Part shown: positions 1-64,000 of the stretch, one piece after another | Layout: every line of letters begins with the position of its first letter | Numbering within the stretch: the stretch's first letter is position 1 | Assembly: GCA_904377845.1 (NCBI GenBank) | Contig: CAJFGR010000003.1 | Span: 1-64,000 of the forward strand | DNA: 64,000 bases | DNA from: an uncultured Ruminococcus sp. | GTDB lineage: Bacteria; Bacillota; Clostridia; Lachnospirales; Lachnospiraceae | Reading direction: 5' to 3' | Translations under genes and position numbers: made by a program | Notes under the pieces: generated by a model | What the model saw: only the letters and a program-made list of their open reading frames with translations | The model's database searches: none | Told to the model about the DNA's origin: nothing

Positions 1-192
1 TTCAGTATGTCTATTTTTCGCATTTCAGATAATATTTACTTTTCAAAGTTCAACGCCAGCGTCTGCTGGCTGTGATCACTCAGGATTCCGAGAGATCATT
101 TATTTGTTACAGGGCAGAAAAACTGCGTGTTCGTTTGGCCTATACGGATATTTTAGCACAAAGACCGTCCGCTTACAATATGCAAGCACGGA

Positions 193-720
193 TCAGCAAA
201 TGGCATCGGCGAGGACAACACTGGCAGCCAGTCCTGCAAAGGTGGCGAGCATGGCTCCGGCCAGAGTATAACGGGAATGTTTTACCTTTGCGGTCATGAA
301 GTAGACACTCATAGTGTAGAAGATCGTCTCAGTACAGCACAGGGAGATGGAGGCGATCAGACCGATTCGGGAATCTGTTCCGAATTCTTTGAAAATGTCC
401 AGAAGAAGTCCGGTGGCGGCGGAGGATGAAAACATCTTTACGACAGTGAGCGGGACCAGCTCTCCGGGAAAACCGATCATTGTGGAAAACTGTCCGATGA
501 CGTCTGAGATAAAGTCCAGAAATCCCGAGGCGCGCAGGATACCTACAGCGGCCATGAGGCCGATCAGTGTGGGCATAAGACGGATTACAGTGAGGAACCC
601 GCTTCTGGCCCCTCTGATAAAAGCCTCATATACATTTACGCCCTTCAGTACTCCGTAGACAACAATGCTCAGTATGATAAAGGGAACGAGATAATCGGAA
701 ATATAGATCAGGATATGCAT
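193..720 (-). CDS. spmB: Spore maturation protein B (SpmB)
   Basis: A 175-residue integral membrane protein of the nucleoside-recognition (Gate) family. SpmA and SpmB act together in the sporulating cell and are needed for full dehydration of the spore core. Hydrophobic segments lie at about residues 8-27, 45-62, 90-105, 120-140 and 150-170, with the family-typical polar stretch around KMFSSSAATG between them. Length fits SpmB (about 175). The start ATG has a GGGG ribosome site 6-7 bases upstream. Its usual partner spmA is not adjacent on the same strand but lies at 2612 on the other strand, so the pair has been split and inverted. A sigma-E-like promoter lies upstream (753-779). Family assignment is confident. 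Confidence 0.9.
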   Translation of the reverse strand: MHILIYISDYLVPFIILSIVVYGVLKGVNVYEAFIRGARSGFLTVIRLMPTLIGLMAAVGILRASGFLDFISDVIGQFSTMIGFPGELVPLTVVKMFSSSAATGLLLDIFKEFGTDSRIGLIASISLCCTETIFYTMSVYFMTAKVKHSRYTLAGAMLATFAGLAASVVLADAIC

Positions 721-752
721 ATAAATCCCCGCGAAAATTTTTGATCTCTATA

Positions 753-802
753 TTTATATGCACTTTTCAGGTGGAATATAGCGGCAGATTATAACATAAG
801 AT
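753..802. promoter_or_regulatory. Back-to-back sigma-E-like promoters for spmB and the DUF885-spmA pair
   Basis: On the plus strand ATA (776-778) is followed after exactly 16 bases by CATAAGAT (795-802), which matches the sigma-E form ATA-N16-CATAnnnT. On the minus strand ATA (779-777) is followed after 16 bases by CATATAAA (760-753), one mismatch from the same form. The two -35 elements overlap. Downstream genes are sporulation genes on both sides, which raises the value of these short matches. No equally good sigma-A promoter was seen here. Confidence 0.6.
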
Positions 803-830
803 GCAGTAACACTGATTCGTGGGAGTTTCT

Positions 831-2603
831 ATGCTTCATATGAATATTTCTTACATAAAATCCACTTATAAAAATCGAAAGAAATATATAAATTTACTTA
901 TGGCGGCGAGTGTAACAGGAATAGTACTGTTGTCAGCGTGCACTCCTGAAATCTCTCAAGATCAGAATGCGGATTTTAATGCTTATACGCATGAATTGTT
1001 CTGCAGTGAGGTATCATCCGATACAATAAATCTGCATTATACACTCAGAAATCCGGAAGATTACGGAATAGCCGAGCCGGAAGTAAGTCTCGGGAGCTTT
1101 GAAGCAGATCCTGATGCGGCCAGGGCTTCGGCGGAAAATATGAGAAGTTCCCTTCAGCAGTTCTCACGTGAGGAACTGAACCTGCAGAACAGGATTACGT
1201 ATGACATTCTTGATTATCAGATCAAGTCAGCCGAGAGAAGTTCAGATTACCTTCTGTACGAAGAACCGCTGGGACTTGTAAGCGGTGTGCAGACTCAGTT
1301 CCCTGTGATTTTATCAGAATACCGGTTTTACGACCGGCAGGACGTAGAGAATTATCTTGAACTCATGGAGATGACAGGAGATTACTTTGACAGTCTGATA
1401 AAATTTGAGCGGGAGAAAGCAGAGGCGGGGCTGTTTATGGCGGATTACGCACTGGATACGGTTATGGAACAGTGCAGGGCTTTTCTCGATATGGGAGATG
1501 GAAACTATTTGTATTCAACATTTGCAGACCGCATTGAAGATGTAAATGAGTTGACTAAAGAAGAAAAAAGTGACTACATACAGGATAATGCGCTGGCTGT
1601 CAGTGACTGTATCTATCCAGCATACGAAAAACTGATCGCTGCTATGGAGGAGCTCAGGGGAAGGGGGAAGAACGACAAAGGTCTTGCATATCTGCCGGGA
1701 GGAGTAGATTACTATGAGATAACTGTGCGCAGGCAGACCGGGTCGGACCGGTCGGTGGAGGAAATGGAAGATCTGACCCGCAGGCAGATGACGGATGATC
1801 TGGAAGCGATGGAACAGGTGCTTGGAATTACAACGGAGAAGGCGCAGGAAGCGGCGGCATCTATGGGAAGAAAGTCGGCGGAAGAGATTCTGGCCAGACT
1901 TCAGGACGGCATAACCGCATCTTTTCCAGAGGCCCCGGATACAGTGCTCGAGGTAAAGTATGTGCCGGAGGAGATGGAAGAACACTTAAGTCCCGCATTT
2001 TACATGATTCCGGCAATCGATAATACAGAGGAGAATGTGATCTATATTAATCAGGCGCAGATGAACGATGATCTGACACTGTTTACGACATTGGCTCATG
2101 AGGGATATCCGGGACATCTTTATCAGACAGTTTATTATGAGAGCACAGATCCGGATCCAATCCGCAGCCTGATGGATTTCGGAGGATATGTGGAGGGCTG
2201 GGCCACCTATGCAGAGATGGGAAGTTATTATCTTACTCCGCTCCCGAAAGAACAGGCAACACTGCTGCAGAAGAACAGCTCCATTATACTCGGACTGTAT
2301 GCTCTTGCCGATATGGGGATTCATTATGACGGATGGAGCCGTATGGATACGGTGGCTTTTTTCAGCAATTACGGGATTACGGATGCAGAAACCATAGAAC
2401 GGATCTACGAGCTTATTATCGGGTCACCGGGCAACTATCTGAAATATTATATCGGTTATGTAGAATTTCTGGAACTTAAGAAGGACTGGGCGGAAGAAAG
2501 GGGCGAGAATTTTTCGCAGAGAGAATTTCATGAGGCCGTGCTTCGAGTGGGACCGGCGCCTTTTAAAATCGTAGAAGACTATATGTGGGAAACAGGAGAG
2601 TGA
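831..2603 (+). CDS. DUF885 family lipoprotein, putative metallopeptidase
   Basis: A 590-residue protein with an N-terminal signal segment ending in a lipobox (VLLSAC), so it is predicted to be a lipoprotein on the outer face of the membrane. The second half carries AHEGYPGH, the zinc-site signature of DUF885, and a downstream glycine/tryptophan-rich EGWATYAE segment, both typical of this family of predicted peptidases. Substrate is unknown. The chosen ATG has GGGAG five bases upstream; an upstream in-frame GTG at 819 lies before that site. It ends 8 bases before spmA, whose ribosome site lies within its last codons, so the two are co-transcribed. The sigma-E-like promoter upstream suggests a role in sporulation; that is inference. 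Confidence 0.85.
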   Translation: MLHMNISYIKSTYKNRKKYINLLMAASVTGIVLLSACTPEISQDQNADFNAYTHELFCSEVSSDTINLHYTLRNPEDYGIAEPEVSLGSFEADPDAARASAENMRSSLQQFSREELNLQNRITYDILDYQIKSAERSSDYLLYEEPLGLVSGVQTQFPVILSEYRFYDRQDVENYLELMEMTGDYFDSLIKFEREKAEAGLFMADYALDTVMEQCRAFLDMGDGNYLYSTFADRIEDVNELTKEEKSDYIQDNALAVSDCIYPAYEKLIAAMEELRGRGKNDKGLAYLPGGVDYYEITVRRQTGSDRSVEEMEDLTRRQMTDDLEAMEQVLGITTEKAQEAAASMGRKSAEEILARLQDGITASFPEAPDTVLEVKYVPEEMEEHLSPAFYMIPAIDNTEENVIYINQAQMNDDLTLFTTLAHEGYPGHLYQTVYYESTDPDPIRSLMDFGGYVEGWATYAEMGSYYLTPLPKEQATLLQKNSSIILGLYALADMGIHYDGWSRMDTVAFFSNYGITDAETIERIYELIIGSPGNYLKYYIGYVEFLELKKDWAEERGENFSQREFHEAVLRVGPAPFKIVEDYMWETGE

Positions 2604-2611
2604 CAGATGAT

Positions 2612-3253
2612 ATGCTGAATTATCTGTGGGCAGGAATGATTCTTGCCGGAATTATATTCGGAGCTTTTAATGGGAAAATGCAGGATATTACCAATGCCGC
2701 GCTGGATTCATCCAAAGAAGCGGTTACACTTTGCATAACGATGATCGGCGTAATGGCATTCTGGACAGGGATTATGGAGATCGCGTCCCGTGCGGGGATT
2801 ATACAGGCGGCTTCCCGCAAAATGCGGCCGCTGCTCAGATTTTTATTCCCTAATCTTCCGGAGGGACATAAAGCAGGGGAACATATTTCTACCAACTTTA
2901 TTGCAAATTTTCTGGGGCTCGGCTGGGCGGCAACGCCCGCCGGTCTAAAGGCAATGGAAGAACTTGGTAAACTTGAGGAAGAGAGAAGAAATAATAAAAT
3001 TTCTAATCTGGGAAGAAAAAGAGGTGTTGCAAGTAATGAGATGTGTACCTTCCTGATTATAAATATATCATCGCTGCAGCTCATTCCCGTGAATGTGATT
3101 GCCTACCGCAGTCAGTACGGCAGCGTAAATCCGGCGGGGATAATAGGGGCCGGAATTGCTGCAACGGCAGTGAGCACGGGAGTGGCAGTAATTTTCTGTA
3201 AACTGATGGACAGAAAAAAAGAAAGTACCCGTAATCGAAAGAATTTTCTGTAG
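2612..3253 (+). CDS. spmA: Spore maturation protein A (SpmA)
   Basis: A 213-residue membrane protein beginning MLNYLWAGMILAG, the classic SpmA N-terminus. It is the partner of SpmB in spore core dehydration. Hydrophobic helices alternate with the conserved THEIST-like HISTNFIANFLGLGWAATPAG region at about residues 90-110 that marks the nucleoside-recognition family. An earlier GTG at 2585 is in frame, but the GGAGAG site at 2595-2600 fits the ATG at 2612 and the protein then starts as its relatives do. It follows the DUF885 lipoprotein by 8 bases. The separation from spmB, with inversion, is unusual because the two genes normally form spmAB. Confidence 0.9.
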   Translation: MLNYLWAGMILAGIIFGAFNGKMQDITNAALDSSKEAVTLCITMIGVMAFWTGIMEIASRAGIIQAASRKMRPLLRFLFPNLPEGHKAGEHISTNFIANFLGLGWAATPAGLKAMEELGKLEEERRNNKISNLGRKRGVASNEMCTFLIINISSLQLIPVNVIAYRSQYGSVNPAGIIGAGIAATAVSTGVAVIFCKLMDRKKESTRNRKNFL

Positions 3254-3322
3254 CAGCCGCGGTATGAAAAATGCTACAATTATGGAACAGAAGAATGAAA
3301 ATACAAGACGGAGGTACAAGTT

Positions 3323-4285
3323 GTGAAAACAAAAATTACGATTCCTGATACAGATCTTACATTTCATCCGCTGGGGCTCGGCACAGTCAATGCCGGCCTT
3401 GCGTGGGACGGCGCGGACGCAGACAGAATTTTTGATACATTTCTGGATATGGGAGGAAGTCTGATCGACACGGCCCACGTTTATTCCGACTGGGTGAAAC
3501 CGGAGCGGGCAAGGAGTGAAAGAGCGATAGGCGACTGGCTGCAGCGAAGCGGTAAGAGAAATCATATAGTACTTGTCACAAAAGGGGGACATCCGGATAT
3601 GACATCAGAGCATCCGGATACACATATCAGCAGAATGAAGAAAGAAGATATGGGATCCGATCTGGAGTCATCCCTCAGGCAGTTGCGAACAGATCATATC
3701 GATATATATTTTTACCACCGGGACGATGTAAATCAGCCGGTGGAGGAGCTGGTCGAGGTGATGGAAGAATTCCGGCGCCAGGGGAAAATTCGTTATTACG
3801 GGTGCTCCAACTGGACGACTTCCAGAATGAAAGCCGCTGACCGGTACTGCCGGGAGAAAGGATACAGGGGTTTTATTGCCAATCAGGCGCTTCTGAATCT
3901 CGGGTATAAATACATGAATCCGCTGGACGATGACACACTTGTGTATGCAGACAGCCAGATGCAGCAGTACCATCGGGAAAATAAAGGTAATCTGCTGATG
4001 CCATATATGGGAGTATGCAGCGGATTTTTCCATAAATATGCAGCAGGCGGAGCAGATGCGGTGAAAGGCAGTCCGTATTATACGGAGGGCAATCTGAAAA
4101 CAGCGGAGCGGGTAAAAGAGCTCTGCGAAAAATATAATGCAACCGTGACTCAGGCTGTTCTCGGATTCTTCGGACAGCAGGATTTCGACTGCGCGCCGCT
4201 GTACGGCCCGAAAAATGCAGAACAGGTCAGGGAAGCTATGAAGACATTTGAAATTCCTTTCTGCAGAGATGATTATGAGATATAG
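3323..4285 (+). CDS. Aldo/keto reductase
   Basis: A 320-residue TIM-barrel oxidoreductase of the aldo/keto reductase superfamily, expected to use NAD(P)H on an aldehyde or ketone. The catalytic set can be seen: Asp and Tyr in LIDTAHVYSDW (about residues 48-58), Lys in VLVTKGG (about 92) and His in IYFYHRDD (about 130). The start is GTG, preceded by GGAGG eight bases upstream. Substrate cannot be read from the sequence. It ends convergently with the K+ channel gene, two bases apart; an 8-bp inverted repeat (4277-4296) covers both stop codons but has no T-tract, so it is at best a weak shared terminator. Confidence 0.85.
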   Translation: MKTKITIPDTDLTFHPLGLGTVNAGLAWDGADADRIFDTFLDMGGSLIDTAHVYSDWVKPERARSERAIGDWLQRSGKRNHIVLVTKGGHPDMTSEHPDTHISRMKKEDMGSDLESSLRQLRTDHIDIYFYHRDDVNQPVEELVEVMEEFRRQGKIRYYGCSNWTTSRMKAADRYCREKGYRGFIANQALLNLGYKYMNPLDDDTLVYADSQMQQYHRENKGNLLMPYMGVCSGFFHKYAAGGADAVKGSPYYTEGNLKTAERVKELCEKYNATVTQAVLGFFGQQDFDCAPLYGPKNAEQVREAMKTFEIPFCRDDYEI

Positions 4286-4287
4286 GT

Positions 4288-5496
4288 TTATATCTCTATC
4301 TCTGTAACATTTGCGATTCGCATTTCCGAATACAGGATTACCATATCGCCCTCCCGCAGGATCAGATTGCCGTTCGGGATCATAACTTTCTCTTTCCGTT
4401 TTACAAGTACAATGACGGAATGCCTTGAGATATCCAGATCCCGGATTTTCTGTCCGTTCCAGGGATTATTCTTCTGAAGGATAATTTCTTTAAGTCGGAT
4501 GTGGTCTTTGTCACTGAAGGATTCAGCTGCAAGTACCATGACATCGTCCTGCCGGAGAATAAAGCTGCCGTGGGGGACGAGAGCACGGTGATTGCGCTGT
4601 ACAACAGCCACAATGACGCGTTCGGGAAGGTGAAGCTGGGCTATGCTTCTGTTTACCCACGGATCCCGGGCTGTAAGGTGGATCTTGATAAAATGTACGT
4701 CGGCTTCCCGGCCGTATTCTGCCATACGTTTGATGCGGGAATACTGGTCGACAAAGCCGGCGGATATGATACCGGTAGGGATGGCTACCATGCCTACGCC
4801 GAGAAAAGTAATGAAAATGCCGAACAGTTTCCCCAGTGTTGTGATCGGATAGATGTCTCCGTATCCAACCGTGAGCAGGGTAGAGGCAGACCACCAGATA
4901 CCGGAGAACGCATTAGTAAATACTTCCGGCTGTGCTTCGTGTTCCAGACTGTACATACACAGGCTGGAGGCCAGCATGAGAATGAGGATCGTAAATACAG
5001 AAGAAAAAAGCTGCTGTCTCTTGCTGTTGAGCACCTCTGTAATCAGTTTTAGAGAGTCATAATATGCATTGATCCGGAACAGGCGGAAGATGCGCATGAC
5101 TCTCAGCATACGGAACGCCACGGCTCCTGAAGGAAAGAAAAACGGCAGATAATATGGAAGGAATGAGAGCATATCTATAATCCCGGTGAATGAGAGCACA
5201 TATTTCCGTACAGCTCCCGAGCCCCGGGACTCCGGATACATATATTTGGCTGTCCACAGTCTGAGAATGTAATCGAAACAGAACAGCGCCACCGTAATAT
5301 TCTCGACTACGATCAGAAGGTCACCGTATTCTGTCCTGTATGTATCGTAAGTATACATAATACTGACTGTCAGGTTCAGAATAATCGTGATAAGATAGAT
5401 GAAATCATAGACTCTTGCTGCATGATCGATCCCTGACCGTACCTCGAGAATCTCGTAGGTGCGGTATCTGATATGCTCTATTTTCCTGCTATTCAT
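4288..5496 (-). CDS. Voltage-gated-type potassium channel with two C-terminal TrkA-C/RCK-C domains
   Basis: A 402-residue membrane channel. Six transmembrane segments precede residue 250; an S4-like segment has arginines every third residue (R129, R132, R135, R138, R141), and the pore carries the K+ selectivity filter TVGYGD (209-214). Two tandem TrkA-C-like domains follow at about 280-335 and 345-395; in other Firmicutes such domains bind c-di-AMP or other ligands, which is only a suggestion here. The start at 5496 was chosen because GGGGGA lies 8 bases upstream; an ATG 12 codons earlier lacks a ribosome site. The voltage-sensor plus cytosolic regulatory-domain plan is Kch/Kv-like. Confidence 0.9.
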   Translation of the reverse strand: MNSRKIEHIRYRTYEILEVRSGIDHAARVYDFIYLITIILNLTVSIMYTYDTYRTEYGDLLIVVENITVALFCFDYILRLWTAKYMYPESRGSGAVRKYVLSFTGIIDMLSFLPYYLPFFFPSGAVAFRMLRVMRIFRLFRINAYYDSLKLITEVLNSKRQQLFSSVFTILILMLASSLCMYSLEHEAQPEVFTNAFSGIWWSASTLLTVGYGDIYPITTLGKLFGIFITFLGVGMVAIPTGIISAGFVDQYSRIKRMAEYGREADVHFIKIHLTARDPWVNRSIAQLHLPERVIVAVVQRNHRALVPHGSFILRQDDVMVLAAESFSDKDHIRLKEIILQKNNPWNGQKIRDLDISRHSVIVLVKRKEKVMIPNGNLILREGDMVILYSEMRIANVTEIEI

Positions 5497-5524
5497 TACA
5501 CGTGCTTCCCCCTTTATAAAATAA

Positions 5525-5561
5525 GGCTGCACATCAATCCAGAATGTAATGATGTACAGCC
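5525..5561 (-). terminator. Intrinsic terminator after purC
   Basis: A 12-base stem with one mismatch (arms 5550-5561 and 5525-5536) followed on the minus strand by TTATTTTA. It lies just beyond the purC stop codon and before the K+ channel start. Confidence 0.6.
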
Positions 5562-5589
5562 CCGACGGTCATGCTCTTGCTGTGGTGGT

Positions 5590-6453
5590 CTACTGCAGTT
5601 TCTTTCCTGTCAGCATCTCGTAGCTCTGCAGGTATTTATTGATTGTTTTCTCAACGATATCGTCCGGCAGTGTCCAGTCGTTGTCCGGATTGGCTTTCAG
5701 CCAGTCGCGTGCAAACTGCTTGTCAAAGGACGGCTGAGAGTGCCCAGGCTCATATCCGTCAGCCGGCCAGAAGCGTGAGCTGTCCGGTGTAAGCATCTCA
5801 TCTCCCAGGACGATATTTCCGTTTTCATCCAGACCGAACTCGAACTTTGTATCCGCAATAATAATGCCGCGGCTCAGCGCGTAGTCAGCGCATTTCTTGT
5901 AAAGCGCGATTGTGTAATCACGGAGTTTCTGCGCGTATTCTTCACCTTTGCCGGGGAATGCCTTTTCAAGATGCTCGATGCTCTGTTCGTAGGAAATGTT
6001 TTCGTCGTGGTCGCCGATCTCTGCCTTAGTAGACGGTGTGTAGATCGGTTCCGGGAGCTTGTCGGATTCTTTTAATCCTTCCGGAAGTCTGATCCCGCAT
6101 ACTGTGCCGTCTTTCTGGTAGCTTGCCCAGCCGCTTCCTGTTATGTAGCCGCGGACGATGCATTCTACCGGGAGCATCTGAAGCTTGCGGCACATCATGC
6201 TGTTTCCGTCAAACTGCGGCTGGCGGAAGAACTCCGGCATCTCATTTACATCTGTTGTGATCATATGGTTCGGAAGAATATCCTGTGTCATCTCAAACCA
6301 GAATTTGGACATCTGTGTCAGGACAGTTCCTTTCTTTGTAATTGTGTTCTTAAGGATCACATCAAAGCAGCTGATGCGGTCTGTGGCTACAAGAATCAGG
6401 CTGTCGCCGTTATCATAGATCTCGCGTACTTTACCTTCTTTGATTGGTTTCAT
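5590..6453 (-). CDS. purC: Phosphoribosylaminoimidazole-succinocarboxamide synthase (SAICAR synthetase)
   Basis: A 287-residue ATP-dependent ligase that joins CAIR and aspartate in step 8 of de novo purine synthesis. The N-terminus KEGKVREIYDNG and the DRISCFD, VRGYITGSGW and DTKFEFGL segments are signatures of PurC. The ATG at 6453 has GAGG eight bases upstream; the ATG eight codons earlier at 6477 has no ribosome site. The gene stands alone here, away from other pur genes, and is divergent from nagZ. It is longer than the ~240-residue B. subtilis type and closer to the ~290-residue form seen in many Clostridia. Confidence 0.95.
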   Translation of the reverse strand: MKPIKEGKVREIYDNGDSLILVATDRISCFDVILKNTITKKGTVLTQMSKFWFEMTQDILPNHMITTDVNEMPEFFRQPQFDGNSMMCRKLQMLPVECIVRGYITGSGWASYQKDGTVCGIRLPEGLKESDKLPEPIYTPSTKAEIGDHDENISYEQSIEHLEKAFPGKGEEYAQKLRDYTIALYKKCADYALSRGIIIADTKFEFGLDENGNIVLGDEMLTPDSSRFWPADGYEPGHSQPSFDKQFARDWLKANPDNDWTLPDDIVEKTINKYLQSYEMLTGKKLQ

Positions 6454-6637
6454 GTCATACACCTCGTCAATTTTCATAATTTAGCGGTTTCATGCGCCGG
6501 TTAAAAGTTCTCTGTTGATGAAGAAGAAACTTCTATATATAAGAGTAGACAAAACAGAGGGAAAATACAAGTGTTTTATTCATTATAAGTATTGATTATG
6601 AGTTATAAGTAAAAAAGCGGCGGATAAGGATAAAGTA

Positions 6638-6646
6638 TGATATAAT
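6638..6646 (+). promoter_or_regulatory. Extended -10 promoter for nagZ
   Basis: TG-A-TATAAT is an extended -10 element; no good -35 box is present at the usual distance, as is normal for this class. It lies 65 bases before the nagZ start. Confidence 0.55.
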
Positions 6647-6710
6647 CTATAGGGTTACAGTGAAAATCTACGGGAGAATCGCTGAAATTGTAATATGAAA
6701 GGAAAAGGCG

Positions 6711-8066
6711 ATGAATCAGCATCAAAACGGACACAGACGAGGTGAATATACGGATGTTCGAAGAAAATACATCCTTGGCGGTATTGCCGCTGTTCTGATT
6801 ATTATTGCCACAATTGCTGCAGTATTCTGGATATTTCATACGGATAAGAATCGCAGCAGCGCAGATATGCAGAAACAATCTGCTTCAGAACAGGATACAC
6901 AGCTGCAGCACGGAGAAGATGAGAACAAACAGACACAGACATCAGAACAGGACAATGAAGCAGACTGGGAACAGGATAATCAGGATGAAACGGCAGCCGG
7001 AGCGACAGACAGCGCAGAAGCACGGATTGAGGAACTAATGAACTCTATGACGCTTGAAGAGAAAGTATGCCAGCTCTTTATGATTACCCCTGAAGCGCTT
7101 ACCGGTGTGGGAACCGTGACGCAGGCGGGAACATCGACACAGGCTGCGATTAATCAGTATCCTGTAGGCGGGCTCATTTATTTTTCACAGAATCTCCAGA
7201 ATCCTGACCAGACAAGAACCATGCTTTCAAATACCCGCCGGTATGCAGAGGAAAGAACAGGTTTCCCTGTCTTTCTGTCGGTTGACGAAGAGGGCGGTCA
7301 GGTGGCACGTGTGGGCAGCAATTCCGCATTTGGAGTGGAAAAGATTGGAAATATGAGCGACGTTGGCAGCAGAGGAGACACACAGGAAGCATATAATATC
7401 GGAAGTACAATCGGTGCATATCTGAAGGATCTCGGATTTAATATGGATGCCGCACCGGATACGGATGTGCTCACCAATCCGGAAAACCAGGTGGTGAAAT
7501 ACCGCTCTTTCGGATCGGATCCTCAGCTTGTGACTGATATGGCCGCATCAGAACTTAAGGGACTGAATGATCAGGGCATCATCGGTATGTACAAGCATTT
7601 CCCGGGACACGGAGGAACAACCGCAGATTCCCATGAGGGATACGCATACGTGGATGATACGCTGGAAGAACTGAAAAACGGTGCCCTGATCCCGTTTCAG
7701 AACGGGATCGATAACGGAATACAGGTGATCATGGTCAGCCATATTTCCTGCCCGAATGTTACGGGAGATAATACGCCGGCCACTCTGTCGAAGATGATGA
7801 TTACGGATATATTGAGAAATGACATGGGATTTGACGGGATGGTCATTACAGATGCTCTCAATATGGGGGCTGTTACGGCACAGTACCGTTCTGCCGATGC
7901 GGCGGTTGCAGCAATAAATGCCGGCGTGGATATGCTGCTCATGCCGGAGGATTTCCAGAGCGCATATCAGGGAGTGCTGGGCGCAGTGCAGAACGGCACG
8001 TTGACAGAAGAACGCATTGATGAGTCTGTGCGCCGGATTCTGAAAGTAAAACTTGCAATGGAATAA
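6711..8066 (+). CDS. nagZ: Glycoside hydrolase family 3 beta-N-acetylhexosaminidase (NagZ-type)
   Basis: A 451-residue exo-enzyme that removes N-acetylglucosamine from muropeptides or other glycans. A single hydrophobic segment at about residues 24-45 anchors or exports it, followed by an acidic, glutamine-rich linker to about residue 100. The GH3 domain shows KHFPGHGGTTADSH with the Asp-His acid/base pair (D306, H308) characteristic of NagZ, and the nucleophile D381 in VITDALNMGA. The C-terminal second domain of many GH3 enzymes is absent, which is usual for NagZ. It heads a same-strand run with tatD and rsmA. The extracellular location suggests cell-wall turnover or host glycan use; the substrate is inferred. 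Confidence 0.9.
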   Translation: MNQHQNGHRRGEYTDVRRKYILGGIAAVLIIIATIAAVFWIFHTDKNRSSADMQKQSASEQDTQLQHGEDENKQTQTSEQDNEADWEQDNQDETAAGATDSAEARIEELMNSMTLEEKVCQLFMITPEALTGVGTVTQAGTSTQAAINQYPVGGLIYFSQNLQNPDQTRTMLSNTRRYAEERTGFPVFLSVDEEGGQVARVGSNSAFGVEKIGNMSDVGSRGDTQEAYNIGSTIGAYLKDLGFNMDAAPDTDVLTNPENQVVKYRSFGSDPQLVTDMAASELKGLNDQGIIGMYKHFPGHGGTTADSHEGYAYVDDTLEELKNGALIPFQNGIDNGIQVIMVSHISCPNVTGDNTPATLSKMMITDILRNDMGFDGMVITDALNMGAVTAQYRSADAAVAAINAGVDMLLMPEDFQSAYQGVLGAVQNGTLTEERIDESVRRILKVKLAME

Positions 8067-8111
8067 AAGAAAATAATTCATCGCATTATTATGAATAAAG
8101 AGGAGCAGAAA

Positions 8112-8873
8112 ATGATAATTGATACACACGCGCATTATGATGACAGTCAGTTTGATACCGACAGGGATGAGCTGCTCGGAAGCATGGCAGCAGGGGAAAT
8201 CGGCCTGATCGTTGATGCAGGTTCCACTCTTGAGTCATGGGGAAAGATACAGAAACTGACGGAGGAGTATCCTTTTATATATGGGGCCATCGGTATCCAT
8301 CCCGATGAGGTGGGCACGCTGACAGAAGAGCATATGTCTGAGATGGAGCAGCTGTTGGATCTTGATAAGATTGTGGCAGTCGGGGAGATCGGCCTTGATT
8401 ACTACTGGGATAACGAGAGTCACGATATACAGAAGAAGTGGTTCATACGCCAGCTTGAAACCGCACGGAAGAAAGATATGCCCGTAATCATACACAGCAG
8501 GGAAGCAGCTGCGGATACGATGGACATTATGCGGGAATATGCGGCGGGAATGCGGGCTGTGATTCATTGCTATTCCTATTCTGTGGAGATGGCGAAAGAA
8601 TATGTAAAGATGGGGTACTATATCGGTATCGGCGGCGTAGTCACTTTTAAAAATGCAAAGAAACTGAAAAATGTTGTTGAAACAATCCCGCTCACGTCCA
8701 TAGTGCTGGAAACGGACTGCCCGTATCTTGCGCCGGAGCCGTTCCGCGGGAAGAGAAATTCCTCTCTTTATCTGCCGTATGTAGCAGAGAAGATCGCAGA
8801 ACTCAAAGGAGTGAGTGCGGAAGAGGTCATCAGGCAGACGGAAGAAAACAGCAGGAAGCTGTATGGACTGTAA
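8112..8873 (+). CDS. tatD: TatD family metal-dependent hydrolase/deoxyribonuclease
   Basis: A 253-residue TIM-barrel metallohydrolase. It begins MIIDTHAHYDD, with the HxH metal ligands, and carries the family segments GEIGLDYYW, IHSREA, HCYSYS and LETDCPYLAPEPFRGKRN. TatD enzymes are 3'-5' DNases or related phosphodiesterases. The ATG at 8112 has AGGAG six bases upstream; the ATG seven codons earlier has none. It lies between nagZ and rsmA; TatD next to rsmA (ksgA) is a common arrangement in Firmicutes, which supports co-transcription. Confidence 0.92.
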   Translation: MIIDTHAHYDDSQFDTDRDELLGSMAAGEIGLIVDAGSTLESWGKIQKLTEEYPFIYGAIGIHPDEVGTLTEEHMSEMEQLLDLDKIVAVGEIGLDYYWDNESHDIQKKWFIRQLETARKKDMPVIIHSREAAADTMDIMREYAAGMRAVIHCYSYSVEMAKEYVKMGYYIGIGGVVTFKNAKKLKNVVETIPLTSIVLETDCPYLAPEPFRGKRNSSLYLPYVAEKIAELKGVSAEEVIRQTEENSRKLYGL

Positions 8874-8894
8874 ATTATTTTGAAGGAGAAGTGT

Positions 8895-9770
8895 ATGAAA
8901 GAACCAACATTAGGAAACCCGCAGAATACGATCGCGGTGCTTCAGAAATATAACTTTGTATTCCAGAAGAAGTTCGGACAGAATTTTCTCATCGATACTC
9001 ATGTGCTGGATAAGATTATCCGTGCGGCAGAGATCGGAAAAGACGACTGTGTGCTTGAGATCGGCCCGGGAATCGGTACGATGACCCAGTATCTTGCCTG
9101 CGCGGCCAAAAAGGTAATTGCCGTTGAGATAGACAGGGCTCTGATCCCTATCCTGGAAGATACACTGGATGGATATGATAATGTAAAGATCATTAATGAA
9201 GATGTGCTGAAAGTAGATATCGGGAAACTTGCGGAGAAGGAAAACGGGGGAAACCCGCTGAAGGTGGTGGCGAACCTGCCATATTATATTACCACTCCGA
9301 TCATTATGGGGCTCTTTGAGAATCATGTGCCGCTTAAAAGTATTACGGTTATGGTACAGAAGGAAGTGGCGGACCGGATGCAGACCGGACCCGGATCCAA
9401 AGACTACGGTGCACTCTCTCTGGCAGTGCAGTATTATGCGAAACCGTATATTGTGGCTAATGTCCCGCCAAACTGTTTTATGCCGCGTCCGAAAGTGGGA
9501 TCCGCAGTGATACGGCTGGAACGGTATGAAGAGCCGCCTGTGAGTGTGGAAAATGAGCGGCTTATGTTCCGGATCATACGGGCATCATTCAACCAGAGAA
9601 GAAAGACGCTGGCCAACGGACTGAAAAACTCCGCAGAGCTTGATTTTACAAAAGAAGAGATTGAAGAATCTATTGACCGCCTGGGGAAAGGGGCAAGTGT
9701 GAGAGGGGAAGCGCTGACGCTGGAAGAGTTCGCAAATTTATCAAATATTTTGTGTAATTTAAGGAAATAA
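8895..9770 (+). CDS. rsmA: 16S rRNA dimethyladenosine transferase (RsmA/KsgA)
   Basis: A 291-residue SAM-dependent methyltransferase that dimethylates two adjacent adenosines near the 3' end of 16S rRNA during small-subunit assembly. FGQNFLID at the N-terminus, EIGPGIGTMT (SAM motif I) and NLPYYITTPI (catalytic motif IV) are present, and the C-terminal helical domain is complete. AAGGAG lies 6 bases before the ATG at 8895; an in-frame TTG at 8880 is upstream of that site. It closes the nagZ-tatD-rsmA run. Confidence 0.95.
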   Translation: MKEPTLGNPQNTIAVLQKYNFVFQKKFGQNFLIDTHVLDKIIRAAEIGKDDCVLEIGPGIGTMTQYLACAAKKVIAVEIDRALIPILEDTLDGYDNVKIINEDVLKVDIGKLAEKENGGNPLKVVANLPYYITTPIIMGLFENHVPLKSITVMVQKEVADRMQTGPGSKDYGALSLAVQYYAKPYIVANVPPNCFMPRPKVGSAVIRLERYEEPPVSVENERLMFRIIRASFNQRRKTLANGLKNSAELDFTKEEIEESIDRLGKGASVRGEALTLEEFANLSNILCNLRK

Positions 9771-9847
9771 CAGATTATTTTATGCAAAAACACCAATAAA
9801 AAGACAAAAATGGGCCGGCAGTTCATAAATTTTTAATAGAGTGTTAA

Positions 9848-9903
9848 TTGTATAAATTCTCATTTTTTAGTATAATAAAAAGGTCATACAGTAAAAAATG
9901 AGA
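9848..9903 (+). promoter_or_regulatory. Citrate synthase promoter with a perfect inverted repeat around the -10 box
   Basis: TTGTAT (9848-9853), 17-base spacer, TATAAT (9871-9876). A perfect 12-base inverted repeat (9858-9869 and 9892-9903) brackets the -10 box and the likely start point, so it may be an operator or, in part, a leader hairpin. Confidence 0.7.
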
Positions 9904-9928
9904 TTGTAAGAGAGAAGGAGGAACGCAC

Positions 9929-11299
9929 ATGGCAAAAGATATTGACAGCATTTTTTTCGATATTACTCCGGAGATTGAAGAATTAGCTCTCAAATGTGAA
10001 ACGAACAATGCAATTGATAAGGAATTGTACACGAAGTACGAGGTGAAGAAAGGACTTCGTGACCTAAACGGCAAAGGCGTTCTTGCCGGGCTGACTAATA
10101 TTTCTGATGTCTGCGCATCAAAGATCGTCGATGGCAAGTCAGTTCCCTGCGAGGGAAATCTTTACTACCGCGGCTACAATATCAAGGATCTGGTAAAAGG
10201 ATTCTTAGATGCAAAGCATCCGGGATTCGAAGAGACTACTTATCTGCTTCTTTTCGGTGAGCTTCCCACAAAGAAACAGTTAAAAGATTTTCAGAATATG
10301 CTGGCAGAGAGACGTATGCTCCCGCCGAACTTTACACGTGATGTAATTATGAAGGCTCCAAGCCGTGATATGATGAACAGTATCACGAGAAGTATCCTGC
10401 AGCTCTATTCCTATGATGCAAAAGCAGATGATACAAGCATTCCGAATGTACTTCGTCAGTGCCTGAACCTGATCGCGCAGTTCCCTATGCTGATGGTATA
10501 CGGATATCACGCATATAACTATAAGAGAGGCGAGGATCTGTACATTTATGCGCCGAAGCCTGAATTTTCGACGGCGGAAAATATTTTGATGATGCTCCGT
10601 GAGGACAGACAGTATACAGAACTTGAAGCAAAGATCCTCGATATGGCCATGGTGCTCCATATGGATCACGGCGGCGGTAACAATTCTACGTTTACAACCC
10701 ATGTGGTTACATCGTCGGGAACAGATACATATTCTACAATCGCTGCGGCAATGGCTTCCCTGAAGGGACCGAAGCACGGCGGTGCAAACATTAAAGTAAC
10801 GCAGATGTTTGAGGATATGAAGAAGAATGTAGAAGACTGGTCTGACGATGATCAGGTGAGAGCTTACCTTGAAGCGCTTCTTGATAAGAAAGCATTTGAT
10901 AAGAAGGGCCTGATCTACGGTATGGGACACGCTGTATATTCCATCTCTGACCCGCGTGCGGATATCTTTAAGAAATTCGTGAAACAGCTGGCACATGAGA
11001 AGGGACACGATGCAGAGTACGCCCTGTATGAGAAAGTAGAACATATGGCACCGCAGATCATCGGTGAGAAGCGCCACATTTACAAGGGAGTTAACGCCAA
11101 TGTGGACTTCTACAGCGGCCTGGTGTACAGTATGCTGGATATCCCGCCGTCACTGTATACGCCGATCTTCGCTGCAGCGCGTATTGTCGGCTGGAGCGCA
11201 CACAGAATGGAAGAGCTCCAGAATGTCGATAAGATCATACGTCCGGCTTATAAGCCGCTTGCGCCGTATCGCGAATATGTAAATTTAGATGACAGGTAG
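9929..11299 (+). CDS. gltA: Citrate synthase
   Basis: A 456-residue enzyme that condenses acetyl-CoA with oxaloacetate at the entry to the (often partial) TCA cycle and glutamate supply. Catalytic residues are visible: H247 in HMDHGGGN, H283 in GPKHGG, H334 in GMGHAVY and D341 in SDPRAD. The N-terminal extension of about 60 residues before the core (GKGVLAGLTNISDV) is typical of the clostridial form. AAGGAGG lies 9 bases before the ATG. It has its own sigma-A promoter. The stop codon lies within bases of the next gene, suggesting co-transcription. 2-methylcitrate synthase is a less likely alternative. Confidence 0.93.
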   Translation: MAKDIDSIFFDITPEIEELALKCETNNAIDKELYTKYEVKKGLRDLNGKGVLAGLTNISDVCASKIVDGKSVPCEGNLYYRGYNIKDLVKGFLDAKHPGFEETTYLLLFGELPTKKQLKDFQNMLAERRMLPPNFTRDVIMKAPSRDMMNSITRSILQLYSYDAKADDTSIPNVLRQCLNLIAQFPMLMVYGYHAYNYKRGEDLYIYAPKPEFSTAENILMMLREDRQYTELEAKILDMAMVLHMDHGGGNNSTFTTHVVTSSGTDTYSTIAAAMASLKGPKHGGANIKVTQMFEDMKKNVEDWSDDDQVRAYLEALLDKKAFDKKGLIYGMGHAVYSISDPRADIFKKFVKQLAHEKGHDAEYALYEKVEHMAPQIIGEKRHIYKGVNANVDFYSGLVYSMLDIPPSLYTPIFAAARIVGWSAHRMEELQNVDKIIRPAYKPLAPYREYVNLDDR

Positions 11300-11307
11300 T
11301 GAGTAAC

Positions 11308-12237
11308 ATGAGAGATGAGTTCTATTTCCCATCAAAAGATGGCAACACAGAGATCCATACGATCGAATGGAAACCCGATAAAGAAGTCAAAGCTGTCCTT
11401 CAGCTCTGCCATGGAATGGTGGAGTATATCGGGCGATATGATGAGTTTGCACAGTTTCTCTGTGACAAAGGATATTATGTAGTGGGAAATGACCATCTCG
11501 GACACGGAAAATCCGTACAGGCAAAGTCCGAGTACGGATTTTTCAATGAAAAATATGGAAATGTATGTGTGCTCGGAGATATTCATACGCTCCGGCAGCG
11601 CACAGCGAAGAAATATCCGGACGTGCCCTACTTTATGCTGGGACACAGTATGGGATCCTCTCTTTTAAGACAGTATATCGAGATGTACGGAAACGGCCTG
11701 GCAGGTGTCGTGCTCATGGGCGCTGTCGAGGATCACAGCAAAGCAGCGCTTCTCTTCGGAAAGCGGCTCTGCCGTATTATGGCTGCATTCCGCGGCTGGC
11801 ACTACCGGAGCAAACTGGTGGATGACCTTGCGATCGGCGGCTATAACAAGAAGTTTAAACCGGCCCGGACACAGGCGGACTGGATCACCAGTGACTATGA
11901 GCGGCTTGAAAAGTATGCCACAGATCCGCTCTGTACATTCCGGTTTACCGTGAATGCTTATTATAATATGTTCCTTGGTATGATAAATATGCAGAGAAAA
12001 GAGAGCGTGTACATGATCCCGAAAGGACTGCCGGTTCTCTTTGTCTCGGGTGCGGAGGATCCGGTGGGCGGCTTCGGGAAAGGCGTCCGGAAGATCTATG
12101 AGAAGTACCGGGCAGCGGGCATACAGGATGTGGCGCTCCGGTTATATACCGGAGACCGGCATGAGATTTTAAATGAGACAGACCGGCAGCAGGTATATGA
12201 AGATCTGCTCGGATGGTTTGAAGATCACAGAAAATAA
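11308..12237 (+). CDS. Alpha/beta hydrolase, monoacylglycerol-lipase-like (serine aminopeptidase S33 family)
   Basis: A 309-residue cytosolic hydrolase with the nucleophile elbow GHSMGS (Ser114), a HGMVEYIGRY oxyanion segment near residue 32, an Asp in GAEDPVGG and the late His in GDRHEIL, making a complete catalytic triad. The pattern is that of the monoglyceride lipase/lysophospholipase group. No signal peptide. An alternative GTG start at 11299 overlaps the citrate synthase stop codon; neither start has a strong ribosome site, which would fit translational coupling. It is followed by a strong terminator (12249-12280). Confidence 0.85.
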   Translation: MRDEFYFPSKDGNTEIHTIEWKPDKEVKAVLQLCHGMVEYIGRYDEFAQFLCDKGYYVVGNDHLGHGKSVQAKSEYGFFNEKYGNVCVLGDIHTLRQRTAKKYPDVPYFMLGHSMGSSLLRQYIEMYGNGLAGVVLMGAVEDHSKAALLFGKRLCRIMAAFRGWHYRSKLVDDLAIGGYNKKFKPARTQADWITSDYERLEKYATDPLCTFRFTVNAYYNMFLGMINMQRKESVYMIPKGLPVLFVSGAEDPVGGFGKGVRKIYEKYRAAGIQDVALRLYTGDRHEILNETDRQQVYEDLLGWFEDHRK

Positions 12238-12243
12238 GATGAC

Positions 12244-12438
12244 AACGGAAAACCCGTCAGCCTTCCGGCTGACGGGTTTTCGTTGTTTTTATAGTTATCT
12301 AAAAGGAATGAGAGTAAAGTGCGGCACCTGTCAGTGCCTTAACTTTATGAGGGGGGAAAGATAGTTGTTTATCAACTATCTGAGTCTAGTATAAAAGGAA
12401 ATTGTGACAGAAATATGAGTGAATCATAAAAGAAAAAG
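12244..12438 (+). ncRNA. Structured intergenic element, copy 1 (terminator hairpin plus conserved RNA-like fold)
   Basis: A ~195 base element that recurs at 13352-13551. It starts with a terminator hairpin (arms 12251-12262 and 12267-12278, flanked by A and T runs) after the hydrolase gene. Next comes a conserved stretch, a stem GTAAAGT/ACTTTAT (12314-12320 with 12342-12348) enclosing an inner hairpin GGCAC/GTGCC (12323-12327, 12334-12338), a G-run, and a third hairpin GATAGTTG/CAACTATC (12360-12367, 12373-12380). The inner hairpin differs completely in sequence from copy 2 yet pairs in both. No ORF is conserved. I cannot match it to a named RNA family by eye. Confidence 0.55.
12249..12280 (+). 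terminator. Intrinsic terminator of the citrate synthase-hydrolase unit
   Basis: A 12-bp perfect GC-rich stem with a TTCC loop, extended by AA/TT at its base and followed by a T-rich tract (CGTTGTTTTT). It forms the 5' part of the repeated element. Confidence 0.85.
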
Positions 12439-12565
12439 GAAAATTATAAACGAAAACTAAAAAATATATTAACAGGCATAATTTCTTCTGTTTCCCGGAG
12501 TAAAAAGATAAAATTAACACGATTATATGAAAAAAGTGATATAGTGCCGAAAAGTTTCGCTGAAA

Positions 12566-12724
12566 AATAAATTTCCGTATATGAGCATAGGTGATAGACA
12601 TCGCTTCCTTACCGGTAAAATCCAGAAATCGTTTTACAAATCGGTAGTAATCGTTACAAGTATTATTGGTAAAGTTTTTCAGCCGCAGATCCTCCTGTAG
12701 CTTAAAAAGATAATTTTCATTCAT
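12566..12724 (-). pseudogene. Tyrosine recombinase/integrase, N-terminal remnant
   Basis: About 53 residues, starting MNENYLFKLQEDLRLKNF and running through FVKRFLDFTGKEA to AHIRKFI, look like the N-terminal SAM-like DNA-binding domain of phage/transposon tyrosine recombinases. The reading frame continues for about 60 further codons but turns into unrelated, low-complexity hydrophobic sequence, and no catalytic domain follows. A good GGGAGGG ribosome site precedes the ATG, so the start is genuine. It is a broken mobile-element gene lying between the two structured elements. Confidence 0.6.
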
Positions 12725-12796
12725 TAAAGCGCCCTCCCAAAAGTCTGAATTTCGTCAAATATGATTGGCTTTGTCATTTAAGGAGGTAAAAGGCGC

Positions 12797-12841
12797 GGTA
12801 GCGGCACTCCTATGTATTCTTCGGGAGAGAGTGTGGCTGCC
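12797..12841 (+). repeat. Imperfect inverted repeat before the HipA-partner gene
   Basis: Arms 12797-12809 and 12829-12841 pair at 12 of 13 positions including wobbles. It replaces the ribosome site one would expect before the ORF at 12844 and may mark a recombination junction. The adjacent AGGAGG at 12781 has no start codon at the right distance. Confidence 0.4.
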
Positions 12842-12843
12842 GG

Positions 12844-13182
12844 ATGAACTTGAGGTCCCCCGAGAAAACATTTTCGCTCCGGCTCAGATATATGCACGCG
12901 GAGCAGCTTTGTACGGTTATTGATGTGGAAGACAGAGAAGAGCTGGTGAGAATAAAGAATTTTGTTACAGATCCGGTCTTTTGTGCGTTTGGAAGAAATG
13001 AACATTCAACATATAAAGACTATGAAGCTTTTCTGGAATCCAGATGCTTTCCGCCTACAAGGGATAAAATGAAGATCATGCTTCGGGAGTTGAATCTGCC
13101 TTTTTACGATCCTTTCATGATCATAGAGAAAACAGAAGGACGTATGGCGGAAGATAATTTCTGGATCCGGATTGAGAGGTGA
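12844..13182 (+). CDS. Small partner protein of a HipA-like kinase system (probably decayed locus)
   Basis: 112 residues. The C-terminal half (FLESRCFPPTRDKM, then RELNLPFYDPFMIIEKT and AEDNFWI) resembles the short proteins that precede HipA/CtkA-like kinase genes in Lachnospiraceae, where a basic RxxPxxR segment and a terminal DNFWI-type motif recur. This is recognition from memory of the pattern, not a search. The annotated ATG has no ribosome site, and the first ~12 residues may not be native. It is followed after 4 bases by a fragment of the kinase gene, so the system is probably inactive. Confidence 0.45.
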   Translation: MNLRSPEKTFSLRLRYMHAEQLCTVIDVEDREELVRIKNFVTDPVFCAFGRNEHSTYKDYEAFLESRCFPPTRDKMKIMLRELNLPFYDPFMIIEKTEGRMAEDNFWIRIER

Positions 13183-13186
13183 TATT

Positions 13187-13378
13187 ATGGTCATATTAGC
13201 AGGTGATAACAGCGGAAAATATCATTATTGTCCGGTCTTTGATAATGGATCAGCGCTTTTGTCTGATCTTACAGTGGATTATCCGCTGAGTACGGGATAT
13301 CCTGCTTCAGCAGAGGCGGACGTATCAGTATTTGTTTCAGGACTGAAAACAGCGAATCCCCGCCAACCTTTCGGCTGA
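13187..13378 (+). pseudogene. HipA-like Ser/Thr kinase, internal fragment
   Basis: 63 residues with GKYHYCPVFDNGSALLSD followed by a DYPL segment, which matches the region of HipA/CtkA-like toxins containing the metal-binding Asp-Asn. Full-length members have about 250-400 residues; here both the N-terminal ATP-binding lobe and the C-terminal helices are missing, and the frame runs into the hairpin of structured element copy 2. A GAGGTG site and ATG give the fragment a translatable start. Read with the preceding gene it is a decayed toxin-antitoxin locus. Confidence 0.5.
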
Positions 13379-13551
13379 CGGGGATTCGTCGTTTTTATAG
13401 TTATCTAAAGGAATGAGAGTAAAGTGCGACATCCCGGTTCCCCGGGATGTCAATACTTTATGAGGGGGGAGATAGTTGTGTTATCAACTATCTGTTTCCT
13501 AGTATAGACAGAAATTGTGTCCAAAGTATGTTTAAACTCTAAAAGAAAAAG
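13352..13551 (+). ncRNA. Structured intergenic element, copy 2
   Basis: Second copy of the element at 12244-12438. The first hairpin has different bases (GAATCCCCG paired with CGGGGATTC). The stem GTAAAGT/ACTTTAT (13419-13425, 13455-13461) is identical, while the inner hairpin is now a 10-bp GACATCCCGG/CCGGGATGTC stem (13428-13437, 13442-13451). The GATAGTTG/CAACTATC hairpin (13471-13478, 13485-13492) is identical. Identity between copies is high in the linkers and extends through an A-rich 3' tail ending AGAAAAAG. It covers most of the space between the HipA fragment and the AraC gene. Confidence 0.55.
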
Positions 13552-13613
13552 AAAAATAGTTATGAAAATCTTAATTTGCATAATAAAAATTATATGTATG
13601 GATGCATAGAGAA

Positions 13614-14513
13614 TTAATCATATATCGGTGAAAGCGGTCCGTGTTCCGATATAACAGTCTCATTTTCATGGATAAGCTGAATATAGCGTTTCGGTGTGAT
13701 GCCATAATATTTTTTAAAGGTACTTGTAAAATAATCGATAGAGCTGTAACCGGTCAGCTCTGATATTTTCTGAAGGTTAGGATTCTCCTTGGAAAGAAAA
13801 GTACACGCAGCTGACATTCGTGCATCTATTCGCTTCTGTGCAAAAGTTTTTCCGTAGTATTCTTTCAAAAAACGTTCTGTCTGCCGTTCGCTCAGCCCAA
13901 GATCACTGGAGAGCCGGGCAAGTGTAATATCACGGTATTCGTACAGGAACGCCTTGTCTGTTCGAAAAGCGCGGCTTTCATACAGATTACTGCCGGAGTT
14001 CCCTGAGATATTCCCCGGACGGGGAGTTTGATAATTTCGTATGAGAAAAATTACGGCTTGCTGAAGCAAAGAAGAAACTATAGTAAGATGTCCGACTTTT
14101 TTGTGTTGCAATTCTTTGAATATATCTTTTAATAAAGTATAGAGTCTGGCAGCGTTCTCTCCGATCCAGAACGGCGTGGTGATAAACTGTTCAAGGCAGC
14201 CGTTGTCTGCGCCCAATGGATGTATATTGAAAAATATTGCGTATTCTGTCATCGGATTATTAATATAAGGGACTTGTTCATGTTCTATATGAGGCCCGGT
14301 AATGTAGAGCGTATCAGGTGTGAGCTTGTATATTGTACTGTTATTGATGCGCACAGTCCCATAACCGGATGCAATATAATGTAGTTCATAGCTTTCATTC
14401 CCGTGAGCGTGTTTTGGCACAGGAGCCAGAAATTGTTCCCGGGCAATGTTGGATACGGAAAAAGATACATTATCAATATTAAAGCTGATCGCAGGATTAT
14501 AAAACAAATTCAT
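13614..14513 (-). CDS. AraC family transcriptional regulator, divergent from the GH95 gene
   Basis: A 299-residue regulator: an N-terminal cupin-like sensor (VPKHAHGNESYELHYI, about residues 29-44, carrying histidines typical of sugar-responsive AraC proteins) and a C-terminal pair of helix-turn-helix motifs (ITLARLSSDLGLSERQ and LQKISELTGYSSIDYF then GITPKRY). The ATG at 14513 has AGAGG nine bases upstream; the long N-terminal extension of the open frame is AT-rich non-coding sequence and was rejected. It is divergent from the alpha-fucosidase gene, which it probably regulates. Its own promoter is at 14565-14593. Confidence 0.88.
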   Translation of the reverse strand: MNLFYNPAISFNIDNVSFSVSNIAREQFLAPVPKHAHGNESYELHYIASGYGTVRINNSTIYKLTPDTLYITGPHIEHEQVPYINNPMTEYAIFFNIHPLGADNGCLEQFITTPFWIGENAARLYTLLKDIFKELQHKKVGHLTIVSSLLQQAVIFLIRNYQTPRPGNISGNSGSNLYESRAFRTDKAFLYEYRDITLARLSSDLGLSERQTERFLKEYYGKTFAQKRIDARMSAACTFLSKENPNLQKISELTGYSSIDYFTSTFKKYYGITPKRYIQLIHENETVISEHGPLSPIYD

Positions 14514-14564
14514 AATAAAAACCTCTTCCCCTAAAAACACCACAATAAAAATGTTTACATTAAT

Positions 14565-14593
14565 ACTATAAATTGGTAAATAGTAAAAATCAA
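14565..14593 (-). promoter_or_regulatory. Sigma-A promoter of the AraC regulator
   Basis: On the minus strand TTGATT (14593-14588), 17-base spacer, TATAGT (14570-14565). It lies 52 bases before the AraC start. The 309-base intergenic stretch 14514-14822 otherwise holds the nested inverted repeat described separately and AT-rich DNA. Confidence 0.65.
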
Positions 14594-14691
14594 CAATAAA
14601 TACAACATAATACGACATAAAATATAAAAATAGTCGAATAATAGAAAGCAATAATAAAAATTCGTGTGTATAATTATCAATTAAGATGTGT

Positions 14692-14750
14692 GCTTTGTTT
14701 TGAAAATAGACAAATTGGTACGTGCAGCTAATTTGTCAGGGAAACAAAGC
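14692..14750. promoter_or_regulatory. Nested inverted repeat upstream of the alpha-fucosidase gene
   Basis: Outer arms GCTTTGTTT/AAACAAAGC (14692-14700, 14742-14750) and inner arms GACAAATT/AATTTGTC (14709-14716, 14730-14737) are both perfect and nearly symmetric. It lies 73 bases before the GTG start of the GH95 gene. It could be the operator of the divergent AraC regulator or a leader structure. Confidence 0.55.
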
Positions 14751-14822
14751 CACAGAAGTCAAAAGAGGTAGTATTTTTCTAAAGACAGAAAGATACATAC
14801 TGGGAGAAGGAGGAAGAAAAAG

Positions 14823-17800
14823 GTGAAAAGAAAGCGAGTTTTTGCAGCATTTCTGTCGCTTGTTTTGGCGGGGCAGATGGCATTTTCCGCCATTCCTGCA
14901 TATGCGGCAGGCGCAGATGACAGCATTACAGATGCAGGAACAGCCAAGTCGGATGCTGTTGATCCGGATGCATCGAACAAGCCGATGCCGGATGGCAATG
15001 AACTTCGGATGTGGTATACATCCCCCGGCAGCGCGTCTGATTGGGAAAACACATCCCTTGTAATCGGAAATGGCAAAACAGGAGGTATTCTGTTTGGTCA
15101 GGTTGCAAACGATCAGATCCATTTTAATGAAAAGACGCTCTGGACTGGTGGTCCCAGTGAGAGCCGTCCGAATTATGATGGAGGTAATAGGGATGAGGCC
15201 GTGACAGAGGAACAGCTGGAAGCGTTGCGACAGAAGATGGATGACCATTCCGAGGCAGTCTTCCCGCAGGGGACATCTAAAACCACAGAGGTTTGGGGCG
15301 ACGGAGCAGGAATGGGACAGTATCAGGATTTTGGAGATCTGTATCTTGATTTCTCGGCAGGAGGCATGACAAATGACAATGTTGAGAATTATGTAAGAGA
15401 TCTTGATATGAGTACAGGAATCTCCTCTGTGAATTATGATTATGAGGGTGTTCATTATGAGAGAGAATACTTCGCAAGTCATCCCGATCATGCAGTCGTA
15501 ACAAGACTGACGGCATCAGAAACGGGTAAGATTTCCTTTACGGCATCTGTTAAGAGCGCGTCAGGACTGACCACGACCACGAAAGCAGAAAACGGGAAAA
15601 TTACACTTGCCGGAGTGGTTAATGATAACCAGATGAAATGTGAAATGCAGACTCAGATCGTGAACGAAGGAGGTACTCTGACAAATAATGAGGATGGTAC
15701 AGTTACGGTAGAGAATGCAGATGCGGTTACCATAGTATATTCAACAGATACAGATTACAAAAATGAGTATCCGGTATACCGAACAGGAGAAAGTGCGGAA
15801 GAATTGAGCGCATCCTTAGCTGAGACAGTAGATGCTGCAGCAAAGAAATCTTATGATGACCTGCGTTCTGCACATATAGAAGATTACTCTGAATTATTCG
15901 GACGTGTAGAAATTGATTTGGGCGGCGAATGCGCGCAGAAACCGACGGATGAAATGATGGAAGATTACCGGAATGGGAATCATGACCATGTTTTGGAAGA
16001 AATGATCTACCAGTTTGGCCGTTATCTGACCATCGGGGCTTCAAGAGAAGGCGATGAGCTTCCAAGCAATTTGTGCGGAATCTGGATGATCGGAAGCGCA
16101 GGACAGTATTGGGGCGCAGATTTTCATTTTAATGTCAATGTAGAAATGAATTACTGGCCGGCATATCAGACAAATCTGGCAGAATGCGGATCTGTATTTA
16201 CAGACTATATGGAGTCTCTTGTACAGCCCGGCCGTGTTACAGCGGAGAAATCTGCAGCGCAGAAAACAGAGGATGTGGTCAATACACCTATTGGCGAAGG
16301 CAATGGATTCCTTGTTAACACGCAGAATAACCCATTCGGCTGTACAGCACCGTTTGGCTCTCAGGAATACGGCTGGAATGTGACCGGATCTTCATGGGCA
16401 CTTCAGAATGTATATGATCAGTATCTTTATACACAGGATAAAGAGCTTCTGGAAGATACTATTTATCCGATGCTTAAGGAGATGACAAACTTCTGGGATG
16501 GTTTCCTCTGGTGGAGTGATTATCAGGATCGACTGGTTGTAGGACCTTCTTTCTCAGCAGAGCAGGGTCCGACCGTTAATGGCACTACATATGATCAGTC
16601 TCTTGTATGGGAACTGTACGATATGGCCATCGAAGCATCTGAGATTCTTGGAGTAGACGCAGATGAAAGAGAAGAATGGAAAGAGACTCAGAGTCAGCTG
16701 AACCCGATTATCATCGGCGATGAAGGTCAGGTGAAAGAATGGTACGAAGAGACTACGACAGGAAAGGCTCAAGCCGGCGATCTGGCAGAGGTTGATATAC
16801 CGAACTTCGGGGCAGGCGGAAGTGCAAATCAGGGATCTCTTCATAGGCATACTTCCCAGCTGATCGGTCTGTATCCAGGAACTCTGATTAATAAAGATAC
16901 AGAAGAATGGATGGAGGCTGCCATCAAGACTCTTGAGATTCGTGATGAACGCGGCTCCGCAGGAGAAGTAGGTCCGGCCGGAACAGGATGGTCCAAGGCT
17001 CATAAATTGAATATGTGGGCTCGTACCGGAAACGGTGAGAATACATACAAGCTGATCAGTGGAATGATCGCTGGAAATAAAAATGGTATTTTGGACACAT
17101 TTCTGGATTCTCATCCGCCTTATCAGATTGATGGAAACTATGGTTTGACTGCCGGTATGAACGAAGCTCTGCTTCAGAGCCAGCTTGGATATACCCAGTT
17201 CCTTCCGGCAATCTCAGATGCATGGTCGGAAGGAAATGTACAGGGAATCGTTGCAAGAGGCAACTTCGTGATCGGTATGGAATGGTCGAATAATTCCGCA
17301 GACCGCTTTACAATTACTTCCAGAAGCGGCGGAACATTTACGGGAGAATATGACAACCTTGCTGCATACGAGGTAAAAACATCAGACGGAACACCGGTAG
17401 ATGTGACAAAACTCTCCGATGACAGGATCTCCTTCCCGACAGAGCAGGGACAGACCTATGTGATCGATTTCAACAGTACCCCTGCAAAGCTCCAGACGCA
17501 GATCGATGAGGCGAAAGCCCTTTCGGATCAGATGACAGACGAAGTTCTTGCAACACAGAAAAGCATACTTGACAGCCTGATTGCCGAGGCAGAACAGGTT
17601 GTTGCAGAAGAAGATTCTTCTCAGTATTATGATCAGGCAGCACGCTTAGGTGAAGCAAATAAAGTAGCGGCAGCTGCAATTGAATTAACCAGTTCTTATA
17701 ATGACGCCAATGCGGTTTATGAAGGCAGAGATACTGAGGAAGATTGGGCGACTTACATTACAACAGCAGCAGATCTGAAAAATCAGATCGATGCGGCGGC

Positions 17801-19721
17801 AGCGCTCTTGGCAGAGGAAGACTGTACGGTTAGCGAGCTCAATGTAATGAAAACGGCAGTTGATACGGCAAAAGATACCCTGACCGGACTGTGGGATAGA
17901 TTGACAGTTACATTTACGCCGGAGTCCGGACAGTTGGAAGGCGAAGGAATGATAACGCTGTCCTGTGAGTTTGACGACCTCCAGATCCGCTACACGACAG
18001 ACGGCAATGACCCGATGTGGTTCTCGGAAGAGTATACAGATCCGTTTGCAGTGACACAGTCAAAGGCAACAGTAAAAGCGGCACTTTTCCTGGGCAGCAG
18101 ACAGATGAGTGAAGTATTCTCCACGGAGTATGTAGGCTCTCTTGATGCTGCAGAGGATCTGGCACAGAAATATACATCCGTGGACGATGAAGGAAATTCG
18201 AGTCCATATGGGGGATCACCGGAAGGCGCTCTTGATGGAAAAAATAATAATGCATGGGCGCCGGCTGAGTATCCTGCAACGCTTACTCTGACCTTTGATG
18301 AACCTATCACCGTAAATGCAGCGGAAATCGCGCAAAGCTTATTCTATGAGGGTTGGTATGATATTGCAGATTTCAATATTGAATACTGGAATGGAACAGA
18401 GTGGGTGGCAGCTGTAGAACACGAGTCTATGGGAGCCGCGTCAAAGGTGATCGCATTTGATGAGTTTACATCCGATCAGATCAGGCTGCATATTATGGAA
18501 GCCGGTCCTTATGGCGGAACCGTTGATTCCTTCCGCTTGTTCTACCTGAAAGATGAGATCACCACAGACAAGAGTGCTCTCGATTTGGTACTCGGAATCG
18601 CAAGTGAAGCCATTGCAGACGGAGAAGTTGATGCGGCAATCGAAAGCGTAAGAGATAACTTTAACCAGGTATATGAGTATGCGCAGGTGGTAAGCGAGAA
18701 TATCAATTCCAGTCAGACTTCAATTGACAATACAACGTTTGCGCTTATTGATGCTCTCCAGAAGCTTGGCTTCGTAGCAGGCGATAAGACAGACCTTATC
18801 CAGCACTATAACCTGTACAGCTCACTGGATCTTGACCGCTACTTCGACGGACCGGAAAAGGATGCATTTATAGAAGCTCTGGAAGAAGCGAAAGCAGTGA
18901 TCGACGATGGCGATGCAATGGCGGAAGATGTAACGGCGGCAGACCAGAAACTTCTGGATGCAGCGGCAGCTCTCGTACTAAAGGCAGATAAGACGGCTCT
19001 TCAGAAACTGGTAGATGCAGCATCAGTATATGAGAAGGATAACTATCTGAGTACAGGATGGCCGACCTTTGAAAATGCACTTGCAAATGCCAACGAAGTC
19101 CTTAATGACGAAATGGCAACGCAGGAAGAAGTGGATAATGCGAAATTGCTCCTGGCACAGGCAATGGCATCTCTTCGCTACAAAGCGGATAAATCCGTAC
19201 TGGAAGAAGTACTTAATAAGGCGAACAACATGGATGTGACAGGTTATGATGCTCAGAAAGTAGCGGTATTTAAAGCTGCTGTGGCAAATGCTGAATCAGT
19301 ATATGCAGATGAAAATCTTTCAGTTTATGAACAACCGATTGTAGATGCAGCTGTATTGGATCTTCAGAACGCAATTGCGGCACTGGAAGATCCGGATCAG
19401 GAAAATCCGGGTAGTGGCGACCCTGAGGAACCGGGACAGACAACTCCGGGTGGCAATAATGATACTGATGAACCGGATCAGACAAAACCGGGCGACAATA
19501 ATGATGAGAATAAAAAGGATCCGGCGACATCTGATAAAGGTGATGGACAGACTACCGGGGATAATGACACGCAGAGAAACGATAACCAGAACACATCTGA
19601 CAGCAAGACGGTTCAGACCGGTGATACAACGAACATCTGGATGCCTGTAGCAGGGCTTGGAATTGCGGTAGTTGCAATCGCAGGACTTGGAGTTGTCGTG
19701 TACAGACGCAGAAGAAAATAA
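14823..19721 (+). CDS. Cell-surface GH95 alpha-L-fucosidase with CBM32-like and FIVAR modules
   Basis: A 1632-residue secreted enzyme, expected to release terminal L-fucose (alpha-1,2 type) from mucin or milk glycans. A signal peptide ends near AYAA (residue 29). The GH95 domain spans about 57-880: LRMWYTSP and SLVIGNGKTGG at its start, the Asn pair N437/N439 in NVNVEMNYW, the general acid Glu at E580 and D770 in QIDGNYG, matching the known GH95 catalytic residues. Then come a helical region, a chitobiase-type segment (~1025-1100), a discoidin/CBM32-like domain (~1105-1240) and FIVAR repeats to ~1520. An acidic Pro/Asn-rich linker leads to QTGDTTNIW, a hydrophobic segment and RRRRK, a variant wall-sorting tail. 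AAGGAGG lies 9 bases before the GTG start. Confidence 0.93.
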   Translation: MKRKRVFAAFLSLVLAGQMAFSAIPAYAAGADDSITDAGTAKSDAVDPDASNKPMPDGNELRMWYTSPGSASDWENTSLVIGNGKTGGILFGQVANDQIHFNEKTLWTGGPSESRPNYDGGNRDEAVTEEQLEALRQKMDDHSEAVFPQGTSKTTEVWGDGAGMGQYQDFGDLYLDFSAGGMTNDNVENYVRDLDMSTGISSVNYDYEGVHYEREYFASHPDHAVVTRLTASETGKISFTASVKSASGLTTTTKAENGKITLAGVVNDNQMKCEMQTQIVNEGGTLTNNEDGTVTVENADAVTIVYSTDTDYKNEYPVYRTGESAEELSASLAETVDAAAKKSYDDLRSAHIEDYSELFGRVEIDLGGECAQKPTDEMMEDYRNGNHDHVLEEMIYQFGRYLTIGASREGDELPSNLCGIWMIGSAGQYWGADFHFNVNVEMNYWPAYQTNLAECGSVFTDYMESLVQPGRVTAEKSAAQKTEDVVNTPIGEGNGFLVNTQNNPFGCTAPFGSQEYGWNVTGSSWALQNVYDQYLYTQDKELLEDTIYPMLKEMTNFWDGFLWWSDYQDRLVVGPSFSAEQGPTVNGTTYDQSLVWELYDMAIEASEILGVDADEREEWKETQSQLNPIIIGDEGQVKEWYEETTTGKAQAGDLAEVDIPNFGAGGSANQGSLHRHTSQLIGLYPGTLINKDTEEWMEAAIKTLEIRDERGSAGEVGPAGTGWSKAHKLNMWARTGNGENTYKLISGMIAGNKNGILDTFLDSHPPYQIDGNYGLTAGMNEALLQSQLGYTQFLPAISDAWSEGNVQGIVARGNFVIGMEWSNNSADRFTITSRSGGTFTGEYDNLAAYEVKTSDGTPVDVTKLSDDRISFPTEQGQTYVIDFNSTPAKLQTQIDEAKALSDQMTDEVLATQKSILDSLIAEAEQVVAEEDSSQYYDQAARLGEANKVAAAAIELTSSYNDANAVYEGRDTEEDWATYITTAADLKNQIDAAAALLAEEDCTVSELNVMKTAVDTAKDTLTGLWDRLTVTFTPESGQLEGEGMITLSCEFDDLQIRYTTDGNDPMWFSEEYTDPFAVTQSKATVKAALFLGSRQMSEVFSTEYVGSLDAAEDLAQKYTSVDDEGNSSPYGGSPEGALDGKNNNAWAPAEYPATLTLTFDEPITVNAAEIAQSLFYEGWYDIADFNIEYWNGTEWVAAVEHESMGAASKVIAFDEFTSDQIRLHIMEAGPYGGTVDSFRLFYLKDEITTDKSALDLVLGIASEAIADGEVDAAIESVRDNFNQVYEYAQVVSENINSSQTSIDNTTFALIDALQKLGFVAGDKTDLIQHYNLYSSLDLDRYFDGPEKDAFIEALEEAKAVIDDGDAMAEDVTAADQKLLDAAAALVLKADKTALQKLVDAASVYEKDNYLSTGWPTFENALANANEVLNDEMATQEEVDNAKLLLAQAMASLRYKADKSVLEEVLNKANNMDVTGYDAQKVAVFKAAVANAESVYADENLSVYEQPIVDAAVLDLQNAIAALEDPDQENPGSGDPEEPGQTTPGGNNDTDEPDQTKPGDNNDENKKDPATSDKGDGQTTGDNDTQRNDNQNTSDSKTVQTGDTTNIWMPVAGLGIAVVAIAGLGVVVYRRRRK

Positions 19722-19758
19722 GATATAGTACAACAAAGATATAGTACAAGGCAGCAGA

Positions 19759-19804
19759 GCCGCTGCCCTGCAGATAGCTGCTTATCTGCAGGGCGGCGGC
19801 TTTT
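19759..19804. terminator. Strong bidirectional terminator between the fucosidase and lysozyme genes
   Basis: An 18-bp GC-rich stem (19759-19776 with 19783-19800), followed by TTTT on the plus strand. The genes on either side converge on it. Confidence 0.85.
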
Positions 19805-19842
19805 GGTTCATATACAAAAACGGTACAGTTTTTGTGCAGAAA

Positions 19843-20820
19843 TTACCGAATCCGTATTCGGTTCCCTGCATAAATTTTATCCGGATCAGAGATGCCGTTG
19901 AGCCTTGCCAGCGCGCTGACAGTTGTACCGAATTTCACCGCGATACCGCTTAACGTATCGCCGGGCTGAATCGTGTAGTACTGTGCTCCTCCGCCTGAAC
20001 TTCCGTTTTCCGGCACGCGGATAGTATTACCGGCGTAGATTTTATCCGGATTTGATATACCGTTGAGCTGTGTCAGTGTGCTGACAGTTGTGCCGAATCT
20101 CTGTGCGATGCCGCTCAAAGTGTCCCCCGGCTGGATTACATAGGTGATATACTGGGGAGAAGGCGAGGGCGCAGGCGATGGGGCGCTGCCGGACAGATGA
20201 TTGAGGCCTGCTTCTTTTATGACAGACGGATAATCCACATATCCGGTATCCAGGTCTACATTTCCGCTGATTCCGGGGACACTGCCGGTGCTGGTATACT
20301 GCCAGATGCCGCAGTCTGTGCCGTCGAACTGGCTGGCATAGCGGGCATACCAGAAAGCGTACCGCTTTGGCAGTTCAGTTCCGAGATATGTGTCAAGAAA
20401 ATTGCGGTTTGTGTAGAACATGGCGAAGTATCCTTTCTCCTCTACACGGTTACAGAAGCTGGTTACTACATTTCTTGCGAGGGCGGGAGTGAAGGAAACA
20501 CCCTGTTTTTCGACATAATCTGCGGATGCCTGCTCGATATCATAGCACACCGGGTAATCCAGCCGGTATTCCGATACAGCGCTGATACATCCGTCTGCCT
20601 CCTGAATGGCTTTTTCTGTGGAAAATGCATAGCAGAACCAGTACGCTCCGATGGGAAGACCGATGCGGTTGCATTCAGCCGCGTTGCGGCGGAACTGTTT
20701 ATCAATGGTACTGTATCCGTAGCCGGCTCTTAACATGGCAAACTGATATCCTGCGGCTTTCACCCGTTCCCAGTCGATTTCTCCCTGAAATTCGCTGACG
20801 TCTAATCCTTTTATGCTCAT
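19843..20820 (-). CDS. GH25 lysozyme (N-acetylmuramidase) with two LysM domains
   Basis: 325 residues. The GH25 domain (1-205) begins KGLDVSEFQG and has the catalytic DxE pair in YDIEQ (D94, E96). A Ser/Pro linker of about 15 residues leads to two LysM peptidoglycan-binding domains (about 228-271 and 283-325), each with QPGDTLSGIA and YAGN motifs and nearly identical to each other. No signal peptide is visible, so it is either released by lysis, exported by a non-classical route, or derived from a phage endolysin. No phage genes are nearby. AAGGAC is the ribosome site. Confidence 0.9.
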   Translation of the reverse strand: MSIKGLDVSEFQGEIDWERVKAAGYQFAMLRAGYGYSTIDKQFRRNAAECNRIGLPIGAYWFCYAFSTEKAIQEADGCISAVSEYRLDYPVCYDIEQASADYVEKQGVSFTPALARNVVTSFCNRVEEKGYFAMFYTNRNFLDTYLGTELPKRYAFWYARYASQFDGTDCGIWQYTSTGSVPGISGNVDLDTGYVDYPSVIKEAGLNHLSGSAPSPAPSPSPQYITYVIQPGDTLSGIAQRFGTTVSTLTQLNGISNPDKIYAGNTIRVPENGSSGGGAQYYTIQPGDTLSGIAVKFGTTVSALARLNGISDPDKIYAGNRIRIR

Positions 20821-20845
20821 AAATATGTCCTTCTTTCTATAGTGG

Positions 20846-20880
20846 CTGTCCGGCTGTTCAGAGTATCTGAAAGCCGGCAG
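20846..20880. repeat. Hairpin in the lysozyme leader
   Basis: Stem with CCGGCT/AGCCGG and TTCAGA/TCTGAA arms, small bulges and a GTA loop. It lies in the presumed 5' leader of the lysozyme mRNA (minus strand); on the plus strand a TTTTAGTTTA run follows, so it could also stop stray transcription towards the next gene. Confidence 0.45.
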
Positions 20881-20924
20881 TTTTAGTTTAATATATGCCG
20901 GAAAGAGAGCCTGTGAAATGAATA

Positions 20925-20953
20925 TTGCAAAAAATATATGAGAAAATTATAAT
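20925..20953 (+). promoter_or_regulatory. Sigma-A promoter of the zinc-ribbon protein gene
   Basis: TTGCAA (20925-20930), 17-base spacer, TATAAT (20948-20953), about 110 bases before the start codon. Confidence 0.65.
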
Positions 20954-21062
20954 TATGTATATGATAGCAGGTGCTTGAAATGCGGTGTATTCTGCAGCAA
21001 TGCAGGGACAGAATATTTTGTGACTGCCAGGGTGCATATACGAAAGAACAGGAGGGAAGGTT

Positions 21063-22400
21063 ATGCGTATTTGTCCGGAATGCGGAACAAACAACAGCGA
21101 TGACGCGCGGTTCTGCGAACATTGCGGCAGGAAGCTGGACACAGATGATGATATGATGCAGGAGAAGAATCAGGATGGTGAACTGACGGAGACTATCAGG
21201 ATTGTCCGGGAAACGGATGGCGAAGCCACCCGGGAATTCCAGACCGGAGCAGATCGGGAAGTGAAGTGGGAAGAACAGACCGGACAGCGCGGAAAATCAG
21301 CATCGCAGGGGAGCGTAAGACTTTCTCTGGTGCAGATAATTGCGATCGGAGAAGCTGTTTGTCTGGCCGTGGTGATCGTTGCCTTTTTTGTGATCGGCTT
21401 TACAAAATACAATCCCCGTACAGTGGCTGAGAAGTATTTTTCGTCATATGCATCCCGTGACTGGGCGGCTGTGTACGATCTGCTTGAGTTCCCGGAGGAC
21501 AGTGCCATGCAGGAAGAACAGTTCGCAGACATGATGGACAGGACCCAGACTTCGGATATTACCAACTATACTGTGAAGGCCGTGGATGGAGAGGACAGCG
21601 ACATTGCCCGGAATTTTGATGTGGAGTATTCTGTGCCGGGCGAGGGGGCTTCTGAGCTTCGGCTTACCGTAGTGCGTCAGAGCAGTAAAGCACTGTTTCT
21701 CTTTGATGTGTGGAAAATATCTGCCGCAGGCATGATTACAGACGGCTATTCGGTCGTGGTTCCGTCGGGGGCGGAAGCAGCGGTGGACGGAGTGGAGCTC
21801 AATGACAAATACAAGGTTGAGGATAGTTCGGAAGGGACGGATATGTATCAGATTTCTGTTTTTAACGGGGTACATTCTATCGAAGTCGCAGTACCGTGGT
21901 GCGAGCTTTATGAGGGAGAATTCGATACGTCCGCGGACAGCAGTGCCACAGTGACAGAGCTGACGCTGTCAGAGACCGGGGCAAAAGCGCTTCAGGCGAA
22001 GATGGAAGATGCGCTGGAGAGATTTTATACATCTGCTGCGGCCGGTGAGGACTACAGTGAAGTATCGGATCTGTTTGCCGAGAGCGCAGCCCCGGAATAC
22101 AAGTCTGTCTATGATGACCTGAAAGAGAGTCTTGCCAGCGAAAGCGGTGATTATTATACGATGAATCAGATTACATTCGATAATTTCCGCTGTGATTTTA
22201 ATGTGGAAGCAGGTCTGATAACCGGGGAAATGGATTGCGGGTATACGATGGATTATACTTATAAATATTCCGGGTTCGGCAGCTCCGGCAGTCAAAGTAA
22301 AACAAGTGAAGGCTCCGCTTATATGCGGGCGTCTTTTGCATATGACGGAACTACTTACCGGATACAGAAGGTCTCCATGCCGACAGTGTGGTGGTATTGA
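21063..22400 (+). CDS. Zinc-ribbon, single-pass membrane protein with NTF2-like extracellular region (TcaA-like)
   Basis: 445 residues. An N-terminal zinc ribbon (C4, C7, C18, C21) is followed by an acidic linker, one transmembrane segment (about 96-118) and a large extracellular part. The region beginning NPRTVAEKYFSSYASRDWAAVYDLL looks like the NTF2-like fold of TcaA/YvbJ-type proteins, and a second similar region (ALERFYTSAAAGEDYSEVSDLF) follows near residue 320. Such proteins are linked to envelope stress or antibiotic response in other Firmicutes, but the function here is not known. It is followed after 23 bases by the YARHG gene and probably forms a unit with it. Confidence 0.75.
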   Translation: MRICPECGTNNSDDARFCEHCGRKLDTDDDMMQEKNQDGELTETIRIVRETDGEATREFQTGADREVKWEEQTGQRGKSASQGSVRLSLVQIIAIGEAVCLAVVIVAFFVIGFTKYNPRTVAEKYFSSYASRDWAAVYDLLEFPEDSAMQEEQFADMMDRTQTSDITNYTVKAVDGEDSDIARNFDVEYSVPGEGASELRLTVVRQSSKALFLFDVWKISAAGMITDGYSVVVPSGAEAAVDGVELNDKYKVEDSSEGTDMYQISVFNGVHSIEVAVPWCELYEGEFDTSADSSATVTELTLSETGAKALQAKMEDALERFYTSAAAGEDYSEVSDLFAESAAPEYKSVYDDLKESLASESGDYYTMNQITFDNFRCDFNVEAGLITGEMDCGYTMDYTYKYSGFGSSGSQSKTSEGSAYMRASFAYDGTTYRIQKVSMPTVWWY

Positions 22401-22423
22401 ATGTCGGAGGGAAAGGAGTGCAG

Positions 22424-22984
22424 ATGATGGATAATATGACAAAGAAAGCAGTATGGAAAGTAATATGCGCCCTGCTGGCTCTTATGCTTGTTATGGCTCT
22501 GGCGGCTACGGCGGTCCTTCTGCTGTGGCCTCTGGGGGACAGCGGCTCCACCGGCCTGAAACGCACGGAAGCGGTGCTTCAGGCAGAGCAGCCCAAGGAG
22601 GCAGAGACCCGGACAAAGACGCAGATACAGATTACAGGAGCAGAACCTGCAGAAGATACGGAAGATGAGATCGCAGCAGACGGAGATTATATAATATCGT
22701 CAAGCGGCACTAAGGTTCTGAAAGATGCGGATATTGAAGGGATGTCTGCAAAAGAGCTCAACTATGCGAGAAATGAGATTTTTGCAAGACACGGAAGAAA
22801 ATTTGATTCAAAGGAACTCAGAGATTATTTTGAAAGCAAGTCGTGGTATAAAGGGGAATATTCCGCCGAGGAATTTGATGAGAAAAGCGATTCAGTGCTG
22901 AATGAAGTCGAAAAAAAGAATGTACAGTTTCTGGAAATGGCGGAGGAAGAGCTGGAGCCGGGCGGATATAAGCTGGATCAGTAG
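22424..22984 (+). CDS. YARHG domain membrane-anchored protein
   Basis: 186 residues with one N-terminal transmembrane segment (about 12-33), an acidic linker, and a C-terminal YARHG domain (LNYARNEIFARHGRKF, then DYFESKSWYKG) at about 100-145. YARHG is an extracellular domain of unknown function, often found with zinc-ribbon proteins, as here. AAGGAG lies five bases before ATG 22424; the second ATG three bases on is equally possible. Confidence 0.8.
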   Translation: MMDNMTKKAVWKVICALLALMLVMALAATAVLLLWPLGDSGSTGLKRTEAVLQAEQPKEAETRTKTQIQITGAEPAEDTEDEIAADGDYIISSSGTKVLKDADIEGMSAKELNYARNEIFARHGRKFDSKELRDYFESKSWYKGEYSAEEFDEKSDSVLNEVEKKNVQFLEMAEEELEPGGYKLDQ

Positions 22985-23040
22985 GCGGATGAAATGTACA
23001 GAAAAATGTACGGAAGTTTGAAGTCAGAAAGGAAACTGCC

Positions 23041-23892
23041 ATGCAATTTTCACATGAACTTATTGTTCCGGAGACGGGATTCCCATTTAAGATATTTATT
23101 TTTGAGGGAAGCACGGGCAATTATCACCGGGACAGGCACTGGCACAGATCGATTGAGATCTTTGCGGTATCCGGCGGCGAACTGGAATTTTATATCGACG
23201 ACAGAAAGTGGCATCTGGAGGCCGGTGATTTTATGATTGTGAATTCAAATGAAGTGCATTCCATTGATTCACCATTGCAAAATGAAACTATCGTTCTGCA
23301 GATTCCTCTGAAAATGTTCGAGGATTATTTTACAGGGGAGCAGTTTATCTGGTTTTCCCATGAGCCGGGGAGGCGTGACGAACGTTTTATGGAACTGCTT
23401 AAAGAGCTGTATCAGGTATACAGTTCGGGAAAATACGGATACGACATGAAGTCAAAAAGTATCTTTTATCAGATAATGTATCTGCTTGTGAAAGATTACA
23501 GACTGACCGAGGTGGACGATGATTCTGTGCGCAAGAACAAAAATCTGAATAAGCTGTCTGCGATTACTTCATATATTAAGGAGAACTATACGGGGGATAT
23601 GACTCTGGAGGAAGTGGCCCGTATTTTTGATTACTCACCTAATTATCTCTCCCGAATGTTTCGGAAGTATGCAGGGATAACATTTAAGAGCTACGTGCAG
23701 AGTATCCGTCTGCGGTATGCGGTGAAAGATCTGGAAAGCGGCAGGTACGGCGTGACAGAAGCGGCGCTGCGAAACGGTTTCTCCGGGAGTAAGGCACTGG
23801 CGAGAGCTTTTCAGAAGAAGTACGGTATGCTTCCCGGCAGATATAAAATGAGAACCGTAGGGACGGAATTGAAAGCTGCGGGAAAAAGATAA
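23041..23892 (+). CDS. AraC family transcriptional regulator of the downstream sugar operon
   Basis: 283 residues: an N-terminal cupin sensor (NYHRDRHWHRSIEIF, about 22-36, His-rich) and C-terminal AraC helix-turn-helix pair (MTLEEVARIFDYSPNYLSRMF and VTEAALRNGFSGSKALARAF, then YGMLPGRYK). It lies 163 bases before the DUF4867-isomerase-kinase operon on the same strand, so it is a likely regulator of that operon; the inducer is presumably its sugar. AAAGGAAA is the ribosome site. Confidence 0.88.
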   Translation: MQFSHELIVPETGFPFKIFIFEGSTGNYHRDRHWHRSIEIFAVSGGELEFYIDDRKWHLEAGDFMIVNSNEVHSIDSPLQNETIVLQIPLKMFEDYFTGEQFIWFSHEPGRRDERFMELLKELYQVYSSGKYGYDMKSKSIFYQIMYLLVKDYRLTEVDDDSVRKNKNLNKLSAITSYIKENYTGDMTLEEVARIFDYSPNYLSRMFRKYAGITFKSYVQSIRLRYAVKDLESGRYGVTEAALRNGFSGSKALARAFQKKYGMLPGRYKMRTVGTELKAAGKR

Positions 23893-23952
23893 GAAATGGG
23901 CATTAAATAGCTAATTATTTGGTCGATAACAGAGGATAAAGATGATAAAATG

Positions 23953-24027
23953 ACCTTACAGACAAGGCGATTGGAGCTGCGGCATATGTGATACGGAAAT
24001 GGTGCCGGATGAAATATGCCGTAAGGT
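23953..24027 (+). promoter_or_regulatory. Structured leader candidate before the DUF4867 gene
   Basis: Arms CGGCATAT/ATATGCCG (23980-23987, 24014-24021) form a perfect stem, continued by ACCTTA/TAAGGT (23953-23958, 24022-24027) with a ~21-base unpaired insertion on the 5' side. It lies 28 bases before the start codon. It might be a leader RNA or an AraC operator; no known riboswitch class was recognised. Confidence 0.4.
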
Positions 24028-24055
24028 TCAGGCCTGCGGATAAGGAGGTCGTAAC

Positions 24056-24670
24056 ATGAAAATTCAGGAACTGACGGATGCATCCTTCGGCAAATACGGA
24101 AAAGTGGTCACGGAATTCTCTTTTGAGAAGATCTTAAAAGAGATGGAGCACACTCCGCTGCCGAAGGATGTTGTTTATGTGCCATCTGTAGAGGCAATGG
24201 AAGTTCTGCCGGAGGCAGTCGACGTATGCCGGAAAGGCTTTGGAGGACTTCCGGTTCAGATCGGGTACTGCAATGGGGACAATCACAAACTGAATGCATT
24301 CGAGTATCACAGAAGTTCAGAGATTGATATTGCAGTGACGGATCTGATCCTCCTGCTTGGATGCCAGCAGGATATTGAAGAGGACGACACATATGATACC
24401 TCGAAAGCAGAGGCATTTTTCGTGCCGGCGGGAACGGCAGTCGAGCTTTATGCAACGACGCTTCACTATGCCCCCTGCTCCGCACATGAGGGCGGGTTCC
24501 GCTGTGTGATCGTTCTGCCGAAAGGAACGAACGAAGATCTGACATTTGCCCCTGCGCAGGAGGGAGAGAACCGACTGCTGACTGCGGTAAACAAATGGCT
24601 GATTGCCCATGAGGAAGCAGGAATCGAAGGAGCGTTCTGCGGACTGAAAGGTGAGAACCCGGAAGTATAA
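24056..24670 (+). CDS. DUF4867 family protein (cupin-like, sugar operon)
   Basis: 204 residues, cytosolic, matching the DUF4867 family, whose members lie next to sugar isomerase and kinase genes. The central part (LNAFEYHRSSEIDIAVTD, then EAFFVPAGTAVELYATTLHYAPC) has the His/Glu spacing and the PAGT turn of cupin barrels, so a sugar-phosphate epimerase, mutarotase or isomerase role is possible; this is inference. First gene of the operon, with AAGGAGG 7 bases upstream. Confidence 0.75.
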   Translation: MKIQELTDASFGKYGKVVTEFSFEKILKEMEHTPLPKDVVYVPSVEAMEVLPEAVDVCRKGFGGLPVQIGYCNGDNHKLNAFEYHRSSEIDIAVTDLILLLGCQQDIEEDDTYDTSKAEAFFVPAGTAVELYATTLHYAPCSAHEGGFRCVIVLPKGTNEDLTFAPAQEGENRLLTAVNKWLIAHEEAGIEGAFCGLKGENPEV

Positions 24671-24735
24671 GAGGAATAACAGTAAGGGTAACAAAAGTAA
24701 ATGTTTTATTTAATAAAGAAAGAGAGGAATTAATT

Positions 24736-26220
24736 ATGAACAATATGCCAGAACTGAAAATCGGAGTTGTCGCAGTAAGCCGTGACTGTTTCCCGGAGAG
24801 CCTGTCCGTTAACAGAAGAAAAGCACTGATTGACGCGTATGAGAAGAAATACGGAAAGGGTACTGTTTACGAATGCCCGATCTGTATCGTAGAGAGTGAG
24901 ATCCATATGGTACAGGCACTTGAGGATATCAAGAAGGCAGGATGCAACGCACTTGTTGTATATCTCGGAAACTTCGGACCCGAGATATCTGAAACGTTGC
25001 TTGCAAAACACTTCGACGGACCGAAAATGTTCGTTGCTGCAGCAGAAGAGACTCAGAACGACCTGGTACAGGGCCGCGGCGACGCATATTGCGGTATGCT
25101 TAATGCAAGCTATAACCTGAAACTGCGCAATGTGAAAGCATACATACCGGAGTATCCGGTGGGTACGGCCGAAGAATGTGCTGATATGATCCATGAGTTT
25201 GAACCCATCGCAAGGGCTGTTGTAGGGCTCAACAACCTGAAGATTATCAGCTTCGGTCCGCGGCCGCTCAACTTCCTCGCCTGCAATGCTCCGATCCAGC
25301 AGCTCTACAATATCGGCGTTGAGATTGAAGAGAATTCCGAGCTGGATCTGTTCGAGGCATTTAATAAGCATGAAGGCGATGAGAGAATTCCGGCTGTTGT
25401 AAAAGAGATGGAAGAAGAACTGGGAGCAGGAAATAAGAAACCGGAGATCCTTACGAAACTGGCTCAGTATGAACTGACTCTGAAAGACTGGATCGAGGAT
25501 CACAGAGGATACCGTAAATATGTTGCAATTGCAGGCAAATGCTGGCCGGCATTCCAGACACAGTTCGGATTCGTTCCGTGCTATGTGAACAGCCGTCTGA
25601 CAGCTCAGGGAATCCCGGTATCCTGCGAAGTGGATATCTATGGATGCTTGAGCGAGTTCATCGGAACAGTAGTAAGCCAGGATGCAGTTACACTGCTGGA
25701 TATCAACAACACAGTTCCGGACGATATGTATAAAGAGAGCATCGAGGGCAAATTCCCGTATACACATAAAGACACATTTATGGGATTCCACTGTGGAAAT
25801 ACAGCATCAGGAAAACTTACTTCCTGTGAGATGAAGTATCAGCTCATCATGGCACGTTCACTGCCGGAAGAGGTGACGCAGGGAACGCTGGAAGGAGATA
25901 TCAAGCCGGGCGATATCACATTCTACCGTCTGCAGAGCACATCAGACAATAAACTGCGCGCGTATGTGGCACAGGGTGAGATCCTTCCGGTTGCATCAAA
26001 ATCTTTTGGATCCATCGGTGTGTTTGCAATTCCGGAGATGGGAAGATTCTACCGTCACGTGCTGATTGAGAAAAACTATCCGCATCACGGCGCCGTTGCG
26101 TTCGGACATTACGGAAAAGAACTGTTCGAAGTATTCAAATACATCGGGGTTCCGGTAGAAGAGATCGGTTACAATCAGCCGGCAGGAGTGAGATATCCGA
26201 CAGAGAATCCGTGGGGATAA
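24736..26220 (+). CDS. L-fucose/L-arabinose-type sugar isomerase
   Basis: 494 residues, of the FucI/AraA structural superfamily: the N-terminal Rossmann-like half begins KIGVVAVSRDCFPESL, and the C-terminal part has AGKCWPAFQTQFG, CEVDIYG and FHCGNT segments that carry the metal and substrate site in this group. It should interconvert an aldose and ketose. It sits between DUF4867 and a xylulokinase-type kinase, so the expected route is aldose to ketose to ketose phosphate. The substrate is not determined: no fuculose-phosphate aldolase or araD-type epimerase is present. Confidence 0.8.
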   Translation: MNNMPELKIGVVAVSRDCFPESLSVNRRKALIDAYEKKYGKGTVYECPICIVESEIHMVQALEDIKKAGCNALVVYLGNFGPEISETLLAKHFDGPKMFVAAAEETQNDLVQGRGDAYCGMLNASYNLKLRNVKAYIPEYPVGTAEECADMIHEFEPIARAVVGLNNLKIISFGPRPLNFLACNAPIQQLYNIGVEIEENSELDLFEAFNKHEGDERIPAVVKEMEEELGAGNKKPEILTKLAQYELTLKDWIEDHRGYRKYVAIAGKCWPAFQTQFGFVPCYVNSRLTAQGIPVSCEVDIYGCLSEFIGTVVSQDAVTLLDINNTVPDDMYKESIEGKFPYTHKDTFMGFHCGNTASGKLTSCEMKYQLIMARSLPEEVTQGTLEGDIKPGDITFYRLQSTSDNKLRAYVAQGEILPVASKSFGSIGVFAIPEMGRFYRHVLIEKNYPHHGAVAFGHYGKELFEVFKYIGVPVEEIGYNQPAGVRYPTENPWG

Positions 26221-26226
26221 TTATCG

Positions 26227-26259
26227 GGGACGTAGTAAAACCGAGATTTACTACGTCCC
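26227..26259 (+). repeat. Intercistronic hairpin between isomerase and kinase genes
   Basis: A perfect 13-bp stem (26227-26239 with 26247-26259) and a 7-base loop, just before the kinase ribosome site and without a T-tract. It may act as a processing or stability element that sets different levels of the two proteins. Confidence 0.6.
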
Positions 26260-26275
26260 GGAAGGAGGAAATGAT

Positions 26276-27733
26276 ATGTTTTTTATTGGCGTGGATCTCG
26301 GTACGTCTGCAGTCAAGCTTCTGCTGATGGATGAACATGGGAAGATCCATAAGATTGTATCAAAGGAATATCCGCTTTATTTTCCGCATCCCGGATGGTC
26401 CGAGCAGAAGCCGGAGGACTGGTTTGAGCAGAGCATGGAAGGTCTGAAGGAACTCACCGCAGAGTGTGACAAGAGTCAGGTAAAGGGAATCAGTTTCGGA
26501 GGGCAGATGCACGGACTGGTCGCGCTGGATAAGGATGACAATGTAATCCGCCCTGCGATCCTGTGGAATGACGGACGGACAGGAAAACAGGTTGAGTATC
26601 TTAACAATGTTATAGGAAAGCATAAACTTTCTAAATACACTGCAAATATCGCATTGGCGGGATTTACGGCTCCGAAGATTCTCTGGATGAAGGAGAATGA
26701 ACCGGACAATTTTGCAAAGATCGTGAAGATCATGCTTCCAAAGGATTATCTGGCATATAAGCTGTCAGGAAGTTTCTGTACAGAATATTCGGATGCATCC
26801 GGTATGCTGCTGCTTGATGTGGAGCATAAATGCTGGTCAGAGGAAATGATGGAGATCTGCGGCATTACAGAAGACCAGCTCCCGAAGCTGTATGAGAGCT
26901 GGGAGCCGGTGGGATGCCTGAAACCGGAGATCGCAGAAGAACTTGGCCTGTCTCCGGATGTAAAGGTAATCGCGGGAGCGGGCGATAACGCGGCCGCTGC
27001 TGTCGGCACTGCAACAGTAGGCGACGGCGGATGTAATATTTCTCTCGGTACGTCAGGCACCCTGTTTATTTCCAGTGAGAAGTTCGGCGTGGATGAGAAT
27101 AATGCACTTCATTCGTTTGCCCATGCAGACGGAAATTATCACCTCATGGGATGTATGCTCAGCGCGGCGTCCTGCAATAAGTGGTGGATGGATGAGATCC
27201 TGAAGACGACGGATTATACCGGAGAGCAGTCGGGGATCACAGGACTTGGCGAGAACCATGTATTCTATCTGCCTTATCTGATGGGAGAGCGTTCCCCGCA
27301 TAATGATCCGGATGCAAGAGCTGCATTTATCGGAATGAGCATGGATACAAGCCGTGAAGATATGACGCTTGCCGTTCTCGAGGGCGTGGCATTCGGCCTG
27401 AGGGATTCTCTTGAAGTGGCCCGGAGCATCGGCGTGAATCCGCAGAGGACGAAGATCTGCGGCGGCGGAGCGAAGAGCCCGCTGTGGCGGAAAATCATCG
27501 CCAATGTGATGAATATGAAAGTGGACATCATCGAGAGCGAAGAAGGACCGGGATACGGCGCGGCAATCCTTGCCGCAGTCGGATGCGGCGTGTATTCCTC
27601 GGTGGAAGAAGCTGCGAAGAAGCTTGTAAAAGTCGTGAAAACAGAGGAGCCGGATCCCGGGCTGGTACAGAAATATGAAGAGAAGTATCAGAAGTTCAGA
27701 AAATTCTATCCGGCACTGAAAGGGATGTTTTAA
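26276..27733 (+). CDS. xylB: Xylulokinase (FGGY family carbohydrate kinase)
   Basis: 485 residues. The two actin-like FGGY domains are complete: phosphate-binding VDLGTSAVK at the N-terminus, GGQMHGLVALD, the catalytic AGAGDNAAAAVGTA region, SLGTSGT, and the C-terminal GGGAKSPLWRKI adenosine motif. The order and wording match xylulokinase best, though the isomerase upstream suggests that the ketose may not be D-xylulose. AAGGAGG lies 7 bases before the ATG. Last gene of the operon, closed by a strong terminator. Confidence 0.88.
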   Translation: MFFIGVDLGTSAVKLLLMDEHGKIHKIVSKEYPLYFPHPGWSEQKPEDWFEQSMEGLKELTAECDKSQVKGISFGGQMHGLVALDKDDNVIRPAILWNDGRTGKQVEYLNNVIGKHKLSKYTANIALAGFTAPKILWMKENEPDNFAKIVKIMLPKDYLAYKLSGSFCTEYSDASGMLLLDVEHKCWSEEMMEICGITEDQLPKLYESWEPVGCLKPEIAEELGLSPDVKVIAGAGDNAAAAVGTATVGDGGCNISLGTSGTLFISSEKFGVDENNALHSFAHADGNYHLMGCMLSAASCNKWWMDEILKTTDYTGEQSGITGLGENHVFYLPYLMGERSPHNDPDARAAFIGMSMDTSREDMTLAVLEGVAFGLRDSLEVARSIGVNPQRTKICGGGAKSPLWRKIIANVMNMKVDIIESEEGPGYGAAILAAVGCGVYSSVEEAAKKLVKVVKTEEPDPGLVQKYEEKYQKFRKFYPALKGMF

Positions 27734-27778
27734 ACATTCAGGATATATAAATCAGCATATATAGATTATCATGCATTG

Positions 27779-27817
27779 ATCGGGGCGTTTTCGGAAAAGG
27801 AAAACGCCCCGATTTCT
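27779..27817 (+). terminator. Terminator of the sugar operon
   Basis: A perfect 14-bp stem (27779-27792 with 27800-27813) with a 7-base loop, followed by TTCTT. Confidence 0.85.
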
Positions 27818-27831
27818 TCTGCGAAAATTTG

Positions 27832-27909
27832 AATCTTAATTTTATGATTTAATAAAATCATAAGATTTTTATTCCCCCCTCTTAAAAAATCAATCTTATC
27901 ATGTATACT
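27832..27909 (+). promoter_or_regulatory. Promoter and palindromic operator region of the two-component operon
   Basis: A perfect inverted repeat TTATGATTT/AAATCATAA (27842-27850, 27855-27863) is nested within AATCTTA and AAGATT, and AATCTTA recurs at 27892-27898 just before a TATACT -10 box (27904-27909). The repeats are likely binding sites for a regulator, possibly the encoded one. Confidence 0.5.
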
Positions 27910-27997
27910 ATAGATGGAATTCACCTGCCTCAGCGGCAGGAAGCGAAGCAAATCTGCAGTGCTTGAAATATTTAAGAGAGACAAAGGGGTGAACAGA

Positions 27998-28696
27998 ATG
28001 TACAACATACTTGTATGTGACGACGACAGAGAAATCGTAGAAGCAATTGAGATATATCTTTCCCAGGAGGGATACCGTATTCTGAAAGCGTACGACGGGA
28101 TCGAGGCGCTTAATATTCTTGAAAAGGAGAAGATTAATCTTCTGATTATCGACGTGATGATGCCGCGTCTGGACGGAATCCGCGCGACACTTAAGATCAG
28201 AGAGAAAAACAGTATCCCGATCATTATCCTCTCGGCGAAATCTGAGGATGCGGATAAGATACTGGGCCTGAATGTGGGCGCGGACGATTATGTGACGAAG
28301 CCGTTCAGTCCGCTGGAGCTTGTAGCAAGAGTGAAGTCACAGCTCAGAAGGTACAATCAGCTCGGCGGCTCCGGGCAGGGAGAACAGGAGAAAGTCTATG
28401 AAGTAGGCGGCCTGAAGATCAATGACGACCTGAAAGAAGTGACTGTGGATGGGGAACCGGTGAAGCTTACACCTATTGAATACAATATTCTGCTCCTGCT
28501 TATGAAGAATCAGGGAAGGGTATTCTCCATCAGTCAGATCTATGAGTCGATCTGGAATGAGGAGGCTATCGGCGCGGATAATACTGTCGCTGTGCATATC
28601 CGGCATATAAGAGAGAAGATTGAGATCAATCCGAAAGACCCCAGATATCTGAAAGTAGTGTGGGGAGTCGGCTATAAGATTGAGAAAGGAATATAG
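27998..28696 (+). CDS. OmpR/PhoB family response regulator
   Basis: 232 residues: receiver domain (1-120) with acidic pocket CDDD near residue 8-11, phosphoacceptor D52 in IIDVMMPRLDG and the switch Lys in VTKPFSP, then a winged-helix DNA-binding domain (about 135-230). The start at 27998 has AAGGGGTG six bases upstream; the open frame extends 28 codons further without a ribosome site. Its cognate kinase follows after 8 bases. Confidence 0.93.
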   Translation: MYNILVCDDDREIVEAIEIYLSQEGYRILKAYDGIEALNILEKEKINLLIIDVMMPRLDGIRATLKIREKNSIPIIILSAKSEDADKILGLNVGADDYVTKPFSPLELVARVKSQLRRYNQLGGSGQGEQEKVYEVGGLKINDDLKEVTVDGEPVKLTPIEYNILLLLMKNQGRVFSISQIYESIWNEEAIGADNTVAVHIRHIREKIEINPKDPRYLKVVWGVGYKIEKGI

Positions 28697-28704
28697 GGAA
28701 ATAT

Positions 28705-31302
28705 ATGAAGCAATGGTATAGAAGGACCCTGGCGAAAGTGATCGTCCTGCTGGTCGGTATTATAAGCGGTGCGGCGTTTGTCACCTCACTGGGGGTGGCG
28801 ATTGCGTTTGCCGGCACGATCAATCCGTCACAGATTATTAATCTGGTAAATGAGTCTTATGAGGAATCCCCGGACTTCAGCACGGCTGTGGAGAGTTCGG
28901 TCGCCGAAGTATTCGAGATGTTCCGTCTTCAGGATGCATTTGAAACGGAGGGCGCGTATGATCCGGACAAAGTGGTTGATGTTATGGAATATGCGGATTC
29001 CGGAAAAATAAGTGGCGGCAATGTTTCAGGAGCAGCTTATTCACTGAGCAATCTGATCAAGTGGGGGGAAGAATTTAATTCTTCGGACGAAGGATTCTAC
29101 AATAATAATGTAGTTGTTTGTCAGCGCTCCGACGGAAGTTATTATTATTACTATCTGGATGATTTCCTGAATCAGATCGAGAATGGCGGCCTTACGATCG
29201 AATTTGATGATGAATACCAGACGCAGGCAGCCTTTCTGAAAGAACTGGCTGACGGCAATCTGAACGGTTCGGAAAGCGGATACGGCCTTAGAATTTATGA
29301 TGCAGATGGAAGTGAATTGTATACTGACTGCTGGAATTTCGGATCAGCGCTCAGAGAGGATTATGCACCGGAAGGTGCGGAAAATCTACTGCAGATTGTA
29401 AACAGCAATCCGGAACTCAACGGAAAACTGTCGGTTGTTTATGATAATCTTGCTTTTGTTCTGACCAGTCTTTATGACGATTACATGGTATATCAGTCCG
29501 GCTGGGAGTATCTGGAAGAGGGAAATACGAATTTTACGTATCTCTATGCAGACCGGACAACAAAGCAGGTCTTTACGAATAAGACTGAGTACAGTGACTA
29601 TAATGGCGTCGGGGAGCATATCAGCGAAATGAAAACAGGAGACTCGGTGAAGTATATCATCGTCTATCCGAAGCTGAAGGACTTTGAGACCAATATGAAC
29701 ATTTCCGTATCCGGCGAGTGGGATAAGGTGAGAGCATATGAACCGAGCCGGGATTCGGAAAATATTCTTGCCGTGTCACTGGACACTGCATATCCGATTA
29801 AAGACCAGTTTTATGAGGGAAGTCAGAATTATAATGCAAATATTCCGTTCCTGAGGTGGGCGCTGTTCCTGTTTATAGCAGGCGGCATACTCTTTCTTGT
29901 ATCAGCTGTCTGGCTGGCTGTGACAGCAGGGAGAAAGCCGGGAGATGAAGAACTTTACCTGACAGTGTTCGACCATTGGAAGACGGAGATTTCGGCTGCA
30001 CTGGTGATCGTTCTGTGGGTGCTTGTTACGTGCGGCGTCATTGCGGCGGGAACTACATTTGACAATTTTTCGGAGGTATCGACGGCAGCCGAATATTATG
30101 GCACTGATACGATTCCGGTGACCTATTCAACATTATTTACGGCTGCTATAAACATCGCGGATCTGGCGGGTATATTCTTTTACGGACTGTTTACCTTCCT
30201 GTGCTTTTTTGCAGGATATGTGAGCCTTATCCGGAGAATCAAGGCGAAGATGCTCTGGAAAGGAAGCCTGCTCTACGCGCTGATCTCGGCTGTCGGACAG
30301 GTGTGGAGATCCCGGGCGGTTACTTTGAGGGCCGCTGCAGCGGTACTGGGCTTTTTGTTCGTTCAGTGGCTGGCAATCCTGTTCCGGGATATTCCGTTTC
30401 TACTGCTTGCATTCGCGGCAGATCTGGCGGTCATATGGCTGGTGATGAGCAGAGCGGTGGCGAAGAACAGGATCGGAAAAGGGATTGAAGAGATCTCGGG
30501 CGGCAATCTGGAATACCGCATTGACCTGAGAGGGCTGCGGGGGGAAGAACGGGATATGGCGGAGAAGATCAACAATATCGGAAGCGGGCTTAATAAAGCC
30601 GTGGACGAGGCGATGAGAAATGAACGCCTGAAGACCGATCTTATTACAAATGTATCCCATGACATCAAGACTCCGCTGACTTCGATTATCAACTATGTAG
30701 ATATCCTGAAGCGCTCCAATATTACAGATGAAAAAATACGGGGATATCTTGATATTCTTGAATCAAAGGCGCAGCGGCTTAAAACACTGACTGAGGACGT
30801 AGTGGAGGCGTCCAAAGTAAGCAGCGGAAATATCACGCTGGAATATATGGATATGGATCTGAGGGAGCTGGTACAGCAGACAGAGGGAGAGATGGCTGAG
30901 AAATTTGCCGCGCGCAATCTGACTATGGTGCTCAATCTTCCTGAGGAACCGGCGGTTATCCATGTAGACGGCCGGCGGATGTGGCGTGTTCTTGAGAATA
31001 TTTTCGGAAATGCGGCAAAATATGCAATGCCCGGTACTAGAGTTTATGCGGATCTTATCCTGACGGAGGATAAAGTGAATTTCTCACTGAAAAACGTATC
31101 TGAGCAGCAGCTTAACATTTCGGCGGATGAGCTGACAGAGCGTTTTATCAGGGGTGATATTTCAAGGAGCACGGAAGGAAGCGGACTGGGCCTTTCGATT
31201 GCAAAGAGCCTTACTGCAATGCAGGGCGGAAAGTTCGAGCTGTATCTGGATGGCGATCTGTTCCGCGTAAATATACAGTTTGAAAGAGTACGAGGCAGAT
31301 AA
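28705..31302 (+). CDS. Sensor histidine kinase with large extracellular domain and several membrane helices
   Basis: 865 residues. A first transmembrane segment (about 11-36) is followed by an extracellular region of about 350 residues rich in Tyr, Asp and Asn, then four or five further hydrophobic helices between about 390 and 600. The cytosolic part has a short HAMP-like stretch (EISGGNLEYRIDLRG), the H-box VSHDIKTPLTSI with H652, and the ATPase N, G1 and G2 boxes (NIFGNAAKYA, EGSGLGLSIAKSL). The plan is close to kinases of cell-envelope stress systems in Lachnospiraceae. No accessory transporter is adjacent. Confidence 0.9.
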   Translation: MKQWYRRTLAKVIVLLVGIISGAAFVTSLGVAIAFAGTINPSQIINLVNESYEESPDFSTAVESSVAEVFEMFRLQDAFETEGAYDPDKVVDVMEYADSGKISGGNVSGAAYSLSNLIKWGEEFNSSDEGFYNNNVVVCQRSDGSYYYYYLDDFLNQIENGGLTIEFDDEYQTQAAFLKELADGNLNGSESGYGLRIYDADGSELYTDCWNFGSALREDYAPEGAENLLQIVNSNPELNGKLSVVYDNLAFVLTSLYDDYMVYQSGWEYLEEGNTNFTYLYADRTTKQVFTNKTEYSDYNGVGEHISEMKTGDSVKYIIVYPKLKDFETNMNISVSGEWDKVRAYEPSRDSENILAVSLDTAYPIKDQFYEGSQNYNANIPFLRWALFLFIAGGILFLVSAVWLAVTAGRKPGDEELYLTVFDHWKTEISAALVIVLWVLVTCGVIAAGTTFDNFSEVSTAAEYYGTDTIPVTYSTLFTAAINIADLAGIFFYGLFTFLCFFAGYVSLIRRIKAKMLWKGSLLYALISAVGQVWRSRAVTLRAAAAVLGFLFVQWLAILFRDIPFLLLAFAADLAVIWLVMSRAVAKNRIGKGIEEISGGNLEYRIDLRGLRGEERDMAEKINNIGSGLNKAVDEAMRNERLKTDLITNVSHDIKTPLTSIINYVDILKRSNITDEKIRGYLDILESKAQRLKTLTEDVVEASKVSSGNITLEYMDMDLRELVQQTEGEMAEKFAARNLTMVLNLPEEPAVIHVDGRRMWRVLENIFGNAAKYAMPGTRVYADLILTEDKVNFSLKNVSEQQLNISADELTERFIRGDISRSTEGSGLGLSIAKSLTAMQGGKFELYLDGDLFRVNIQFERVRGR

Positions 31303-31312
31303 AGAATTCATG

Positions 31313-31350
31313 GCAGGAAACGTCCGGGAAACCGGGCGTTTCCTGCTGTT
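31313..31350 (+). terminator. Probable terminator after the histidine kinase gene
   Basis: A 15-bp stem with a single wobble (31313-31327, 31332-31346) and a GAAA tetraloop, followed by only TGTTTG, so termination may be partial. Confidence 0.65.
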
Positions 31351-31453
31351 TGCGGTTGCAAAAGTCCTCTTCAGGTGATACCATGAAAACAGTTTATACA
31401 CTTGAAAAATATGGGCTCACAAGAAAAAGAGATGATTTGCGAGGAGGCTTAAG

Positions 31454-32692
31454 ATGAACAAGGGGGAAGACCAGAGTGGAAAAAACCGGCAGCCCGTCAG
31501 CAGCCGGGCAGCGGGGACAGAAAAGAGAACGCCGCAGCGCAGACCTGTAAGCCGTGAAGAGCGGATGCGCCGAAAGAGAGAGCGGTTGAAAAGAAGAAGA
31601 AGGATTGCCATTGCGGTATTAGGCGGAGCAGTATTGCTTCTGATTCTGATTATCGCGGGAATCGTTGCACTGGTGAGACATTTTGCAGGCGGAAGCGACA
31701 GCAGTGACAATGATCCGGGGCAGGCTTCGGATCTGACCATAGAGCAGCAGAGTGAAGAGGAGAATCAGACAGAGCAGGAAGCGGAACCGGTTTCGATTAC
31801 AATCAGTGCGGCCGGAGACTGTACCCTCGGAACAGATGAAAATTTTAATGCAAGTACAAGCCTGAACGCTTACTATGACAGCAACGGGCCGGCATATTTC
31901 TTCCAGAATGTGAAATCGATCTTTGACGCCGATGATCTGACAATAGTAAATATGGAAGGAACGCTTACGGAATCAACATCGCGTCAGGATAAAACTTATG
32001 CGTTCAAAGGTCCGGCTGAGTATACGCAGATTCTTACAGACGGCGGCGTGGAGGCGGCTAATCTTGCAAATAACCACAGCCGTGATTACGGGGAACAAAG
32101 CTACACGGATACGATCGCGGCTCTTGACGCGGCCGGTATTACAAGCTTTGGCTATGACAGAACTGCTGTTATGGATGTGAACGGCGTAAAGGTTGGTCTG
32201 GTGGGAACCTATGAACTGGCGGACGGCATGGGATGCGAGGATGAGATGATCTCCAATATTAAGGCTGTGGAGGAGCAGGGAGCTCAGATCGTTATTGTAA
32301 GTTTTCACTGGGGACTGGAAAAGGAAAATTACCCCACGGAGAATCAGGTGAACCTTGCGCACTCCGCCATTGATAACGGTGCGGATCTTGTGCTCGGACA
32401 TCATCCTCATGTACTCGAGGGAATCGAGGTTTACAATGGAAAGAATATTGTATATAGTCTTGGAAACTTCTGCTTCGGCGGCAACAGCAATCCGTCAGAC
32501 AAAGACACGATGATCTTTCAGCAGACATTTACAGTTCAGAATGGCGAGCTCGTTGAGGACAATGTGACGAACATTATTCCATGCTCCATATCTTCGGAAT
32601 CGGGACGAAATAACTATCAGCCTACACCGCTGGAAGGAGATGAGGCTGACCGGGTGAGGGGCAGGATTGAAGAGTACAGCAGCGGGTTCTGA
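31454..32692 (+). CDS. CapA family (poly-gamma-glutamate synthesis type) metallophosphatase-like protein
   Basis: 412 residues: a very basic N-terminal cytosolic tail, one transmembrane helix (about 50-72), an acidic linker, and a CapA domain outside the membrane (about 115-390). Motifs: AAGDCTLG, NMEGTLT, ANNHSRDYG, SFHWGLE, GHHPHVLEG and SLGNFCFGG, which form the metallophosphoesterase-like fold of CapA. No capB, capC or capD is nearby, so a poly-glutamate role is not supported; a more general surface function is likely. GAGGAGG lies six bases before the ATG. Confidence 0.85.
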   Translation: MNKGEDQSGKNRQPVSSRAAGTEKRTPQRRPVSREERMRRKRERLKRRRRIAIAVLGGAVLLLILIIAGIVALVRHFAGGSDSSDNDPGQASDLTIEQQSEEENQTEQEAEPVSITISAAGDCTLGTDENFNASTSLNAYYDSNGPAYFFQNVKSIFDADDLTIVNMEGTLTESTSRQDKTYAFKGPAEYTQILTDGGVEAANLANNHSRDYGEQSYTDTIAALDAAGITSFGYDRTAVMDVNGVKVGLVGTYELADGMGCEDEMISNIKAVEEQGAQIVIVSFHWGLEKENYPTENQVNLAHSAIDNGADLVLGHHPHVLEGIEVYNGKNIVYSLGNFCFGGNSNPSDKDTMIFQQTFTVQNGELVEDNVTNIIPCSISSESGRNNYQPTPLEGDEADRVRGRIEEYSSGF

Positions 32693-32944
32693 CAGGATAT
32701 ATCAGAATTTGCTTGAATTCCTGATTATTTTATGCTACGATACCGAATGTATGGAAAGCAGATATTTGGAACGTTCTCCATGCAAATATTTTACGCGGCG
32801 TCAAGCTGCATTATTGATTGAGTTAGCGCGGTGTGCACGATATGCATACACAACTTGTGAAACGGTCAATAAGAGTAGTAAAAGTAAAAATATTTGCTAT
32901 ATAGACTCTACGTCCAATATCTGTTATATCTGTAAATCAGACGA
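32693..32944. other. Gene-free AT-rich stretch before the polyamine operon
   Basis: No supported gene. It holds AT-rich DNA in which the polyamine operon promoter must lie; I could not choose one convincing -35/-10 pair. The short open frame here has no ribosome site or recognisable product. Confidence 0.4.
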
Positions 32945-33049
32945 GCCCTCTTGTATAAGAAGGGCGGGATCATAACGCGATATCACACAGGCTGGGTGCA
33001 ATGTGCATCCGGCCTGTTACTTTTTCAGCAATATGGCAGCCGGATGCAC
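32945..33049 (+). promoter_or_regulatory. Candidate attenuator in the speA leader
   Basis: A first hairpin (GCCCTCTT/AGAAGGGC, 32945-32965, one mismatch) is followed by a 14-bp terminator-like stem (32987-33000 with 33004-33017, loop ATG) and a TTACTTTTT tract, which lies 57 bases before the speA start. The 3' half of that stem (33003-33013) can instead pair perfectly over 11 bases with 33039-33049, so two exclusive folds exist. This would let transcription of the polyamine operon be switched; the signal is unknown. Confidence 0.5.
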
Positions 33050-33081
33050 ACGCCGCAATTATACAATGGCGGAGGTTTAAG

Positions 33082-34536
33082 ATGGAGAGATCATTACAGA
33101 AGAGAGCGCCGATCTATGAGGCGCTGGAACGTTTCCGGCGGAACAGAGTCGTGCCCTTTGACGTGCCGGGGCATAAGCACGGAAGGGGCAATCCCGAACT
33201 GGTGGAGCTTCTGGGAGAAAGATGCGTCAGCATTGACGTGAATTCCATGAAGCCCCTCGACAATCTGTGCCACCCGGTATCTGTCATCAAGGAGGCGGAA
33301 GAGCTGGCGGCGGACGCATTCGGAGCGGAACACGCATTTCTGATGGTGGGAGGAACGACGTCGGCCGTCCAGACTATGATCCTGTCCTGCTGCAAGAAGG
33401 GAGACAAGATCATTCTGCCGAGAAATGTGCACCGCAGCGCCATCAACGCAATGGTGCTCTGCGGGGCAAAGCCGATTTATGTCAATCCGGACGTGGATCA
33501 GAGACTGGGCATTTCACTGGGAATGAAGCGCGCTGATGTGGAGCGGGCGATTGAGGAGAATCCGGATGCGGATGCGGTGTTCGTCAACAACCCTACCTAT
33601 TATGGAGTCTGCTCCGACCTGAAAGCGATCGTGAAGATGGCCCATGAAAAAGGGATGAAGGTGCTGGCGGATGAGGCACACGGGACGCATTTTTATTTCG
33701 GGAAAAATCTTCCGGTTTCTGCAATGGAGGCAGGAGCGGATATTGCGTCCGTGAGTATGCACAAGTCCGGCGGAAGTCTGACACAGAGTTCTTTCCTGCT
33801 GATCGGAAAGGGGATGCATCCGGGATACATCCGGCAGATCATCAACCTGACACAGACCACAAGCGGTTCCTATCTGCTCCTGTCCAGTCTGGATATCTCC
33901 CGCAGAAATCTGGCGCTGCGGGGGGAGGAATCTTTCCGTATGGTGACGGAACTGGCGGAATACGCCAGAAAAGAGATCAATCAGATCGGTGATTACTATG
34001 CGTTTGGCAGGGAGATGGTAAACGGAGACAGTATTTTCGATTTCGACCCGACGAAGCTGTCCATCCACACACTGGACATCGGACTTGCCGGGATCGAGGT
34101 CTATGACATTTTGAGAGATGAGTACGATATCCAGATCGAGTTCGGAGATCTGGGAAATATCCTCGCTTACCTGTCTATCGGCGACCGGATCCGGGAGGTA
34201 GAGCGGCTTGTGACCGCCCTTGCGGATCTGAAGCGCAGATATAAGAAAGACAAGACAGGAATGCTCTCTCAGGAATACATTGCACCGAAAGTCGTCATGA
34301 CGCCTCAGGATTCCTTTTACGCGGAGAAAGAATCGCTGCCGCTGGAGGAGACGCGAGGCAGGATCTGTTCCGAGTTTGTTATGTGCTATCCGCCGGGAAT
34401 ACCGGTACTGGCTCCGGGCGAGGAGATCACGGATGAGATCATCAATTATATTGTCTATGCGAAAGAAAAAGGATGTTCCATGACCGGGCCGGAAGATGAG
34501 CGGATCGAGCGGCTGAATGTACTGACAGAAAGATAG
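33082..34536 (+). CDS. speA: Orn/Lys/Arg decarboxylase (biosynthetic arginine decarboxylase, SpeA-type)
   Basis: 484 residues, fold-type I PLP enzyme of the short (wing-less) Gram-positive SpeA/YaaO group. FDVPGHKHGRGNPEL marks the N-terminus, DEAHGTHFYF the substrate and PLP region, and K228 in SMHKSGGS is the PLP lysine. The C-terminal domain is present. Arginine decarboxylation to agmatine is the best call because agmatinase is in the same operon; lysine or ornithine decarboxylase remains possible from sequence alone. GGAGG lies 6 bases before the ATG; an in-frame ATG at 33001 lies inside the attenuator hairpin and was rejected. Confidence 0.88.
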   Translation: MERSLQKRAPIYEALERFRRNRVVPFDVPGHKHGRGNPELVELLGERCVSIDVNSMKPLDNLCHPVSVIKEAEELAADAFGAEHAFLMVGGTTSAVQTMILSCCKKGDKIILPRNVHRSAINAMVLCGAKPIYVNPDVDQRLGISLGMKRADVERAIEENPDADAVFVNNPTYYGVCSDLKAIVKMAHEKGMKVLADEAHGTHFYFGKNLPVSAMEAGADIASVSMHKSGGSLTQSSFLLIGKGMHPGYIRQIINLTQTTSGSYLLLSSLDISRRNLALRGEESFRMVTELAEYARKEINQIGDYYAFGREMVNGDSIFDFDPTKLSIHTLDIGLAGIEVYDILRDEYDIQIEFGDLGNILAYLSIGDRIREVERLVTALADLKRRYKKDKTGMLSQEYIAPKVVMTPQDSFYAEKESLPLEETRGRICSEFVMCYPPGIPVLAPGEEITDEIINYIVYAKEKGCSMTGPEDERIERLNVLTER

Positions 34537-34592
34537 AGAAGAGATACGTTTGCAGTGAGATTACATATTTTTGAGAAGGAGTGAGAATCCAT

Positions 34593-35447
34593 ATGGAAAT
34601 GTGGTTTTCGGATATACATACGGACGGTGTGAAGCTGTCCATCCGCATTGAGGAACAGCTCTTCAGCGCCCAGAGCGATATCCAGAGGATTGACGTCCTC
34701 GAGTCGAAAGACTTCGGGAAGATCCTTGTCGTGGACGGTGATCTGATGCTGACCGAGCGGGATGAATTTATCTACCATGAGATGATTACCCATGTGCCCA
34801 TGGCAGTGCATCCGGATGTAAAACGGGTGCTTGTAGTAGGAGGGGGCGACGGCGGAGTCGTCAGAGAGCTGATCAAATATGACACGATAGAGACGATTGA
34901 TGTGGTGGAGCCGGATCCGCTGCTGGTGGAGGTGTGCCGGAAATATATTCCGGAGATTGCCAACAGTCTGACCGACGAGAGGGTGGAGATCTTTAATGAA
35001 GACGGTCTGCGGTTTATCCGGTCGAAGAGCGACGCTTACGATCTGATTATCATTGATTCCCCGAATCCGTTCGGAGCAGGGGAGGGGCTGTTTACAAAGG
35101 AGTTCTACGGCAACTGTTACAATGCGCTCCATGAGGACGGCGTTATGATCAATCAGAACGAGAGCCCCTTCTATACGGAGGAGGCGTTCCAGTGCCAGAG
35201 GATGCACAAGCGGATACTGGAGACATTTCCGATCTGCCGTGTGTATCAGGCACATATTCCTTCCTATCCGTCAGGACACTGGCTGTTCGGATTTGCCTCA
35301 AAAAAATATCACCCGCTGGATGATCTGGACAAGGTGGGATGGAAACTGAAAGGCATCCACACAAAGTATTATGAGCCGAGGCTGCACGCCGGTGTATTTG
35401 CGCTCCCGGCTTATGTGGAAGAGCTGCTGGAGGATGTGGAGAGATGA
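34593..35447 (+). CDS. speE: Spermidine synthase (aminopropyltransferase)
   Basis: 284 residues. The N-terminal beta-domain starts MEMWFSDIHTDGVKLS; the Rossmann domain carries VLVVGGGDGGVVRE (nucleotide loop), VVEPDPLLVEVCRKY and IIIDSPNPFG with the catalytic Asp. It should transfer aminopropyl from decarboxylated SAM to putrescine. No speD (SAM decarboxylase) is present in the window. It sits between speA and speB, 4 bases overlapping speB. The GTG at 34581 is too close to GAAGGAG, so the ATG at 34593 was chosen. Confidence 0.92.
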   Translation: MEMWFSDIHTDGVKLSIRIEEQLFSAQSDIQRIDVLESKDFGKILVVDGDLMLTERDEFIYHEMITHVPMAVHPDVKRVLVVGGGDGGVVRELIKYDTIETIDVVEPDPLLVEVCRKYIPEIANSLTDERVEIFNEDGLRFIRSKSDAYDLIIIDSPNPFGAGEGLFTKEFYGNCYNALHEDGVMINQNESPFYTEEAFQCQRMHKRILETFPICRVYQAHIPSYPSGHWLFGFASKKYHPLDDLDKVGWKLKGIHTKYYEPRLHAGVFALPAYVEELLEDVER

Positions 35448-36340
35448 TGTGGAAAAATACAGTGAATTTTATCGGATGCGATGCAGAGTATGAGGAGGCG
35501 CGTGTCGTGATCTTCGGCGCGCCCTTTGATTCAACGACGTCATTCCGCCCGGGGACACGCTTTGCGGGACAGGCGGTGAGAAATGATTCCTACGGGCTGG
35601 AAATCTACAGCCCGTATCAGGATAAAGAACTGCCGGAAAATGTCGTATACGACTGCGGGGATCTTGAGCTGGCGATCGGCAGTTCCTCAAAAGTGCTAGG
35701 GCAGATCGAGGACTGTGCCCGTGATATTTTAAAGGACGGGAAGCTGCCGTTTATGATCGGCGGCGAGCATCTGGTGACGCTCGGGAGCGTGCGCGCCGCG
35801 GCGGAGAAATATCCGGATATGCATATCATCCATTTTGACGCACACACAGATCTGAGGCAGGATTATCTGGGAGTGGAGCTCTCCCATGCCTGTGTGATCC
35901 GGAGATGCTGGGAAGTGCTGGAGCAGACCGGAAAAAATAGAACAGACGCTGGTGACGGGCGTATCCATCAGTTCGGTATCCGCTCCGGAGAGAGAGAAGA
36001 GTTTGACTGGGCGCGGGCGGGACATACGGATTTCCACCCGTTTACACTGGACGGACTGGATGAGGTGCTGAAACAGATCGGCGATGCGCCGGTGTATTTT
36101 ACGGTGGATCTGGATGTGATGGATCCGTCGGTATTCCCGGGAACGGGGACGCCGGAGCCGGGCGGGATTGATTTCCTTACCGCCATGCGCGGCGTGACGA
36201 AGGTGTGTGAGAGTGTGAATCTGATCGGATGTGATGTAAACGAACTGTGTCCGCCCTGCGATCCGACGGGGGCGTCTACAGCGGCGGCGTGCAAGATCAT
36301 CCGGGAGATGCTCATTGCGATCGGGAACCGGCAGGACTGA
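35444..36340 (+). CDS. speB: Agmatinase
   Basis: 298 residues of the ureohydrolase family: splits agmatine into putrescine and urea using a two-manganese centre. Metal ligands are seen in GGEHLVTLG, HFDAHTDLRQDY and TVDLDVMDPS. Its ATG overlaps the speE stop codon (ATGA), a sign of translational coupling. With SpeA it forms the arginine-agmatine-putrescine route. Confidence 0.93.
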   Translation: MMWKNTVNFIGCDAEYEEARVVIFGAPFDSTTSFRPGTRFAGQAVRNDSYGLEIYSPYQDKELPENVVYDCGDLELAIGSSSKVLGQIEDCARDILKDGKLPFMIGGEHLVTLGSVRAAAEKYPDMHIIHFDAHTDLRQDYLGVELSHACVIRRCWEVLEQTGKNRTDAGDGRIHQFGIRSGEREEFDWARAGHTDFHPFTLDGLDEVLKQIGDAPVYFTVDLDVMDPSVFPGTGTPEPGGIDFLTAMRGVTKVCESVNLIGCDVNELCPPCDPTGASTAAACKIIREMLIAIGNRQD

Positions 36341-36408
36341 AAGTGAAAAACAAAAGGAAGAATGAACAAAGAAATAGAAGAGTAAAAATTCAGGAAAGGA
36401 GACTGATC

Positions 36409-37611
36409 ATGGGAAAGGTAATGGTAATCGGCTGCGGAGGCGTGGCAAGTGTGGCAATTCATAAAATCTGTCAGAACAGCGAGGTGTTCTCCGAGCTGTG
36501 CATCGCCAGCAGGACAGTGTCAAAATGTGACGCACTGAAAGAGAAACTGCAGGGGACAACGAAGACAAAGATCACAACCGCGCAGGTGGATGCGGATCAT
36601 GTCGATGAACTGACGGCTCTGATCAAAAAGGAGCAGCCGGAGGCAGTCCTGAATCTGGCGCTGCCGTATCAGGATCTGACGATCATGGATGCGTGTCTGG
36701 CGGCAGGTGTTCACTATATCGACACGGCGAACTATGAACCGGAGGATACGGCCAAATTCGAGTATAAATGGCAGTGGGCTTACCGGGAAAAATATGAGAA
36801 GGCAGGGCTTACGGCTCTTCTCGGAAGCGGATTTGACCCCGGAGTGACAAGTGTATTCTCCGCCTATGCACTGAAACATTATTTTGATGAAATAAACTAT
36901 ATTGATATCTTAGATTGCAATGCAGGAGATCACGGCTATCCGTTTGCAACGAATTTCAATCCGGAGATCAACATTCGCGAGGTGTCTGCGAAAGGCTCCT
37001 ACTGGGAGGACGGCCGCTGGGTAGAGACAGAGCCCATGGAGATCAAACGCGTCTATAATTTCCCGGAGATCGGGGAGAAGGATATGTATCTGCTCCACCA
37101 CGAGGAGATCGAATCGCTGGCGCTCAATATTCCGGGAATTAAGAGAATCCGCTTCTTTATGACATTCGGTGAGAGTTATCTGACACACCTGCGCTGTCTG
37201 GAAGATGTGGGGATGACATCGATCGAACCGATCATGTATGAGGGAAAAGAGATTGTGCCGCTGCAGTTTTTGAAGGCAGTACTGCCGGATCCGTCTTCCC
37301 TTGGTCCGAGGACGAAAGGAAAGACGAATATCGGGTGCATTTTCATCGGAAAGAAAGACGGACAGGAGAAGAAACTGTACATCTACAATACGTGTGACCA
37401 TCAGGAGTGCTATAAAGAGGTGGGCTCACAGGCAGTCGCATACACAACAGGCGTGCCGGCAATGATAGGCGCCATGATGGTGATGACCGGCACATGGAAG
37501 AAGCCGGGCGTCTACAATATGGAAGAGTTCGATCCGGATCCGTTTATGGATGCGCTGAATAAATGGGGGCTGCCGTGGAAGATCAGTGAAGATCCGGAGC
37601 TGGTGGACTAA
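36409..37611 (+). CDS. Carboxyspermidine/carboxynorspermidine dehydrogenase (saccharopine dehydrogenase family)
   Basis: 400 residues. N-terminal Rossmann motif VIGCGGVASVAIHK, then the family-typical HYIDTANYEPEDTAKFEY and LLGSGFDPGVTSVF, and the C-terminal GSQAVAYTTGVPAMIGAMMV. It joins putrescine to aspartate semialdehyde using NADPH. The ATG at 36409 has GAAAGGAGA upstream; the open frame reaches back into speB. Its partner decarboxylase follows. Saccharopine dehydrogenase itself is excluded by length and by the polyamine context. Confidence 0.9.
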   Translation: MGKVMVIGCGGVASVAIHKICQNSEVFSELCIASRTVSKCDALKEKLQGTTKTKITTAQVDADHVDELTALIKKEQPEAVLNLALPYQDLTIMDACLAAGVHYIDTANYEPEDTAKFEYKWQWAYREKYEKAGLTALLGSGFDPGVTSVFSAYALKHYFDEINYIDILDCNAGDHGYPFATNFNPEINIREVSAKGSYWEDGRWVETEPMEIKRVYNFPEIGEKDMYLLHHEEIESLALNIPGIKRIRFFMTFGESYLTHLRCLEDVGMTSIEPIMYEGKEIVPLQFLKAVLPDPSSLGPRTKGKTNIGCIFIGKKDGQEKKLYIYNTCDHQECYKEVGSQAVAYTTGVPAMIGAMMVMTGTWKKPGVYNMEEFDPDPFMDALNKWGLPWKISEDPELVD

Positions 37612-37666
37612 AAGTTTGAAAAGGATTATGCAGAGAGGTAGATAAGCAGGAGGACAGGGGCAGGAT

Positions 37667-38818
37667 ATGAAAAAGAGTGAACTCAGAACGCCCTGCTATG
37701 TGGTGCAGGAGCGGAAATTAAGAGAAAATCTGGAAATATTAAGAGAGATCCGCGAGGAGACGGGATGCCATATCGCGACCGCAAGCGGACTCCACGAGGC
37801 AAGGCTGGGATACGAGGAGATGGGAAAGGAAAACCACATCTTCTCACCCGCCTACAAAGAGGAAGAAATGCCGGAGATTCTGAGAATGTGCGATCACATT
37901 GTGTTCAATTCTCCGGCTCAGTTCCGGAAATATAAAAATCTGGTCAGGGGATACGAGACCCGGACAGTCGGGCAGGAAGAAAATTCAAAAACCGCAGGTC
38001 TGTCCGCCAAGAAAGCAGGCGGCAGGAGCATGGGGCTTCGGATTAATCCGGAGTGCTCCACCCAGGAGGGGCACGCCATCTACGATCCCTGCGCTCCGTA
38101 TTCCAGGCTGGGCACTACTCTGGAACGGCTGCAGGCTGAGCTGACAGAGGAGGAAATCTGTGAGCTGGACGGCCTTCATTTTCATACGCTGTGTGAGCAG
38201 AACTCAGATGATCTGGCGACAACATTGAGAGCCGTAGAAGAAAAGTTCGGCAGGTATCTCAGCCGGATGAAGTGGGTAAACTTCGGCGGAGGGCACCATA
38301 TCACGCGGGAGGACTACGACCGTGAGCTGTTGAAGAAATGCATCCGCCATGTAAAAGACACATACGGCGTGGAAGTCTATCTGGAACCGGGGGAAGCTGT
38401 GGCGCTCAATGCGGGCGAGCTGATCACGGAAGTGCTGGAGATCGTGGATAATGGCATGAAGATCGCGATACTGGATACATCTGCGGCGTGCCATATGCCG
38501 GATGTACTGGAGATGCCTTACCGGCCGCCACTGAAAGGGGCGGCGAGCACGGAGGATGCGGATCTGCGTGAGAACAAATGTGTTTACCGTCTCGCCGGGC
38601 CGACCTGTCTTGCCGGAGATGTGATCGGAGATTATGTGTTTGATCATCCGCTGCAGTGCGGGGAACGGTTGGTATTTCAGGATATGGCGATTTATACCAT
38701 GGTAAAGACAAATACGTTTAACGGGATGAACCTGCCGGATATCGTGCTGGAGAAAGAAGATGGCGAGTGCGAGATCGTGAGGACGTTCGGATATGAGGAT
38801 TTTAAGTCGAGGCTGTGA
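37667..38818 (+). CDS. nspC: Carboxyspermidine/carboxynorspermidine decarboxylase, PLP-lysine segment missing
   Basis: 383 residues, alanine-racemase-fold PLP decarboxylase that makes spermidine from carboxyspermidine. Most family features are present: TPCYVVQE start, EARLGYEEMG, FSPAYKEEE, GLRINPECS, HFHTLCEQN, FGGGHHITR, LEPGEAVALNAG, DTSAACHMPD and the catalytic Cys (C314) in GPTCLAGDV. But the stretch between TGCHI (to residue 36) and ATASGLHEARLG (from 37), where NspC proteins have about 23 residues including the PLP lysine (xLALKCFS type), is absent in frame. An insertion of about 18 residues near 105-122 keeps the total length normal. The enzyme is therefore predicted inactive, or changed. 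Confidence 0.85.
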   Translation: MKKSELRTPCYVVQERKLRENLEILREIREETGCHIATASGLHEARLGYEEMGKENHIFSPAYKEEEMPEILRMCDHIVFNSPAQFRKYKNLVRGYETRTVGQEENSKTAGLSAKKAGGRSMGLRINPECSTQEGHAIYDPCAPYSRLGTTLERLQAELTEEEICELDGLHFHTLCEQNSDDLATTLRAVEEKFGRYLSRMKWVNFGGGHHITREDYDRELLKKCIRHVKDTYGVEVYLEPGEAVALNAGELITEVLEIVDNGMKIAILDTSAACHMPDVLEMPYRPPLKGAASTEDADLRENKCVYRLAGPTCLAGDVIGDYVFDHPLQCGERLVFQDMAIYTMVKTNTFNGMNLPDIVLEKEDGECEIVRTFGYEDFKSRL

Positions 38819-38899
38819 GAGGCGGCATTTAACTGCAGCAGAAAAGCTGAACCGGAAAGAATAATGGAAACAGCCGGATAAAATATAGAATACGATCAG

Positions 38900-38943
38900 G
38901 GTCACAAAACTTTGCTTTAAGGCTAAGGTCTGTGACCTTTTTT
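38900..38943 (+). terminator. Terminator of the polyamine operon
   Basis: Stem GGTCACA/TGTGACC (38900-38906, 38931-38937) with a long loop, followed by seven T residues. The T-tract runs into the palindromic repeat that follows. Confidence 0.7.
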
Positions 38944-39002
38944 GTTTAATAGGAAACTCTGTTTCCTATTAAACAAAATGTCCCGCGGGATGCGCACTCG
39001 CT
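38941..39002. repeat. Palindromic intergenic repeat, copy A (truncated)
   Basis: A perfect 16-bp inverted repeat TTTGTTTAATAGGAAA/TTTCCTATTAAACAAA (38941-38956, 38962-38977) followed by TCCCGCGGGA and TGCGCACTCGC. The same order is found at 44907-45030, where it continues with further hairpins. Here it stops abruptly at the start of the surface-protein fragment, so the junction is a recombination scar. Confidence 0.6.
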
Positions 39003-39005
39003 TGA

Positions 39006-40367
39006 ACATCAAGAAACAATCATGTAAATTATAACCGTATTGAGGAGATCTGCTCAATTCTTCAGGACGCAGGGGCATCCGGAACGCGTCAGGACATTAT
39101 AATGTGGTACGATGAAACCCGAAATTCAAGGCAGAGCGGAACAAACTGGGGCGAAGTTACTCTGGAAGAGGAAAGCGACATTCCGACAAACGGCCTGGAT
39201 ATCTGGATTAGTTCAGACTGCGGTCTTACTTTAGGCGGCGAGGATGGCACCTCCGTACTTAAATGGGAGAGCCAGGGAATATCTGACGTTACTTTTGAAG
39301 CAGATGAGAATTCCGCGCCTACATTGTCGACAAATGAAAACGGGGTTACTTCACTGTTGTTTGACGGCACATCAGATGTAATGGAATTTGACGGTGTTGA
39401 CTATAACGGCAAATCAGAACTGACGATGATTGTTGCGACAAATTATACGGGAGAAAAGGTAGGAAATCCGGAAGGTGACTGGACTTCAGGGGACAAATAT
39501 TCTGCGCTGTATGTGACAGAGACCGGAAGCGGATGGGGAGGCCTGTTTGTATCTCCTTACCAGGACTGGGTAGCTGCAAGATTTGGAACCGGTCAGCAGT
39601 TCTGCAATATTAAATATGTCCGTCCGGAAGAGATAAACCGTACATCCGTTACTGCAGCAGTAAAATCAGGTTCTACAGAAAAGATGTATGTTGACGGTGA
39701 AAATGTAGTCACAAAAGAAGGAACAGAAGAAACAACGACGAATATCGGATCTACCATGTATGTGGGCAAGAGCATCTGTGCAGGAAAGGACAATTTCTTC
39801 CAGGGAACAATCTTCGAGATCCTGATTTATGACCGGGCGCTTGCTGATGCGGAAATAGAACAGATCAGCACATATCTTAATCAGAAATATGTGTCTGCTC
39901 TTGACTCAATTACTGTGAGCGGTCCGACAAAGACAGAATACAAAATCGGCGAGGAACTGGATCTTGCAAGTCTGGAAGTAACTGCACATTACAGTGACGG
40001 AAGTGAAGTCGCTGTAGAAGAGTATGAAGTGAGCGGATTTGACTCTTCAACAGCGGGTGAAAAGACCGTGACAGTGACATACGAGGGAAAGGCTGCTGCA
40101 TTTACAGTGAATGTATTGCCGGATGACGATACAGATAAGACAGATCTCGAAATTGCTGTGGAACTTGCAGGATTACTTGACCTGAACAGATATACGGAAG
40201 AATCTGTGCAAGTCTTCCGCGTGGCACTGGCATCCGCCCAGGCGGTATTTTCAAATGAAACACTGTCTGTAGATGATCAGAAGCCAGATAATAATAATCA
40301 AAATCAGAATGACGGCACAAATGATGCCAATTCTGTACACAGCCGTTTTTGTTATGATATTTCTTAA
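39006..40367 (+). pseudogene. Surface glycan-binding protein fragment (LamG-like, Ig-like and FIVAR modules)
   Basis: The frame is open from 39006, before any start codon, and coding-like sequence (LQDAGASGTRQDIIMWYDE) precedes the first ATG at 39102. Modules: a LamG/concanavalin-like domain (about 39150-39890), a bacterial Ig-like domain (YKIGEELDLASLEVTAHYSDGS), and half a FIVAR repeat ending LSVDDQ. It then enters a short Asn-rich linker and ends in unrelated residues without a wall-sorting tail. No signal peptide or catalytic domain. It is the middle of a large secreted glycosidase-type protein (sialidase-like or GH95-like architecture), cut at both ends. The FIVAR part resembles that of the fucosidase at 14823. 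Confidence 0.7.
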
Positions 40368-40378
40368 TTTACAGTTTA

Positions 40379-41653
40379 TTATTTAAAAAACTCCTCTGCT
40401 GCCCGGATCAGATACTCTGTATCCTGAACCCCGGCGGTCTCATACGGGGAGTGCATGGCAAGTTGCGGAAGTCCGATATCCACTGTGTTCAGGGCAACCT
40501 GTGTATTGGATATATTACCCAGTGTGGAACCGCCGGCCATATCGGAGCGGTTGACAAAAGTCTGTACCGGCACGCCGGCAGTCCGGCAGATATCCCGGAA
40601 CATGGCGGCGGACACTCCGTCCGTGCAGTATTTCTGGTTCGCATTGAACTTAATGACGATCCCGCCGTTTATGTAAGGGCGGTTCGTCGGATCAGCTTTA
40701 TCTGTGTGGTTGGGATGGACGGCATGGGCGTTGTCCGCGGAGATCATCAGACTGTCCGCCAGATGGATCAGATAGTCTTCGCGGGTAAGGCCGAGGCAGT
40801 CATGGATCCGTGTCAGAGTATCATAAAGGAAAGTGGAAGCCGCGCCCTGTTTTGTGCCGCTTCCCACTTCCTCGTTGTCGAGGACACAGTGGACGGAAAG
40901 ATATTTCTGCTTCTTTCCTGCCAGAAATCCTTTTAATGATGCAAACGCGCACTGCAGGTCATCCAGTCTTCCACAGGAGATAAACTCGCCGGAAGCGCCC
41001 CAGATACTTGCCCTTTCCCTGTTGTAGAGGAAGAGATCATGTCCGAGAATAGCTTCTTCGTCTACACCGGCGCAATCTGCAATTGTTTTCATAAATGTCC
41101 CCTTTGCCGTCAGATCCCCATACAGGGGAAGCATATCTTTCTGCGGATTGTATTTGTAGCCGTTGTTGGCCTCCCGGTTCATGTGGACGGCAAGATTGGG
41201 GATCAGTACAAGGTCGCGGTCTATATTTACCAGTCTGGATACGAAGGCTCCGCTTCCAGGATCCCTGACGATCACACGGCCTGCCACGGAGAGGGGACGG
41301 TCCAGCCACGGAGCGCAGAGCATACCGCCGTAACGCTCCACGTTGAGGCGGATATAATGTCCGTCTGTTTCCAGTTCGGGATTCTCCTTGATTTTGAAAG
41401 CCGGAGAGTCGCCATGGCTTGCCATAATTCGCATACCGGGAAAAGAATGTTCCGGAACTGTGAAAGCAATCAGGGCGGATTCATTTCTGGTCACAAAATA
41501 TCTGCCGCCCGGACGGATAGTCCATTTCTTATTTTCATATAACTGTTCAAAATGCACCTTTAAAAGCATATTTTTCATGTTTTCTGCGGCATGGAAGCAG
41601 GAAGGGCTGCTTTCCAGAAATTGAGCCAGTTCTTTTACAGATGTATCGTCCAT
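40379..41653 (-). CDS. apeB: M18 family aminopeptidase
   Basis: 424 residues. Zinc aminopeptidase of the aspartyl-aminopeptidase family, expected to remove N-terminal residues from peptides in the cytosol. Metal ligands and catalytic residues are visible in MASHGDSPAFK, RLDDLQCAF, DNEEVGSGT, SADNAHAVHPN and the final AMHSPYE. Length is typical for M18 (425-430). AAGGAGTG precedes the ATG. It has its own sigma-A promoter. Confidence 0.93.
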   Translation of the reverse strand: MDDTSVKELAQFLESSPSCFHAAENMKNMLLKVHFEQLYENKKWTIRPGGRYFVTRNESALIAFTVPEHSFPGMRIMASHGDSPAFKIKENPELETDGHYIRLNVERYGGMLCAPWLDRPLSVAGRVIVRDPGSGAFVSRLVNIDRDLVLIPNLAVHMNREANNGYKYNPQKDMLPLYGDLTAKGTFMKTIADCAGVDEEAILGHDLFLYNRERASIWGASGEFISCGRLDDLQCAFASLKGFLAGKKQKYLSVHCVLDNEEVGSGTKQGAASTFLYDTLTRIHDCLGLTREDYLIHLADSLMISADNAHAVHPNHTDKADPTNRPYINGGIVIKFNANQKYCTDGVSAAMFRDICRTAGVPVQTFVNRSDMAGGSTLGNISNTQVALNTVDIGLPQLAMHSPYETAGVQDTEYLIRAAEEFFK

Positions 41654-41696
41654 GATAATAAGTCACTCCTTCTTATAATAATAAAAACATATTTTC

Positions 41697-41725
41697 AGAA
41701 TATAATCTGTATCTGCTGCTGTCAA
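41697..41725 (-). promoter_or_regulatory. Sigma-A promoter of the M18 aminopeptidase
   Basis: On the minus strand TTGACA (41725-41720), 17-base spacer, TATTCT (41702-41697). Confidence 0.75.
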
Positions 41726-41730
41726 GATTC

Positions 41731-41759
41731 TTTACAATCCCTGCCGGCTTTCGTATACT
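41731..41759 (+). promoter_or_regulatory. Sigma-A promoter of the two-component operon
   Basis: TTTACA (41731-41736), 17-base spacer, TATACT (41754-41759), 24 bases before the response regulator start. Confidence 0.75.
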
Positions 41760-41783
41760 GGGAATTACAAAGGAGCTGATCAT

Positions 41784-42458
41784 ATGAGGATACTGATAGC
41801 AGAAGACGAAAAAGATCTGAATCAGATTATTGCGGGACGCCTGAAAGCGGAGCATTACAGCGTGGATTCCTGTTACAACGGTCAGGAGGCACTTGAGTAT
41901 CTGGAGAGCGCGGAGTATGATGCGGCGGTGCTGGATATTATGATGCCCGTGCTGGACGGTTTGAGTGTACTTAAGAAAATGAGGCGGAGAAATGACAGCA
42001 CACCGGTGATTCTTCTTACGGCAAAGGACAGCATCGAGGACAGGGTGTCAGGGCTGGACGCAGGGGCGAATGATTACCTTGTGAAGCCTTTTGCTTTTGA
42101 GGAGCTGCTGGCGAGGATAAGAGTGCTGCTGAGGAAGCCGGCTGAAACGCCGAAGACCTGCTATAAGGTGGCAGATCTGGAAGTGCATATGGATACACAG
42201 CAGGTAAAGCGCGGCGGACAGGATATACGGCTGTCCGGAAAGGAATTCGCACTGCTCCGGTATATGGTGCAGAATGAGGGGATTGTGCTCTCCAGAGACC
42301 GGCTGGAGCAGCATCTGTGGAATTTTGATTATGCGGGCGGATCCAATGTGATCGATGTCTATATCCGGTATCTGCGCAAGAAGATTGACGAAGGCCATAA
42401 ACAGAAACTGATCCATACCGTGCGGGGAGCAGGATATGTGCTCAGAGCAGAATCGTGA
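41784..42458 (+). CDS. OmpR/PhoB family response regulator
   Basis: 224 residues: receiver domain with EDEKD acidic pocket, phosphoacceptor D51 in VLDIMMPVLDG, Thr and Lys in LLTAKDS and LVKPFAF; winged-helix domain at about 125-220. AAGGAG lies seven bases before the ATG. The histidine kinase gene follows 22 bases after the stop. The TTTAATC direct repeats before both PepSY genes (43893 and 48089) are likely targets of this protein. Confidence 0.93.
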   Translation: MRILIAEDEKDLNQIIAGRLKAEHYSVDSCYNGQEALEYLESAEYDAAVLDIMMPVLDGLSVLKKMRRRNDSTPVILLTAKDSIEDRVSGLDAGANDYLVKPFAFEELLARIRVLLRKPAETPKTCYKVADLEVHMDTQQVKRGGQDIRLSGKEFALLRYMVQNEGIVLSRDRLEQHLWNFDYAGGSNVIDVYIRYLRKKIDEGHKQKLIHTVRGAGYVLRAES

Positions 42459-42480
42459 GAAAAGACGGCAGGGCAGGATT

Positions 42481-43887
42481 ATGAAGAGAATTTCACTGAA
42501 ACTAAAACTTACACTGTTATATACGTTTTTTATGGTGCTTCTGACGTGCGCCGCCCTGGCAATTCTGTTCTCGCTCAGCAACAGGGAGGTACTTTCTTCC
42601 ACCCAGTCAAAGCTTGAGCGGAGAGTTCAGGAGAGTGTGGAAGACATTTCCCTGAGAAATGGAGAGATACGGATCGATTCGGATTTCTATTCGATTGTGC
42701 GGGATGTATATCTTTCTTTGTACAGCGGCGATATGTATTTTATGTATGGAAGGGTGCCGAGAGGATTCGGACAGCAGCCGGAACTGGCGGACGGGCAGAT
42801 GCAGACGATCAGGGACGGAAATATGGAATGGTATGTGTACGATATGTCATATCGGCTGTCTGATGATCAGACCGTATATATCCGGGGAATTACATCGATT
42901 ACGGATGCAGAGGAGAGCTTTACGGTAACGCTGCGGTTTGCGCTGATTCTGCTTCCCCTTATGGTGCTGGCGACGGCGGTTATCGGATACCGCTTCACAA
43001 GGCGTACACTTTTACCGGTGCGGAAGATGACGGAGACCGTGCGGCAGATCCGTGCGGACGCCGACCTGTCACGGCGGATAGGATTCGAGGAGACAGGCGG
43101 AAGAAGAGACCGCGATGAGATATATATCCTCGGAAGGACATTTGATGAAATGCTGGGGGAACTGGAGGAAGTATTCCGAAGGGAACAGCAGTTTACGTCA
43201 GATGCCTCTCATGAACTGCGCACTCCGGTGAGTGTGATCCTGGCCCAGTGTGATGCGATGCTTGCGGAAGACAATGCGTTTACGGAAGAACAGAGAGAGC
43301 AGATCCGACTTATCCGGCGGAAAGCGCAGGCAATGGCGGACATGATTGCACAGCTTCTCTTCCTGTCAAGAGCTGATCAGGGGAGACAGCCGCTTCGCAG
43401 AGAGCATATTAATGTAAGCGAGCTGACGGAAATGATCTCGGAAGAACAGCAGATGCTCGCAGAAGCCCGGGACCGGGGAATCCGTGTGGAAACGAAGATC
43501 TCTCCGGAAATATGGATGGATGTGGACGAGACATTCTATATAAGGATGCTTGTAAATCTGCTCTCTAATGCAATACGCTACAGCAGAGAAGACGGCAGGG
43601 TAGAGGTAGCGCTTGAAAAAAGCGGAAACATGGTTATCGGAAGCGTGCGGGACTATGGTACAGGTATATCACAGGAAGATTTGCCGCATATCTGGGAGCG
43701 CTTTTATCAGGCAGATGCTTCGAGAACAGGGGAAAGCCACGCGGGATTAGGGCTGTCCATGGTCAGGTGGATCGCAGAGGCTCACGGCGGCAGTGTATCA
43801 GCGGAAAGTACAGAGGGAAAAGGCAGCATATTTACCTTCCGGATTCCCGCGGAAGAAAATATTTCTGAAAAAAATGAAAAAATGTGA
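42481..43887 (+). CDS. Sensor histidine kinase (HAMP, HisKA, HATPase)
   Basis: 468 residues. Two transmembrane segments (about 10-32 and 155-178) flank an extracellular sensor domain of about 120 residues. HAMP domain at about 179-235, H-box FTSDASHELRTPVSVI with H244, and ATPase boxes NLLSNAIRYS, DYGTGI and GLGLSMV. AGGATT precedes the ATG. Classic EnvZ/PhoR-like plan. Paired with the regulator upstream and, by the PepSY promoter immediately after, with the lipoprotein downstream. Confidence 0.93.
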   Translation: MKRISLKLKLTLLYTFFMVLLTCAALAILFSLSNREVLSSTQSKLERRVQESVEDISLRNGEIRIDSDFYSIVRDVYLSLYSGDMYFMYGRVPRGFGQQPELADGQMQTIRDGNMEWYVYDMSYRLSDDQTVYIRGITSITDAEESFTVTLRFALILLPLMVLATAVIGYRFTRRTLLPVRKMTETVRQIRADADLSRRIGFEETGGRRDRDEIYILGRTFDEMLGELEEVFRREQQFTSDASHELRTPVSVILAQCDAMLAEDNAFTEEQREQIRLIRRKAQAMADMIAQLLFLSRADQGRQPLRREHINVSELTEMISEEQQMLAEARDRGIRVETKISPEIWMDVDETFYIRMLVNLLSNAIRYSREDGRVEVALEKSGNMVIGSVRDYGTGISQEDLPHIWERFYQADASRTGESHAGLGLSMVRWIAEAHGGSVSAESTEGKGSIFTFRIPAEENISEKNEKM

Positions 43888-43892
43888 GACGC

Positions 43893-43925
43893 TTTAATCT
43901 TGTTTTAATCTTTCTCATCTATAGT
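43893..43925 (+). promoter_or_regulatory. Direct-repeat operator and promoter of the first PepSY lipoprotein gene
   Basis: TTTAATC at 43893-43899 and again at 43904-43910 (11-base period, one DNA turn), then TATAGT at 43920-43925, 16 bases from the start of the second repeat. No separate -35 box exists; the repeats occupy its place, as in promoters activated by PhoB/OmpR-type regulators. The identical layout occurs at 48089-48130. Confidence 0.7.
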
Positions 43926-43986
43926 GGTATCAACGAAACAGATAAAACAAATACTTAAATAAATCATTGTGAAGGGAGAAAGAAAA

Positions 43987-44658
43987 ATGAAGAGATTAAC
44001 AGTGGCAGCAATTATTGCAGTAATGGCGGCAGGAGTATTTACAGGGTGTGGAAATTCGGGAATGACACAGCAGAATGGCGGAAACGGAACAGCAGCGGCA
44101 GGACAGACAGATAATGCAGGAACAGCAGCAGAACAGACAGATAATACAGGTGGAACTGCAGGCACGGGAACCCAGAATGCAGGGACTCAGGATATCGGTG
44201 AGGATGCGGCGCTGCAGGCGGCACTGGAAGCGGCGGGCGTCAGCGAAGCGGATGCTTCGAGAGTCCGGGTTTCCAAGGACCGGGATGACGGAAGAGTTGT
44301 CTATGACGTAAGATTCGATGCGGGGCAGACAGAATATGATTACGAGATACTGGCGGCAGACGGACAGGTCGTAAGTTCTGATATTGAACAGATACGCGAT
44401 GACAGATATGACGACGGAAATGATAACCGCAGACAGAATGGAAGTAGCGCTGATGTAGCTGTCAGCAGAGAAAAAGCAATAGAGACGGCTCTCGCCAAAG
44501 TGCCCGGTGCAGCGGAAAATGATATCAGAATTGAACTGGATTACGACGATGGCAGATATAAATACGAAGGAGATATTATCTACGACAGAGTAGAGTATGA
44601 TTTTGAAATCGATGCGGACAGCGGCGAGATTCTGGAATGGAGCCAGGAGAGAGACTAA
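43987..44658 (+). CDS. PepSY domain lipoprotein
   Basis: 223 residues. Signal peptide with lipobox GVFTGC, so anchored outside the membrane. A Gln/Thr/Asn-rich low-complexity linker follows, then two PepSY domains (about 75-140 and 155-220), the second ending FEIDADSGEILEW. PepSY proteins are thought to inhibit peptidases or to take part in envelope sensing. It is a paralogue of the protein at 48161. GAAGGGAG is the ribosome site at the ATG; an in-frame GTG six codons earlier overlaps it. Confidence 0.88.
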   Translation: MKRLTVAAIIAVMAAGVFTGCGNSGMTQQNGGNGTAAAGQTDNAGTAAEQTDNTGGTAGTGTQNAGTQDIGEDAALQAALEAAGVSEADASRVRVSKDRDDGRVVYDVRFDAGQTEYDYEILAADGQVVSSDIEQIRDDRYDDGNDNRRQNGSSADVAVSREKAIETALAKVPGAAENDIRIELDYDDGRYKYEGDIIYDRVEYDFEIDADSGEILEWSQERD

Positions 44659-44701
44659 AGGGGAAAACGCATCTGATGAACATAAAGGCAGTGAAATATG
44701 G

Positions 44702-44730
44702 GCCGGTGTGTGAAAACATACCGGCTTTTT
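44702..44730 (+). terminator. Terminator after the first PepSY gene
   Basis: A 10-bp stem (44702-44711, 44716-44725) with a GAAA loop and five T residues. Confidence 0.85.
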
Positions 44731-44731
44731 C

Positions 44732-44760
44732 TTGACGAATACAATGAACTTTGGTATAAT
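44732..44760 (+). promoter_or_regulatory. Sigma-A promoter of the tRNA-Cys gene
   Basis: TTGACG (44732-44737), 17-base spacer, TATAAT (44755-44760); close to consensus. Confidence 0.85.
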
Positions 44761-44793
44761 TTCCTGAGTGCAGGAATAAAATAAACAATATAT

Positions 44794-44865
44794 GGCGCAG
44801 TAGCCAAGTGGTAAGGCGTGGGTCTGCAACACCCTGATTCACCGGTTCAAATCCGGTCTGCGCCT
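44794..44865 (+). tRNA. tRNA-Cys (anticodon GCA)
   Basis: Full cloverleaf: acceptor GGCGCAG/CTGCGCC, D-arm GCCAAGTGGTAAGGC, anticodon loop CTGCAAC with GCA, T-arm ACCGG-TTCAAAT-CCGGT and discriminator base T. The 3' CCA is not encoded. It is alone, with its own promoter and terminator. Confidence 0.95.
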
Positions 44866-44873
44866 CTCGAAAA

Positions 44874-44909
44874 AGCCTGGGAGATTAATGTTTCCCGGGT
44901 TCTTTTTTT
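44874..44909 (+). terminator. Terminator of tRNA-Cys
   Basis: A 9-bp stem with two wobbles (44874-44882, 44893-44901), followed by seven T residues, the last of which overlap the palindromic repeat. Confidence 0.75.
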
Positions 44910-45030
44910 GTTTAAGCAGGAAATTTCGTTCCCTATTAAACAAAACGCTCCGCGGGATGCGCGCTCGCGCGAAGTGGATATTTGTCGCTAAAGCGACCGC
45001 GCTCGGCGCGACAGTTCCGCAAGCGGAACT
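44907..45030. repeat. Palindromic intergenic repeat, copy B (longer)
   Basis: It starts with an imperfect inverted repeat TTTGTTTAA.../...TATTAAACAAA (44907-44944), then CTCCGCGGGATGCGCGCTCGC, as in copy A, and continues with GTCGC/GCGAC and GTTCCGC/GCGGAAC hairpins and an alternating GCGC-rich stretch. It contains no gene. Both copies follow directly on the T-tract of a terminator. The rest of the gap to 45186 holds no supported feature. Confidence 0.55.
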
Positions 45031-45186
45031 CTTTATTCTTGTCCGGATTTATAAAAAACAGGATGAAAATAAGGTGGATGCAATTACTGCCTTATGAAAC
45101 GGTATCCTGCAGGGAAAGCGGATGACTCTGCGCCGGCTGTGTGTTAAAATAGTAACCATCTAAAATAATGAGAATGGAGGGAAACT

Positions 45187-45909
45187 ATGTTTGATCCGAA
45201 CAGTATTTTTCTATTTATCCTTGCAGGGCTGGTCATCGTTTTTGTGATTGCCCAGTCAGTCTTTTTCCTTGTCAGGGCGTGGCGCAGAGGCAGGACGCTG
45301 GGCATGGATATGAAGCAGATTAAGAAGACGATTCTTTCTACTGCGATCTTCACCTTTGCCCCGGCAGTGTCGATCCTGCTGGGAGTGATTACGCTTTCCA
45401 AATTTCTGGGGCTTCCGCTGCCGTGGCTGCGCTTAAGCGTAATTGGCGCCATTACCTATGAGCTGCCTGCGGCGACGACCACGGCGAATGCACTGGGCAT
45501 TACGGCTCTGTCCGAGACGATCACTGATCCTCAGGTCTACACGGCGATCGCATGGGTGATGACTCTGGGAATCTTCCCGGGACTGATCTGGGTTCCGCTT
45601 TTTATTCGGAAGATACAGGGCGGGCTGATGAAGATTAAGAACAAGGACAGCAAGTGGGGCGATATTTTGATGACCGCCCTTTTCCTCGGCATGATCTCCG
45701 CTTTTCTTGGGATGGTATTTGCGGATATCCGTTCGGGACTTGCGGGATGGATTCCGATTTTCGTCCTGCTGTTCTCCGCATTTGTCATGGGGATCTGCGG
45801 ACTTCTTGTTAAGAAATGCGGTATGAAATGGCTGGAAAACTATGCACTTCCCATCAGTATGCTGTGCGCTATGGCATTTGCTGTAGTGATTACGCCGCTG
45901 ATCGTATGA
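45187..45909 (+). CDS. DUF5058 family membrane protein
   Basis: 240 residues with about six hydrophobic helices (around 7-28, 47-70, 78-100, 115-138, 155-180, 185-205, 215-238). It matches the DUF5058 family of uncharacterised membrane proteins. It is followed after 22 bases by a second small membrane protein and then an M20 peptidase, so the pair may form a transporter for a peptide or amino-acid conjugate that the peptidase cleaves. That function is inference. GGAGGG precedes the ATG. Confidence 0.7.
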   Translation: MFDPNSIFLFILAGLVIVFVIAQSVFFLVRAWRRGRTLGMDMKQIKKTILSTAIFTFAPAVSILLGVITLSKFLGLPLPWLRLSVIGAITYELPAATTTANALGITALSETITDPQVYTAIAWVMTLGIFPGLIWVPLFIRKIQGGLMKIKNKDSKWGDILMTALFLGMISAFLGMVFADIRSGLAGWIPIFVLLFSAFVMGICGLLVKKCGMKWLENYALPISMLCAMAFAVVITPLIV

Positions 45910-45931
45910 GCTTGAAGGAGGTATGAGCGAA

Positions 45932-46624
45932 ATGAAAGAGAAAAATACAAAAACATCAAATCCTGCAGGCGGACGAAGCTACGAAGACATGACGCACCTG
46001 TACGGGAGAATCTGGATCTTGAGTGCGCTTGGCATGATTTTTGCCTATCCGATTGTGACCTGCATTTACTATGATGCGTGGCCGGGAATCGTTCCTGTAC
46101 TTAAAGGACTGATCGGCGTGGCGCCGATCTTCTGGACAGTTGGTCTCATTGAGGTGCTGACATTTGTGCCCATGCTGGGAACGGCAGGTTCTTATCTTGC
46201 ATTTGTTACAGGTAATTTGACCAATCTGAAAGTGCCGGCAGCATTGACGGCTATGGAAAATGCCCGGGTGAAGCCGGGAACGGAAGAAGGGGAAGTTATT
46301 TCCACGATTGCGGTGGCCACATCTTCTATTGTGACGACAGTGATCATCGCCATAGGAGTGGCTCTGCTTGTACCGCTGACTCCGATTCTGAATTCCCCGG
46401 CGCTTAAGCCGGCCTTCGACAATATTCTCCCGGCGCTGTTTGGAGGGCTTGCGGTCGTATATGTGAGCAAGAACTGGAAAATCTCCATTGCACCGCTTGT
46501 ATTTATGGTAGTGCTGTTCCTGTGTGTTCCGTCTCTGTCAGGCTCAGTGGGCGTGCTTGTTCCGGTAGGTGCGATCATTGCAATCGGGGCAGCGAGAATT
46601 CTGTATAATAAAGGAAAACTGTGA
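45932..46624 (+). CDS. Membrane protein of unknown function, partner of the DUF5058 protein
   Basis: 230 residues with about six hydrophobic helices (about 27-50, 55-75, 80-100, 130-155, 170-190, 200-220) and a conserved-looking loop GTAGSYLAFVTGNLTNLKVP. The AGGAGGT site is too near the ATG at 45923 and fits the ATG at 45932. I do not recognise a characterised family. Gene order and tight spacing suggest a two-subunit membrane complex with the preceding protein. Confidence 0.65.
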   Translation: MKEKNTKTSNPAGGRSYEDMTHLYGRIWILSALGMIFAYPIVTCIYYDAWPGIVPVLKGLIGVAPIFWTVGLIEVLTFVPMLGTAGSYLAFVTGNLTNLKVPAALTAMENARVKPGTEEGEVISTIAVATSSIVTTVIIAIGVALLVPLTPILNSPALKPAFDNILPALFGGLAVVYVSKNWKISIAPLVFMVVLFLCVPSLSGSVGVLVPVGAIIAIGAARILYNKGKL

Positions 46625-46640
46625 AAGGAGTTGTAAGAAC

Positions 46641-48077
46641 GTGATCGTATTATATATCTTACTTGCGGTTATTGCGTTTTTCCTTGCGGTGCTTCTGGTA
46701 CGTGCGGCAATGTTCCGGCCTTATGCGGAACTGAAGCCTTCGGAGGAGAAAGTGGAACTTGACGAGAAGAAGATCGTAAGTGATATGGTGGAAATGATCC
46801 GCTGCAAAACAGTCTCTTATAATGATGAAAGCCTGATTGACAAGTCAGAGTTCAAGAAGTTTCAGGATCTCCTTCCGAAGCTTTATCCGAAAGTGCATGA
46901 GACCTGCCCGCGCGAGTTCGCGGGAGTCAACGGAATGCTTTACCGCTGGAAGGGAAAAACTTCGGATGATCCGGTTGTACTGATGGCTCACTATGACGTG
47001 GTTCCAATCGAAGAATCCCTGTGGGACAAGCCGGCATTTGAAGGGATTGTAGAAGACGGGATGATCTGGGGACGCGGAACACTGGATACGAAAGGAACAT
47101 TCTGCGGCATTATGGAAGCGGCCGAGAAGCTGATCGGGGAAGGATTTGTGCCGGAGCATGATATCTATCTGGCGTTTTCCGGTCAGGAAGAGATTAACGG
47201 TTCGTCCTGTCCAGCGATTGTGGATCTGTTTGAAGCGCGGGGAATAAAGCCGGCTCTTGTGGTTGATGAGGGAGGCGCTGTTGTGGAAAACGCTTTCCCC
47301 GGAGTCCCGGGGGAATGCGCTCTGATCGGGATCGCGGAAAAAGGACTTACTAATATTGAATTTAAAGCAAAGAGCAGAGGCGGCCATGCCTCCATGCCGC
47401 CGGTGCACACGATTGTGGGTGAGCTGGCGCAGGCAGTCGTGGATGTAGAAAAGCATCCGTTCCCAAGGCAGCTTACCAGACCGGTGCGGGAGATGCTGGA
47501 TATCCTCGGACGGCATTCCGGATTTGGCTATAAAATACTCTTTGCAAATATGTGGTGCATGGAGCCGCTGTTCGATCTGGTATGCCGCGCTTCGGGCGGA
47601 GAGCTTAACGCCATGCTGCGGACAACCTGTGCCGTGACGAAGATGCAGGGAGGGAAGGCGTTTAATGTAATTCCGCCGGCTGCCTCCGTGGGAATGAACC
47701 TGCGTTTGATGGGAAAGGACACAGTGGAGTCTGCAAAAGCATATCTTGAGAAGACGATCAATAATCCGGATATTGAGGTGTCGGTCTTTGAGGGCAGGAA
47801 TCCGTCTGCAGAGTCGGATACAGACTGCGCGGAATATACGAGACTGTGTCAGGCGGTAAAAGATACGTGGACGGATGCGATTGTATCCCCCTATCTGATG
47901 ATGGCGTGCAGCGATTCATGGCATTACTGTCGGATCACGGACAGAGTCTACAAGTTTTCTGCAATGAAGCTTTCTAAAGAAGAACGTGGCATGATCCATG
48001 GGAATAATGAAAGAGTTCCGATCGAGACACTGGTCAGAACCGTGGAGTTTTATGTGCGTCTGATGAAAATGTGCTGA
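46641..48077 (+). CDS. M20 family metallopeptidase with N-terminal membrane anchor
   Basis: 478 residues. One transmembrane helix (1-23), then an M20/M25/M40 domain with zinc ligands and catalytic residues: MAHYDVVP, GRGTLDTKGT and GQEEINGS, and a dimerisation insert beginning SRGGHASMPP. It should hydrolyse a dipeptide or acyl amino acid. The start is GTG with AAAGGAG 10 bases upstream. Last gene of the DUF5058 operon; the next promoter (48089) begins right after its stop. Confidence 0.85.
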   Translation: MIVLYILLAVIAFFLAVLLVRAAMFRPYAELKPSEEKVELDEKKIVSDMVEMIRCKTVSYNDESLIDKSEFKKFQDLLPKLYPKVHETCPREFAGVNGMLYRWKGKTSDDPVVLMAHYDVVPIEESLWDKPAFEGIVEDGMIWGRGTLDTKGTFCGIMEAAEKLIGEGFVPEHDIYLAFSGQEEINGSSCPAIVDLFEARGIKPALVVDEGGAVVENAFPGVPGECALIGIAEKGLTNIEFKAKSRGGHASMPPVHTIVGELAQAVVDVEKHPFPRQLTRPVREMLDILGRHSGFGYKILFANMWCMEPLFDLVCRASGGELNAMLRTTCAVTKMQGGKAFNVIPPAASVGMNLRLMGKDTVESAKAYLEKTINNPDIEVSVFEGRNPSAESDTDCAEYTRLCQAVKDTWTDAIVSPYLMMACSDSWHYCRITDRVYKFSAMKLSKEERGMIHGNNERVPIETLVRTVEFYVRLMKMC

Positions 48078-48088
48078 TACTGCTGATG

Positions 48089-48130
48089 TTTAATTTTTTT
48101 AATGTTCCTTTAATCTTTTTCATATATAAT
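48089..48130 (+). promoter_or_regulatory. Direct-repeat operator and promoter of the second PepSY lipoprotein gene
   Basis: TTTAAT at 48089, 48098 and 48109 (the last as TTTAATC; 11 bases between the last two), then TATAAT at 48125-48130, 16 bases from the start of the last repeat. Spacing is identical to that at 43893-43925. Confidence 0.7.
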
Positions 48131-48160
48131 ATAGTCACACGCAGAAAGGAGGAACTGCCG

Positions 48161-48706
48161 ATGCGGAAAAAATACGTGGTAATTCTTACGGGAATTATAT
48201 TTTCATTTGTAATCCTGTCCGGATGCGGGATGAATCGTGACGTGCAGCGGACTCAGCAGCCGGATAACGGCAGCACACAGACAGAAGAAGAACTTCAGGC
48301 AGAGATTGACGCTCTTCAGCAGCAAATTGACGAGCTGAAAAACGGGCAGCAGGATGCAGGGAGCGCTGCGGCTGACGGAAATACAGCGGACAGCAGTCAG
48401 ACAACAGACAGCACACAGGCATCCGATAACAGTACGGATCAGACGGGAGACAGTACGAACAGATCCAACCACTCTTCCGGGAATTCCGCCGGTGCATCAA
48501 ATGTATCGATCACTCTGGAAGAAGCTCAGAATATTGCTCTTGAGAGGGTGCCGGGAGCGACAGTCCGGAATATTTCCATTGAACTAGAGCGGGATGACGG
48601 ATGGTACATCTACGAAGGTGATATTGAGTACGATGGGATGGAGTATGAATTTGAAATTGATGCAGATACAGGAAATATCCTGAAGTGGGAAGAAGAGAGA
48701 TGGTAA
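48161..48706 (+). CDS. PepSY domain lipoprotein (paralogue)
   Basis: 181 residues. Signal peptide with lipobox VILSGC, a short coiled-coil-like segment (EELQAEIDALQQQIDEL), a Ser/Thr/Asn/Gln-rich linker, then one PepSY domain (about 115-180) ending FEIDADTGNILKW, nearly the same as the second PepSY domain of the protein at 43987. AAAGGAGG precedes the ATG. The shared promoter design argues for shared control. Confidence 0.88.
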   Translation: MRKKYVVILTGIIFSFVILSGCGMNRDVQRTQQPDNGSTQTEEELQAEIDALQQQIDELKNGQQDAGSAAADGNTADSSQTTDSTQASDNSTDQTGDSTNRSNHSSGNSAGASNVSITLEEAQNIALERVPGATVRNISIELERDDGWYIYEGDIEYDGMEYEFEIDADTGNILKWEEERW

Positions 48707-48735
48707 TGCCTTTACAGGGCAGATGATTAGAAACG

Positions 48736-48774
48736 AAGATTTCAGCGCCGGTGTTTCGGGGCTGAAATCTTTTG
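48736..48774 (+). terminator. Terminator after the second PepSY gene
   Basis: Stem AAGATTTCAGC/GCTGAAATCTT (48736-48746, 48761-48771) followed by a short T run. Confidence 0.75.
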
Positions 48775-48803
48775 TTTACGCCGCGGTTTTCCGGTGTTAT
48801 ACT
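48775..48803 (+). promoter_or_regulatory. Sigma-A promoter of asnS
   Basis: TTTACG (48775-48780), 17-base spacer, TATACT (48798-48803), 33 bases before the start codon. The short leader leaves no room for a T-box. Confidence 0.75.
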
Positions 48804-48836
48804 AGTGTGTGAATATTGCGATAAGGAGTTTTTGAT

Positions 48837-50228
48837 ATGGAACTAACAACGATTCGGGAGTTATTTAAGAACAGGGACGAGTACCTTGATAAAAAGGTCA
48901 CGGTCGGCGGATGGGTACGCAGTCTCCGTGATTCCAAGACATTCGGATTTATCGTGGTAAACGACGGCTCTTATTTTCAGCCGCTTCAGGTCGTTTATCA
49001 TGATAAGATGGAGAATTTTGCCGAGATTTCAAAATTAAATGTAGGAGCGGCGATTATTGTGACCGGTACGCTGGTAGCGACTCCGCAGGCAAAGCAGCCG
49101 TTTGAGATCCAGGCGGATGAGGTGCAGGTTGAAGGTGCGTCCGCACCGGATTACCCGCTTCAGAAGAAGCGCCACAGCTTTGAGTATCTTAGAACTATCT
49201 CTCATCTTCGTCCGAGAACAAATACATTCCAGGCGGTATTCCGCGTGCGTTCGCTGGCGGCATATGCGATTCACAAATTCTTCCAGGAGAGAGGATTTGT
49301 GTATGTCCACACCCCGCTTATTACGGGCAGCGACTGCGAGGGAGCGGGCGAGATGTTCCGCGTGACTACTCTGGATATGGAGAACGTGCCGAAGAATGAG
49401 GACGGCACGGTAGATTATACGAAGGATTTCTTCGGAAAAGAGACAAGCCTTACCGTAAGCGGTCAGTTGAACGGCGAAACTTACGCCCAGGCTTTCCGCA
49501 GCATTTATACGTTCGGACCTACATTCCGGGCGGAGAATTCCAACACTACGCGCCATGCGGCGGAGTTCTGGATGATCGAGCCGGAGATTGCTTTTGCGGA
49601 TCTGGAGGATGACATGGATCTGGCGGAGGATATGCTTAAATATATCATCAACTATGTGCTGGAGAATGCGCCGGAGGAGATGAATTTCTTCAATTCATTT
49701 GTGGATAAGGGACTTCTGGAGAGACTTCACAATGTGGCGAATTCTGATTTTGCCCGTATTACCTACACAGAAGCGATCGGACTTCTTGAGAAGAACAATG
49801 ATAAGTTTGAATATAAAGTTTCATGGGGATGTGATCTTCAGACCGAACATGAGAGATACCTTACCGAGCAGATTTATAAGCGTCCGGTATTTGTGACAGA
49901 CTATCCGAAGGAGATCAAGGCATTCTATATGAAGCAGAACGATGACGGGAAGACTGTGGCAGCTGTAGACTGTCTTGTGCCGGGAATCGGTGAGATCATC
50001 GGAGGAAGCCAGAGAGAGGATGACTATGACAAACTTCTGAACCGGATGAAAGAGCTGGGGCTCAAGGAAGAGGACTACAGCTTCTATCTGGATCTGAGAA
50101 AATACGGTTCTACAAGACACGCGGGATTCGGTCTCGGATTCGAGAGATGCGTGATGTACCTGACAGGTATGTCAAACATCCGTGACGTGATCCCGTTCCC
50201 GAGAACAGTAAATAACTGTGAACTGTAA
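48837..50228 (+). CDS. asnS: Asparaginyl-tRNA synthetase
   Basis: 463 residues, class IIb synthetase. N-terminal OB-fold anticodon-binding domain (about 15-110), motif 2 region [21 protein letters not shown] and motif 3 [13 protein letters not shown]. The HAAEFWM wording and length indicate AsnRS rather than AspRS. GATAAGGAG precedes the ATG. Single gene with its own promoter and terminator. Confidence 0.95.
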
Positions 50229-50281
50229 TTCGGGCGGAAAATCTGGAAGAGGACAGAGGATATTTCAGACAGGAAAAGGCG

Positions 50282-50325
50282 AGGGCGCAGTGTTATCGGC
50301 AGAGCAGCCGGTATGCGCCCTTTTC
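50282..50325 (+). terminator. Terminator of asnS
   Basis: Stem AGGGCGCA/TGCGCCCT (50282-50289, 50314-50321) with an inner GGC/GCC pair, then TTTTC. Confidence 0.7.
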
Positions 50326-50384
50326 ATTTTCCGGTCCGACGATATGGAAGAACAGCCGACAGAGAAGACGGGAGGAGAAGGAAA

Positions 50385-51437
50385 ATGAGATTTGTCCATA
50401 TTGCAGATGTTCATCTCGGAGCAAAGCCGGACGCAGGACCGCTGTACAGCAAAATGCGCCCCCGGGAATTATGGGAGTCATTTGAACAGGTGCTCCGTGT
50501 GTGTGAGGAAGAGAAGACGGATCTGCTGCTGATAGCGGGAGATCTGTTTCACCGTCAGCCTCTTGTCCGGGAATTGAAAGAGGCTGGCTATCTGTTTTCG
50601 GAACTGACGCATACGAAAGTAGTTCTCATCGCCGGAAATCACGATTATATCGGGAAGGATTCCAACTACCGGACGTTTTCGTGGAGCGATAATGTATATC
50701 CACTGTTCGGACGAAAGATGCAGTGCGCTGATTTTCCGGAACTTCAGACGGCAGTGTACGGACTGAGCTATCATGAAAGGGAGATAAGCCGTCCCCTGTA
50801 TGATGGGATCAGGGCGCCGGGAAGGCGTCGGCACGAGATTCTGCTGGCGCACGGCGGCGATGAGAAACATATTCCTTTCGACAGACGCCTGATGGAAAAA
50901 GCAGGTTTTGATTATGTGGCGCTGGGGCATATCCATAAGCCTCAGGTGCTGAAAGAAGATCAGATCATTTATTCCGGTGCATTGGAACCGGTGGATAAGA
51001 ACGATACGGGATGGCACGGGTACGTGAAAGGTGAGATTACAGATCAGGGAGTCCGGACACAGTGGATTCCGTGTGCGTCAAGGGAGTATATTCACCTTCA
51101 GATCCCGGTCAGCTGTCAGGACACAACAGGCAGCCTGAAGAAAAAGATATATGAACAGATAAGTGAATATGGAAATGAAAATATTTACAAAATTATATTA
51201 AACGGTAAAAGAGACCAGAATGTATCTCTGGATACGGAACGGATGACAGGAGATGAAAACATACAGGAGATACTGGATGAGACGAGCCCGGCTTATGATT
51301 TTGAGAAGCTTTATACCGAGAATGAAGATACGATTCTCGGGAGATATATCGGACGCTTTCGCGGATGCCGGGAGGGCAGTGTAGAGTACCGGGCTCTGTG
51401 CGAGGGTGTGGAGGCGCTGCTTAACTGCAGACAGTAA
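50385..51437 (+). CDS. SbcD/YhaO-type DNA repair metallophosphoesterase
   Basis: 350 residues. Calcineurin-like phosphoesterase domain with metal ligands in HIADVHLGAKP, IAGDLFHRQ, IAGNHDYIG, LAHGGDE and ALGHIHKPQ, as in the Mre11/SbcD family. It pairs with the SMC-like ATPase gene 10 bases downstream, as SbcD pairs with SbcC or YhaO with YhaN. The ATG at 50385 has GGAGAAGG upstream; the longer open frame has no ribosome site. Confidence 0.88.
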   Translation: MRFVHIADVHLGAKPDAGPLYSKMRPRELWESFEQVLRVCEEEKTDLLLIAGDLFHRQPLVRELKEAGYLFSELTHTKVVLIAGNHDYIGKDSNYRTFSWSDNVYPLFGRKMQCADFPELQTAVYGLSYHEREISRPLYDGIRAPGRRRHEILLAHGGDEKHIPFDRRLMEKAGFDYVALGHIHKPQVLKEDQIIYSGALEPVDKNDTGWHGYVKGEITDQGVRTQWIPCASREYIHLQIPVSCQDTTGSLKKKIYEQISEYGNENIYKIILNGKRDQNVSLDTERMTGDENIQEILDETSPAYDFEKLYTENEDTILGRYIGRFRGCREGSVEYRALCEGVEALLNCRQ

Positions 51438-51447
51438 GGGGATTGTC

Positions 51448-52947
51448 ATGGTAATAACAGAACTGTATATAAGGAATTTCGGGAAGCTTTCAGAGAAGCA
51501 CTTTTATCTGAAAGACGGCGTACAGGTTATAAGAGGAGACAATGAATTCGGCAAGACAACACTGCACGCTTTTATAAGAGCCATGCTGTTCGGCATGGAG
51601 AGAGGGCGCGGCCGTGCGGCGGCCCGAGATGCTTTCAGCCGCTATGAGCCGTGGGATAATCCGGGAATCTATGCCGGGGTCATGCGGTTTACGTGCGGCG
51701 GACGCAGCTTCAGACTGGAGAGAAATTTTGCGCGTCAGACAAAATATACATCGCTTATCTGTGAGGACGACGGGGAGGAGCTTTCTGTAGAACACGGTGA
51801 TCTGGAAATGCTGCTGGGCGGTATGACAGGGGAGCTTTTTGATAATACTGTATCCATCGGACAGCTGAAAGCGCAGCCGGGGCAGAAACTTGCCGACGCT
51901 CTGGCCAATTACGCGGCGAATTATTATACGACCGGCGGTGGCGAATATGACCTGAGCGGCGCCCTCCAATATCTGGATGATAAGCGGAGAGCAGCGCAGA
52001 GAGAACTCCGGGAGGAGGAGAAAACTTCAGAATCAGAGCGACAGAAACTCTGGCAGGAATGCTGCTGGCTCGAGGATGAACTGAATCGTCTGGAAAGGGA
52101 ATACAAGGAGAAAGAACATACAGGAAATGCAGGCGGAGATCCGCAGGGGCCTTCTGCCCGGAAAGGCACGGCTCTGTTCCGGGGCGGTATAGGGTTGACA
52201 GCTGCGGGACTTCTGGCAGCAGGGGCAGGCATCGCAGCTGCGGGAAATGGCGGACTGACTGCTATGATGCTGTGTATGGCCGCAGCTGTGGTTCTTGCTG
52301 CGGCGGGGATTGCGATGCTGAAAGCAGGCAGCAGAACGCGGAAGACCGGGGAAGAGGACAGCAGGAAACTGGAATGGGAGCTGGAGCACATCCGTTCCGA
52401 ACAGAGGGAAAAGAGAATCAGATATGAAAACGTCCGGGATCAGTATGAGGAATCCGGCAAAAATGAGCGGCAGATCCGGCTGGAAGAGAAGTGCCGGGCG
52501 CTGGAAATGGCGGCTTCGGAGCTCGGGAAAGCGGCGCAGGTGACCGGGGACAGTATGGAACGCCGGGTGAGCAGACGGGCGTCGGAGATACTTTCGGCTG
52601 TCACAGACGACAGATACCGTTCCCTTGAGACAGACGGACAGGGTGATATTACCGTGTGGGACGGCATAAGGAAGATCCCTGCCGGGCGGCTGAGCAGAGG
52701 AACAGTTGAGCAGATATACTTTTCGATCCGGATGGCGGCTTCGGAAATACTCTCGGAAGAGCCGGTACCGGTTATCCTTGACGATGTATTTGCATTTTAT
52801 GATGACAAACGGCTTGAATCTGTATTAAAATGGTTGAGCAGACAGGAAAAGCAGGTTATAATATTATCCTGTCACAGACGGGAAGGAGAGATACTGCAGT
52901 CTATACAGGGCGCTTCCCGGTCCGGAGACAGACCGGACGAAACTTGA
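51448..52947 (+). CDS. Short YhaN/Rad50-like ATPase with a transmembrane hairpin in its middle
   Basis: 499 residues. An N-terminal ABC-type half has Walker A GDNEFGKTT (about 29-37) and a Q-loop region; a coiled-coil begins near residue 185; residues ~247-290 form two hydrophobic helices (Gly/Ala/Leu-rich); a second coil follows (~300-375); the C-terminal half has the signature LSRGTVEQIYFSIRM and Walker B VILDDVFAF. SbcC and YhaN proteins normally have 900-1000 residues with long coils, and here the coil is cut short and replaced by the hydrophobic hairpin. AAGGGG lies six bases before the ATG. Confidence 0.85.
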   Translation: MVITELYIRNFGKLSEKHFYLKDGVQVIRGDNEFGKTTLHAFIRAMLFGMERGRGRAAARDAFSRYEPWDNPGIYAGVMRFTCGGRSFRLERNFARQTKYTSLICEDDGEELSVEHGDLEMLLGGMTGELFDNTVSIGQLKAQPGQKLADALANYAANYYTTGGGEYDLSGALQYLDDKRRAAQRELREEEKTSESERQKLWQECCWLEDELNRLEREYKEKEHTGNAGGDPQGPSARKGTALFRGGIGLTAAGLLAAGAGIAAAGNGGLTAMMLCMAAAVVLAAAGIAMLKAGSRTRKTGEEDSRKLEWELEHIRSEQREKRIRYENVRDQYEESGKNERQIRLEEKCRALEMAASELGKAAQVTGDSMERRVSRRASEILSAVTDDRYRSLETDGQGDITVWDGIRKIPAGRLSRGTVEQIYFSIRMAASEILSEEPVPVILDDVFAFYDDKRLESVLKWLSRQEKQVIILSCHRREGEILQSIQGASRSGDRPDET

Positions 52948-52987
52948 TTATTTTTACATGATATATTTAGGAAAGAAGAGTTTCAGG

Positions 52988-54322
52988 ATGAAGATAAATT
53001 TGCCGAGAAAAGTGCTGATGATTATTAATAATCTGCAGCTTCACGGATATGAGGCGTACGCGGTGGGGGGCTGTGTGCGCGATTCGATTCTTGCGAGAAG
53101 ACCGGAAGACTGGGATATTACCACATCTGCGCGCCCGGAGGAGATCAAGAGGCTGTTCCGCAGAACCGTTGATACCGGAATTGAGCATGGAACAGTTACG
53201 GTACTGCTGGGGAAGGATGCTTATGAGGTGACAACTTACCGGATCGACGGGGCTTATGAGGACAGCAGGCACCCGAAAGAAGTGCGTTTTACAAACCGTC
53301 TGGAGGAAGATCTGCGGCGGAGAGACTTCACGATCAATGCCATGGCGTACAACGATGATGTGCGGCTGGTGGATGTGTTCGGCGGAATGCAGGATCTGAA
53401 CCATCATCTGATCCGGTGTGTAGGGGAACCGAAGGAGCGGTTCGGCGAAGACGCTTTGAGAATTCTGCGGGCGGTGCGCTTCTCTGCACAGCTTAATTTC
53501 CCCATCGAGCCGAAGACTGCCGAGGCTGTCAGAGAGCTGGCTCCCACACTTAAGAATATCAGTGCGGAGCGTATCCAGACGGAGATGGTTAAGCTCCTTG
53601 TATCGCCTCATCCGGAGCGTATTCAGGATGCGTATGAACTGGGAATTACGAAAGTGATCCTTCCCGAATGGGACGCCATGGTGGGAGTGGAACAGAATAC
53701 GCCTCATCACAGATACGATGTGTCAGGACATACGCTGCGTGCTCTGAAGAATATAAAAAGAGATAAGATTCTCCGCCTGACAATGCTTTTTCATGATATG
53801 GGCAAACCGTCTGTCAGGACGACAGATGAGACCGGAAGGGACCATTTCAAAGGTCACGCGCTGGTCAGTGAGGAGATTGCCAGAAAGGTTATGCGCCGAT
53901 TGAAATTCGACAATGATACCGTGAAAAAGGTGACGCGGCTTGTATGCTATCATGATTACCGGATGGAAGCCACGCCGAAAAATGTGCGGCGGGCCATGAA
54001 CCGGATCGGAGTGGAGCTGTTTCCGTATTATCTTGCGGTAAGGATGGCGGACGCGAAAGCCCAGAGTCCTTACCGGAGAAGAGAGAAGATTGAAAATATT
54101 ATTGCTGTGAGGGAGCTGTATCAGGAGGCGCTGCTCAATGACGAGTGCGTTACGCTGCGCCAGCTTGCGGTGAGCGGCCGCGATCTCATGGAGCTTGGGA
54201 TGAAGCCGGGCAGAGAGCTGGGAAGTATGCTCGGTGAACTCCTGGAATATGTTATTGATGATCCCCAGCGCAATACGAAAGAGAAGCTCTGTGCTTATGT
54301 AAAAGAAAAACTTGATTTGTAA
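52988..54322 (+). CDS. cca: CCA tRNA nucleotidyltransferase
   Basis: 444 residues. Head domain with AVGGCVRD and the metal-binding DWDITT, arginine motif RRDFTINAMAYN, and the ERFGEDALRILRAVRFSAQL motif of class II CCA enzymes. A C-terminal HD-like region (LTMLFHDMGKP, about residue 260, and KGHALVSEEI) is present as in many Firmicute CCA enzymes. The ATG at 52988 has GAAGAG seven bases upstream. tRNA-Cys in this window lacks an encoded CCA, consistent with need for this enzyme. Confidence 0.93.
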   Translation: MKINLPRKVLMIINNLQLHGYEAYAVGGCVRDSILARRPEDWDITTSARPEEIKRLFRRTVDTGIEHGTVTVLLGKDAYEVTTYRIDGAYEDSRHPKEVRFTNRLEEDLRRRDFTINAMAYNDDVRLVDVFGGMQDLNHHLIRCVGEPKERFGEDALRILRAVRFSAQLNFPIEPKTAEAVRELAPTLKNISAERIQTEMVKLLVSPHPERIQDAYELGITKVILPEWDAMVGVEQNTPHHRYDVSGHTLRALKNIKRDKILRLTMLFHDMGKPSVRTTDETGRDHFKGHALVSEEIARKVMRRLKFDNDTVKKVTRLVCYHDYRMEATPKNVRRAMNRIGVELFPYYLAVRMADAKAQSPYRRREKIENIIAVRELYQEALLNDECVTLRQLAVSGRDLMELGMKPGRELGSMLGELLEYVIDDPQRNTKEKLCAYVKEKLDL

Positions 54323-54336
54323 TCACATTTAGAATC

Positions 54337-54399
54337 ATACTCAGGCTGTCCCCGTCATACATTAGAGAGAGTCAGAATATGCGGTGACAGGGGGCAGCC
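54337..54399 (+). promoter_or_regulatory. Sigma-E-like promoter and ribosome-site-masking hairpin of cotS
   Basis: ATA (54337-54339), 16-base spacer, CATACATT (54356-54363): full match to ATA-N16-CATAnnnT. A 14-bp stem with one bulge (54344-54357 with 54385-54399) takes in the GGGGG ribosome site and ends next to the ATG at 54400. The 5' arm lies upstream of the expected sigma-E start point (~54370), so only read-through RNA from cca could form the hairpin. Confidence 0.6.
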
Positions 54400-55410
54400 A
54401 TGAGAGAAGAGTACGAACTGGAAGTATTGGAGCATTATGACATAGAAGTAAGGAGCACCCGAAAGATAAGGGGTGCGTTTTTTTGCGATACAAATGAGGG
54501 AACGATGCTGCTCAAAGAGACGAAGATATCGGGGCAGCGCGCTCCCTTATTGTATTTTGTACTGGACTCTCTTGAAACGACGGGAAATGTTAAAGTTGAC
54601 ACGCCTGTTTTTACGAGAGACGGCGAACTGCTCGTAAATTCAAGGGACGGAAAAAAATATATGCTGAAGAAATGGTATCAGGGCAGGGAATGTGATGTGC
54701 GGCAGGAGAAGGAAGTGCTCAGGGCCGCGGAGCGTCTTGCCGTGCTGCACCGGGAGCTCGGAAGGATTTCCCGCGATTCAGAGCAGCTGTCTTCTACGGC
54801 GCTTATGACGGGGAGAGATCCCGTGGATGAGATCCGCCGGCACAACCGGGAGCTTAAGAAGGTCAGAAGCTTTATCCGGGGCAGGGTTACGAAGAATGAG
54901 TTCGAGTACCTGTTTTTGGACAGCTTTGAGAAAATGTATCAATTGGCGGAATATGTTCTGAAGAGAATGGAAGAATCGGGATGTACGAAACTTTATCATG
55001 ACAGTGTCAGAGACGGGAATCTGGCGCACGGGGAATACAACTATCATAACCTGCTTGTGACAGAGAATGATATGGCTGTGACCGGATTTGAGCATCTGCA
55101 TATCGGCATTCAGGTTCATGATTTATATTATTACCTCAGGAAGATCATGGAAAAATATATATGGAAACAAAAAAGTGGATTGAAAATACTTGAAGCATAT
55201 GAGGGAGTCAGAAAACTGACCCCGGGAGAGCGCGAGTATGTGGGGCTGCGCCTTGCCTACCCGGAGAAATACTGGAAGACGGCCAGTACCTATTACCATT
55301 CCAACAAGGCGTGGCTCCCTCAGAAATACGTGGAAAAGCTGGAGCTTTCTGTGCGTCAGAACGAGGAAAAAAGCGCTTTTCTGGAAAATATTTTTTCCAT
55401 CGGCATATAG
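54400..55410 (+). CDS. cotS: CotS family spore coat protein (kinase-like fold)
   Basis: 336 residues, of the CotS/aminoglycoside-phosphotransferase-like group found in spore coats. A Lys-containing N-lobe (GTMLLKETK), AERLAVLHRELG and the catalytic-loop-like HGEYNYHNLLV (about 210-220) are visible; the metal-binding Asp that follows in true kinases is replaced in GFEHLH, so it may be a pseudokinase. The promoter upstream fits mother-cell expression. The ribosome site is GGGGG, masked by a hairpin as described for 54337-54399. Confidence 0.8.
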   Translation: MREEYELEVLEHYDIEVRSTRKIRGAFFCDTNEGTMLLKETKISGQRAPLLYFVLDSLETTGNVKVDTPVFTRDGELLVNSRDGKKYMLKKWYQGRECDVRQEKEVLRAAERLAVLHRELGRISRDSEQLSSTALMTGRDPVDEIRRHNRELKKVRSFIRGRVTKNEFEYLFLDSFEKMYQLAEYVLKRMEESGCTKLYHDSVRDGNLAHGEYNYHNLLVTENDMAVTGFEHLHIGIQVHDLYYYLRKIMEKYIWKQKSGLKILEAYEGVRKLTPGEREYVGLRLAYPEKYWKTASTYYHSNKAWLPQKYVEKLELSVRQNEEKSAFLENIFSIGI

Positions 55411-55514
55411 TAAAGACCGGTTGCTGTTTCAGCGGAAACATGATATATTAGTACTGGATTTATTGTGATTTTTTTATAAAAAAATCAACAGAAAAAATGG
55501 TAGGAGTGGTAAAA

Positions 55515-57197
55515 ATGTATCAGAAAGAGTATGAACGCTGGATGGCAGCGGATCTGGAAGATCCGGATCTGAAACCGGAATTGTCAAAAATTGAAGGAAA
55601 TGACGAAGAGATCAAAGAGCGCTTTGCGGTAGCGCTGAAGTTCGGAACAGCCGGACTCAGAGGTGTTCTCGGAGCAGGTACGAATCGCATGAATATTTAT
55701 GTTGTGCGTCAGGCAACACAGGGACTTGCAAACTGGGTTAAGACACAGGGCGGGACACAGACTGTTGCCATCAGTTACGACAGCCGTATTAAGAGCGATG
55801 TATTTGCGAAGACAGCGGCAGGCGTACTTGCAGCCAACGGAATTAAGGTAAGAATTTATGATGCACTGATGCCGGTGCCGGCACTTTCATTTGCGACACG
55901 GTACTATAACTGCAATGCAGGTGTCATGGTGACCGCATCCCACAATCCTGCGAAATATAACGGGTACAAGGCATATGGCCCGGACGGTTGCCAGATGACG
56001 GACGATGCAGCCGCAATCGTATATGAAGAGATCCAGAAGACCGACGTGCTGACCGGAGCTAAGTATATGTCATTTGCCCAGGGAGTTGAGGAAGGGCTGA
56101 TCCGCTTCGTGGGTGACGACTGCAAGAGAGCGCTCTATGATGCCATCGAATCCCGTCAGGTACGTCCGGGACTCTGTAAAACAGCCGGCCTGAAGCTGGT
56201 GTACAGCCCGCTGAACGGATCAGGGCTTATGCCGGTGACTCAGGTATTAAAGGATATCGGTATTACGGATATTACGATCGTTCCGGATCAGGAGTACCCG
56301 AACGGATACTTTACAACCTGCAGCTATCCGAACCCGGAGATCTTTGCAGCACTGGAGCAGGGACTTAATCTTGCCAAAGAGACGGGGGCTGATCTGATGC
56401 TGGCGACAGATCCGGATGCGGACCGTGTAGGTATTGCCATGAAATGCCCGGACGGTTCTTACGAGCTGGTAAGCGGAAATGAAGTGGGTGTGCTGCTTCT
56501 GGACTATATTTGTGCAGGACGTATTGAGAAGGGGACAATGCCGGAGAAACCGGTTGCGGTTAAGTCTATTGTTTCTACGCCGCTGGCAGATGCAGTAGCT
56601 GAGAAGTACGGCGTGGAGCTTCGCAGTGTCCTGACCGGATTTAAATGGATCGGCGACCAGATCGCACAGCTTGAGGAAGCCGGAGAAGTGGATCGCTTTA
56701 TCTTTGGTTTCGAGGAGAGCTACGGATACCTTGCAGGACCGTATGTGCGCGATAAAGACGCGGTGATCGGATCCATGCTGATCTGCGAGATGGCGGCTTA
56801 TTACAGAAGCATCGGCAGTTCACTTAAGCAGAGAATGGAAGAAATCTATGCGGAGTACGGCCGTTACCTGAACAAGGTTGACAGCTTCGAGTTCCCGGGA
56901 TTAAGCGGAATGGACAAGATGGCGGGTATTATGGAAGGCCTGAGGGCAAATCCGCTGACAGAGATCGCCGGATACAAAGTGACATCCGTAACAGATTATG
57001 AGAAACCGGAGGAGACAGGACTGCCGGCAGCCAACGTTCTGATCTACAAGCTGGAGAACAATGAGACTGTAATTGTCCGCCCGTCAGGAACAGAACCGAA
57101 GATCAAAATCTACTACACAACACTGGGTAAGGACCTCGCCGAAGCAGAGAAAGAGAAAGAAAAACTCGCTGAAGCACTCAAACCGATAATGGCATAG
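55515..57197 (+). CDS. pgcA: Phosphoglucomutase/phosphomannomutase family phosphosugar mutase
   Basis: 560 residues, four-domain alpha-D-phosphohexomutase. The N-terminus YERWMAADLEDPDLK and GTAGLRG are those of the Firmicute PgcA type. The phosphoserine S142 is in TASHNPAKYNGYK, the metal loop is DPDADR, the sugar loop FGFEESYGYLAG, and the phosphate loop RPSGTEPKIK. It interconverts glucose-1- and glucose-6-phosphate, feeding UDP-glucose. The ATG at 55515 follows TAGGAG; the ATG six codons earlier overlaps it. Confidence 0.92.
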   Translation: MYQKEYERWMAADLEDPDLKPELSKIEGNDEEIKERFAVALKFGTAGLRGVLGAGTNRMNIYVVRQATQGLANWVKTQGGTQTVAISYDSRIKSDVFAKTAAGVLAANGIKVRIYDALMPVPALSFATRYYNCNAGVMVTASHNPAKYNGYKAYGPDGCQMTDDAAAIVYEEIQKTDVLTGAKYMSFAQGVEEGLIRFVGDDCKRALYDAIESRQVRPGLCKTAGLKLVYSPLNGSGLMPVTQVLKDIGITDITIVPDQEYPNGYFTTCSYPNPEIFAALEQGLNLAKETGADLMLATDPDADRVGIAMKCPDGSYELVSGNEVGVLLLDYICAGRIEKGTMPEKPVAVKSIVSTPLADAVAEKYGVELRSVLTGFKWIGDQIAQLEEAGEVDRFIFGFEESYGYLAGPYVRDKDAVIGSMLICEMAAYYRSIGSSLKQRMEEIYAEYGRYLNKVDSFEFPGLSGMDKMAGIMEGLRANPLTEIAGYKVTSVTDYEKPEETGLPAANVLIYKLENNETVIVRPSGTEPKIKIYYTTLGKDLAEAEKEKEKLAEALKPIMA

Positions 57198-57225
57198 AAT
57201 AATGCCCTAAAAACGGTGAAAATTC

Positions 57226-57254
57226 TTGACAAAGGTCAGGTAAACCGTTATAAC
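57226..57254 (+). promoter_or_regulatory. Sigma-A promoter of the HU gene
   Basis: TTGACA (57226-57231), 17-base spacer, TATAAC (57249-57254). Confidence 0.8.
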
Positions 57255-57261
57255 AATACAT

Positions 57262-57300
57262 AAAGGCGGAAAATGCGGACGTTCGGGCATTTTCCCCTTT
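57262..57300 (+). promoter_or_regulatory. 5'-terminal hairpin of the HU mRNA
   Basis: AAAGG and GGAAAATGC (57262-57276, one bulged C) pair with GCATTTTCC and CCTTT (57287-57300). It begins at the predicted transcription start (~57261), about 55 bases before the HU start codon. It may stabilise the mRNA's 5' end or stop read-through; the T-tract after it is poor. Confidence 0.55.
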
Positions 57301-57354
57301 AATAAATCAGAACAGAAATTGTATGTATGTACAATAAAGAGGAGGAATTTATCC

Positions 57355-57627
57355 ATGAACAAAACAGAATTGATCGCAGCTATTGCAGAGAAAGCAGAGA
57401 TTTCCAAGAAAGATTCTGAGAAAGCATTAAAAGCTTTTGTTGATGTTGTTACAGAGCAGCTTAAAAACGATGATAAGGTTCAGCTTGTAGGATTCGGAAC
57501 ATTCGAAGTAAGCAAGAGAGCAGCAAGAGAAGGAAGAAACCCGCAGACAGGAAAGACAATGAAGATCGAGGCTTGCAAGGCACCGAAGTTCAAAGCAGGA
57601 AAAGCTTTAAAGGATGCAATCAACTAA
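57355..57627 (+). CDS. hup: HU family DNA-binding protein
   Basis: 90 residues, the exact length of HU. It starts [20 protein letters not shown] and contains GFGTFEV and the DNA-binding beta-arm [10 protein letters not shown] nucleoid architectural protein, acting as a dimer. AGAGGAGG lies nine bases before the ATG; the open frame extends upstream without a ribosome site. It has its own promoter and terminator. Confidence 0.97.
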
Positions 57628-57662
57628 TCTTTGATTTACCATAGAGTGAGTTATAAAAGGAC

Positions 57663-57698
57663 AGGCACTTACGATGAAAAATCATTGTAAGTGCCTTT
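57663..57698 (+). terminator. Terminator of hup
   Basis: A 15-bp stem with one wobble or mismatch (57663-57677, 57682-57696) and AAAA loop, then TTTT. Confidence 0.85.
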
Positions 57699-57732
57699 TG
57701 GCACTTCCGGTGATTGGCAGAAAGGAAAAAAT

Positions 57733-57972
57733 ATGCGTTTAGACAAATTCTTAAAGGTATCCAGACTGATCAAGCGCCGTACCGTAGCAAATGAAGCCTG
57801 CGACGCGGGCCGCGTTATGGTCAACGACAAGCCTGCGAAAGCTTCTGTACAGGTAAAGCCGGGCGATGTGATAGAGATCCAGTTCGGCACGCGCAATGTG
57901 AAAGTCAAAGTTATGGAGCTGAAGGACACTACGAAGAAGGATGAGGCTTCCGATCTCTTCCAGTACTTATAG
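57733..57972 (+). CDS. rqcP: RqcP (YabO), S4 domain ribosome quality control protein
   Basis: 79 residues with an S4 RNA-binding domain: MRLDKFLKVSRLIKRRT, then GRVMVNDKPAKAS and VKPGDVIEI. RqcP binds stalled 50S subunits with RqcH during C-terminal alanine tailing. Its place before yabP, yabQ and divIC is the same as in Bacillus subtilis, which confirms the call over other S4 proteins. Confidence 0.93.
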   Translation: MRLDKFLKVSRLIKRRTVANEACDAGRVMVNDKPAKASVQVKPGDVIEIQFGTRNVKVKVMELKDTTKKDEASDLFQYL

Positions 57973-57974
57973 GT

Positions 57975-58001
57975 ATAATTTGGTGCAGCCTCTCATATAT
58001 T
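57975..58001 (+). promoter_or_regulatory. Sigma-E-like promoter of yabP-yabQ
   Basis: ATA (57975-57977), 16-base spacer, CATATATT (57994-58001), a full match to ATA-N16-CATAnnnT, 27 bases before yabP. yabP and yabQ are sigma-E dependent in B. subtilis. Confidence 0.65.
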
Positions 58002-58027
58002 TAAAAACAGAGTGGGAGGGAGTACAG

Positions 58028-58312
58028 ATGGAAGAACAGCGTATTGCAAAATCGCACAAGCTCGTAGTAAATAACAGGAAAACAAGTATGGTGACAGGGG
58101 TTCTGGACGTTCTTTCTTTTGACCTGAACGAGATCCTGCTGGAGACGGAGCAGGGGATGATGATGGTGAAAGGGACGGATCTCCATGTGAACAGGCTGAG
58201 TGTGGAAAAAGGAGAAGTGGATCTGTCCGGAAATATTGACAGTATTGCTTATTCAAGCGCCACACCGGCGGGAAAACAGGGGGAGAATTTCCTGTCAAAA
58301 CTTTTTAAGTAG
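58028..58312 (+). CDS. yabP: Sporulation protein YabP
   Basis: 94 residues of the YabP/YqfC family: SHKLVVNNRKTSMVTGV, FDLNEILLETEQGMMMVKG, and VEKGEVDLSGNIDSIAY. Needed for spore cortex or coat formation. GGGAGGG lies six to seven bases before the ATG. It precedes yabQ by 9 bases. Confidence 0.92.
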   Translation: MEEQRIAKSHKLVVNNRKTSMVTGVLDVLSFDLNEILLETEQGMMMVKGTDLHVNRLSVEKGEVDLSGNIDSIAYSSATPAGKQGENFLSKLFK

Positions 58313-58321
58313 GAGCGGACA

Positions 58322-58654
58322 ATGATATTGGGGATCGGTGCGGAGAGCGGAGTCTTTTTATATGCGGTACTGGCGGGTGTCTCTGTGCTGTGCGCGTACC
58401 GGATACTGATGATGTTCAGAAAGCTGGTCCGGCATAATCTGATCATAACCGGTGTGGAAGATGTGATCTTCTGGATCGGAGCCAGTGTTTATATTTTCCG
58501 CAAGATGTATGAGACGACTTACGGGAGCATTCGGTGGTTTTTCGTACTGGGGATTCTGTGCGGTGCCGGCACGGCGTTTCTCCTGTTCCGGCTGCCGGGT
58601 AAAATTTGTGCAAAGACTAAGAAAAGTCTTGAAAAGTATACAAAAAAAAGATAA
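58322..58654 (+). CDS. yabQ: Sporulation membrane protein YabQ
   Basis: 110 residues with three hydrophobic helices (about 7-25, 44-62, 70-90) and a basic C-terminus. The EDVIFWIGASVYIF segment is typical of YabQ, which is needed for spore cortex formation. The gene is shorter than the B. subtilis protein (about 210) but of normal size for Clostridia. Confidence 0.88.
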   Translation: MILGIGAESGVFLYAVLAGVSVLCAYRILMMFRKLVRHNLIITGVEDVIFWIGASVYIFRKMYETTYGSIRWFFVLGILCGAGTAFLLFRLPGKICAKTKKSLEKYTKKR

Positions 58655-58706
58655 AATATTTACACAATGGGGTATAAAATTATATTAATAAGATGGGTGA
58701 GTATGA

Positions 58707-59045
58707 ATGAGCAAGACAAGACGACAGCAGAATGCGGGCCGTTCAAAAAGGAAAAGAAACACGCGGCTCAGACATTATAAACAGAGTATACTGATGGTCT
58801 GTATGGTGCTTATATTCCTGTCGGGAGCTCTCGCGGTTGGTTCTTTAAACCTTAATGCGAAGAATGCCGGGTATAAGGAACAGGAGAAGGAGCTTCAGGC
58901 GCAGATCGAGGAAGAAAAGCAGCGGTCGGAAGAGATAGACGAATATGAAGAATATGTCAAGTCAGATCAGTATATTAAGGATACGGCGGAGGACAGGCTG
59001 GGTCTGGTAGATCCAAATGAGATCGTATTCAAGCCGTCAAAGTAG
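58707..59045 (+). CDS. divIC: Septum formation initiator DivIC/FtsB-like
   Basis: 112 residues: basic cytosolic tail (1-24), one transmembrane helix (about 27-47), a leucine/glutamate coiled coil (about 55-80), then YIKDTAEDRLGLVDPNEIVF, the typical DivIC end. It acts with FtsL and DivIB in the divisome. Its position after yabQ matches B. subtilis. Confidence 0.92.
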   Translation: MSKTRRQQNAGRSKRKRNTRLRHYKQSILMVCMVLIFLSGALAVGSLNLNAKNAGYKEQEKELQAQIEEEKQRSEEIDEYEEYVKSDQYIKDTAEDRLGLVDPNEIVFKPSK

Positions 59046-59087
59046 CCGGACTGAATGAAACTGAACAGTGAGGAAAATATACAAATG

Positions 59088-59119
59088 AAAACTCCGGGAG
59101 AATTCTCCCGGAGTTTTTT
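59088..59119 (+). terminator. Terminator after divIC
   Basis: A perfect 15-bp stem (59088-59102, 59103-59117), effectively a palindrome, followed by T residues. Confidence 0.85.
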
Positions 59120-59189
59120 GCGATTCAGCCTTTATGGACGGGCTGATGAACGTTTTGCCTGATAAGAAACGGCGGAAAGGAGATACGGC

Positions 59190-60587
59190 ATGAACAAGGG
59201 ACAGGCACTTCACGGCAGCCCCTATGTGGAACAGATCGAAAAATATGCACATTCCCTGAAACAGCTTTCCCGGACATTTATGGGACTGGAGGAGAAGAAA
59301 AAAGCGTTTTCCAATGAGGAAATCGAAGAGATGTTTACCCGGGTCAGGGAGAAAGTGTGCGGAAAGTGTGAAAAATGCGGATGGTGCTGGGGCGAAAATT
59401 TCGTACATACATATCAGATGGGGTATGAGATACTCTCTGCCGTAGACCAGTACGGGAATGATCTCAACACGGAAGTAAAACGGAAGCTTATGCAGCGTTG
59501 TATTATGGCGCCTCGTTTTCTGAGGGAAATGCTGGCGGGATTCCATGATGCAAGACAGAATATTATGTGGGTAAACCGGATTGCGCGCAGCAGGGAGAGC
59601 TGCGCCATACAGATGGATACATTTGCGGATATGATCGAAAATACCGCAAGAGAACTTGAAAACAGCATATTTACAGATGAAAGACTTGAAAAGCGTATTA
59701 TGGCGTCGCTGAAAAAGAAGGGGCTCCGTGTACTGTATACACATTTTTTTATGAACAGTGAGGGTAAGTATGAGATTCACGTTACTGTCAGAAGCATGAA
59801 AAAACAGAAGGTTACGGTAAAGGAAGTCGTGCGTGCGGTTACGGATTGTGTCGGACGGAAATTCATCCTTCCGGGCGACAGTGCCCAGATGGTGGGCAGC
59901 GATTATATGACAGTGGTGTGTGTGGAGGGACCCTCTTTCTATATTATGCACGGTACGGCAAGAATCGGTAAGGACTGTTCGCAGGTATCCGGAGATAACT
60001 TTGCCCTCATGGAGATGCCGGGAGGAAAATATGCAGTGGCGCTCTCGGACGGGATGGGATCCGGAGAGGCGGCGTGCCGGGAGAGTACGCTGGTTATTGA
60101 ACTTCTGGAGGAACTCTTGAATGCCGGATTCCCTGAGAAGACAGCCATCCAGATGATCAACACGACGCTTGTTATCGGGCGTGAAGAGATTCATTATTCA
60201 ACGGTGGATATGACGGTGTTCGATCTTTATACCGGGGAGTGTGAAATTATAAAAGCAGGTGCCTCCTCCACATTTATCCGGAAGAAAGACAGTGTGGAGC
60301 ATTTAAGTTCCACCAGTCTTCCGATCGGAGTAATGAACCATATAGATATTGACTCGGTAAAACGGCAGCTGGAGGACGGAGATTTCGTAATTATGGTTAC
60401 GGACGGAGTTCTGGATGCGCTTCCGGTAGGTGAACAGGATATTCTTCTGGAGACAATTATACAGGGGAGCGAGATTACAAATCCGAAAGAGCTTGCTCAT
60501 CATGTGCTGGAACAGGTGCTTGCGTGGACGGGAAAAGAGCCGGCGGATGATATGACTGTGATGGCGGTGGGCATATGGAGAGATTAA
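59190..60587 (+). CDS. spoIIE: Stage II sporulation protein E, cytosolic form without membrane domain
   Basis: 465 residues. The PP2C-type phosphatase domain (about 255-465) has SGDNFALMEM, LSDGMGSGEAA and VTDGVLDAL with metal-binding Asp residues; it should dephosphorylate SpoIIAA and so release sigma-F. The regulatory region before it includes a cluster CGKCEKCGWC (about 58-67). The ten-helix N-terminal membrane region of Bacillus SpoIIE (about 330 residues) is absent: the ORF starts 144 bases after divIC with AAAGGAG at its ATG, and no hydrophobic ORF precedes it. Synteny (divIC-spoIIE-tilS-hpt-ftsH) identifies it as the orthologue. Confidence 0.9.
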   Translation: MNKGQALHGSPYVEQIEKYAHSLKQLSRTFMGLEEKKKAFSNEEIEEMFTRVREKVCGKCEKCGWCWGENFVHTYQMGYEILSAVDQYGNDLNTEVKRKLMQRCIMAPRFLREMLAGFHDARQNIMWVNRIARSRESCAIQMDTFADMIENTARELENSIFTDERLEKRIMASLKKKGLRVLYTHFFMNSEGKYEIHVTVRSMKKQKVTVKEVVRAVTDCVGRKFILPGDSAQMVGSDYMTVVCVEGPSFYIMHGTARIGKDCSQVSGDNFALMEMPGGKYAVALSDGMGSGEAACRESTLVIELLEELLNAGFPEKTAIQMINTTLVIGREEIHYSTVDMTVFDLYTGECEIIKAGASSTFIRKKDSVEHLSSTSLPIGVMNHIDIDSVKRQLEDGDFVIMVTDGVLDALPVGEQDILLETIIQGSEITNPKELAHHVLEQVLAWTGKEPADDMTVMAVGIWRD

Positions 60588-60643
60588 AGAGCGTTCAGCG
60601 GTCTTTATATGCAGCAGCCCGGCCATGGGACTGAACTGTTATC

Positions 60644-60672
60644 TTTACAATTTCAACTGAATTGGTTATAGT
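60644..60672 (+). promoter_or_regulatory. Sigma-A promoter of tilS, predicting a leaderless mRNA
   Basis: TTTACA (60644-60649), 17-base spacer, TATAGT (60667-60672). The expected start point, seven bases on, is the A of the tilS ATG (60679). No ribosome site lies before the ATG. Confidence 0.6.
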
Positions 60673-60678
60673 TTACAT

Positions 60679-62181
60679 ATGATGAAGAATATAGTGGAAC
60701 AGACAGAATTATTTATAAGAAAATACGGCATGATCGAAAAGGATGACGTAGTGATCGCGGGCGTATCGGGCGGAGCGGATTCGGTATGCCTGCTTTTTAT
60801 ACTCTGCAGACTTCAGGAAAGGCTCGGCTTTCAGGTGAAAGTGTGCCATGTGAACCATGGACTGAGAGGCAGGGAGGCAGATGCGGATGAGGAATATGTG
60901 AGGAATCTGTGCGCATCTATGAATGTACCCTGTCGTATTTTTCGTGAAGATGTGGAATTAATTGCCGTAAAAAGGAAACAATCTCTTGAGGAGGCCGGGC
61001 GCACCGTCCGCAGGGCGGCGTTCGGGACAATGTGCAGGGAAGACGGGGGCACGAAGATCGCCACCGCCCATCACAGAGATGATAATGCAGAGACGGTACT
61101 GCTTAATATTGCAAGGGGAACCGGACTGAAGGGTCTGTGCGGGATCCGGCCGGTTCAGGGAAGATGGATCCGGCCTCTTCTGGACTCTGACCGTGAGCAG
61201 ATCGAGACGTTCCTTAAAGAACAGGGATTATCATGGTGTACCGATGTTACGAATGAGGAGGATGATTATACAAGAAACCGGATACGCCACAATATTCTCC
61301 CGGTGATGAAGGAACAGATCAATGCCGGTGTCGTCCGGCATCTGGAGGAACTTTCCATACAGGCGCGGGAAGTCTGGGACTATCTGGAACATGGAGTGCA
61401 GGCGGCGTGGGAACGCTGCGTGTACGTACGGGAAGAACAGCAGGAAGCAAATGAAGCCGGAGAGAAACAGGGTCCTGCCGAAATCCGGATCAACGGGAAC
61501 GCGTTCGGACAGGAGGCATCCGCCGTACAGAAACAGCTGGTAAAAGAGTGCATAGCGGCTGTGCGGGGAGGCGAGAAAGACATCGGGGCCGTGCATCTGA
61601 AGGCAGTTACAGATCTGTTCAGCAGACAGTGCGGAAAGAAGCTTGACCTGCCGGGAGACATTGCCGCCGAGCGGACATACGACGGTGTCGTGATCCGGAA
61701 AAACAGGGAAGTAAAAAGAGCGGCGACCGGGGATGTACGGGAAGTACGGCTTAATATCCCCGGAGAGACTCTTCTGCCGGACGGAATTCACAGAGTGAGA
61801 TGCCGGTTTGCAGACATTTCCGAGAAGGACAGGGCAAAAGAGATCCCACAAAAAAGCTACACGAAATTGATTGACTATGATATAATAAAATATGGTCTTT
61901 CTGTGAGGACACGGCAGAGCGGGGACTATCTGGCAGTGGATGAGAGGGGAAGCCGCCAGAAGCTGAAATCATGGTTTATTAACGAAAAAATCCCGCGTGA
62001 GCTCAGAGACAAGATATTTCTTGTGGCGGACGGACATCATATCGTCTGGATACCGGGCTGGAGAATGAGCCGCGCCTGTCAGATCAGTAACAGGACAAAG
62101 AGGATTCTTGAGATAATAATAACGGAGGATAAGAAAGATGTCAGAAACGATCAGAGTGCTGGTTCCGGAAGAGAAAGTTGA
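60679..62181 (+). CDS. tilS: tRNA(Ile)-lysidine synthase
   Basis: 500 residues. N-type ATP pyrophosphatase motif SGGADS (30-35), then HVNHGLRG, ATAHHRDDNAET and the TilS-specific C-terminal domains (about 250-480; substrate-binding QKSYTKLIDYD and RQSGDYL). It converts the wobble C of tRNA-Ile(CAU) to lysidine, an essential step. Two adjacent ATGs (60679 and 60682) are possible. It overlaps hpt by 44 bases. Confidence 0.93.
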   Translation: MMKNIVEQTELFIRKYGMIEKDDVVIAGVSGGADSVCLLFILCRLQERLGFQVKVCHVNHGLRGREADADEEYVRNLCASMNVPCRIFREDVELIAVKRKQSLEEAGRTVRRAAFGTMCREDGGTKIATAHHRDDNAETVLLNIARGTGLKGLCGIRPVQGRWIRPLLDSDREQIETFLKEQGLSWCTDVTNEEDDYTRNRIRHNILPVMKEQINAGVVRHLEELSIQAREVWDYLEHGVQAAWERCVYVREEQQEANEAGEKQGPAEIRINGNAFGQEASAVQKQLVKECIAAVRGGEKDIGAVHLKAVTDLFSRQCGKKLDLPGDIAAERTYDGVVIRKNREVKRAATGDVREVRLNIPGETLLPDGIHRVRCRFADISEKDRAKEIPQKSYTKLIDYDIIKYGLSVRTRQSGDYLAVDERGSRQKLKSWFINEKIPRELRDKIFLVADGHHIVWIPGWRMSRACQISNRTKRILEIIITEDKKDVRNDQSAGSGRES

Positions 62182-62665
62182 TGAGAGAATCAGGGAGCTT
62201 GGTAAGCAGATCAGTGAGGATTACGCGGGAAAACAGGTTCACCTGATCTGTGTGCTCAAGGGCGGCGTATTCTTTATGTGCGAGCTGGCAAAACGTATTA
62301 CCGTGCCGGTATCCATGGACTTTATGTGCGTGGGCAGCTACGGAGACGGGACCGCGTCAAGCGGAGTTGTGCGTATTGCAAAAGACCTTGACGAATCCAT
62401 TGAAAATAAAGAAGTGCTTATCGTAGAAGATATTATCGATTCAGGCAATACACTGTATTATCTGATCGATGTACTGAAAAAAAGAAATCCGGCCAGCATG
62501 AGGCTGTGCACGCTTCTGGACAAACCGGACAGAAGAGTGAAAGATGTGAAAGTCGACTACTGCGGGTTTGAGATCCCGGACGAATTCGTGGTAGGGTACG
62601 GGCTTGACTACGCCCAGAAATACAGAAATCTTCCCTACATCGGTGTGGTGGAAGGTCTGGAATAG
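62138..62665 (+). CDS. hpt: Hypoxanthine phosphoribosyltransferase
   Basis: 175 residues. PRPP-binding motif VLIVEDIIDSGNT (about 88-100), CVLKGGVFF and the C-terminal YAQKYRNLPYIG. It salvages hypoxanthine and guanine. Its start overlaps the end of tilS, with GGAGGAT in the tilS coding region as ribosome site. In other Firmicutes TilS and Hpt form a complex that controls ftsH; the conserved order here fits. Confidence 0.95.
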   Translation: MSETIRVLVPEEKVDERIRELGKQISEDYAGKQVHLICVLKGGVFFMCELAKRITVPVSMDFMCVGSYGDGTASSGVVRIAKDLDESIENKEVLIVEDIIDSGNTLYYLIDVLKKRNPASMRLCTLLDKPDRRVKDVKVDYCGFEIPDEFVVGYGLDYAQKYRNLPYIGVVEGLE

Positions 62666-62680
62666 GAAGGAGTATAAGAT

Positions 62681-64000
62681 TTGGAAAATAACAGGAAATA
62701 CAGAGGCGTCAGCGGCTCGACGATCCTGATGTTTATCGTGATCGTAGTAGTGGCGCTCTGGATGGCGAGCCGGATGCAGATACACCGGCAGGAGATGACA
62801 TATACCGATTTTGTGTCCGAAGTAGAAGCAGAAAATGTAACGGATGTGTATATTGATCAGAACCGCGCTGTGCCTACTGGTACGGTGTCCTTCATGCTGA
62901 AGGAAGAGGGCGAGAACAGAACGGTCAATGTCTCCAATGTGGAGGATGTTGAAGATCTGCTGTATGAGAATGACGTGACGTACAGCATATCGGCTGTTCC
63001 GGAAGATTCGGTCTTTACGACGGTGCTGCTTCCCGTTCTGATTACGCTGGCAGGCGTAATGCTGCTATTCTATCTGATGAACCGTCAGGGCGGAGGAGCC
63101 AATGCGAAGGCGATGAATTTCGGAAAGAGCCGTGCCCGGATGACGAATCAGAATGAGATCAAGGTAACATTTGCGGATGTGGCGGGTCTCAAAGAAGAGA
63201 AAGAGGAGTTGGAGGAAATCGTCGATTTTCTGAAGGCGCCGAAGAAATATGTGCAGGTAGGAGCAAGAATTCCGAAAGGAGTGCTTCTTGAAGGACCTCC
63301 GGGAACCGGAAAGACACTGCTGGCAAAGGCTGTTGCAGGTGAAGCGGGTGTGCCTTTCTTCAGCATCTCCGGTTCTGACTTTGTGGAGATGTTTGTAGGA
63401 GTGGGGGCTTCCCGTGTGCGTGACCTGTTCCAGGATGCGAAGAAAAATGCGCCTTGTATTGTATTTATCGATGAGATCGATGCAGTGGCAAGACGCCGCG
63501 GCAGCGGTCTGGGCGGCGGACATGATGAGAGGGAGCAGACACTGAACCAGCTCCTTGTAGAGATGGACGGCTTTGGCGTGAATGAGGGAATTATCGTTAT
63601 GGCGGCGACGAACCGCAAGGATATTCTCGATCCGGCGATCTTAAGGCCGGGACGTTTTGACCGAAACGTTATCGTTGGCCGTCCGGATGTGGGAGGAAGA
63701 GAGGAGATCCTTAAGGTTCATGCCAAAAACAAACCTCTCGGCGAAGATGTGGATCTGAAGCAGATTGCTCAGACAACTGCGGGATTTACGGGAGCAGATC
63801 TGGAAAATCTTTTAAACGAGGCTGCAATCCTTGCGGCAAAAGATAACCGTGTTTATATCCAGCAGCAGGATATCCGCCATGCATTTGTCAAAGTCGGCAT
63901 CGGACCGGAGAAGAAGAGCCGGATCGTATCCGAGAAAGAGCGCAGAATCACGGCTTACCATGAGGCAGGGCACGCGATTCTCTTCCATGTGCTGCCGGAT
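62681..64000 (+). CDS. ftsH: ATP-dependent zinc metalloprotease FtsH (cut by window end)
   Basis: The first 440 codons are visible. The start is TTG with GAAGGAG nine bases upstream. First membrane helix at about 13-30, periplasmic-side domain, second helix at about 107-127, then the AAA module: Walker A GPPGTGKT (205-212), Walker B VFIDEID, SRH region LRPGRFDRN, and the zinc motif HEAGH (H427, E428, H431) just before the window ends. FtsH degrades membrane and regulatory proteins. About 170-220 residues are missing at the C-terminus because of the window edge, not because of mutation. Confidence 0.96.

Follow-up and report, generated by a model that had tools for sequence, protein, structure and literature searches.

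A probable recent in-frame deletion of the PLP-lysine segment of carboxyspermidine decarboxylase in a Ruminococcus polyamine operon whose leader RNA carries a second deletion

Carboxyspermidine dehydrogenase (CASDH) and carboxyspermidine decarboxylase (CASDC, or NspC) are encoded in known polyamine operons, including that of pneumococcus, whose gene order we take to be SP_0916, speE and CASDH/NspC. In the C. leptum CASDC (PDB 9eaf), as described in the available part of PMC11866407, PLP sits on Lys43, the Schiff-base lysine. C. leptum CASDH and CASDC operate from agmatine, according to an excerpt of PMC11999265, a route that by analogy would suit an operon holding speB. The accessible portion of PMC7531197 presents pneumococcal SpeE as likewise without a known aminopropyl donor of its own, AdoMet decarboxylase being unannotated there. 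On the regulatory side, more polyamine riboswitch classes surely await discovery, in the words of the portion of PMC10853860 consulted.

The window analysed here, a 64,000-nucleotide stretch of an uncultured Ruminococcus sp. (GCA_904377845.1, contig CAJFGR010000003.1, positions 1 to 64,000), carries a polyamine operon on the plus strand. The first gene encodes a speA-like Orn/Lys/Arg decarboxylase of predicted substrate (33082-34536; PF01276, 237 bits), followed by a polyamine aminopropyltransferase, speE, without its speD partner (34581-35447; TIGR00417 over cut-off, PF02675 absent), and an agmatinase, speB (35444-36340; TIGR01230 over cut-off). The CASDH gene (36412-37611) is intact, with PF03435 and PF16653 over cut-off and a match to NF043000 (E 5.8e-126, 421 bits) that stays below the 800-bit cut-off of that model. 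The initial annotation recognised the next gene as NspC and as the close of the operon, and both hold: CASDC (37667-38818) scores 432.8 bits against a TIGR01047 cut-off of 409.05, and the order is speA-like decarboxylase, speE, speB, CASDH, CASDC.

This gene is an in-frame deletion allele. Its open reading frame encodes 383 amino acids, compared with 412-464 in the open frames of the nearest relatives, and reads ETGCHI directly into ATASGLHEARLG, as first noted. Sixty-six base pairs present in all four aligned genus relatives (G046, G008, G009 and G025) are missing at the junction 37774|37775, removing 22 residues between I36 and A37 while the frame stays open; the original estimate of about 23 residues and about 69 bases was slightly too large. 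In G046, the nearest genome found, whose CASDC protein is 96% identical, the absent stretch reads LLAQKAFSMYRVYPLIGRYLDG, and both 50-nt flanks of the gap are at least 98% identical between the two genomes. Alignment to 9eaf places the deletion at residues 39-60, Lys43 included, so the in-frame loss of the PLP-lysine segment is borne out by the relatives and by the C. leptum structure alike. The window's genome has one CASDC and no second copy. Besides it, the genome encodes two fold-III decarboxylases, one at C31 and one at C13; the latter (L117, C13:26193-26891), a 407-aa frame, adjoins an AMP-binding adenylation-like protein in a neighbourhood that resembles a small biosynthetic cluster.

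The lysine is conserved throughout the relatives. Alignment to homologues, which the initial annotation had proposed as a check, finds the motif LA[QLM]K[ACG]F in 109 of 110 locus proteins, the sole exception being the window's own copy; because some genomes are present in two collections and account for more than one locus, the 109 carriers do not equal 109 independent genomes. A survey of 397 family genomes, queried with residues 1-120 of an intact relative, gave 152 matching genomes; among the 150 listed, 149 matches span the lysine position and that of the window's genome alone begins behind it. As a spanning match could conceal a gap, the letters were read for 32 genomes, all of which keep the lysine, one as LAEK. 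Of the two genomes outside the 150 listed, G360 and G447, the letters of the former were read, and it is this LAEK case. Searched as 22 bases with up to 3 mismatches across the 397 genomes, the exact junction occurs without mismatch in a single genome, the window's; three others match with 3 mismatches, which is the chance level. Relatives with the same gap, which if their enzyme were active had been named beforehand as a refutation, are absent from the 110 locus proteins and the 150 listed family matches. Two unusual copies were seen in the family, one, a further broken CASDC, that has TAA and TAG in frame but retains its PLP lysine (L161, G254:C57), and one with a long additional stretch behind the lysine segment in a 504-aa frame (L162, G355:C139).

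Beyond the deletion, the mapped active-site residues are preserved, as the initial annotation had remarked for C314 and the other signatures. The alignment to 9eaf, combined with the roles given in the part of PMC11866407 at hand, equates H173 and C176 (38183-38194) with C. leptum His170 and Cys173, D279 (38501-38503) with the substrate-binding Asp276, C314 (38606-38608) with Cys306 and Y343 (38693-38695) with Tyr335; E240, G242 and E243 (38384-38395) correspond to the contacts to the PLP pyridine and phosphate. All eight C. leptum residues (His170, Cys173, Glu237, Gly239, Glu240, Asp276, Cys306 and Tyr335) are identical in the window CASDC. The position named Gly236 in that part of PMC11866407 is Leu in both chains of this alignment and was left unscored. 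AlphaFold gives mean confidences of 81.7 for the shortened protein and 81.2 for an intact relative; since these are equal, the prediction offers no sign of misfolding, and as a folding test it decides nothing.

We consider it quite likely that the CASDC deletion is real and biological. An assembly or library artefact, with the strain's gene intact and 66 bases skipped by the assembler, is unlikely, though several observations are compatible with it. Both deletions are known from a single assembly of 74 contigs, the one available genome of the species, and the remaining CASDC gene is undecayed. Microhomology amounts to 0-1 bp at most at the CASDC and leader RNA junctions, which is unusually little for slippage deletions. 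The window's genome (G000; 520,000 bases taken) could be aligned with G046 over 151,767 bases; in these, if both flanks must reach 90% identity, G000 has 5 clean gaps of 20 bp or more and G046 has 2. Another clean 66-bp gap is at G000:C9:2891 and one of 34 bp at C14:15261, so that such losses occur elsewhere in the window's genome. The gap counts vary by filter, from 27 versus 18 with unfiltered flanks to 8 versus 5 at a mean flank identity of 0.88. Against an artefact, the gap ends contain no repeat for a short-read assembler to collapse, and the lengths of both internal coding losses seen (CASDC and C9) are divisible by three, a property that an artefact would not have to show. Moreover, of the seven clean gaps three lie in the polyamine operon and its leader, counting an insertion in the speB of G046, so clean gaps seem dense in the operon, by a small, after-the-fact count.

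Two candidate readings of these gaps were discarded. The 42-bp difference in speB is an insertion in G046 rather than a loss in the window, as three outgroups also lack the 42 bp. A hairpin-driven deletion was rejected, the intact 141-nt strand being no better folded than its shuffles (z -0.45). At the other sites, with genes named by eye, the 66-bp gap (L256:2891) is in frame and falls within a membrane protein gene that adjoins a sigma-factor-like one, the 34-bp gap (L261:15261) takes away what is probably the start of a ThiT-like transporter, and a 134-bp gap (L198:3373, C3:103373) lies upstream of a flavin-reductase-like gene.

The remainder of the gene dates the event. Whole CASDC genes of the window and G046 differ by 48 synonymous and 16 nonsynonymous changes, the latter mostly in variable linkers. 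Once codons near alignment gaps are dropped, 339 remain; of the changes in them, 19 synonymous and 2 nonsynonymous fall on the window branch and 19 and 1 on that of G046, and 2 synonymous changes are unplaced. Because CASDC has ~3.45 nonsynonymous sites per synonymous site, ~60 nonsynonymous changes would be expected had the gene been unconstrained for the whole branch; by this arithmetic, the two found suggest that constraint was lifted during no more than roughly a tenth of the branch. Faster evolution of the window CASDC was rejected, with dN/dS values against three outgroups of 0.125, 0.097 and 0.082, compared with 0.150, 0.097 and 0.094 for G046 (the relatives' frames run from one stop to the next, hence some upstream codons are counted). 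Since the remainder of the gene is undecayed, the loss appears recent. Among genus relatives, the stretches 37943-38030 and ~38530-38580 of CASDC are highly variable in length and sequence.

Taken with the deletion itself, these results make it likely, to a degree just short of our confidence in the deletion being real, that the window CASDC is a recent loss-of-function allele, with control of the operon probably also broken. Its product is most likely a dead enzyme rather than a new one, judging from the sequence. The new role proposed in the initial annotation, taken here as a PLP-independent one such as regulator, scaffold or CASDH partner, is very improbable: the open frame, the lack of a nonsynonymous excess on the window's branch and the retention of all other mapped active-site residues would accord with it, but a central barrel piece is gone, the gap is common to no relative examined, and recent loss yields the same pattern. 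Continued activity with a substitute lysine can be dismissed almost outright, the kept family score (432.8 bits) being its sole point, set against the loss of the lysine-bearing strand and the absence of a similar gap from all relatives read.

For the dead-enzyme reading, we envisage the following course. The clean 66-bp deletion, if real, took one strand-helix unit of the PLP barrel together with the Schiff-base lysine. Lacking this lysine and this part of the barrel, the product would be unable to bind PLP in an internal aldimine, and folding into the native dimer would most likely fail. Whatever the intact CASDH makes, be it carboxyspermidine or the agmatine counterpart, would then go no further, so that the expected block of the carboxyspermidine branch follows plausibly from the missing lysine segment. 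The cell may depend on imported polyamine, and PotA of the polyamine importer is over cut-off in the window's genome.

SpeE offers no obvious bypass, because AdoMet decarboxylase (PF02675) is over cut-off in 0/58 genus genomes, the window's genome included; a single weak partial match under the cut-off, in G010, contains a stop. For the same reason, SpeE is without a known aminopropyl donor made in the cell, and its role as a bypass was rejected. The 38 of 58 genus genomes with SpeE over cut-off are also the 38 with CASDC, and SpeE in the genus is, by gene content, an apparent orphan aminopropyltransferase always found with CASDC. The genus has probably lost speD, since this gene, over cut-off in 10 class-level loci, lies there between the leader RNA and speA. 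The SpeE protein is 100% identical between the window and G046 despite a dS of 0.22. Genuine CASDC is missing from 20/58 genus genomes (19 unmatched, and G049 with a weak match of 23% identity), so the genus tolerates losing the pathway, and as a gene loss that of CASDC is of a kind already known.

The second lesion, which like the genus-wide lack of AdoMet decarboxylase over cut-off escaped the initial annotation, lies upstream of speA, in a conserved leader RNA whose core survives as a remnant at 32791-32909 (plus strand; model R1, 78.8 bits). At the junction 32826|32827, 34 bp are missing (32 against G046), so that helices 3, 4 and 5 each lack at least one strand, a total of 21 of 47 pairs. 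Between the leader and speA, the window keeps an intrinsic terminator-like hairpin with a T-run (32987-33017, plus strand; 14-pair stem, -24.1 kcal/mol), and a terminator scan of the leader found 2 against 0.3 expected. The score of 78.8 bits compares with 142-169 in eleven near relatives and Bacillus copies. A low score is not unique to the window; divergent leader copies score 60-95 bits yet retain helices 3 and 4, and in L035, L045, L041 and L054 (60-73 bits) the strands lost in the window are retained. The 34-bp loss occurs in no other copy compared, and the core is held by 29/29 other genus leader loci fetched. The operon thus bears two clean lesions, in CASDC and in the leader RNA. With strands of three helices missing from the RNA, control of the operon is probably broken, and both lesions would be young on the branch since G046, as the remaining operon is undecayed.

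The leader RNA extends well beyond this operon, to further Bacillota. It is conserved in 42/58 genus genomes, and its core also stands upstream of CASDH in Bacillus loci. Five genus genomes have the leader without CASDC; four of them carry it ahead of potA and permease genes, and the fifth stops at a contig end. The model, built from 33 sequences with a core of 146 positions, matches 46 of 391 class genomes, and in all 30 class-level loci fetched from these (L219-L248) a polyamine gene lies downstream: speA in 20 (10 with speD between), potA in 8 and CASDH in 2. Seven of the eight PotA proteins were scanned and all exceed the TIGR01187 cut-off, L240 lying outside the scan. In covariation alignment A6, which comprises 40 copies fitted to the model, 97.4% of cells are paired, compared with at most 42.2% on sliding, and 17 of 47 pairs changed on both sides, values reached by 0/500 shuffles. 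A terminator-like hairpin follows within ~170 nt in 40/42 leader copies, by a self-defined criterion without shuffled control.

As a whole, the leader RNA is outside Rfam. RF02440, of 54 nt, exceeds its gathering score in three Bacillus-type loci (L027, L046 and L069), where it sits just 5' of the core and leaves the core itself uncovered; among L112, L002, L115 and the window leader it matches none, and the scanned Lachnospiraceae copies likewise lack it. No SAM riboswitch family is among the Rfam matches of the element at E up to 5. The odc1 motif, in the part of PMC8632094 available an alphaproteobacterial hairpin, differs from the leader RNA and was rejected. Literature on ldcC RNA, polyamine riboswitches and potABCD structured RNA, mostly non-subscription papers, contained nothing on this leader. 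Covariation and gene context make the leader RNA a good candidate polyamine-responsive riboswitch, one not described so far. The fuller proposal is more tentative, and we hold it at slightly below even: an undescribed terminator-coupled, polyamine-sensing riboswitch may act over synthesis (speD-speA, speA, CASDH) and uptake (potABC) across Bacillota, with the window's genome as a natural knock-out of the switch core and the last enzyme.

The RNA matters more than the gene loss, as a widespread, covarying leader with polyamine genes in every class-level locus fetched, and the window's genome is a ready natural deletion mutant of it. In polyamine production, the genome resembles a double knock-out made by nature. 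The CASDC deletion implies a species that ought to rely on spermidine from outside, which for gut cross-feeding is a clear prediction open to testing, and it exposes the orphan SpeE.

Compared with known systems, the window protein resembles NspC/CASDC (TIGR01047; PDB 9eaf and 3n29) in sequence family, operon position behind CASDH and mapped active-site residues, and differs from 9eaf in lacking residues 39-60 and the PLP lysine. It shares the absent PLP lysine with fold-III decarboxylase mutants such as T. brucei ODC K69A (PDB 2tod); those of the K69A type are single laboratory substitutions, whereas here an entire strand-helix unit is gone in nature. The SpF59 sRNA (ldcC RNA) of RF02440 matches the stretch adjoining the core in three Bacillus-type loci, but covers only 54 nt without the conserved core. 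The SAM-I-variant spermidine riboswitch, as the excerpted text of PMC10853860 describes it, is likewise a leader RNA before polyamine genes with a terminator; it has a SAM-I fold, whereas the window-type leader matches no SAM family. Pneumococcus combines an arginine decarboxylase-type enzyme, speE and a CASDH/NspC route in one genome, as the window's does, with CASDC intact there as far as the available portion of PMC7531197 says.
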